From positions 1-37,701 of the forward strand of contig CAJBZP010000016.1 in NCBI GenBank assembly GCA_903960135.1: a DNA stretch of 37,701 nt. Direction: 5' to 3'. This document shows, in pieces, positions 1-37,701 of this stretch. Source of the stretch: an uncultured Actinomycetes bacterium. Its GTDB lineage: Bacteria > Actinomycetota > Actinomycetes > S36-B12. The position numbers and the translations under genes are program-made. The first letter of the stretch is position 1. Each line of letters opens with the position of its first letter. Below the pieces are notes generated by a model, which worked only from the letters and a program-made list of their open reading frames with translations, did no database searches and was not told where the DNA came from.

Positions 1-1
1 G

Positions 2-877
2 ATCGACCTAATGGGGTATGCGCCAAAAGTCCAGCGCCCGGTCTTCTTGGCCATCGTCTCCTCACATGTCCTCGCACTGTTCTTAGGGCGCGAAGAAGCT
101 ATCCGCCCTGATGGTTTCATTGTTGAAGCACCACCGGCTGGTGGCCATAACGCGCCACCGCGGCGACCCGAAATCGACGAGCGCGGTGAAATGATTTTTG
201 GACCGCGTGACGAACCAGATCTCGACAAGATCGGGGCAACCGGTTTGCCCTACTGGCTCGCCGGTGCTGCAGGCACACCCGAGGCACTTCGCGCCGCACT
301 CGATCAAGGTGCGATGGGTATCCAGGTAGGCACCATTTTCGCACTCTCGAATGACTCCGGGATTCGACCTGATATCCGCGCAAAGATGCAAGCTGGCCTA
401 CACGAGGGCACGCTCTATGTGCGCACTGACCCGGTGGCCTCGCCAACCGGCTTCCCGTTCAAGATTGCCGAGATCGTCGGTACGACTTCACAGATACCGG
501 TCTACGAAGCCCGCCCGCGGTTATGTGACCTCGGCTACCTACGCACCGCATTTGTCAAAGCAGATGGTGATATCGGATACCGCTGCCCATCAGAGCCCGT
601 GCATATGTACGTGCGAAAAGGCGGCGATCTCGCTGACACCATTGGCCGGCAATGCCTTTGCAATGGTTTGACCGCTACCGCCGGACTTGCGCAAATCCAC
701 GCCGACGGTTACCTGGAAGCCCCCGTTGCGACCTTGGGCTCAGATCTGGCCGGTGCTAGACGGTTGGCCGAGCAGTACCCCGATGGCTGGTCCGCCGTCC
801 AAGTAATCCAGTGGCTCGTGTCACAGTCTTTAGACTCACCACGCATCAAGCAGGTGTCAGCACCTAGCCTCATCTGA
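2..877 (+). CDS. Nitronate monooxygenase / 2-nitropropane dioxygenase-like (PfaD-like) flavoprotein, 5'-truncated by window edge
   Basis: Reading frame is open to the window edge; motifs FIVEAPPAGGHNAPPR and GAMGIQVGTIFALSNDSG resemble the NMO/PfaD TIM-barrel family. Confidence 0.75.
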   Translation: MDLMGYAPKVQRPVFLAIVSSHVLALFLGREEAIRPDGFIVEAPPAGGHNAPPRRPEIDERGEMIFGPRDEPDLDKIGATGLPYWLAGAAGTPEALRAALDQGAMGIQVGTIFALSNDSGIRPDIRAKMQAGLHEGTLYVRTDPVASPTGFPFKIAEIVGTTSQIPVYEARPRLCDLGYLRTAFVKADGDIGYRCPSEPVHMYVRKGGDLADTIGRQCLCNGLTATAGLAQIHADGYLEAPVATLGSDLAGARRLAEQYPDGWSAVQVIQWLVSQSLDSPRIKQVSAPSLI

Positions 878-2253
878 TGCCCTTCAACACGATCTTCGAG
901 CCCTTTCGGATCCATTCGGTCGAGCCACTTAAGTTAACGACGCCGATCGAACGACGGCAAGCACTGGCCGCCGCTGAGTTCAATCTGTTCTCACTACGCT
1001 CCCGCGACGTCATCATTGATCTACTCACCGACTCTGGGACCGGGGCCATGAGCCGCGACCAATGGGCCGCCATCCAACACGGCGATGAGTCATATGCCGG
1101 GTCCCCATCTTGGGAGATGTTCCGCGACGCCGTGCAAAATCTCTTTCCGTTCAAGCATGTGATCCCGACGCACCAAGGTAGAGCCGCTGAGAAGATCCTG
1201 TTCTCGGTGTTCGGCGGCGCCGGAAACTTCATTCCTAATAACACGCACTTTGATACCACGCGCGCGAATATTGAATTCACCGGTGCCGTTGCAACAGACC
1301 TCGTGATAGATGAAGGCCTGGACCCGCAAAACTTGCACCCATTCAAGGGTAATCTTGACCCGATAAAGCTTGAGGCTTTTATCACCAAGCACGGGCGCGA
1401 GAACGTGCCGCTCATCATGCTCACCGTGACCAATAACTCCGGTGGTGGCCAACCGGTTTCGATGGCTAATATGCGTGAGATTCGTGAGATTTCCCTGCGC
1501 CATGGCATACCGCTCTATTTGGATGCTTGCCGGTTCGCTGAAAATGCCTGGTTCATTCGTGAGCGGGAAGTGGAGTTTGCGGACTGGGATGTCGCTGACA
1601 TCATTCGCGAGATGGCGGCACTCGCCGACGGCATGACCATGAGTGCCAAAAAAGATCCACTCGGCAATATCGGTGGTTGGCTGGCAATGAACGACGACGA
1701 CCTCGCCGAACGGTGCCGCACCATGTTGGTTCTGACCGAGGGTTTCCCAACATATGGCGGACTTGCTGGCCGGGATCTAGAGGCGTTGGCGGTTGGGCTC
1801 ACCGAGGCCGTCTCACATGATTACCTTAGGTATCGCATTAGGTCCACCGCCTACCTTGGTGAGTCACTCGCCGCGAGTGGGATTCCGGTGGTGCAGCCCA
1901 TCGGTGGCCACGCGGTCTATCTAGATGCGCGCGCATTACTGCCACACCTATCTCCGCTGCAGTACCCCGGGCAGTCGTTGGCTATTGCCCTATATGAAGC
2001 AGGGGGGATTCGCGGTTGTGAGATCGGCACCGTGATGTTCGGTCGGCAGCCAGATGGCACCGAGGTTGCGGCCGCGATGGATCTGGTGCGGTTGGCCATT
2101 CCTAGGCGCACATATACCCAAAGCCATATTGATTACGTAATCGAGGTTTGTCAGCAAGTTGCCGACCGATCAGGTGCTTTGCCCGGCTACCGCATTACCC
2201 GGGAACCGAAAGCGCTTCGGCACTTCACTTCAGCATTCGAGCCAATTAGTTAG
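877..2253 (+). CDS. tnaA: Tryptophanase / beta-eliminating lyase
   Basis: EPFRIHSVEP, DLLTDSGTGAM, PTHQGRAAEKI, MTMSAKKDPLGNIGG (PLP lysine region), EGFPTYGGLAGRD, RLAIPRRTYTQSHIDYV; GIRGCEIGT resembles tryptophanase more than tyrosine phenol-lyase. Start overlaps the upstream stop (TGATG). Confidence 0.85.
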   Translation: MPFNTIFEPFRIHSVEPLKLTTPIERRQALAAAEFNLFSLRSRDVIIDLLTDSGTGAMSRDQWAAIQHGDESYAGSPSWEMFRDAVQNLFPFKHVIPTHQGRAAEKILFSVFGGAGNFIPNNTHFDTTRANIEFTGAVATDLVIDEGLDPQNLHPFKGNLDPIKLEAFITKHGRENVPLIMLTVTNNSGGGQPVSMANMREIREISLRHGIPLYLDACRFAENAWFIREREVEFADWDVADIIREMAALADGMTMSAKKDPLGNIGGWLAMNDDDLAERCRTMLVLTEGFPTYGGLAGRDLEALAVGLTEAVSHDYLRYRIRSTAYLGESLAASGIPVVQPIGGHAVYLDARALLPHLSPLQYPGQSLAIALYEAGGIRGCEIGTVMFGRQPDGTEVAAAMDLVRLAIPRRTYTQSHIDYVIEVCQQVADRSGALPGYRITREPKALRHFTSAFEPIS

Positions 2254-2271
2254 CGGTCAAGATGGCGACTG

Positions 2272-2388
2272 CTACCACTTCTTGCCTTTTTCTTGCTCAC
2301 TGACCGAGGTGTCGAAGAACTTAACGCCGAGTGCGATGGCGCCAACGGTCAACCCGACGAAGACAACAATGCCGATTAAGTAATGCAC
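2272..2388 (-). CDS. Small single-TM membrane protein (38 aa, VHYLIGIVVFVGLTVGAIALGVKFFDTSVSEQEKGKKW)
   Basis: GTG start preceded by AAGGAG at 7-nt spacing; one hydrophobic helix followed by a charged tail. The track shows it only inside a longer upstream-extended ORF. Confidence 0.6.
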   Translation of the reverse strand: MHYLIGIVVFVGLTVGAIALGVKFFDTSVSEQEKGKKW

Positions 2389-2434
2389 GTGATTGCTCCT
2401 TGGGTTTGGTGACTGATGACCGTGCGTGCATCTT

Positions 2435-2449
2435 ACCCCGTGACGGGGT
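2435..2449. promoter_or_regulatory. Perfect inverted repeat ACCCCGT-G-ACGGGGT in a divergent intergenic region (possible operator)
   Basis: 7-bp perfect arms, 1-nt centre, between the small membrane ORF (-) and the MFS gene (+). Confidence 0.4.
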
Positions 2450-2480
2450 TGGTTGATCCGTAACCTGTAACGTCGCATTT

Positions 2481-3785
2481 GTGGTCGCGCTCCCCGCCCT
2501 TCGTGAAGTGCTGGCGCGTCCGGATTTTCGAAAACTTTGGTCGGTTCGCTTGGTTGGGCAGTTCTCCGATGGGCTCTTGCAAGCCGCCCTCACCACCTTT
2601 GTGTTGTTCTCCCCAGAACGCCAGCCTGATGCGGTTAAAGTCGCCGCCGCATTTGCGATCCTCTACCTGCCCTACTCCGTCATTGGCCCATTCGCCGGCG
2701 TGTTTCTAGATCGATGGCGCCGTCGCAATGTGCTCGTGCGGGCAAACCTGCTCAAGTCCTTGGTCACCTTGCCAATAGTGGCGTTGGTGTTCGCTGGCAA
2801 TGACGGACTTTGGCTCGGAGTGAGCGTCCTTGCGGTGTTGGGGATCGGACGTTTCGTCCTGGCTGGGTTGTCCGCGTCGCTGCCCCATGTGGTGGACGGA
2901 CGTGACCTCGTGACGGCGAATGCACTGACACCAACTTCAGGAACTATTGCCGCCGCCATCGGTGCCCTGCTCGGTGTCACCCTTCGCGGCGTAATAGGTG
3001 GTGGTGACTTCGGCAGCCAAGTCGTGCTCTTCGCAGCCGCAGCCGGTTTCGCTTTAGCCGGCTTGCTCGCAGTTCGTCTCGGTAAGGACACCTTGGGGCC
3101 AAGCGGGGAGAAACCCGCCGACACCGTGCGCGGCGTACTCCTTGGCCTAATCGACGGAGTGCGGGTGTTAGGCCGTAATCGCATTCCGCGCCGGGCAATA
3201 ACCGTGGTCGGGATGCATCGCATAGCCTTTGGTATTTTGACCGCAGGTGCGCTCTTGCTGGTGCGCGAGACTTTCAATGAGATGGTTCAGGCGGATTCGG
3301 CACTGGGTCAATTCGCGATCATCACCGCCGCCGCCGCCATCGGCGCCCTGCTCGGGGCGGTGCTAACTCCCGGGGCGACCCGCCGGTTCGGGGCCGTTCG
3401 CTGGTCGGCTTTTGCCTTACTACAGGCCGGCACCATCGGTGCCGTCCTGATATTCATCGGTGCGATGGCACCCGCATTCATCGCCCTTCTTGGTGGCGCG
3501 CTCTCCATGGGATTCGCTGGTCAATCGGTAAAGGTGTGCTCGGATACCTTGATCCAGCGGCACATCCCAGACGATCACCTAGGTCGCATCTTCGCCTTAT
3601 TCGACATGATCGTAAATGTGGCTTTGGTTTTAGGGATCACTTTGATGGCCCTACTAGCCCCGAAAAGTGGACAAGCGCCCTGGGCCTACGCAGGGGTTGG
3701 CGTCTTACTAATTGCCACAGCTACTTGGTATCTAACGGGTAGGGGCAATAGGCTCCCCTCAACAGCCACTTCGTCAGGCCAATGA
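2481..3785 (+). CDS. MFS transporter
   Basis: 434 aa, multiple TM helices; LPYSVIGPFAGVFLDRWRRRNVLV is a typical MFS loop 2-3 signature. Confidence 0.8.
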   Translation: MVALPALREVLARPDFRKLWSVRLVGQFSDGLLQAALTTFVLFSPERQPDAVKVAAAFAILYLPYSVIGPFAGVFLDRWRRRNVLVRANLLKSLVTLPIVALVFAGNDGLWLGVSVLAVLGIGRFVLAGLSASLPHVVDGRDLVTANALTPTSGTIAAAIGALLGVTLRGVIGGGDFGSQVVLFAAAAGFALAGLLAVRLGKDTLGPSGEKPADTVRGVLLGLIDGVRVLGRNRIPRRAITVVGMHRIAFGILTAGALLLVRETFNEMVQADSALGQFAIITAAAAIGALLGAVLTPGATRRFGAVRWSAFALLQAGTIGAVLIFIGAMAPAFIALLGGALSMGFAGQSVKVCSDTLIQRHIPDDHLGRIFALFDMIVNVALVLGITLMALLAPKSGQAPWAYAGVGVLLIATATWYLTGRGNRLPSTATSSGQ

Positions 3786-3825
3786 AGTCGTAATCGGTCT
3801 GGCCATTGAGACCTTCAGGAGCCGC

Positions 3826-5028
3826 ATGAGCGACGTTTCGACCGCCGATAAGCGCTGGGGCATCAGGTCAATTGCCGCTGTTCTAATCTTCGTCATCGCC
3901 GCAGCGCTTACCCCGATTGCCATGGTCGGCCACTGGGGTCATGCCACGGTCGTTAACAGCGAGCAGTTCATCGCCACTGTCGTTCCGTTGGCTGACTCGC
4001 CAGAGGTGCAGGCCGCAGTCACCGAGGCTGTGACCGAAGCAATCGTCAAGCAGGTAGACACCTCAGCAATTGTTGGTGACTTTCTCGGCGGGCTCCTGAA
4101 CAATGATCAACTCTCCTCGGCATTGTCCGCACCTATCGCAGCGGGCGTTAACAAGCTGATCGGGCAAATAGTCGAAGGCTTCATCACCTCCGACGCATTC
4201 CAGAAACTGTGGATCACCCTTGCCAGTGCGATCCAAAAGAGTGTCGTGGCGATTCTCGAGGGCGGTAATGAAGGCCCCGTGCAGATGCAAGGCGACCAAC
4301 TCGTCCTTGACATCACCGACCTACTGACGGCTGTTCAAGCTCAACTTGTTTCCCAAGGTGTGACTATTGCCGACAAAGTCACCGTTCCGGATTCCGACCG
4401 CCAAATCGTGCTCTTTGAAGCACCTGCCGTCGCGCAATTGCAGTTCATCTACTCACTTGCCTCACCGGTTCTGCAATGGTTCCCGCTGCTGATCGCAATC
4501 TTGTTCGGCCTCGCGATCACTTTGGCTCGCCGGCGCCCCCGAATGGTGCTTGCAGTTGGTCTCGCACTTGTTGTAACAGGTGGACTTACCACTTGGGGGC
4601 TGGGTCTGGGTGAGACTTTCTTCGTTGACCAACTCGCCGGTACGGTCTTTGGCGGGGCTTCTGGGATTTTCTGGAACACCTTGTTGAACTACCTGATCAT
4701 TGGCCTCCAGAGTCTTCTCATCTTCGGCGTGGTGGTCGCGGTTGCCGGTTGGTTCGCGGGTCGATCTCGGCCGGCAGTAAAACTGCGTGCCCATCTTGTT
4801 GCTGGCCTCACGGAAATCGGCTCATCACTTCCGGCGAACGGGTTGAGCGCATTTTTGCGGGCGCGCGCTGACGCGGTGCGCTGGATCATCACCGCTGTCC
4901 TGGTTTTCGCCCTGGTGGTTGGTGATGTGATGTCACTAAATCGCATGATCTGGCTGCTTTTGTTGACGGGCGGATTATTCACATTGCTACAGGTGCTAAT
5001 TGCTGACAAGAAAGAAACTGCTGGCTAA
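3826..5028 (+). CDS. Conserved actinobacterial integral membrane protein (hypothetical)
   Basis: 400 aa; N-terminal TM, VNSEQFIATVVPLADSPEVQAAVTEAVT extracytoplasmic region, several C-terminal TM helices; AGGAG upstream of ATG. Confidence 0.65.
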   Translation: MSDVSTADKRWGIRSIAAVLIFVIAAALTPIAMVGHWGHATVVNSEQFIATVVPLADSPEVQAAVTEAVTEAIVKQVDTSAIVGDFLGGLLNNDQLSSALSAPIAAGVNKLIGQIVEGFITSDAFQKLWITLASAIQKSVVAILEGGNEGPVQMQGDQLVLDITDLLTAVQAQLVSQGVTIADKVTVPDSDRQIVLFEAPAVAQLQFIYSLASPVLQWFPLLIAILFGLAITLARRRPRMVLAVGLALVVTGGLTTWGLGLGETFFVDQLAGTVFGGASGIFWNTLLNYLIIGLQSLLIFGVVVAVAGWFAGRSRPAVKLRAHLVAGLTEIGSSLPANGLSAFLRARADAVRWIITAVLVFALVVGDVMSLNRMIWLLLLTGGLFTLLQVLIADKKETAG

Positions 5029-6485
5029 ACCACCGGCGTACGAACAGCTTGGATTCCGTGCTCACTGCTCGCGGTAAACGCCAGGTTTGTCGCTGCTACC
5101 TCATCTTTCGTGACGGCCACCTGACCACTGGTAATGGCTTCGGTGTAGGCAGCGAAATCCTTACCGACCTGCTCCGCATACACCAGCCCGAAGTTCATCA
5201 TCGCGTTGTCGAACTTGGTACTGGTGCCAAGGTACGACGCAATGGCAATCGCGTCGCCAGATCGTGCATGCGCTCGAGCAAGGGTGTGACCGCAGATCCT
5301 CGCGTACGCGAGCAGGTTGTCAGGGCCTAACAAGGTGACATCCGGTGACCACTTCATGTCACGCAGTTGTCGAATGTAGAAGTCACGGCCTTGACTCCCG
5401 CGAATCCAGCCCAAGAAGATATCGCTGGCCGCCTGAGTCAGGCGTTGACCGCTGACTACCCGCTCCCCTTGCTTATCGAACGCACTTGGTGCGGTAACCG
5501 GCTCAAGCACACTTCTAACCGCCTGCTTAACCTGCAACACCAACAGGTCCGACTCGTCACGGCCTTGAAGTAAAATCACAAATGCGAGCAGCCCGACACT
5601 GCCCACGCCAACCACTTTGTGGCCAATATCCACCAATTGATATCGGCTCAGCAGTTCGCGCCGATCATCGATCAAGGTCCCCTGGTATTGATCGACGAGC
5701 CCACTAATTACGGGGTGCACATCGCTCCCCATGGCAATCCGTACCAAGACCGGTGGGGCATTGACAAATTGGCGCCGTCCGTCAACAACTTCGGTCAACT
5801 TGCTGATCGCCGACCAAGCGTCACGCTTTTGCGCCTTCGCTACGGTTTTCTCGGCGGCCACCACCCCCTTCTTACCGGCAACATCTCGCCCCCAGCCAAC
5901 AAGTACGCTGGCATCAACCCGGTTGTACCAGACATCCAACTCACCCATCTGCGCGAAATTTGCAATGGCGGTGCGATACGAGTTTGCGGCCGCGCGCGTA
6001 GTGCTTTCAATTTCAGCACTAGAAAAGCCGTTGTTTTGCGCCGCCAACGTGAAAGATGTTGTTAACCGTGCGACATCGAATTCGAACGGGCCTGGCAAAG
6101 TCTCATCAAAGTCATTTATGTCGAAGATGACTGCCCGATCAGGCGCTGCGAATAACCCAAAGTTCGAAAGGTGGGCGTCACCGCATAACTGAACCTGTAG
6201 TCCGGTGTTCGGACGGGTACCAAGATCCGTCGCCATCGTCAATGCCGAACCGCGATAGAAAGTAAATGGGTTAACCGACATCCTCGAGTGTCTGAGCGGC
6301 AGCAGAGTCGGAACTCGATCCACCTCTTGCCCGGCAAGTTGAGCAACGACATTTTGGCGATCGGGCCCCGGTTCCCAAACCGCCAGCGCGGTGCGTGGCG
6401 CAAGTTTTCGGGCATCCAGCCCAAGGGTCTCGCGCGCTCCTACCGTGCTAGCTCGGCTGCTGCCTGGACCGTTGTGTGTAGACAT
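5025..6485 (-). CDS. DUF2252 family protein
   Basis: FYRGSALTMATDL, LCGDAHLSNFGLFAAPDRAVIFDINDFDETLPGPFEFDVARL is the diagnostic DUF2252 block. Confidence 0.88.
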   Translation of the reverse strand: MSTHNGPGSSRASTVGARETLGLDARKLAPRTALAVWEPGPDRQNVVAQLAGQEVDRVPTLLPLRHSRMSVNPFTFYRGSALTMATDLGTRPNTGLQVQLCGDAHLSNFGLFAAPDRAVIFDINDFDETLPGPFEFDVARLTTSFTLAAQNNGFSSAEIESTTRAAANSYRTAIANFAQMGELDVWYNRVDASVLVGWGRDVAGKKGVVAAEKTVAKAQKRDAWSAISKLTEVVDGRRQFVNAPPVLVRIAMGSDVHPVISGLVDQYQGTLIDDRRELLSRYQLVDIGHKVVGVGSVGLLAFVILLQGRDESDLLVLQVKQAVRSVLEPVTAPSAFDKQGERVVSGQRLTQAASDIFLGWIRGSQGRDFYIRQLRDMKWSPDVTLLGPDNLLAYARICGHTLARAHARSGDAIAIASYLGTSTKFDNAMMNFGLVYAEQVGKDFAAYTEAITSGQVAVTKDEVAATNLAFTASSEHGIQAVRTPVV

Positions 6486-6528
6486 GGGAGCAGGGTAGTC
6501 GCCTTGTTCGGTACTTACCCAGTAAAAA

Positions 6529-6563
6529 TTGACATGTTATGACCAACCAACTAGTTTGTTAGT
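6529..6563 (+). promoter_or_regulatory. Promoter/operator of the Phd-PIN operon: TTGACA (6529-6534), TAGTTT (6552-6557), overlapping near-palindrome AACCAACTAGTTTGTT (6545-6560)
   Basis: 17-bp spacer; predicted +1 falls about on the ATG at 6564; palindrome with one mismatched pair covers the -10. Confidence 0.55.
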
Positions 6564-6806
6564 ATGACAATCGAAGTAGGAGTTTTCGAGGCCAAGACGC
6601 ACCTTTCCGCGCTCCTGGACCAAGTAGTGGCCGGCGAAGATTTCCTCATAACTAAAAGAGGCCAGGTGGTGGCGCGCCTTGGACCCGCAGTTGAGCCCGG
6701 ATCCCGGGTTGACGAGGCCTACCGGCTACTCGCACTCGCTCGGAGCAACTCGAACCCAGGACCAGATTCGATTCGCGAGTTAATTGATGACGGCAGATAC
6801 AAGTGA
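6564..6806 (+). CDS. Type II antitoxin, Phd/YefM family
   Basis: MTIEVGVFEAKTHLSALLDQVVAGEDFLITKRGQVVARLGP is a classic Phd/YefM N-terminus; overlaps the downstream PIN gene by 4 bp. Confidence 0.85.
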   Translation: MTIEVGVFEAKTHLSALLDQVVAGEDFLITKRGQVVARLGPAVEPGSRVDEAYRLLALARSNSNPGPDSIRELIDDGRYK

Positions 6807-7207
6807 AAGTGGTCCTCGACGCCTCCGTTGCCATCAGTTTCATCATCATTGATGAGTTTTCGCAACAAGCGAGCAAGGCACTTGAGCGGGTGGCCGAACA
6901 AGGCGCTTTGGTTCCCGCTCTTTGGGATTTCGAACTTGCCAATGCCCTTCGATCGGCGGAGCGCCGCGGCCGCATCTCACAGGCCGGAACTGCTCAGGGG
7001 ATTGCCGGTATCAAAGGACTCGATATTGAGCGAGTTGGGCCGCCCACCAATCTGACCCGCCTCATTGACGTTGCGCGTGAACGTGATTTAAGTGTGTACG
7101 ACAGCTCCTATCTGGCATTGGCTCTTGACCGGGGGCTTCCCCTCCTGACCTTCGACACCCGACTTGGGCAGGCCGCAGCAGCGGCTGGGGTGCACCTAAT
7201 CCAGTAA
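6803..7207 (+). CDS. VapC-like PIN-domain toxin
   Basis: VVLDASVAISFI, WDFELANAL, DVARERDLSVYDSSYLALALDRGLPLLTFDTRL: PIN acidic residues present. Confidence 0.87.
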   Translation: MKVVLDASVAISFIIIDEFSQQASKALERVAEQGALVPALWDFELANALRSAERRGRISQAGTAQGIAGIKGLDIERVGPPTNLTRLIDVARERDLSVYDSSYLALALDRGLPLLTFDTRLGQAAAAAGVHLIQ

Positions 7208-7220
7208 TTAAGCTGCGCCG

Positions 7221-8654
7221 CTATCGGCGCGCGGCCCACCAGGCAAGAAGGGCCTCGGTGGCCTGCGCCTCCCCAAGGGGCCCGCGATCTAGGCGCAGAT
7301 CCATCAAGAACCGATACGCCTCACCAACGACCGGGCCCGGTGGCAGATCCAAGATGCGCATGATCGCCGCACCATCAAGGTCTGGGCGCAAGGCCGCAAG
7401 TTCCTCCTCCTGTTCCAAAACATTGATGCGATTTTCTAGGCTGCTATAGGCCTGCTGCAGTGCCGCGGCCCGGCGCTTATTTCGCGTAGTGGAATCAGCA
7501 CGCGTGAGCTTATGCAGTTGCACGAGTTGGTCACCCGCATCGCGCACATACCGACGCACCGCTGAGTCAGTCCATTCGCCGGTGCCGTATCCGTGAAAGC
7601 GCAGGTGTAATTCAACCAACCGGGCCACCTGGTCGGTGGTCTCGTTTGAGAACCGCATGGCCCGCATGCGCTTCTTGACCATCCGAGCTCCTACCATCTC
7701 GTGATGGTGAAATGACACCCCGCCATCTTTTTCAAACTTGCGAGTTTTGGGTTTGCCGATGTCATGCAGTAGCGCAGCAAGTCGCAGCACCGGGTCGGGT
7801 CCACTAACCGGTTCGTGCAAAGTCTCCATCGCAATTGCCTGCTCAAGCACCATCATCGAGTGCTCATAGACATCCTTGTGGCGGTGGTGCTCGTCCTCGG
7901 CTAGGCGAAGCGCCGGTAATTCAGGCAAAATCCAGTCGGCTACCCCGGTTTCGACAAGTAATTCCAAACCCGAGCGCGGATCAGGTGCCATGAGGGTCTT
8001 CATAAATTCCTCGCGCACGCGCTCTGCTGACACGATGGTGATGCGCTCAGCTTGCTCGCCCATTGCCTGCAAGACCTCATCGCTGACCCGGAAGCCAAGT
8101 TGGGCCACGAAACGTGCGGCCCGCATGATGCGCAGCGGATCATCGTCAAATGAATCCTGAGCCCGACCAGGTGTGCGGAGCAGGTAGTTGTCCAGATCGG
8201 ATGCACCCGCAAAAAGGTCGACCAACTGCATCTGGGGTAGTCGAAGTGCTAAGGCATTTATCGTAAAATCCCGGCGCGCCAAATCACCCTCCAGGGTGTC
8301 GCCGAAGTCCACAACCGGCTTGCGGGAATCCCGGTCATACTGCTCGGTTCGATAGGTGGTGATTTCACATTCACGCCCCGAAATCCGGGCCCCGACGGTG
8401 CCAAAGCGGATCCCGACATCCCAAACCGCCGAGGCCAGCGGAGTTAACAGCTCGATGATGACTTCTGGTCGCGCATCGGTCGTGAAATCCAAATCCCCGG
8501 TCGCACCCACCCGGCCGAGCAGGGCATCTCGCACCGGGCCGCCGACCAGGGCGATCTCGTGACCGGCACCGGTAAATCTCTCCCCCAGGTCGGTCAAAAG
8601 CCCCGAAATCGGGGCCAATTTGGCGATTGCCTGGAGTTCCGCTGGAGTCGACAC
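7221..8654 (-). CDS. cca: CCA tRNA nucleotidyltransferase / poly(A) polymerase family with HD domain
   Basis: LVGGPVRDALLGR, DLDFTTDARPE, RRDFTINALAL, DDPLRIMRAARF, LLHDIGKPKTR; adjacent to NUDIX and murJ as in other actinobacteria. Confidence 0.92.
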   Translation of the reverse strand: MSTPAELQAIAKLAPISGLLTDLGERFTGAGHEIALVGGPVRDALLGRVGATGDLDFTTDARPEVIIELLTPLASAVWDVGIRFGTVGARISGRECEITTYRTEQYDRDSRKPVVDFGDTLEGDLARRDFTINALALRLPQMQLVDLFAGASDLDNYLLRTPGRAQDSFDDDPLRIMRAARFVAQLGFRVSDEVLQAMGEQAERITIVSAERVREEFMKTLMAPDPRSGLELLVETGVADWILPELPALRLAEDEHHRHKDVYEHSMMVLEQAIAMETLHEPVSGPDPVLRLAALLHDIGKPKTRKFEKDGGVSFHHHEMVGARMVKKRMRAMRFSNETTDQVARLVELHLRFHGYGTGEWTDSAVRRYVRDAGDQLVQLHKLTRADSTTRNKRRAAALQQAYSSLENRINVLEQEEELAALRPDLDGAAIMRILDLPPGPVVGEAYRFLMDLRLDRGPLGEAQATEALLAWWAARR

Positions 8655-8698
8655 ACATAGCAGCGTAATGACTGAACCCTCAGGTTTATCCTGCCGAT

Positions 8699-9151
8699 AT
8701 GGGTAAGCACATTCCGAGTGTCGAGGAGACCTCGGCCGGCGGGTTGGTGCTGGACCTCAGCGGTGCCCTGCCCATGGCTGCGCTGATCGCGCGCCACGAC
8801 CGAAATGGCCGCCTGATCTGGCTGCTGCCCAAGGGGCATGTGGAGACCGGCGAGACAAATGAGGAGGCCGCCATCCGCGAGGTGGCCGAAGAAACCGGGA
8901 TCACCGCCAGCATCTTGGCGCCCCTTGGGGTCATTGATTTTTGGTTCATGACACCTAATCAGCGCATCCACAAGACCGTCCACCACTATCTTTTGCAGGC
9001 TATCGGCGGTGAGCTCAGCGACACCGATATCGAAGTAGTCGAAGTCGCTTGGGTGCCCCTTGCTGAAGTCCGTGCCAAACTTCGCTACCCCGATGAGCGC
9101 AAACTCATCACCAAAGTTTCAGACTTACTTGGCGATACGTGCCTAACCTGA
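8699..9151 (+). CDS. NUDIX hydrolase
   Basis: [23 protein letters not shown] matches the Nudix box. Confidence 0.92.
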
Positions 9152-11268
9152 GAATTAACCTCTCGTTGCGCCTTTTCCTGGCGGCTCTACTCAGCACTGC
9201 AGCGCTTGCCGGTGGTGCCACCCCGGCGCGCGCTATACCCGCGGACTCGCAGATTGAAATTGTCTTGGACCAATTCACCCCGGTGGTGCCTAAAGTAAAA
9301 GGCACACTTCGAATCAGTGGCCGAGTCCTGAATATCTCCGGCCGCTCAATCGAAAACGTATCCGTCCAATTACGCGTTGCTGAATCGCCGATAACTCTCT
9401 TGAGCACGCTAGCCGAAGTTAGTGCAGCAGACCTCATCTCCGACGTCGACGATGACTCAAGCAGTATTGATGCGACGCGCACTTTGATCACCTCCGCGCT
9501 AGCCCCGAACCAGCAAGGGTTCTTCACAATCTCAATTGCATTTGCGGATTTGGGGCTGACCACTCCCGGCACCTACGTCATCGCGGTCGAAGCCCTCGGC
9601 TCGATAGCCGGTGTTGACGAATTTGATGAACGTAAAGGCATTGAACGGACGTTTTTGCCGTGGCTGCCCACCGGCTCGGGCGTTGCCCCAATTGGGGTTA
9701 CCTGGCTCTGGCCACTCGTCGACTGGCCCGCCCGCAACGCCAATGGGGTGCTAGTGAACGACGAAACCCCGAATGCAATGGCACCAGGTGGGCGACTTTA
9801 CGAACTCGTGAAGGTCGGCGCCGATTATCCCGGGCGGGTTTCCTGGTTCGCGGACCCGGAGTTGTTGCAGGCGGCCTCCGCCATGGCACAGGGTTATCTG
9901 GTGCAAGAGGACGGCAGCCCGGTGGCCGGTGATCAATCAGATGCGGTCTTAGGTTGGCTGACTTCGCTGCGCTCGGCACTTGACGCCGCCGCGACGGTAA
10001 CGCAAACGCAATCGCAACTGCGGGTGCTGCCCTATGCAGATGTGGATGCCACGGCAGTGCGCAGGGCCGATCTGGCCACCGATCTAATACGCGCGGTAAC
10101 GCAGGCGCCGATTATTTCGCGGGCGGCCATCGGCACGCCGATTGCTGAAACCGCTTATTGGGCACCGGGTGGGCGAATCGATAAGCAGACAGCGGAGTTG
10201 CTGGTCTCATCCGGGGTGCGGACCGTGATCGTGTCGTCGCGCGCGGTTTCCACGGCTAGCAGTGCCCCGGCCCTTGCCTCAATCAGCACTCCCGTGGGCG
10301 CATTGACGGCAGTGCTGATTGACCCGGTGCTCGCAGATTTACTAACCACCCCAAAGAGCGGAGCCGATGAGGTGATCTTGGCCCGGCAGCAGTTCTTGGC
10401 GCAGACCGCACTCCTTGCGACTTCGGCGACCGGACCCGCCCGCGTGGTGGTGGCCCCTCTTAATGCCCGATGGGCACCGGACCCACAACTTCTCAAAGAC
10501 CTACTGGATGCAACCAGCGCAGCACCTTGGCTTTCAATGCAGTCAATTGACGAACTACTTACCGCCACGCCGGCATTTGCCGACCGATTGAACTATGGCC
10601 AACTAGCAAAGCAGGCCGAACTCCCGACCGCCTATCTGCAGCAGGTGATGAAAGCCCAGGGGAGACTGCAGCAGTTCGTCGCGATTCTCGATGACCCCGC
10701 GGCGATTTCGGTTGGGTTCTCGCAGGCAATGACCCGCACCCTTTCGTCGGCTTGGCGCAGTCAGCCCACTACCGGCCGGACCTTACTTAAGCAGATAAAC
10801 GTCGAACTCATTGAGCAAATGGGGCAGGTTAGAGCGCTGTCTAAGGGCACCATAACTTTTTCCGGAGATTCCGGTCAGGTGCCAATCACCTTGGCTAATG
10901 ACCTCGATCAGAGTGTGACCGTGAGCATGCAATTGGTCGGGGTCCCTGCAGCTCGACTCGAATCACCGCCGGTCACCGATATCGTCATTGCGGCCGGGCG
11001 CAAGGTAAGTGTTGAAGTCGAAGCCAGGGTCATTGGCGGTGATCCGCTACCGGTCAATATTCAGATCTTGACGCCAGAAGGGGATAAGTACGGCATCCCG
11101 AGCACCATCACTTTGGCGTCAACCGCTTACTCAAGGGCAGCCAGCTGGGTCGTCGGTGCTGCATTCGCCGCCATTCTTGTTTTCGTGATCGTCGGTGTGA
11201 CACGGCGGATCTGGAAAGCCCAGCGCTCCCAGCAAGCGGGTAATCCATCTGACACGGTGTCCCCGTGA
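9139..11268 (+). CDS. Large secreted/membrane-anchored protein (DUF6049-like) of the murJ cluster
   Basis: N-terminal signal sequence, C-terminal TM ([23 protein letters not shown]), position between NUDIX and murJ; overlaps NUDIX end and murJ start. Confidence 0.7.
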
Positions 11269-12923
11269 CCGAAAATGCTAGCGGTAGTGCGCTGGTGCGC
11301 TCCAGTGCTGTCATGGCATCGGGCACCATCGTTTCGCGAATTACCGGCGTGCTCCGTGATATCGCCGCTGCCGCCGCCCTGGGGTTCTACTTAGTATCTG
11401 ACGCCTTCTCCTTGGGCAATAGCCTGCCCACGATTGTTTATATCCTCATTATTGGCGGGGCACTGAACGCGGTTTTCATTCCACAATTAGTTCGTCGCAT
11501 GAGTGAGGATGAAGATCAAGGCAAGGCGTACGCGGATCGTCTGATCACACTCATAGTGACCGCATTGCTGCTGCTGTCAGTGATTGCAGTGCTGGCCGCG
11601 CCGCTGATCGTTGATCTCTATACCCCGTCGGACTACCCCGCCAATGAGTTTGATCTAGCGGTTGCCTTTGCGCGACTTTGCTTACCGCAGGTGCTCTTCT
11701 ACGGCATCTATTCAATTCTTGGCCAGGTATTGAATGCGCGCGGACGATTCGGGGCGCCGATGTTCGCGCCCATAGCGAACAATGTGATCGCGATCGCGAC
11801 CTTTTGTTTATTCATTGCCGTAGCTGGTACCTCAGCGGCCGCAGATGGAGTGCTCACTACCCAGCAGATCCTCATCCTCGGCATCGGTACCACCCTGGGT
11901 GTCATCTCCCAAGCCGTGATCTTGCTACCGGTGTTACGCCGGTCCGGCTTTAACTGGCGGCCACGCTTCGACTGGAAGGGCGCCGGTCTGGGAAAGGCCG
12001 GCAGCTTGGCACTGTGGACCATCGGCTTGGTGCTCGTCAATCAGGCTACCTACGTTGTCATCACCCGACTCGCTACGCAGGCCAACGTCGATGCCGCTGC
12101 CGCCGGCACCGTCGCAGCCGGACTCACCACGTACCAAAAGGCACATCTGGTTTTCATGCTGCCCCATAGTGTCATCACGATTTCCATCGTGACCGCGATG
12201 CTGCCGGCCTTAAGCCGCATTGCGCACGCTGGGGAGCTGCGACGGGTTGGCAGCGATATCGGTACCACGATGCGCACCGTTGCCGCCTTGATCGTGCCGG
12301 TTGTTGCCGTGCTATTCGTTACCGGCTCAGACCTTGCGGTGCTGCTGTTCGGCTACGGGGCCGCAACAGCCGAGCAGGCTTCCTTGATGGGTGAGATTGT
12401 TTCCATCTTCATGATCGGACTTCTGCCTTTCACCCTTTTCTATGTGCTCCTTCGGGGCTACTACGCCATGGAGGACACCCGAACCCCCTTCTACATCACC
12501 GTTGGCCTGAGCGCGTTTTGGCTGGTGACCGTCCTACCGCTGTTTAGAATTGCGCCAGCCGGTGGTGCGCAGGTCGCGATGATCGCCTTCACATATTCCC
12601 TCTCCTATTGGGTTGGCCTGGCGTTGGCGTGGGTGGTGCTTGCTCGCCGAGTCGGCGGTCTGGACTCCGGCCGGACCATTCGAAGCCTGCTGCGCATCGG
12701 GGTAGCCGGCCTGGTGGCACTCGGTCTCATGCTCGGTGCCCACTTCATCCTCGGTCGAATCTTCGTGGGCCAACTTCCTAGTGACAAGCTCGTCGTGCTG
12801 CTCATCTTGCTCGTTGTTGGCGCCATCGGCGCGGCTTCATACTGGGCGGTCGCTTGGTTGCTGCGGATTAAAGAAGTATCCGATGTCACGAAATTACTAG
12901 GCCGCAAGTTGCGGAAATCATGA
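11265..12923 (+). CDS. murJ: MurJ/MviN lipid II flippase
   Basis: SSAVMASGTIVSRITGVLRDIAAAAALG, NALFIPQL-like NAVFIPQLVRRMSE; multiple TM helices. Confidence 0.92.
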   Translation: MTENASGSALVRSSAVMASGTIVSRITGVLRDIAAAAALGFYLVSDAFSLGNSLPTIVYILIIGGALNAVFIPQLVRRMSEDEDQGKAYADRLITLIVTALLLLSVIAVLAAPLIVDLYTPSDYPANEFDLAVAFARLCLPQVLFYGIYSILGQVLNARGRFGAPMFAPIANNVIAIATFCLFIAVAGTSAAADGVLTTQQILILGIGTTLGVISQAVILLPVLRRSGFNWRPRFDWKGAGLGKAGSLALWTIGLVLVNQATYVVITRLATQANVDAAAAGTVAAGLTTYQKAHLVFMLPHSVITISIVTAMLPALSRIAHAGELRRVGSDIGTTMRTVAALIVPVVAVLFVTGSDLAVLLFGYGAATAEQASLMGEIVSIFMIGLLPFTLFYVLLRGYYAMEDTRTPFYITVGLSAFWLVTVLPLFRIAPAGGAQVAMIAFTYSLSYWVGLALAWVVLARRVGGLDSGRTIRSLLRIGVAGLVALGLMLGAHFILGRIFVGQLPSDKLVVLLILLVVGAIGAASYWAVAWLLRIKEVSDVTKLLGRKLRKS

Positions 12924-14434
12924 CTGGCCCCGAGCGCATTGGTCGCTACTTGCTGCTAGCGGATCTTGATCCCGAGCAACTCGACCCAGCGGTGCAATTC
13001 TTTCGAGGCCATGACGAAGTCCTGGATCGCGAGGTCTCATTACGGATTCTTGACGCAGATGACCCACGGGCGCCCGCCTTTCTCGGTGCCGCCCGCGCTG
13101 CTGCCCTAGTGGAGGATCGTCGCCTGCTGCGCATTCTCGATGTGCTCACTTTGTCCAAGACAGATACCCAGCCAGCGCAAATCGTCGTCATAAGTGAGTG
13201 GGCAACCGGGCGCAACTTAAGTGAACTCATGCAATCACGTGGTGACCAGCCAATACCTGTTGACGATGCAATCAACATCGTCGCCGAAGTTGCTCGCGCA
13301 GTTGCCGCTGGGCTCAGCACCAACGTCAACCACGGCCGGCTTCGGCCATCCAGTGTGATCGTGACCGATGCTGGTGAGGTCAGAGTCCGGGGCCTTGCGG
13401 TGGATGCCAGCCTTTGGGGTTCACTCAATCCCGACGAAACCAAGACCCAGAGCGACGTCGATGCATTGGGCTGCCTGCTTTATCTGTTGGTGACCGGCCT
13501 ATGGGCGGGCCCACCCGTGGCCGGGCTCACCGCTGCCCCGAAGACCGGCGCGAACGTACTGCCGCCATCAAGGGTGCGGGCCGATGTGCCTCGAGTTGTT
13601 GATGAAGCCGTCGCTCGATCTGTAAGTAGTGCGGCTAGGCCACGTGGGGTCACCAATATCACCGATGCGTCGGCATTTACCGCCATGCTCGGGCTAACCC
13701 GCGATCACCTGGCACCTGTTTCGCACGGAGCTAAGCATCGTGATGAGCCAAATGGCAAAACACAGAGCACTTCACATATTCTCCTCCGAATTGCCGGGGT
13801 AATCATCGCCTTCGCGCTGGTAATCGGATTTGGTATTTGGGGTTGGCAGTTGATTACCAGTGGCTCGGTTTTGACCGCAACCCCGACTGAAGTTGCAGTT
13901 GCCGATCTCCTGACCGAGTCGGCTCTGCCCATGGCATCGGCAAGTGCTCAGTCCGGTCCTGAGGTCTTGCCTATCGTCAAAGTTCGTAGTTTTGATCCGT
14001 TCGGGGATGACAACAAGGACGGTAATCCAGATGGCAAGAAGGGCAAGGAGAACAACGAGGAGGCCGCCCTCGCGGCAGATCTCGATGTGACCACGGCCTG
14101 GCATTCACAGAGCTACAAGTCAGCCGACGCCGATGGCAAGGGTGGAGTGGGCCTCATCATCAACATGGGTGAGCCGCATTCGGTTAGTTCGGCCTCATTG
14201 ACCTTTGAAGGCGTTGGTGCCGCGACGCAGGTGCGCGTGGCAGATGAAATATTGCCCGACCCCAGCCTGTGGACGCTGCTCGCCGAGGCACCCGCGGGCG
14301 ATCGGCAAATCGACTTGCGCGGGCCGCGAGCCATCACCGGTAAGTACGTCCTACTTTGGTTTCCGCAATTACCGCAACGTGTTGACGACCCCGGGACCTA
14401 CCGGGTGGGTCTCAGTAAGGTCACCTTGAACTAG
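12920..14434 (+). CDS. Membrane-anchored pseudokinase with C-terminal discoidin/F5-8C-like domain (MviN-associated)
   Basis: Kinase-like N-lobe spacing but HGRLRPSSVIV in place of HRDLKPxN and no DFG; TM near residue 290; C-terminal AADLDVTTAWHSQSY...ITGKYVLLWFPQLP; 4-bp overlap with murJ. Confidence 0.75.
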   Translation: MTGPERIGRYLLLADLDPEQLDPAVQFFRGHDEVLDREVSLRILDADDPRAPAFLGAARAAALVEDRRLLRILDVLTLSKTDTQPAQIVVISEWATGRNLSELMQSRGDQPIPVDDAINIVAEVARAVAAGLSTNVNHGRLRPSSVIVTDAGEVRVRGLAVDASLWGSLNPDETKTQSDVDALGCLLYLLVTGLWAGPPVAGLTAAPKTGANVLPPSRVRADVPRVVDEAVARSVSSAARPRGVTNITDASAFTAMLGLTRDHLAPVSHGAKHRDEPNGKTQSTSHILLRIAGVIIAFALVIGFGIWGWQLITSGSVLTATPTEVAVADLLTESALPMASASAQSGPEVLPIVKVRSFDPFGDDNKDGNPDGKKGKENNEEAALAADLDVTTAWHSQSYKSADADGKGGVGLIINMGEPHSVSSASLTFEGVGAATQVRVADEILPDPSLWTLLAEAPAGDRQIDLRGPRAITGKYVLLWFPQLPQRVDDPGTYRVGLSKVTLN

Positions 14435-14466
14435 CCGCGGGGCCGATGGCCCTAGGCTCAGGCATC

Positions 14467-15105
14467 ATGGAGCCCGAAGAGGTGTTCTCCCCGGCAGGTG
14501 GGGGTGATCGCACCGACGCCCAGTTACTTGCGGCGCATATCGCCGGTGACCCGGCCGCCTTCGAGGCCCTTGTTTATCGCCACCGAGATCGCCTCTGGTC
14601 GGTCGCCCTACGCACCACCAGTGACCCAGAGGAAGCCGCCGATGCCTTGCAGGATGCTTTCTTGTCGGCCTTTAGGCGGGCCGATCAATTCCGGGGCGAG
14701 GCAGCGGTAACCACTTGGTTGCACCGGATTGTCGTTAATGCCTGCCTAGACCGGCTACGTCGGCGAGCCACTCGGCCCGCGGTGCCGCTGCCCGAAGATC
14801 TTGGCCAGACCTTGGCCGACCCCGGTGACCAAATGAGCCAACGCGAGACCCAATTGATTATCGCCAAGGCGTTGGCGAACCTGCCCCCCGATCAGCGGGC
14901 GGCCATTGTCCTGGTCGATGTGGAAGGTCTATCGGTTCAAGAAGCAGCTGAGATTTTGGGTTGCCCGACCGGTACCGTGAAGAGTCGATGTTCGCGCGGG
15001 CGGGCCCGGCTCGCCGAAGAGCTGGCTTTCATGCGGAACCGTAACGAGCCCGACACCGTCATACCGAAAGACAACACCTCGAAGGGGGGTGCATCAAATG
15101 GCTGA
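14467..15105 (+). CDS. sigM: ECF sigma factor, SigM-like (track start 14446)
   Basis: DAFLSAFRRADQFRGEAAVTTWLHRIVVNACLDRLRRR (region 2) and QRAAIVLVDVEGLSVQEAAEILGCPTGTVKSRCSRGRARL (region 4); synteny upstream of trxB-trxA. Confidence 0.88.
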   Translation: MEPEEVFSPAGGGDRTDAQLLAAHIAGDPAAFEALVYRHRDRLWSVALRTTSDPEEAADALQDAFLSAFRRADQFRGEAAVTTWLHRIVVNACLDRLRRRATRPAVPLPEDLGQTLADPGDQMSQRETQLIIAKALANLPPDQRAAIVLVDVEGLSVQEAAEILGCPTGTVKSRCSRGRARLAEELAFMRNRNEPDTVIPKDNTSKGGASNG

Positions 15106-15967
15106 CGACGCCCACGGGCCGATTGATGTACCCAGCAATCAACCCGAAGACCTCGATGGGCCATTGTTCGATGAGCCATTGTTCGATGAGCCATTGTTCG
15201 ATGAGCCATTGTTCGATGAGACATTGGCTGAACTTGCCTTCTTGGGCCCAGATCAAGTGCAGCCGGCCGAGGCCATGCCGGCGGCGATCTGGGACCGGCT
15301 GAGCGATGCCATCAGGGCCGAGGCCCCGTTGGTTTCCGGCGGACCGCTAGCCACCGTGCTAGCGATGTCGCCGCGGCGCCGCAGCCGTTGGGTGAGCGGG
15401 CTGGTGGCCGCCTCGGTTGCTGCTATCGCCGTGGGGGTGGTGGTGCAGGCCGTGCGCACACCCAGCCCGGAGGTCGTGGTTGCTGAAGCCGGTGTTGCCG
15501 GGGCCCCGGCAGCGGCTGAGGCCGACCAAACCAAACTCAAGACGAGTCTCGGGGTTTCCGGTGAAACGATGCCCGCCCGTCAGGTGATAGCCAGCGGAGC
15601 GAACTACACGCGCACCACCATGCAGGATCAAATTGGTGATCTCTTTGAGCGCATCGGGGTAGCCGATGCCAGCGCGATGGCCTCCATTATCCAAGAAAGC
15701 CCCGAAAATTTGATTGAAGGCAACACCGGGTTCACCGCCAAGGTCGAAACCATCAAGGCTTGTATCGCTGCCCTGATCGAACCCGGGGATGTTGGCACCG
15801 TGGTAATTGACCGAGCCATGTTTGAGCAGCAAGAGATTGCCTTGATCTTGGACCTCACCCCGTCAAAGAAGTTTAAGGCTTGGGTGGTCGGGCTCGACTG
15901 CGGTGAAAGTGGTCCTTCGATACTGATGCCCTTGGAGCTGGAACTCGCGGAACAATCAGCGCCCTAA
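15098..15967 (+). CDS. Putative SigM anti-sigma factor, single TM
   Basis: ATG at 15098 with GAAGGGGGG upstream; overlaps sigma stop; acidic N-terminus, RRRSRWVSGLVAASVAAIAVGVVVQAV TM segment. Confidence 0.65.
   Translation: MADDAHGPIDVPSNQPEDLDGPLFDEPLFDEPLFDEPLFDETLAELAFLGPDQVQPAEAMPAAIWDRLSDAIRAEAPLVSGGPLATVLAMSPRRRSRWVSGLVAASVAAIAVGVVVQAVRTPSPEVVVAEAGVAGAPAAAEADQTKLKTSLGVSGETMPARQVIASGANYTRTTMQDQIGDLFERIGVADASAMASIIQESPENLIEGNTGFTAKVETIKACIAALIEPGDVGTVVIDRAMFEQQEIALILDLTPSKKFKAWVVGLDCGESGPSILMPLELELAEQSAP
15161..15220 (+). repeat. Tandem repeat, 4 exact copies of CCATTGTTCGATGAG (15 bp), encoding PLFDE x4
   Basis: Read directly: 15161-15175, 15176-15190, 15191-15205, 15206-15220. Confidence 0.98.
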
Positions 15968-16009
15968 GATCGTTACCATCAGGGACACTGTTTTCGCGAA
16001 AGGTTAATT

Positions 16010-16942
16010 GTGAGTGAGCTCCGTGAAGTCATCATTATTGGTTCAGGTCCGGCCGGCTATACGGCGGCGGTTTATGCCGCACGGGCCCAACTAAAGCCCC
16101 TGGTGTTCGAGGGTGCGGTTACCGCGGGAGGTGCACTCATGAACACCACCGAGGTAGAGAACTTTCCAGGTTTCGCCGAGGGCATCATGGGCCCGGCACT
16201 GATGGAGAGCATGCGCGCGCAAGCCGATCGGTTCGGTGCGGAGTTAATCACCGATGACGTAACGGCTGTCGATCTAGCCGGCGATATCAAGTCAGTGACC
16301 GACGGCTCCGGTCGCACCTTCACCGCTAAGTCGGTGATTTTGGCCATGGGTTCTGGCTATCGCGAACTCGGTTTACCAAATGAAAAACGGCTTTCCGGCC
16401 ATGGGGTTTCGTGGTGCGCGACCTGCGATGGTTTCTTCTTTCGCGATCAAGACATCGCGGTTGTCGGTGGTGGTGACTCCGCATTGGAAGAGGCCACCTT
16501 CTTGACCCGCTTCGCCAACACCGTGACGCTCATCCATCGTCGCGATGGCCTGCGTGCCAGCAAGATCATGCAAGAGCGCGCGCTTAGTAATCCGAAAATG
16601 CGGTTTGCCTGGAACAGTGCCGTCGACGACGTGCTCGGCGATGCGAAAGTCTCCGGTCTGGTGCTGCGTGATACCAACACCGGCCAGACCCGTGAACTTG
16701 CAGTGACCGGGCTATTCGTCGCTATCGGCCACGACCCACGCTCTGAGTTATTGCCGGGGCAAGTCGCCCTCGACGAGGCCGGGTATGTGATCGTCGATGC
16801 GCCGTCAACCCGCACTTCGGTTCCTGGGGTATTTGCGTGCGGAGACCTCGTGGATCACACCTATCGCCAGGCCATTACGGCGGCCGGCACCGGTTGCGCG
16901 GCGGCTCTGGACGCTGAGCGGTATCTAGCCGCTGCCGAGTAG
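16010..16942 (+). CDS. trxB: Thioredoxin-disulfide reductase
   Basis: [32 protein letters not shown] (CxxC), [42 protein letters not shown]. Confidence 0.96.
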
Positions 16943-16971
16943 GCTGAACCTCAACAACAAAGGAGAACATC

Positions 16972-17292
16972 ATGGGCGCGACCATCAAGGTCTCGGATGC
17001 AAGTTTCGCCGCCGACGTACTGCAAAGTGACAAGCCGGTCATCGTGGATTTTTGGGCCGAGTGGTGCGGGCCCTGCCGCATGGTTGGGCCGATCCTGGAG
17101 GAGATCGCAAGCGAGAACGACAGCATTGTGGTCGCGAAGTTAAATGTCGACGAGAACCCACAAACCTCAGCCAGTTATGGCATTACCTCCATCCCAACCC
17201 TAAATGTCTATCAGGGTGGCGAAGTCGTTAAGTCAATCATCGGTGCGAAGCCCAAGGCGGCGCTACTCGCTGATCTGGCGCCGTATCTGTAG
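16972..17292 (+). CDS. trxA: Thioredoxin
   Basis: VIVDFWAEWCGPCRMVGPILEEIA, YGITSIPTLNVYQGGEVV; AAAGGAG RBS. Confidence 0.97.
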   Translation: MGATIKVSDASFAADVLQSDKPVIVDFWAEWCGPCRMVGPILEEIASENDSIVVAKLNVDENPQTSASYGITSIPTLNVYQGGEVVKSIIGAKPKAALLADLAPYL

Positions 17293-18362
17293 TGGTAATC
17301 CGCCGCGGTGATACCGGGGCGGCCGTCGCGGAGGTGCGCGCACGGCTCGCGCATCTGGGTCTCCTCCAGTTTTCCCCGACCCAAAATCCAACGGATAGTA
17401 ATGCGAATCCGGACGATGTCTTTGATGATGACCTAGACATTGCAGTCCGCACCTTTCAGCAGGAACGTGGCTTAACTGTCGACGGAATTGTCGGCCCGCA
17501 AACGTTCCGCCGACTTGATGAGGCGCGTTGGCAACTCGGTGACCGTGTGTTGCGTTTTGTGCCAGGGCATCTGATGACGGGTGATGATGTTGCCGAACTT
17601 CAACGTCGACTTAATGAGCTTGGATTTAATAGTGGGCGCGCCGATGGCTTCTTCGGCACCAACACTGATCTTGCGCTACGGGAACTACAGCGAGGGGTTG
17701 GCTTAGCGACCGACGGTATTTGCGGCCCTGAATGCTTTAAAGCCTTCGACCGCCTAATGCGGACAGTTAGCGGCGGCAACCCCGAGCGGCTGCGGGAGAA
17801 GGTCCACATGGCTTCACTGCAAACCGGCATCGCCGATAAAGTAGTGCTCATTGATCCGGGAAATGACCTTGGTGAAAATATCTGCCAATCGGTCGCGGAG
17901 CGAGTCGAGGGGCGCCTAGCGGCCCTTGGCACCCAGGTTTTACTCACCCGCAGCGCGCAGCGAGCAAAAGCCATGGATGAAGCCGAAAGAGCCGACTTCG
18001 CCAATCGCACTGGTGCGGATCTCGTTATTTCAATTCACGTTACTCAAGTCGAGAGCAAGGTGCCGGCCGGTGCCGCCACCTTCTATTTCGGTGCACCAGA
18101 TGGCGGCCCGCACTCCGCAAATGGGCGAGCGTTGGCTGAGCTCATCCAGGAAGAACTTTGTCGGCGTACCTTCGCCATTGACTGCCGAACCCATCCGCGC
18201 ACGTGGGATCTACTGCGACTTACTCGGGTTCCAGCCGTTCGTGTCGAGCTCGGCTACCTATCCAACCCGATGGATGCGGGCAGGCTGAGCGATGTCAAAA
18301 TGCAGGACGCATCGGCTGAGGCAATCGCAACCGCCCTCAAGCGGTTTTGCGCCCCGCGCTAG
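17292..18362 (+). CDS. cwlM: CwlM-like N-acetylmuramoyl-L-alanine amidase homologue (two peptidoglycan-binding domains + amidase_3 fold)
   Basis: VIRRGDTGAAVAEVRARLAHLGLL and DDVAELQRRLNELGF PG-binding repeats; VVLIDPG..., DLVISIHVTQ, VRVELGYLSNPMDA; directly after trxA. Confidence 0.88.
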   Translation: MVIRRGDTGAAVAEVRARLAHLGLLQFSPTQNPTDSNANPDDVFDDDLDIAVRTFQQERGLTVDGIVGPQTFRRLDEARWQLGDRVLRFVPGHLMTGDDVAELQRRLNELGFNSGRADGFFGTNTDLALRELQRGVGLATDGICGPECFKAFDRLMRTVSGGNPERLREKVHMASLQTGIADKVVLIDPGNDLGENICQSVAERVEGRLAALGTQVLLTRSAQRAKAMDEAERADFANRTGADLVISIHVTQVESKVPAGAATFYFGAPDGGPHSANGRALAELIQEELCRRTFAIDCRTHPRTWDLLRLTRVPAVRVELGYLSNPMDAGRLSDVKMQDASAEAIATALKRFCAPR

Positions 18363-19000
18363 TCCGCGCCTTCGGCTAAGTCACTCGCCCACGCGTCAAA
18401 AAATGCTCGTATCTTGGCTACCTCGCTCAATGGAATCGGTAGGTCACCATCTCGATATCTAGTCAACTGCCGCATTGCTAACCCCAGAACAACGGGGTTC
18501 ATCCCCGGGTCTAATTCAATTGCGAAATTCACCAGCTCTTTGGTAGAACGATGTCGGGTTACGCTGTAAACATCAACGAAATCCCGTGGCATTGCCCGAT
18601 CAAAAAGTGCAAGAAGTTTGCGTGCCGCAATTTCATCAGGTGCGAAGGTCGGACCAAGGACAGACATGGTTGGCGGAAGCACCGGCGGCGAGTCAAGGGC
18701 AAGGTCAACTATCACGGTCTCTGGGCCGTGCACGTGAAGGCGTACAAAGGTCTCAGTTGACCTGCGCACATCTATCCGCCAATTGCGCTTAAGGACTTCC
18801 GACTCAAATGCTGCCCGTGCGATTTGGACATCACCTGGAATTGCAGTAAATGCCTCCACGTCTTCAGTGGGTCGAACACTCATTCCTTGTGCCAAGAGGG
18901 CCATGCCTCCCACTAAGAGGAATGAGGAGGACTCAGGAAGGGAAAAGAGTAGGCGCACTATTTCGATTTGAAAGTCAGAAACGTGCGGAACTTCACTCAT
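18359..19000 (-). CDS. AbiEii/MenT-like nucleotidyltransferase (putative toxin)
   Basis: FLLVGGMALLAQGMSVRPTEDVEAF nucleotidyltransferase-like motif; PDEIAARKLLALFDRAMPRDFVDVYSV typical of the family; overlaps the upstream HTH gene by 4 bp. Confidence 0.7.
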   Translation of the reverse strand: MSEVPHVSDFQIEIVRLLFSLPESSSFLLVGGMALLAQGMSVRPTEDVEAFTAIPGDVQIARAAFESEVLKRNWRIDVRRSTETFVRLHVHGPETVIVDLALDSPPVLPPTMSVLGPTFAPDEIAARKLLALFDRAMPRDFVDVYSVTRHRSTKELVNFAIELDPGMNPVVLGLAMRQLTRYRDGDLPIPLSEVAKIRAFFDAWASDLAEGAD

Positions 19001-19512
19001 ACTGCTTCGCTAGAAAATGTTCTCTCGATAAGTGGCTGCCAAGCGGAACGGATTGCTTCGGGCAGGTGTACTTCCGCCCAGATATCTATCAACAGGTTCC
19101 CATCTACCAAAGCTACGATGTCGCTTGGCTCACCTTCACTTAACAGTATTTGATAGGCAAGCATCCGTTGCTGCCTGTCTGATAGATCACGACGTTTACC
19201 CGGGGTGGACCAATCGACATGGAGCGGGAGTATGACCGTGGCGAGCGCGGTGGCAGGGGGAAGTTGCGGCAACTGGTCTGGGACGAAGAACGGCTTTCCA
19301 CGTCGATCCAAGTATTGAGTGAAGTTTGGCAACGGCACCGCCACCAAGTGCTGACCGTTGGCCGCTAGCAGACGCTCCAGGGTGTCCAAAGTAGGGCTGC
19401 GGTGACCGTGTTCGTACGCGGAGATATTCGGGCGTGAAGTGCCAGCAAGTAGGGCCACCTGCGACTGCGACAAGCCCGATGCGCGCCTTGCGTCTGAGAT
19501 CAGTGTTGGCAC
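18997..19512 (-). CDS. XRE-family HTH protein (putative cognate antitoxin)
   Basis: ARRASGLSQSQVALLAGTSRPNISAYEHGHRSPTLDTLERLLAANGQHL is a canonical XRE HTH; GGGAGG upstream of the GTG start. Confidence 0.8.
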   Translation of the reverse strand: MPTLISDARRASGLSQSQVALLAGTSRPNISAYEHGHRSPTLDTLERLLAANGQHLVAVPLPNFTQYLDRRGKPFFVPDQLPQLPPATALATVILPLHVDWSTPGKRRDLSDRQQRMLAYQILLSEGEPSDIVALVDGNLLIDIWAEVHLPEAIRSAWQPLIERTFSSEAV

Positions 19513-19566
19513 GGTTACCTCCCATGTATCTAATTCGATACTACCACGGGGGCACCGACCTAAGGT

Positions 19567-19710
19567 TTATGCCTTATCCGGCCTAGTACCCGGATTAGCC
19601 CCCGGGAGGGAGGGAGGTGCCGCGGGGTGCGGCCAGACCAGCCGGCCAATGAACCCGCCTAGTACCCCAACCCCCAATAGGAGCAGTGCCCAGCCGAGGA
19701 TCCGCATCAT
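19567..19710 (-). CDS. Small single-TM protein (47 aa, MMRILGWALLLLGVGVLGGFIGRLVWPHPAAPPSLPGANPGTRPDKA)
   Basis: Hand-translated complement strand; hydrophobic N-terminal helix plus Pro-rich tail; TACGAT hexamer 7 nt upstream of ATG. Absent from the ORF track (under 60 aa). Confidence 0.45.
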   Translation of the reverse strand: MMRILGWALLLLGVGVLGGFIGRLVWPHPAAPPSLPGANPGTRPDKA

Positions 19711-19730
19711 GTGGCCTATCGTAAGGCGCT

Positions 19731-21023
19731 ATGACCGGCTCCCGGCTAGATCCTTGGGTTGACTCCTATGCGGAGCGAACCCACGGCATGGCTGCCTCCG
19801 AAATCCGGGCGCTGTTTTCGGTGGCTTCCCGCCCCGAAGTTGTCTCGTTGGCCGGTGGAATGCCATTTGTCCAGGCTCTGCCCCTGGAGCAGATCGCCGA
19901 GACGGTAAAAAACCTGCTCTTGGAGCGGGGTGCTCAAGCCCTTCAATATGGCTCGGGGCAAGGCGATGTCGTGCTACGTGAACAGATCTTGGACGTGATG
20001 CACGATGTCGGTGTGGTGGCGCACCCCGACGACATCGTCGTTACGACAGGTTCGCAGATGGCCTTGGACTTAGTCACTCGCGTTTTTTGTGATCCCGGCG
20101 ACGTGATCTTGGTTGAAGCACCGTCCTATGTCGGAGCGCTCGGGGTTTTCCGTGCCTACCAATGCGGTGTTGAGCATGTAACTATGGACGATGAAGGCTT
20201 GGTACCTGCGGCCTTGAGTGAGGCAATTGTGCGCGTGCGGGCCTCGGGTCGACGCATCAAGATGCTCTACACCATTCCCTCCTTTCATAATCCAGCCGGT
20301 GTATCACAGGGCGCCCAGCGTCGACTTGAAATTTTGGCCATCGCTCAACAGGCGGGGATTTTAGTTCTTGAAGACGACCCTTACGGGTTGCTCGGCTTTG
20401 ATGGTGCGGTGCCGCGGGCGATGCGGGCCGATGATGCCAATGGGGTCATCTACCTCGGCTCATTCTCCAAGACCATCGCCTCTGGCCTTCGCGTTGGTTG
20501 GGCTGTTGCCCCGCACGGGGTTCGTGAGAAATTGGTTCTGGCTGCAGAATCCGCTGTGCTGTGCCCGTCCAACTTCGCCCAGTTGACAATCTCGGAGTAC
20601 TTATCCACCCAGCCGTGGCGTCAACAGGTCAAAGTTTTCCGTGAGCTCTACCGAGATCGCCGCGATGCGCTCCTGGAATCACTGCAGGCGATGATGCCCG
20701 AAGGCACCACCTGGACTATCCCCGCCGGTGGTTTCTACTCCTGGCTCACTTTGCCAAATGGCTTGGACGCAACGGCCATGTTGCCTCGAGCAATTGCGGC
20801 ACTTGTTGCCTACGTGCCCGGTACTGGTTTTTATGTTGATGGTCAGGGCCGACAGAACTTGCGCCTTTCCTACTGCTACCCAGAACCTGATCGAATTCGC
20901 GAAGGTGTGCGCCGGCTGGCAGCCGTCGTTGAAGGTGAGCTTGAATTGGCTAATACTTTCGGTACCACCAGTGGGCTGCATCCCACTGGAGGTTCATCCA
21001 TGCCAGCACCGGATCTGCGGTAA
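19731..21023 (+). CDS. PLP-dependent class I/II aminotransferase (2-aminoadipate/MocR-C-terminal-like)
   Basis: VSLAGGMPFVQALP, LQYGSGQGDVVLREQI, TTGSQMALDLVTRVF, YTIPSFHNPAGVS, GSFSKTIASGLRVGWAVAP. Confidence 0.9.
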   Translation: MTGSRLDPWVDSYAERTHGMAASEIRALFSVASRPEVVSLAGGMPFVQALPLEQIAETVKNLLLERGAQALQYGSGQGDVVLREQILDVMHDVGVVAHPDDIVVTTGSQMALDLVTRVFCDPGDVILVEAPSYVGALGVFRAYQCGVEHVTMDDEGLVPAALSEAIVRVRASGRRIKMLYTIPSFHNPAGVSQGAQRRLEILAIAQQAGILVLEDDPYGLLGFDGAVPRAMRADDANGVIYLGSFSKTIASGLRVGWAVAPHGVREKLVLAAESAVLCPSNFAQLTISEYLSTQPWRQQVKVFRELYRDRRDALLESLQAMMPEGTTWTIPAGGFYSWLTLPNGLDATAMLPRAIAALVAYVPGTGFYVDGQGRQNLRLSYCYPEPDRIREGVRRLAAVVEGELELANTFGTTSGLHPTGGSSMPAPDLR

Positions 21024-21028
21024 AGGGT

Positions 21029-21970
21029 ATGCAGGTTGTAGTTCTCGCAGGTGGTCTTTCACCTGAGCGTGATGTTTCGCTGCGTTCAGGCCGTCGGGTC
21101 GCCAAAGCCCTGCGGGCAGCTACTGACTTTGAGGTAATTGAATCCGATGTTGATACAACACTGCTTGCCAGGCTGCGTGCGCAGGCCCCCGATTGTGTAA
21201 TACCGGTGCTGCACGGGGCCGCCGGTGAAGACGGTGCCCTCCGAGATGTGTTGCATTCGTTAAACATCCCATTCGTGGGTTCAATAGCAGCCGCCTGCCG
21301 GCTCGCTTTTGATAAGCCGGTGGCAAAGACACTGCTAACTAATGCTGGGGTTAGTACCCCCGCCGCGGTTGCGCTGCCGCATTCAACATTTCGCGAGCTT
21401 GGTGCCAGTGAGGTGCTCGCTGCCGTGCTCGACGCCGTTGGCCTGCCTTTGATTGTTAAGCCAACAAAGGGTGGCTCAGCACTTGGTGCTGCTTTAGTTC
21501 ACGAGGCTGCGCAATTCCCCGCTGCGATGGTCGGCTCATTCGCCTATAGCGATGTCGCCTTGATGGAGAGTTGGGTCCAAGGAGTTGAGGTCGCTGTTTC
21601 GGTGCTCGATACCCCAACCGGTCCGCAAACTTTACCCCTCGCTGAGATCGTCCCGATGGGTCAGATTTACGACTACACTGCCCGCTATACCGCTGGTACT
21701 ACTGAGTTTTTCGTGCCGGCAAGGCTTTCTGCTGATGTTGCCCAGCGCTGTGCTGATGTTGCACTTACTGCCCATAAGGCCCTCGGCCTACGTGACTGGT
21801 CGCGCACCGATCTCATAGTTGATGCAGCTGGCACGCCGTGGTTCCTCGAGGTAAATGTCGCCCCCGGCATGACCGAGACGTCATTGTTCCCGCAGTCCCT
21901 CGCTGCCGCTGAACTATCACTTGGTGAGATCACAGCCCAACTCGTTCGTACAGCTATTAACCGCGGCTAA
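21029..21970 (+). CDS. ddl: D-alanine--D-alanine ligase
   Basis: LAGGLSPERDVSLRSGRRVAKAL, PVLHGAAGEDGALRDVLHSLNIPFVGS, VKPTKGGSALGA, DLIVDAAGTPWFLEVNVAPGMTETSLFPQS. Confidence 0.9.
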   Translation: MQVVVLAGGLSPERDVSLRSGRRVAKALRAATDFEVIESDVDTTLLARLRAQAPDCVIPVLHGAAGEDGALRDVLHSLNIPFVGSIAAACRLAFDKPVAKTLLTNAGVSTPAAVALPHSTFRELGASEVLAAVLDAVGLPLIVKPTKGGSALGAALVHEAAQFPAAMVGSFAYSDVALMESWVQGVEVAVSVLDTPTGPQTLPLAEIVPMGQIYDYTARYTAGTTEFFVPARLSADVAQRCADVALTAHKALGLRDWSRTDLIVDAAGTPWFLEVNVAPGMTETSLFPQSLAAAELSLGEITAQLVRTAINRG

Positions 21971-22016
21971 TCCACCGCAGTGGCGGTCACGCCGATTGCG
22001 CGGCGAGGCTCGCGTC

Positions 22017-22802
22017 TTAGCCGGGCACCTTGCTGAGAAGCGAATCGATGATCAACTCACTGGCCGTATCGATGTCGTACCCGTCCGGCAGGGCGGTGAC
22101 GAGCAATGACAGGTCCTCCCGGAAGCCCGAAACCTTGAGCTTCGCACGCAGGTTGTCGATCGCCCGCGATGCGGTGTACCCCTCGGGCCGGTAGGGGCCG
22201 AAACAGTCGACAATGGCCTGCGGGTCAAGGCGCAGTTGCTCTAGGGCGAGCCACAAGTCGAACACGTCACGACCCTTGGAGCGCTGGAACAATGCACGCA
22301 ACTTCGTCGAAACCAGCTCGGCTGAGGTGAACGTCGTCAGGATGCACTCGCCGGTGAACCAGGTTGACGTCACTTCGTACGGCAGCGCGACCAGGGGCTG
22401 AGCCGGTGAAGTCTCATGGGTGTTGATCTCGATCTTTATGCGGAGCTTGGCGTTGGAATTCGTTGCGGGCGCCTCGAGGCGCATCTTCGGAAATGGTCCG
22501 AGCGATGTGGAGTGCACGGACAGGCCCGTCTCGACGGCAACCTCTCGCAGGGCATCGAATACCGGACCGATCTGCGTGTGGCTACGCCGGACGAAGTCCA
22601 GATCCTCGCTGTAGCGCAGCGGAAAGGGCAGACAGACCTGATGGAGGCACGTGCCGCCACGGAAGATGAGTTCTTTTCGCAGGAGCGGGTGGTCGTAGAT
22701 GGCGACGATGGTGCGTGCCAGGAGGAGGTCTTGCTCGACTTGTTCCCTGCTCGGCCAAGGGCGAGTATTGCCCCACGCGGTGATCGCGGCTGCCGGGATC
22801 AT
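22017..22802 (-). CDS. AbiEii type IV toxin, nucleotidyltransferase
   Basis: ELIFRGGTCLHQVCLPFPLRYSEDLDFVRR; LVSTKLRALFQRSKGRDVFDLWLAL; 4-bp overlap with AbiEi. Confidence 0.9.
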   Translation of the reverse strand: MIPAAAITAWGNTRPWPSREQVEQDLLLARTIVAIYDHPLLRKELIFRGGTCLHQVCLPFPLRYSEDLDFVRRSHTQIGPVFDALREVAVETGLSVHSTSLGPFPKMRLEAPATNSNAKLRIKIEINTHETSPAQPLVALPYEVTSTWFTGECILTTFTSAELVSTKLRALFQRSKGRDVFDLWLALEQLRLDPQAIVDCFGPYRPEGYTASRAIDNLRAKLKVSGFREDLSLLVTALPDGYDIDTASELIIDSLLSKVPG

Positions 22803-23617
22803 AGGTCCGGCTCCACCTCAGCATTGACGACGAGACCCCAGCGCTTGTCCGATCGGCCCCGCCGTTGCCCCCGGGCATCCAGCAGTGCGTGCGCACGCTC
22901 AGTCGAGTGCTCAGCGAGGCGGCTGGCGATCAGGTCTCGGTCCAGTGGGGCATCAACGAGGTCCATGATCCAACCCAACCGTCGAAGGCTGGACTGCGGG
23001 AAGGCGCTCGCCGCTCCCAACACGGCATCTGCTGACAATCCCGTCTCCGCGACAAGTTCGGCGATGACGGTCGCGACATTGCTAAGACCGCCTGCATAAC
23101 CGGGTCGGCTGCTCAGATCCAACAAGGTCGCGGCCGGAGACGACACGCGCACGGTGCCTGAGCTTGAGTTTACCGAGACAACGGGAACCGCCGGAAGGTG
23201 CTCGCGCGAGTAGAACCGAATCCGCACTCGTCCGAAATCTCGATCAGCAAGGATCTTGTCGACCATCACCTGGAAGACTTGCGGGCGTTGGTGCGCGGCC
23301 CCGTGCAACTCGGCGGCAGACAGCAAGGCGACGTAGTACTGCCGGCTGTTAGCCGCCATCATCGGATCGATGAAGTCCATCGCCGGGACAGCACGCCACA
23401 ACCGGTACTCGGGTGGCACTGCGACGTACAGACCACGAGCGGGACTGAACATCAGTCCCGCTTTGCGCAGCCGCACCATGGCATCAGCCGCAGCGTGGAG
23501 GTCGAGGCCCATTAGGTCCGCAGCGCTCCTCAGGTCGACGACCGGGCGGCCGCGCGAAAGCAGGTAGTCGCTGAGGTGCCGAGGACGCACCCCGGCATCT
23601 GCATACTCGACTGTCAC
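22799..23617 (-). CDS. AbiEi-like antitoxin / transcriptional regulator (likely GTG start 23617; track start 23704)
   Basis: LSDYLLSRGRPVVDLRSAADLMGLDLHAAADAMVRLRKAGLMFSPARGLYVAVPPEYR winged-helix N-terminus; GGGAGG RBS ahead of the GTG. Confidence 0.85.
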   Translation of the reverse strand: MTVEYADAGVRPRHLSDYLLSRGRPVVDLRSAADLMGLDLHAAADAMVRLRKAGLMFSPARGLYVAVPPEYRLWRAVPAMDFIDPMMAANSRQYYVALLSAAELHGAAHQRPQVFQVMVDKILADRDFGRVRIRFYSREHLPAVPVVSVNSSSGTVRVSSPAATLLDLSSRPGYAGGLSNVATVIAELVAETGLSADAVLGAASAFPQSSLRRLGWIMDLVDAPLDRDLIASRLAEHSTERAHALLDARGQRRGRSDKRWGLVVNAEVEPDL

Positions 23618-23627
23618 TCGGCCTCCC

Positions 23628-23698
23628 AGTGTATAACTCCCAGTCAAGACAGCATTTTTCACTGTCTTGCGGTAAAGATTAGCACATATTAGTGTATA
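23628..23698. promoter_or_regulatory. AbiE promoter/operator: inverted repeat CAAGACAG-N9-CTGTCTTG (23645-23669) flanked by AGTGTATA direct repeats (23628-23635 and 23691-23698)
   Basis: Read directly; lies immediately upstream of the reassigned abiEi start. Confidence 0.6.
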
Positions 23699-23803
23699 GA
23701 ACACGTGATAGGCAGTGTTTTCTCCGGTCTTGCCCCTGATACTTACACCCCTGCACCGTCATGGCGGGTTCCGGGCCCGGCTGTTCGATTTGCCTCCATC
23801 GGT

Positions 23804-24063
23804 GGAGAGTTGGGCCCAAGGAGTTGAGGTTGCGGTTTCGGTGCTCGATACCCAAACCGGACCACAAGCTTTACCCCGCGCTGAGGTGGTACCGATGAGT
23901 GAGATTTACGATTACATCGCCCGCTATACCGCTGGTGCTACTGAGTTTTTCGTACCGGCGAGGCTTTCTACTAATGTCGCGCACCGATCTCATAGTTGAT
24001 GCAGCTGGCACGCCATGGTTCCTCGAGGTAACTGTCACCCCTGGCATGACCGAGATGTCATTG
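23804..24063 (+). pseudogene. Remnant of a second ddl 3' region (homologous to 21565-21886), frameshifted by a 62-nt internal deletion
   Basis: Manual alignment: 22 mismatches in the first 178 nt, then a 62-nt deletion, then homology resumes at GCACCGATCTCATAGTTGATGCAGCTGGCACGCC. Confidence 0.9.
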
Positions 24064-24077
24064 CTTGCACTCAGTAA

Positions 24078-25025
24078 TCAGCGACGATCAATCAGGTCAG
24101 CGATCCGGCGCAAGTCATCACCATCAGCGCACTCAATAACAATCTTGCCCCGCGCCGCATTCTTCATGAACCCATCAACTTGCACCCTGGTATCAAGTTG
24201 ATCAGCTATTCGCTGCTGCACATCATTTACTAAGTCAGCCATTGCCGTTTCACGACTTTTAGGTTTACGGGTTCGCTTCGTGCGTTCGCGGCCATCGGCT
24301 GCCCCGACAAGAATGAGTTCTTCTACCGAGCGCACACTTAAGCCTTCGGCCACGATGCGCTTTGCCATTTCCTCCATGGACTGGTCATCTTCAAGTGATA
24401 ACAAAGCGCGAGCATGGCCTGCGCTAAGTACACCGGCCGCGACCCTGCGCTGCACATCAGGGGGTAACTTCAATAACCGCAACGTATTTGATACTTGCGG
24501 GCGGGAGCGCCCGATACGTTTAGCTAACTCTTCTTGGGTGCAACCAAAATCAGCAAGCATTTGGGAATACGCCGCAGCTTCTTCCAAAGCGTTTAGATCC
24601 GCCCGGTGCAGGTTTTCCAACAACGCATCACGAAGTAGTGCATCGTCTTCGGTGTCACGAATGATCGCGGGGATCGAAGTGAGCCCAACCTCACGACAGG
24701 CACGCAACCTACGCTCGCCGGCAACAAGTTCAAAGTTGGTTCCAGCCCTACGCACCACAACCGGCTGCAAGAGCCCGATCTCCCTAATGGAGTAAACCAA
24801 CTCGGCCAGCGCCTCCTCGTCGAAGACCGCACGGGGTTGGCGCGGGTTCGCGGCAATGTCACCAATTGGGATCTCGGCATACACCGCAGCCGGGCCCACC
24901 TGGGCTACCTCACCTGTTAACTTCCGGGCCCGGGCATCAGCAGGCTCGGACTTGGCCGCTGTGGGTATGAGCGCGCCTAAGCCTTTACCCAGACCACGCT
25001 TTGCGGGGTTACTCACCGGTAGCAC
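24078..25025 (-). CDS. parB: ParB/Spo0J chromosome partitioning protein
   Basis: GLGKGLGALIP, IANPRQPRAVFDEEALAELVYSIREIGLLQPVVVR, ELVAGERRLRA, LLENLHRADLNALEEA; HTH KRIGRSRPQVSNTLRLL. Confidence 0.97.
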   Translation of the reverse strand: MLPVSNPAKRGLGKGLGALIPTAAKSEPADARARKLTGEVAQVGPAAVYAEIPIGDIAANPRQPRAVFDEEALAELVYSIREIGLLQPVVVRRAGTNFELVAGERRLRACREVGLTSIPAIIRDTEDDALLRDALLENLHRADLNALEEAAAYSQMLADFGCTQEELAKRIGRSRPQVSNTLRLLKLPPDVQRRVAAGVLSAGHARALLSLEDDQSMEEMAKRIVAEGLSVRSVEELILVGAADGRERTKRTRKPKSRETAMADLVNDVQQRIADQLDTRVQVDGFMKNAARGKIVIECADGDDLRRIADLIDRR

Positions 25026-25112
25026 CTCCCCCCTTAACGGTGGACAGACGGTGAATTTTATACCGGTATGTCATATTTTGTACCTTTATTTCTGGGGATA
25101 AGTTTGTGGATA

Positions 25113-25889
25113 TCACTTGATCGCCGCGAATTCCTCGGCTGCCTCTCGGTAACACAGGGCCCCGGCGGAGGACGGGTCATAAGTCAGAACTGTTTGGGAG
25201 TAGGACGGTGCCTCGGAGAGTCGAACCGACCGTGGGATGACGGTAGCTAGCACCCGAGTGCCAAAGTGGCTACGCACTTCGTCGGCCACCTGGGAGGCCA
25301 ATCTGGTGCGACCGTCATACATTGTCAGCAAGATGGCACTGACCTCAAGAGCTGGGTTCAGGTTGGCGCGGACCAGCTCAATAGTCCGCAGTAGTTGGGA
25401 TAACCCCTCCAGGGCGTAGTACTCGCACTGGATCGGTAGGAGTACCTCCTGGGCCGCAACCAAGCCATTAAGGGTCAACAGCCCAAGGGATGGTGGGCAG
25501 TCGATGAGGACGTAATCTAGGTGCTGGCCCGCGGTGCCTAGGTAGGTGCCCAGGGCTCTGGTCAAGGCGAATTCGCGGCCTTCGGCGGTTACCAACTCGA
25601 TCTCGGCCCCGGCCAAATCAACGGTGGCCGGCACCCCGAATAGCCCAGGAATATCCGGGCAGGGCACCGTGGCCGCGGCCAAGTCAGCCTCCCCACTCAG
25701 GACCTCGTAGATGCTCAGCACCCCTTCGGCATGGGAAATCCCCAGGGCGGTTGAGGCATTGCCCTGTGGATCTAAATCGATCACCAGCACTTGATGGCCG
25801 GCCTGGGCTAGGGCAGCTGCCATATTGACCGTGGTTGTGGTTTTACCCACTCCGCCTTTTTGGTTGGCAATCGTGATAACTCGGGTCAC
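25113..25889 (-). CDS. parA: ParA/Soj chromosome partitioning ATPase
   Basis: TIANQKGGVGKTTTTVNMAAALA deviant Walker A; VLVIDLDPQGNASTALG. Confidence 0.97.
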   Translation of the reverse strand: MTRVITIANQKGGVGKTTTTVNMAAALAQAGHQVLVIDLDPQGNASTALGISHAEGVLSIYEVLSGEADLAAATVPCPDIPGLFGVPATVDLAGAEIELVTAEGREFALTRALGTYLGTAGQHLDYVLIDCPPSLGLLTLNGLVAAQEVLLPIQCEYYALEGLSQLLRTIELVRANLNPALEVSAILLTMYDGRTRLASQVADEVRSHFGTRVLATVIPRSVRLSEAPSYSQTVLTYDPSSAGALCYREAAEEFAAIK

Positions 25890-25921
25890 TCGGGCCAGCC
25901 CACTCCACTGGAGGTAATGGG

Positions 25922-25937
25922 TGTTTCACGTGAAACA
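25922..25937. promoter_or_regulatory. parS: parS site, TGTTTCACGTGAAACA (perfect 16-bp palindrome)
   Basis: Exact match to the conserved bacterial parS consensus, upstream of parA. Confidence 0.97.
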
Positions 25938-26025
25938 TCAAGGGCCGCTGGGGGGTTGGGCCAACCCAAGCCAACTTCTTCCGGCGGCGGATCACCGGGG
26001 GCTGACGACATCGGGGGCACAGGCG

Positions 26026-26682
26026 TCATTGTGCCGCACCGCGGGTAGCGAGCACCACGGTGGTCAGTGGCTCCACCACGCCCTGGCCACAAACCACAAT
26101 TCTTAGATCAGTAATACCAAGTTCTGTGGCCACCGGGCCGGCCTCGGCTACCTCGGTGGCGACCGAGCTGCCCTTTAGGGCAACCATCGTGCCGCCCGGG
26201 CGCAACAGTGGAACCGTCCAACCTAGGAGTTTGACCAGTGGTGCCACCGCCCGGGCTGTCACGACATCAACTCCAGCCCAGTCGCCTTGCTTTGCAAGAT
26301 CCTCTGCCCGCACCCGGGTCACCGTGACCGCAGACCTAAGGTTCAATCTGTCGACAACCGTGGTGAGGAAGTTTGCTCGCCGAAGTAACGGCTCGATCAA
26401 AACCAGTTTTAGATCCGGCCGAGCAAGTGCCCACACCAAACCCGGCAGTCCCGCGCCGGACCCAACATCGGCCACCACGGCCCCCGATAACAGCAAGTTT
26501 TCGGCTGGATCAGCCACCACCGCGCAATTTAGGAGGTGGCGCGACCAAATTCGGGGAACTTCCCTCGGGCCGATTAACCCTTGCTCTACCCCATCGCTCG
26601 CTAAAACCTCCGCAAAGGCAACCAAACCTGGATAGCTGGGTTGCAGCCACTCAGGCAGTGAGTTGGCGGGCGGATGTTCCAC
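26026..26682 (-). CDS. rsmG: 16S rRNA (guanine527-N7)-methyltransferase
   Basis: GPREVPRIWSRHLLNCAVV, VADVGSGAGLPGLVWALARPDLKLVLIEPLLRRANFL; synteny. Confidence 0.95.
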   Translation of the reverse strand: MEHPPANSLPEWLQPSYPGLVAFAEVLASDGVEQGLIGPREVPRIWSRHLLNCAVVADPAENLLLSGAVVADVGSGAGLPGLVWALARPDLKLVLIEPLLRRANFLTTVVDRLNLRSAVTVTRVRAEDLAKQGDWAGVDVVTARAVAPLVKLLGWTVPLLRPGGTMVALKGSSVATEVAEAGPVATELGITDLRIVVCGQGVVEPLTTVVLATRGAAQ

Positions 26683-26690
26683 GTGAAACG
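26675..26690. promoter_or_regulatory. parS: Near-consensus parS, TGTTCCACGTGAAACG, overlapping the rsmG start codon
   Basis: 14 of 16 positions match TGTTTCACGTGAAACA. Confidence 0.85.
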
Positions 26691-26694
26691 GCCA

Positions 26695-27273
26695 TTAACC
26701 CAAGTTGGGTTGGTTGGCCATGATGACCACGTATCGCTTGGGGTCCTCACCCTCAGATGCACTGATGAAACCAGCCTCGGCAACCGCGTCATGGACCACC
26801 TTGCGTTCAAATGCGGTCATCGGCGCCATCTGTACTGGCTCACCTGACTTGCGGGCCTCCTCGATCGCGACCTTCGCTACTTCGACCAAGGCGGCCCTGC
26901 GCGCCGCCCGATGCCCGCCAATGTCTAGCATCAACCGCGAGCGTTCACCGGTCTCCCGGGCGGCGGCCAGTCTGGTCAACTCCTGCAGGGCATCTAGTAC
27001 TTCACCGTCGTCGCCGACTAGCAGGTGGAGATCACCGGCCTTGACCTCAACGACAGAAACCATCGCTCGGTTGCCCTCAACGTCAATATCAATATCACCG
27101 TCCAAGTCGGTAATATCAAGGAGTGCCTCGAGGTAATCCGCGGCCGCATCGCCTTCACTTTCCAGGAGGCGTTGACCCGATAATTTGCCCGCACCCTCCT
27201 CGGAGTCTGGCTCGCTATCGATTTCGGCAACCACTACTTCTTCATCCAACATGATCTCGGTGCTATCGCTCAT
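26695..27273 (-). CDS. jag: Jag/SpoIIIJ-associated KH-R3H RNA-binding protein
   Basis: HLLVGDDGEVLDALQELTRLAA, MTAFERKVVHDAVAEAG (R3H); between yidC and rsmG. Confidence 0.93.
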   Translation of the reverse strand: MSDSTEIMLDEEVVVAEIDSEPDSEEGAGKLSGQRLLESEGDAAADYLEALLDITDLDGDIDIDVEGNRAMVSVVEVKAGDLHLLVGDDGEVLDALQELTRLAAARETGERSRLMLDIGGHRAARRAALVEVAKVAIEEARKSGEPVQMAPMTAFERKVVHDAVAEAGFISASEGEDPKRYVVIMANQPNLG

Positions 27274-27282
27274 AGTTTTCTC

Positions 27283-28221
27283 CTACTGCTTGCCCTTGCG
27301 CTTGCTGCGCGAAGCTTTTTTAGGTTGCACCCGCGGGGTGGGGTTTTCCGACGCTTCGTCGGGATCGGGGATCGTCTCGATAGCCGGTGCTTTGCCTTTG
27401 GCTTTCGCCGCCTTGCGGGCCTCCAACGCCTCAAAGGCTGGAGTACCCGGCTGCGGGCTATTACGAATCACATAGAACTGCTGCCCCATCGACCAAAGGT
27501 TTGTGGTGAACCAGTAGATGAGCACCCCGATCGGGAAGTTGATCCCACCGATCGCAAACATCAACGGGAACAAATACAGCATGATTTTCTGCTGCTTGAC
27601 CATCGGGTTATCCGGCGCGCTGTTCTTAACAATTAACTGCCGCTGCGTTAGGAACGTTGTTGTCGTCATCAAAATAATCAGGATGAACGCCACAACGCGC
27701 GTGTTAATCGGCATGAACCCGTCAGCGGCAACTTCATCCGCACCCATGAAAGTGCCATAAAGAGGAGCACCAAAAATTGACGCTCCGTGCGCCTCCTCTA
27801 GCAGATACGCATACTGCGGCCAAGTGAAGACTCCTTCGGGCACCCGCATCGCGATACCCTGCAAAACACTAAATAACGCAAAGAAAATTGGGGCTTGGAG
27901 GAGGATCGGCAAACACGAGGCTAATGGGTTAGTGCCGGTCTCTTTATAAAGCTTCATCATCTCTTGCGACTGCTTTTCGCGATCGCCCGCGTACTTTTTT
28001 TGGATCTCTTTCATCTGCGGTTGGATGATCTGCAGGTTGCGCTGCGACTTGATCTGCTTTACGAACAACGGGATCAATAGAATTCGGATGACGATGACGA
28101 GCCCGACGATCGATAGTGCCCAGGTCCACCCACTTGCTGGATCCATAAAGATGCTGAGCAGTTGATGGAACTGCACCAAGATCCAGCTAACACCGGTGCG
28201 TAGCCAATCAAGAATGAACAT
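27283..28221 (-). CDS. yidC: Membrane protein insertase YidC
   Basis: TWALSIVGLVIVIRILLIPLFVKQIKSQRNLQIIQPQMKEIQKKY, LPILLQAPIFFALFSVL. Confidence 0.95.
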   Translation of the reverse strand: MFILDWLRTGVSWILVQFHQLLSIFMDPASGWTWALSIVGLVIVIRILLIPLFVKQIKSQRNLQIIQPQMKEIQKKYAGDREKQSQEMMKLYKETGTNPLASCLPILLQAPIFFALFSVLQGIAMRVPEGVFTWPQYAYLLEEAHGASIFGAPLYGTFMGADEVAADGFMPINTRVVAFILIILMTTTTFLTQRQLIVKNSAPDNPMVKQQKIMLYLFPLMFAIGGINFPIGVLIYWFTTNLWSMGQQFYVIRNSPQPGTPAFEALEARKAAKAKGKAPAIETIPDPDEASENPTPRVQPKKASRSKRKGKQ

Positions 28222-28238
28222 GGGCTGTGTTCACGTCC

Positions 28239-28631
28239 TTACGTTTGCGTTCGCGAAGCCGGCGGGCCGGCTGCAACATCGGTTGGTTGCGGGGTTGAAC
28301 GCGGGCGACCATCAGGAAGTATCTCTGGTCGCCATTTCCCTGCTGACGGTACCGGGTCTAATCCGCCATCGCTAAAGGGATTGCATCTAAGCAGCCGCCA
28401 AATCGCCAGCCCGGTGCCTTTAAGTGACCCGTGGGTGCGGATCGCCCCAAAACCGTATGCGGAGCAACTTGGGTGGTAGCGACAACTCGGGGGCAGAATC
28501 GGCGAGATAGCGATTTGGTAGGCCCTGATCAAAGTCAATTCGAACCACATAATTGGCCAACCCGCCGAGTGATCCCAGAGCCACAGTAATCCCCGTCCTA
28601 ACCCCTGGATCCACTGCTTAAACCCGATCAC
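28239..28631 (-). CDS. yidD: Membrane protein insertion efficiency factor YidD
   Basis: [58 protein letters not shown]. Confidence 0.95.
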
Positions 28632-28981
28632 TTAGCCGCCGCCCTTACTAGCACGGCGTTGACAACGGATTCGAGTTCGGCTTGTAGCGCCGGCCCCGGG
28701 GCCTGCGCGGCGGCCGGCAGTGCCCGGATCACGAGCCGGGAGCCCGGTGGCAACTCGGGCAGGAGCACCCGGCACCCGGCCCTTAGTCGCCTAGTTAGCC
28801 GGTGCCGGACAACAGAACCACCGACGGCCGAACTAACGGTGAAGCCCACCTTGGCTGGGCCGGTGGCCCCCGGTGGGAGGTGGAAATGCGCCACTAACAG
28901 TGCTTTGGCCGCCCGAGTGCCCTTACGGGTTGTGCTCGTGAATTCGGCTGAGGCCCGCAGGCGGTTGGCGGCAGTCAGCAT
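28628..28981 (-). CDS. rnpA: Ribonuclease P protein component
   Basis: [49 protein letters not shown]. Confidence 0.93.
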
Positions 28982-28999
28982 GACCGGCCCAAATTAGCC

Positions 29000-29134
29000 T
29001 TAGGCGGAGAGGCGCGTGCGACCCTTGGCCCGACGGGCTGCCAAGATGCCGCGGCCCGCGCGGGTGCGCATCCGAAGGCGAAAACCATGCGTCTTAGCCC
29101 GACGCCGGGTGTTCGGCTGGAAAGTGCGCTTCAT
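29000..29134 (-). CDS. rpmH: 50S ribosomal protein bL34
   Basis: Hand-translated: [44 protein letters not shown]; missing from the ORF track (44 aa). Confidence 0.98.
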
Positions 29135-29338
29135 GAAATACTCCTGATGACTGGGAAGAGTGCCTGCTGAGCGTACGGACCCACCTGCCAGTGCGTCAAA
29201 CCGGGGTCGCTTTGACCGAGCTGGCCCTTACCGCCACCCGCCCCTAAGCCGCAGTTAAGCCGCCAAGAACTTTGATTAGTCCCAGGTGTTGTGCTCCGGG
29301 CGGTCATTGGCTAGGTTAGGCCCTTCGCGGTAAGAAAA

Positions 29339-29370
29339 GCGTCCACATCTGTGGATAAACATGTGGACAG
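29339..29370. promoter_or_regulatory. DnaA-box cluster in the dnaA promoter region (CGTCCACA, TGTGGATAA 29350-29358, TGTGGACAG 29362-29370)
   Basis: One perfect TTATCCACA box (reverse) and two degenerate boxes, directly upstream of dnaA. Confidence 0.8.
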
Positions 29371-29396
29371 TTTGCTGATAACGGATAGGAACCACC

Positions 29397-30845
29397 ATGG
29401 CGCAATTGATTGACTCCACCACCTCAGACCTCACGGCGATCTGGGCGCAGACTTTGGCCTCCCTCGCCGATGGCGTATTAACCCCACAGCAGCGCGCTTT
29501 TGTGGCCCTCACCAAGCCATTGGGTTTAGTTGAGGATACGGCGTTAATTGCGGCTCCCAATGAGTTCACCAAGGACGTTCTTGAAACCCGCCTCAAGCCA
29601 ATGGTGGTGCAGGCTTTATCACAGACATTGGGTCGTGAAGTCCGGTTAGCCGTGACAGTTGACCCGACAATCGCCCCAAACCTTGACGATCTGGTCACCG
29701 ATGAAGTTGCTGACGCTACCTACGCGGACGAACTCGATGTCCTGCCGGAAGTCTCGCAGCGCCAAGATGATCGCCCAGGTACCGGTTCACCGGGTACCCG
29801 CGCCGAGGATGCCCGACTTAACTCCAAGTACACCTTTGACACGTTTGTTATCGGGTCGAGTAACCGCTTCGCGCATGCTGCAGCTGTTGCCGTGGCCGAG
29901 CAACCAGCACGCGCGTATAACCCACTTTTCATCTACGGCGGCTCTGGATTGGGTAAGACACATTTACTCCATGCCATCGGCCACTACACGCGTACCCTCT
30001 ATAAGGGCACCCGTGTTCGCTATGTGAGTTCGGAAGAGTTCACTAACGAATTCATTAACAGCATCCGCGACGACAAGGCGGCCAACTTTCAGCGGCGATA
30101 CCGCGATGTGGATGTTTTGCTGGTTGATGACATTCAGTTCCTGAGCGGAAAAGTGCAGACGCAGGAAGAGTTTTTCCATACTTTCAATACCTTGCATAAC
30201 GCAAACAAGCAAATTGTTGTGACATCTGATCTGCCACCAAAACAGCTTCAAGATTTCGAAGATCGGATGCGCTCCAGGTTCGAATGGGGCCTGATAACTG
30301 ATGTGCAACCTCCCGACCTCGAGACCCGCATTGCAATCCTCCGTAAGAAAAGCGTGCAAGAGCGATTGGTAGCACCGCCCGAGGTTCTTGAATACATCGC
30401 ATCAAAAATCTCTACAAATATCCGAGAGCTTGAAGGCGCCCTAATTCGGGTCACCGCATTTGCCTCCTTGAACCGGCAACCAGTTGACCTCGCAATTACT
30501 GAGGTGGTGTTAAAGGATCTATTCCCATCAGAGACCGGCCCGGAAATTACCGCCGCACAAATTATGGCGGCCGCAGCGACTTACTTCGGTGTCACTATTG
30601 ATGATCTATGCGGATCTAGTCGCTCCCGGGTGCTGGTTACCGCTCGCCAGATCGCCATGTACTTGTGCCGGGAATTAACGGATTTATCGCTACCGAAAAT
30701 CGGCCAGGCATTTGGCGGACGCGATCACACCACCGTGATGCATGCCGACCGTAAAATCCGCCACTTAATGGCAGAGCGCCGCAGTTTATTCAATCAGGTT
30801 ACGGACCTGACAAGCAGAATAAAGTCGCAACCGCGCTCGATGTAA
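29397..30845 (+). CDS. dnaA: Chromosomal replication initiator DnaA
   Basis: [53 protein letters not shown] signature. Confidence 0.98.
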
Positions 30846-31392
30846 CAAGGCTTTCCTTACCAGCCGCTCACCCTCATAGGTGAACTTTTGTCACATCTGT
30901 ATTGTTCATCCCCACGTTACCCACACCTGTGGATGGTTGTTGTGGATATCACTGTGGATAACTGGCCCAGAATGTCCGTTTTGGCGCCCTGTCCCCACTA
31001 GTGGACAGCCTGTGGATAAATAGCTTTTTGGAACTGGATCCCTTTCTTAACTTGGGGACAACATTGGAGCAAATGTTCCTTCCCCTGTCAGTTCCTGAAA
31101 CTTATCCACTCCCGTCCACAACTAAAGCCATTTGGCCCTCAGGCCATCCACAGCCTGCATCCAGCCGACCGCGGGTGAAAGTCGGTTTTCCCCAGTTTCC
31201 ACAGCACCTACTACTACGACTACTTATAACTTAATTGGAATTACAAACCATCATTACCTCAAGGCCGGTGGATAACCCAACCAGGAGTGCAGTGCCCACA
31301 GGGATGCACCTTCCACTAGTGATCTGCCCCTGCGCCTGACACACTGGGCCCCTGCACCCATGGATTAGTTGATCCTGGTGGCTTAACTGCTG
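30846..31392. other. oriC: Origin of chromosomal replication (oriC), dnaA-dnaN intergenic
   Basis: Perfect DnaA boxes TGTGGATAA at 30953-30961 and 31011-31019; near boxes at 30928, 30941, 31102 (TTATCCACT), 31112, 31144, 31195, 31267; AT-rich segment 31222-31256; position between dnaA and dnaN. Confidence 0.93.
31195..31245. other. Basal origin unwinding element: DnaA box GTTTCCACA + DnaA-trio run + AT-rich tract
   Basis: GTTTCCACA-GCAC-CTA-CTA-CTA-CGA-CTA-CTT-ATAACTTAATTGGAATTA. Confidence 0.75.
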
Positions 31393-31413
31393 GTGTCTGA
31401 TCTGGAGGAGATC

Positions 31414-32544
31414 GTGAAGTTTCGGGTAGAGCGTGATGTCCTCGCGGATGCGGTTGCTTGGGCAGCGCGGACTTTGCCAGCCCGCCCGGCGTTACCGGTC
31501 CTAGCGGGGCTAGTTCTAACTGCCGAAGGTGACGCACTAACACTGAGTAGTTTTGACTATGAAGTTTCTGCTCGAGTTGAAATCCCTGTTGCCGTAACCA
31601 CTTCAGGCACCACTTTGGTTTCTGGCCGACTTCTGGCAGACATCGCGCGCTCCCTACCCGCGCAACCAGTGGTAATTGAAAGCGAAGGCACCCGCATCGT
31701 TATAACCTGCGGAAGATCAACATTTACCTTGCCAACATTGCCGGTTGAGGATTATCCGCAATTACCTGCCATGCCAGCCACCTCAGGCACGGTCGAAGGC
31801 TCACTATTTGCAGCCGCGGTGGCACAGGTGGCAATTGCCGCTGGGCGCGATGACACCTTGCCGACACTAACCGGCATTCGGGTTGAAATTGAAGGCGGCA
31901 ACATTGTGTTGGCGGCCACAGATAGATACCGGCTAGCGGTACGCGAATTCACCTGGCAGCCAGATTCACCGAAGATCTCAACAAACGCACTTATCCCAGC
32001 GCGCACACTGGCCGACACCGCAAAAGCACTTGCCTCGGTTGACCAAGTGTTCATTGCCTTAGGTGATGGCGGTGCCGGCGAGGGTTTGATTGGTTTCGAA
32101 GGCAATGGTCGACGCACTACCACCAGGCTCCTTGATGGGGAGTTCCCGAAGTATCGAACACTACTCCCGAGCGAAGCTGCCACGATCGCACTCGTCGACA
32201 CTTCAGAACTCGCCGATGCGGTAAAGCGTGTCTCCTTGGTTGCCGAGCGCAACACACCAGTCAGGTTGGCATTCGAGGGCGCTGAGGTGGTCTTGCGTGC
32301 AGGCACCGGTGATGACGCGCAGGCAAGTGAGGCTGTCGCGTGCAATATCGAAGGTGATGGCTTAGAGATCGCATTCAACCCGACCTACCTGCTTGATGGC
32401 TTGGCTTCGGTGGATCGATCGATAGCGCGATTCTCATTTACCCAAGCGACCAGGCCGGCGGTTTTGACCGGGTTAGCCGAGGCCAGCGACAAACCAAGCG
32501 ATGAGTACCGCTACTTACTTATGCCGGTACGTTTGACTGGCTGA
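31414..32544 (+). CDS. dnaN: DNA polymerase III beta sliding clamp (start revised from 31393 to 31414)
   Basis: VKFRVERDVLADAVAWAARTLPARPALPVLAGLVL; GGAGGAG ahead of GTG 31414; C-terminal YLLMPVRL. Confidence 0.95.
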   Translation: MKFRVERDVLADAVAWAARTLPARPALPVLAGLVLTAEGDALTLSSFDYEVSARVEIPVAVTTSGTTLVSGRLLADIARSLPAQPVVIESEGTRIVITCGRSTFTLPTLPVEDYPQLPAMPATSGTVEGSLFAAAVAQVAIAAGRDDTLPTLTGIRVEIEGGNIVLAATDRYRLAVREFTWQPDSPKISTNALIPARTLADTAKALASVDQVFIALGDGGAGEGLIGFEGNGRRTTTRLLDGEFPKYRTLLPSEAATIALVDTSELADAVKRVSLVAERNTPVRLAFEGAEVVLRAGTGDDAQASEAVACNIEGDGLEIAFNPTYLLDGLASVDRSIARFSFTQATRPAVLTGLAEASDKPSDEYRYLLMPVRLTG

Positions 32545-32546
32545 TC

Positions 32547-33722
32547 GTGTGGGTGCGGTCACTAAGTCTTACCGATCTGCGCTCTTATGAGCAGGTGGAT
32601 TGCGCACTAGAACGTGGGGTTACCACTTTCGTTGGGCGTAATGGGCAGGGCAAAACCAACTTAGTCGAGGCCATTTGCTATCTAGCGACGTTGGGTAGCC
32701 ATCGGGTCGCCACCGATGCCCCATTAGTACGCACCGGCGCCACCCAAGGGTTCATTCGCTGTGAAGTGGTAAATGATGATCGGGTCATCATGATTGAACT
32801 TGCGATCAGCCCAGGGTCTGCAAATAAAGCAAGGGTTAATCGAACACCCGTACCTAAAGTTCGTGATGTTCTCGGACTACTACGAACCGTGCTGTTTGCG
32901 CCCGAGGACCTAGCCCTCGTTAAAGGCGATCCGAGTGACCGGCGTAAATTCATTGACGACCTATTAGTTCAACGTACCCCGCGGCTTGCTGGCACCCGCA
33001 GTGATTACGAAAGAACGCTCAAGCAACGCAACGCACTACTGAAATCAGCGAGTATCGCGAGGCGAACTGCGGGCACGGAAATGCTGCGGACATTAGAAGT
33101 CTGGGACGAGCAACTCGCGGCAAGTGGGTCTGAGTTGGTAGCTGCTCGTGTCTCATTACTCGCTGACATACTCGGTCTGGCTCGCGAGAAATATGCTTTC
33201 ATTTCAGGTGACGACAACACCCTGCTAGGTCTGACCTACGTCTCATCACTTGGTGCCGATGCACCTGCTGATGGATCTGCCGACGCACCCACCGACCAAG
33301 TAGCGGCGGCTGATCGCGAGGGCTGGCGGTTGGCTATCTTGGAAGCAATCAAGAACAAGCGCGGGGACGAACTTGATCGAGGCCTGACCTTAATCGGGCC
33401 ACATCGCGATGACATCCTGCTAACACTTGGTCAGATGCCGGCGAAAGGCTACGCATCGCACGGTGAATCCTGGTCGATAGCGTTGGCGTTGCGTCTAGCT
33501 GCATTTGAATTGTTACGAGCCGATGGGGTCGACCCCGTGTTGATACTTGATGATGTATTTGCCGAGTTGGACGCCTCACGGCGGCAACGCCTTGCCGAGC
33601 AAGTCGGCACCGCCACCCAAGTAATCATCACAGCCGCGGTGGATATGGATATCCCCGACTCACTACATGGTGTCAGGTTCACCGTAAGCGCGGGCACGGT
33701 CACCTTGCAGGACTCCACATGA
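32547..33722 (+). CDS. recF: RecF
   Basis: LRSYEQVDCALERGVTTFVGRNGQGKTNLVEAICYLATLGSHR, VLILDDVFAELDASRRQRL. Confidence 0.97.
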   Translation: MWVRSLSLTDLRSYEQVDCALERGVTTFVGRNGQGKTNLVEAICYLATLGSHRVATDAPLVRTGATQGFIRCEVVNDDRVIMIELAISPGSANKARVNRTPVPKVRDVLGLLRTVLFAPEDLALVKGDPSDRRKFIDDLLVQRTPRLAGTRSDYERTLKQRNALLKSASIARRTAGTEMLRTLEVWDEQLAASGSELVAARVSLLADILGLAREKYAFISGDDNTLLGLTYVSSLGADAPADGSADAPTDQVAAADREGWRLAILEAIKNKRGDELDRGLTLIGPHRDDILLTLGQMPAKGYASHGESWSIALALRLAAFELLRADGVDPVLILDDVFAELDASRRQRLAEQVGTATQVIITAAVDMDIPDSLHGVRFTVSAGTVTLQDST

Positions 33723-34210
33723 GCCCAACCGACGACCAACCACCTGCCAACACACCATCAGATGCTGCCGCGGCAGCTCTACGCCGCGCCACGGCCGGCA
33801 CCGGCACTAAATCTAAAAAGACGACAACCAAGAAGCAGCGGACCAACTACCAGGGGCGAGACCCGCAACTACTTGGCGCCGCCGTTGATGATTTCTTGGT
33901 CGAAAAGGGTTGGGAGCACACCAGTACCGCCGCTGCGCTACTGGCCAACTGGGAGCAGATTGCCGGGCCGGATCTCGCCAGCCATGTGGTGCCCGAGTCC
34001 TTCGTGGACGGTGAGCTGGCGTTAAGGGCCGAGTCCACCTCGTGGGCCACCCAGGTGCGCCTATTACTGCCCCACCTAAGAACGGCTATTACCGAGGCGG
34101 TGGGGTCCGGGGTGGTCAAGAACATCACCGTCGTTGGCCCAACCGCCCCAAGTTGGGTTGCCGGTCCTCGCCGGGTGAAGGGCCGAGGCCCCCGCGACAC
34201 ATACGGCTAA
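33719..34210 (+). CDS. dciA: DciA/DUF721 family replicative helicase loader-associated protein
   Basis: VEKGWEHTSTAAALLANWEQIAGPDLASHVVPESFVDGELALRAESTSWATQVRLLLPHL; recF-gyrB synteny; 4-bp overlap with recF. Confidence 0.88.
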   Translation: MSPTDDQPPANTPSDAAAAALRRATAGTGTKSKKTTTKKQRTNYQGRDPQLLGAAVDDFLVEKGWEHTSTAAALLANWEQIAGPDLASHVVPESFVDGELALRAESTSWATQVRLLLPHLRTAITEAVGSGVVKNITVVGPTAPSWVAGPRRVKGRGPRDTYG

Positions 34211-34339
34211 ATGCCACCTGAGCACTATCTCAAGCCAAAAACCCCTTTAAACCGGATACCACCTTGGCGACAGGGGGTCAAATGCGGTTACAGGGCCTTC
34301 AGGGGCCGTGCCGAGCACCTGACTGTCGGAAATACCCAC

Positions 34340-34364
34340 TAGAATGTCGGTACTCCGAAGTACC
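34340..34364 (+). promoter_or_regulatory. Candidate gyrB promoter/leader: TAGAAT -10-like (34340-34345) followed by hairpin GGTACT-CCGA-AGTACC (34349-34364)
   Basis: Located between dciA and the gyrB RBS; -35 is weak by eye. Confidence 0.35.
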
Positions 34365-34440
34365 AAATTCCTTGCTTGGCGACTACCTGCTTGGCCCCGG
34401 TTAACCACAGAGATTTGCTTGTAAAAGGAGGCTTGACCCC

Positions 34441-36403
34441 CGTGTCCTATGACGCCAGCGCGATCACCGTCTTGGAAGGCTTAGACGCCGTTCGCAAGCG
34501 CCCCGGCATGTACATCGGATCCACCGGCGAACGCGGCCTCCACCACCTCGTTTATGAAGTCGTCGACAACTCGGTTGACGAAGCCCTAGCCGGCTATGCC
34601 ACCACGATTGCCGTGACCTTGCTAGCCAACGGTGGGGTCCAGGTAATCGACGACGGCCGCGGGATCCCAGTGGATGAGCACCCAATTGAGAAGAAGCCGG
34701 CGGTCGAGGTGGTCCTTACCGTCCTGCACGCCGGTGGAAAGTTCGGCGGTTCGGGTTACTCGGTCTCAGGTGGGCTGCACGGGGTCGGGGTTTCGGTCGT
34801 CAATGCCTTGTCGAATCGGCTCGATGTCGAAGTCCGACGTGATGGGTTTACCCATCGCCAGTCTTATGACCACGGTGTCCCGATGGCGCCCCTGGCCAAA
34901 GGTGAGGCGGTTAGCACCAGTGGCACCACCGTCACTTTCTGGGCCGACGCTGAAATCTTCGAGACCACGAACTACAACTTCACGACTTTATCGCGCCGAT
35001 TCCAAGAGATGGCGTTCTTAAATAGAGGGCTGACCATCTCCCTAACCGATGAGCGAACAGTAGTTGTCAGTGATACCGATGACGACGACAACGTTGAGCA
35101 AGTGCGAAGCGTCAGTTACTGCTATGAGGGCGGTATTGCCGACTTCGTCCGACACATTAACGCCAGCAAAGGCGTGGCAAATCCCAGTGTTATCTACATC
35201 GAAACTGAAACCGAAGACAAGCGCATGAGCGCTGAAATCGCGATGCAGTGGAACACGACCTATAGCGAGTCGGTCTATACCTTCGCTAACACGATCAACA
35301 CCACCGAAGGTGGCACCCACGAAGAAGGCTTCCGCGCCGCGATGACATCCCTAGTGAACAAATTCGCGCGCGAGTGGGGCATCTTGAAAGAAAAGGACAT
35401 CAACCTCAGCGGCGAAGACATCCGCGAAGGCCTCACGGCGATCGTCAGCGTCAAACTCCTAGAGCCACAATTCGAGGGCCAAACCAAGGGCAAACTCGGT
35501 AATACCGAGATGAAAGCTTTTGTCCAAAAAGTCGTGAACGACCAACTCGGTGCCTGGTTTGAAAAGAATCCCGCCGAGGGCAAAGAGATCGCCCGTAAGT
35601 CGGTTAATGCGGCAACCGCCCGAATCGCAGCCCGCAAGGCCCGTGACCTCGCCCGCAACCGCAAGGGGCTACTAGGTGGCGCCGGGATGCCCGGCAAGCT
35701 AATTGATTGCTCCAGCCGTGAGCCGGAGGATTGCGAGGTTTACATCGTCGAGGGCGACTCCGCCGGTGGCTCGGCTCGTCAAGGCCGCGACCCGAAAACC
35801 CAAGCAATCTTGCCGATCCGCGGCAAGATCCTCAACGTTGAGAAAGCGCGAATCGACAAAGTACTTCAGAACACCGAAGTGCAGGCGCTGGTGTCGGCCT
35901 TCGGTACCGGTGTGCAAGATGATTTCGACATCAACCGGTTGCGCTACCACAAAGTGGTATTGATGGCCGACGCCGATGTCGACGGTCAGCACATTCGCAC
36001 CCTGCTCCTAACCTTGTTGTTCAGATTTATGCGACCACTGGTTGAGCAGGGCTATGTTTTCTTGGCGCAGCCGCCGCTCTACAAAATCAAGTGGTCACGC
36101 GAGGTTGCCGACTTCGCATACTCAGATCGTGAGCGCGATGCACTGATGGAAGCCGGCTTCGCCGCCGGCCGCCGGCTACCCAAAGAAGAAGCGGTCCAGC
36201 GCTATAAGGGCCTTGGCGAGATGAACGCCGACGAACTATGGGAGACAACAATGGATCCCGCTAGGCGGATCCTGCTTCGTGTCACGATCGACGACGCCGC
36301 TCAAGCCGACGAAATGTTCAGTGTGCTGATGGGTGAAGACGTTGAATCACGCCGCAACTTCATTCAACAAAATGCTCGCGACGTCCGTTTCCTCGACATC
36401 TAA
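34441..36403 (+). CDS. gyrB: DNA gyrase subunit B (start revised from 34376 to GTG 34441)
   Basis: AAAGGAGG ahead of GTG 34441; [72 protein letters not shown]. Confidence 0.98.
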
Positions 36404-36442
36404 TTGACCTGTTTTTCACTGAACTAACAACGGAGATATTTC

Positions 36443-37701
36443 GTGGCTGACGAGATCGACATCGTAGAAGACGTAGACCCGGGTCAACATGGGCGTATTG
36501 AACCCGTCGACCTCCAAACCGAGATGCAGCGGTCGTACCTCGACTACTCCATGTCGGTGATCGTCTCGCGCGCCCTGCCAGATGTCCGCGACGGTTTGAA
36601 ACCGGTGCACCGCCGCGTGCTCTACGCGATGTACGACGGCGGCTACCGCCCGGATCGTAACTTCTCCAAATCCGCCCGCGTGGTCGGCGACGTCATGGGC
36701 AGTTACCACCCCCATGGCGATAGCGCGATTTATGACGCCTTGGTGCGCCTGGCCCAGCCGTGGTCACTGCGCTACCCACTTGTCCAAGGCCAGGGCAACT
36801 TCGGGTCGCCAGGTAATGACCCGCCCGCTGCCCAGCGTTATACCGAGTGCCGCATGGCCCCACTGGCCATGGAGATGGTGCGCGATATTGACGAGGAGAC
36901 CGTTGATTTCGGCCCGAACTACGACGGCCGCACCCAAGAGCCACTGGTGCTGCCCGCGCGCTTTCCCAACTTGTTGGTAAATGGCAGCGCGGGTATCGCG
37001 GTCGGTATGGCCACCAATATCCCACCGCACAACCTGCGTGAAATTGCGGCCGGTGCCCAGTGGCTACTCGAGCACCCGATGGCAGAGCGCGAGGAGCGCC
37101 AAGCTGCGCTGGTGGAGATCGTTAAAGGCCCCGATTTTCCAACCGGTGCGCTAATTGTTGGCCGTAAGGGCATTGATGATGCATACCGCACGGGGCGTGG
37201 ATCAATCACGATGCGAGCGGTTGTCACGGTTGATGAAGACTCACGCGGTCGGCAGATTCTGATTGTTACTGAGCTGCCTTATCAAGTGAATCCGGACAAC
37301 CTCCTACTTCGCGTCGCCGAACTAGTTGGCGAAGGCAAGCTCACCGGTATCGCCGACGTCCGTGATGATTCGTCCTCCCGTACCGGCATGCGGTTGATCT
37401 TTGAGTTGAAACGCGATGCGGTCGCGCAGGTGGTTTTGAACCAACTCTTCAAGCACACCCAACTTCAAGACAACTTCGGCGCCAATATGTTGGCCCTCGT
37501 TGACGGTGTGCCGCGCACCTTGACCCTTGAGCAATTCATTAGGCATTGGATCACCCACCAGATAGAGGTCATCCAGCGGCGCACGCGTTATCGCCTACGC
37601 AAGGCAGAAGAACGTGCGCATATTCTGCGGGGCTACCTAAAGGCACTCGATGCAATTGATGAGGTCATTGCGCTCATTCGCGCCTCGTCCACGGTGGATG
37701 A
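36443..37701 (+). CDS. gyrA: DNA gyrase subunit A, 3'-truncated by window end
   Basis: GTG at 36443; [71 protein letters not shown]; no stop in the window, hence missing from the ORF track. Confidence 0.98.

Follow-up and report, generated by a model that had tools for sequence, protein, structure and literature searches.

The 37,701-nt stretch analyzed here (the window; contig CAJBZP010000016.1 of assembly GCA_903960135.1, from an uncultured Actinomycetes bacterium) carries an intact abiEii-abiEi operon on the minus strand between two copies of the 3' end of ddl (Table 1). Judged by the conflicting phylogenetic signals along the window, the block of ddl, AbiE and ddl remnant is shown to have been imported from a related lineage into a chromosome like that of G003, the vertical sister of the window's genome (G000) and the carrier of the resident type. 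We consider it probable that the locus arose in two steps, in which insertion of a ddl 3' end with AbiE in or before the donor lineage would have been followed by transfer of the block to an ancestor of G000 and decay of the remnant there. The relatives used were nine genomes of the same genus, a small set consisting entirely of drafts, with the ddl region present in seven; G002, G006, and G007 form the donor-type clade.

Table 1. Features of the ddl-AbiE-parB region, in window coordinates
Feature	Coordinates	Strand	Remarks
Imported tract: aminotransferase 3' end, ddl, AbiE cassette, ddl remnant, parB 3' half	20830..24560		G002/G006/G007 type
Intact ddl paralogue, D-Ala-D-Ala ligase family, 313 aa	21029..21970	+	Pfam Dala_Dala_lig_C 4e-43
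Duplicated ddl 3' unit, putative full extent	21564..21982	+	Start from G000, end from G002
AbiE cassette common to G000 and G002	21983..23781		95% nt over 1690 aligned nt
abiEii, nucleotidyltransferase-type toxin (DUF1814)	22017..22802	-	PF08843 1e-27; PADLOC AbiEii 1e-76
abiEi, antitoxin, presumed autorepressor	22799..23617	-	PF09407 1e-30 (C-terminal domain); PADLOC AbiEi 3e-69
Inverted repeat, perfect, CAAGACAG-N9-CTGTCTTG	23645..23669		Upstream of abiEi; candidate AbiEi operator
Filler, 21 nt, cassette end to ddl remnant	23782..23802		Not in G002
Decayed ddl 3' copy	23803..24063	+	62-nt internal deletion at GTCGC repeat; gene end lost
parB	24078..25025	-	3' half, to about 24.56 kb, within imported tract

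The AbiE operon and the two ddl copies

The two AbiE genes are co-directional and overlap by 4 nt, and AbiEii keeps the GG...DLD, KLRALFQR, and RDVFD stretches, which are motifs named for AbiEii proteins (PMC3985639). Coding differences between the G000 and G002 operons fall mainly at third positions (18 of 28 and 20 of 29), and upstream of abiEi G002 retains 7 bp of each arm of the inverted repeat (7-8 bp). Based on the kept motifs, the third-position differences and the conserved inverted repeat, this is likely a working type IV toxin-antitoxin pair. It would be an ordinary operon of its type, repressed by its own antitoxin, and its retention may reflect selection by addiction or phage defence. 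The composition of the operon, which an earlier reading of the DNA (the sequence-only reading) had proposed to compare with that of its surroundings, is indeed distinct from that of ddl (GC 62-65% and GC3 72-79% for abiE; 57.5% and 53% for ddl). A close plasmid or phage carrier was considered and rejected, as the nearest AbiEii proteins match at only ~41% (Rhizobium plasmids) and ~37-38% (two faecal phage records). The window contains another gene of the AbiEii family, accompanied by a helix-turn-helix partner, between an amidase gene and the aminotransferase gene (18362-19512); this gene is found in G003, shortened in G001 and decayed in G004, and none was detected at that place in G002, G005, or G007.

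Direct-repeat alignment confirmed that the ddl duplication is real, with codons ~179-286 present twice and the decayed second copy beside parB. The alignment consists of two blocks, 21564-21747 with 23803-23986 (184 nt, 24 mismatches, 87%) and 21799-21886 with 23976-24063 (88 nt, 5 mismatches, 94%), for which blastn E values of 1.5e-62 and 6e-36 exclude a chance match. The 62-nt shift in register between the blocks is the basis for assigning an internal deletion of that length to the second copy, and comparison with the G002 allele places this deletion at a short GTCGC repeat. The sequence-only reading had counted 22 differences in the first 178 nt, which became 23 on recounting, and had placed the remnant directly against the parB stop codon; the alignable remnant in fact ends at 24063, ~14 nt short of the stop (24078). 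The complete duplicated unit is estimated at 419 nt, extending from codon ~179 to 12 nt beyond the stop codon, with terminal letters CCGCAGTG. No convincing match within the genus was found for the 21-nt filler that precedes the remnant; a 33-nt match to a gene of G059, which we read as acetaldehyde dehydrogenase-like, was judged to be chance because the remaining weak matches fall in unrelated places.

The remnant and the intact ddl of G000 differ at 31 positions, 15 of which are alleles known from other genomes and 16 of which are private to the remnant, the private count taking in a few poorly aligned bases at the ragged end. The private substitutions are distributed as 6, 6, and 4 over codon positions 1, 2, and 3, a pseudogene-like pattern by which the remnant is, in all appearance, decaying neutrally. 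These 31 differences, with 15 alleles seen elsewhere, uphold the earlier judgment that the pair is too divergent for a fresh duplication. The premise that recombination had occurred at an essential gene is weak, given that G000 has a second, unlinked Ddl (contig C90, 21503-22282; L002), which is 32% identical and has a stronger ligase family score; the ddl of the window may be neither the only nor the main ligase of G000.

Import into a G003-like chromosome

The window is mostly 90-97% identical to G003 to the left of ~19.6 kb and to the right of ~25.1 kb, and is closest to G007, G002, and G006 from ~20.8 to 24.5 kb. We scored discriminating sites, defined as those at which the G003 base differs from the base common to G007 and G002. 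The G003 base is present at 159 of 180 such sites at 17.6-18.6 kb (donor base at 21), at 18 of 230 at 20.8-24.6 kb (donor base at 212) and at 161 of 205 at 24.8-26.0 kb (donor base at 44). The mosaic borders of the tract lie at about 19.6-20.8 kb and 24.6-25.2 kb, with a finer mosaic in the aminotransferase gene (19.6-20.8 kb).

Gene trees gave the same pattern. In the full-length ddl tree G000 groups with G002, G006, and G007 (99/97) and a clade of G000 and G003 is rejected (delta-lnL 101.7), and the 3' end of parB is likewise donor-type, with G000+G003 rejected at p=0.036. The genes to either side pair G000 with G003, at 100/100 for the amidase gene in the left flank and 97/96 for parA in the right flank. 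A tract of conflicting phylogeny thus lies between vertical DNA on both sides, the arrangement that import by homologous recombination produces. The sequence-only reading had suggested that the resident ddl was replaced by a related, AbiE-linked allele, leaving the old 3' end behind; the ddl tree bears out the foreign origin of the intact gene, but the remnant is not the old 3' end of this host, as described below.

The position of the tract borders also bears on the idea that the ddl 3' end was duplicated locally in the G000 lineage long ago, with AbiE inserted between the copies later. We regard this as highly improbable since both ddl copies and the 3' end of parB are within the imported tract, and both the cassette and the duplication occur in G002 as well, although a grouping of the remnant with the intact G000 copy is not rejected when tested with the short remnant alone (AU p=0.35).

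Origin of the ddl remnant

The remnant had been expected to belong with the vertical lineage. Instead, it groups with donor-type alleles (97/97), its identity being 88.6% to the intact ddl of both G000 and G002, 87.9% to G006, 87.5% to G007, and 79.9% to G003. A clade of the remnant and G003 fits worse, with a borderline AU p of 0.039; as the remnant is short its placement within the donor type is loose, and grouping with the G002 remnant is also compatible with the data (AU p=0.22). The donor-type grouping, the identity to G003 and the AU value together led us to reject a resident, G003-type ddl end in favor of a donor-type one. Considered with the decay pattern and the alleles shared with other genomes, the grouping indicates that the remnant is not a fresh duplicate, nor is it the ddl end native to the G003 lineage. 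Judging from the arrangement in G002, the event that left an old ddl end behind most likely took place at an earlier stage, within the donor clade or prior to it, the finished arrangement then being transferred; the idea of an old end left behind would apply one lineage earlier than was proposed.

G002 provides a second view of the block, although its arrangement spans two contigs, C15, which ends in ddl-abiEii, and C29, which starts with abiEii-abiEi-ddl 3' copy-EamA, joined solely by an exact 95-nt end overlap. The G000 and G002 cassettes share the end ...GGGTTCyGGGCCCGGC. The ddl 3' copy of G002 retains its stop codon and continues into the junction found in G006 and G007, which are free of AbiE, implying that the insertion with its 3'-end duplication is older than the transfer. 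Past the cassette end, G000 has the filler and then ddl from codon ~179, and G002 has ddl from codon ~230 directly, with CCGGC common at the join; the difference between these junctions calls for either a subsequent deletion or a second event. Most simply read, the cassette was inserted once and G002 afterwards lost sequence by deletion at the CCGGC repeats, the alternative being independent junctions.

The tail of the intact G002 ddl has one difference in 37 nt from G004, versus eight from its own remnant, and the tail of that remnant is of the G007/G006 type (three and six differences, respectively). The AbiE-linked intact tails of G000 and G002 are both of the G004 type. That the two G002 tails match different alleles, the remnant's being the type of genomes with no AbiE at this place, favors the arrival of AbiE already linked to a ddl 3' end of foreign origin, the resident end being left behind. 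Upstream of the tail, the G002 remnant and intact copy have four substitutions exclusive to the two of them, a pattern just as compatible with gene conversion or with a local duplication.

These observations allow evaluation of a different origin, in which an AbiE unit was inserted behind ddl and duplicated a target of ~420 nt, the copies diverging before the block was transferred. Direct target copies do flank the unit, variable long target duplications have been reported for mobile restriction-modification units (PMC3874152), the private substitutions shared by the two G002 copies fit, and the AU test does not reject the remnant and intact copies as sisters. However, over the final ~20 coding nt and the trailer the two G002 copies are unlike and match different alleles, 15 of the 31 differences in G000 are alleles of other genomes rather than private decay, and 420 nt exceeds the order of 100 bp cited for such duplications. 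We consider this origin unlikely.

In our preferred two-step account, incoming DNA that linked an AbiE operon to the 3' end of a ddl gene would have been inserted at the corresponding end of the resident ddl, either before or within the G002/G006/G007 lineage, giving the order ddl, AbiE, displaced ddl 3' end. This could have occurred by a RecA-dependent single crossover of a circular molecule carrying the ddl 3' end and AbiE or, alternatively, by homology-facilitated illegitimate recombination anchored in ddl. The finished block would then have entered the G003-like ancestor of G000 by homologous recombination, for which conserved ddl/aminotransferase DNA on one side and parB on the other probably served as arms, as suggested by the tract borders. 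Free of selection, the displaced end in G000 would have gathered substitutions at all codon positions, undergone the 62-nt deletion at the short repeat and lost its last codons along with whatever preceded parB.

The contents of the ddl-parB interval vary among the relatives. It is nearly empty in G001 and G005, and an EamA-like transporter gene is located 3' of ddl in G002, G004, G006, and G007; G006 and G007 provide the AbiE-free ddl-EamA junctions with which the sequence-only reading had proposed to compare. In G003, where the assembly does not run through the interval, genes for a reverse transcriptase, a bAvd-like and a template-like protein lie right behind ddl (L040 14282-16153, contig C66), and at this junction they probably represent a diversity-generating retroelement. 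At nine loci with both genes in other genera, ddl and parB are about 20-240 nt apart, convergent in eight and in the same direction in one (G021). Linkage of ddl to AbiE in those genera was dismissed, as the gap is too short for an AbiE operon. The variable contents within the genus, and the lack of room in other genera, mark the junction as a recurrent insertion place in this genus. G002 has a second AbiE-like pair, with a truncated toxin gene, between EamA and parB (L042 3171-4848, contig C29).

AbiE operons at other sites and comparison with known systems

We surveyed other AbiE operons for direct repeats of 42-208 nt located ≤450 nt away on both sides. Such repeats flank 8 of 66 operons versus 3 of 481 controls (Fisher p=4e-6), the controls being same-sized blocks placed on the same contigs, which is a simple control. 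In four of the eight cases the repeat is a tRNA 3' half, of tRNA-Met in L076, L077, and L081 and of tRNA-Glu in L087, where AbiE has a tRNA-Glu 3' half on one side and the full gene on the other (5084-7152; 42 nt identical). By sequence, the L072 repeat appears to be a gene end and that of L085 looks like a repeat element. Because the three tRNA-Met cases are related to one another, the eight do not count as independent observations, and we regard the excess as a lead for AbiE in general and not a proof.

Tandem arrays of tRNA-Met 3' halves enclosing single toxin-antitoxin modules were observed in G012 (contig C18; L081 5028-10238, L212/L216), G101 (contig C67; L077 1108-4868), and G100 (contig C43; L076 5039-7159). 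In G012, the 3' halves are at 173.35, 175.27, and 178.53 kb and the full tRNA gene at 185.2 kb, with blocks that hold AbiE and a HipA/HipB-like pair; a neighboring tRNA-Met block in G101 holds a tyrosine integrase. The public MAG records of L068, L070, L071, L076, and L077 are titled Bifidobacterium breve, titles that look wrong as their contigs group in the genus or family of the window. The settings at ddl, in the tRNA-Met arrays within the family and, in other phyla, at further sites raise the tentative possibility that AbiE operons often move as solo cassettes into gene or tRNA 3' ends, leaving a direct duplication of that end. If the pattern is general, it would offer a testable mobility route for type IV toxin-antitoxin modules.

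Gene 3' ends are classic integration sites. AbiE might accordingly be all that is left of an integrase-bearing element that was site-specific for the ddl 3' end and brought a replacement 3' end, and AbiE operons of the same bacterial family are indeed enclosed by tRNA-Met 3' halves in arrays, of which one includes a tyrosine integrase; prophage e14 at icd is a precedent (PMC2973815). We find this decidedly doubtful, as the ddl repeat is several times the usual length of an att core, the genes identified between the ddl copies and next to them include no integrase in either G000 or G002, and the closest AbiE relatives (66-67%; L070 and L071, in G020 and G101) gave no flanking repeat.

The AbiE locus as found can be accounted for by known kinds of process. 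Its value is as a resolved example of the entry and spread of a toxin-antitoxin pair without mobility genes of its own, in which AbiE-free sites, a copy in the donor clade and a recipient can all be recognized; situated behind a conserved gene, AbiE can be carried between species by ordinary recombination at ddl. The operon itself resembles AbiE of Streptococcus agalactiae (PMC3985639) in its two genes, 4-nt overlap, DUF1814 toxin motifs and inverted repeat before abiEi, but is situated beside ddl between copies of a gene end. Insertion of restriction-modification genes with long target duplication, as the work of Nobusato (2000) is cited in PMC3874152, likewise places an addiction-type unit between direct target copies, whereas here the unit is AbiE, the repeat is ~420 nt and the copies resemble different alleles. 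Like the ddl block, e14 supplies a variant 3' end that displaces that of the host gene, and its loss puts twelve substitutions into icd (PMC2973815); the ddl locus differs in having no integrase, no phage genes and a longer repeat. Further parallels are the displacement of T6SS modules in Vibrio, followed by spread via homologous recombination (PMC5361080), and homology-facilitated illegitimate recombination, in which 3-10 bp of microhomology are used at the non-homologous join (PMC3240628). In these systems, too, a module enters with one homologous arm, the old 3' piece is pushed downstream and the finished block spreads by homologous recombination, but at the ddl locus the displaced piece is a useless, decaying gene end and the arm is a conserved cell-wall gene.
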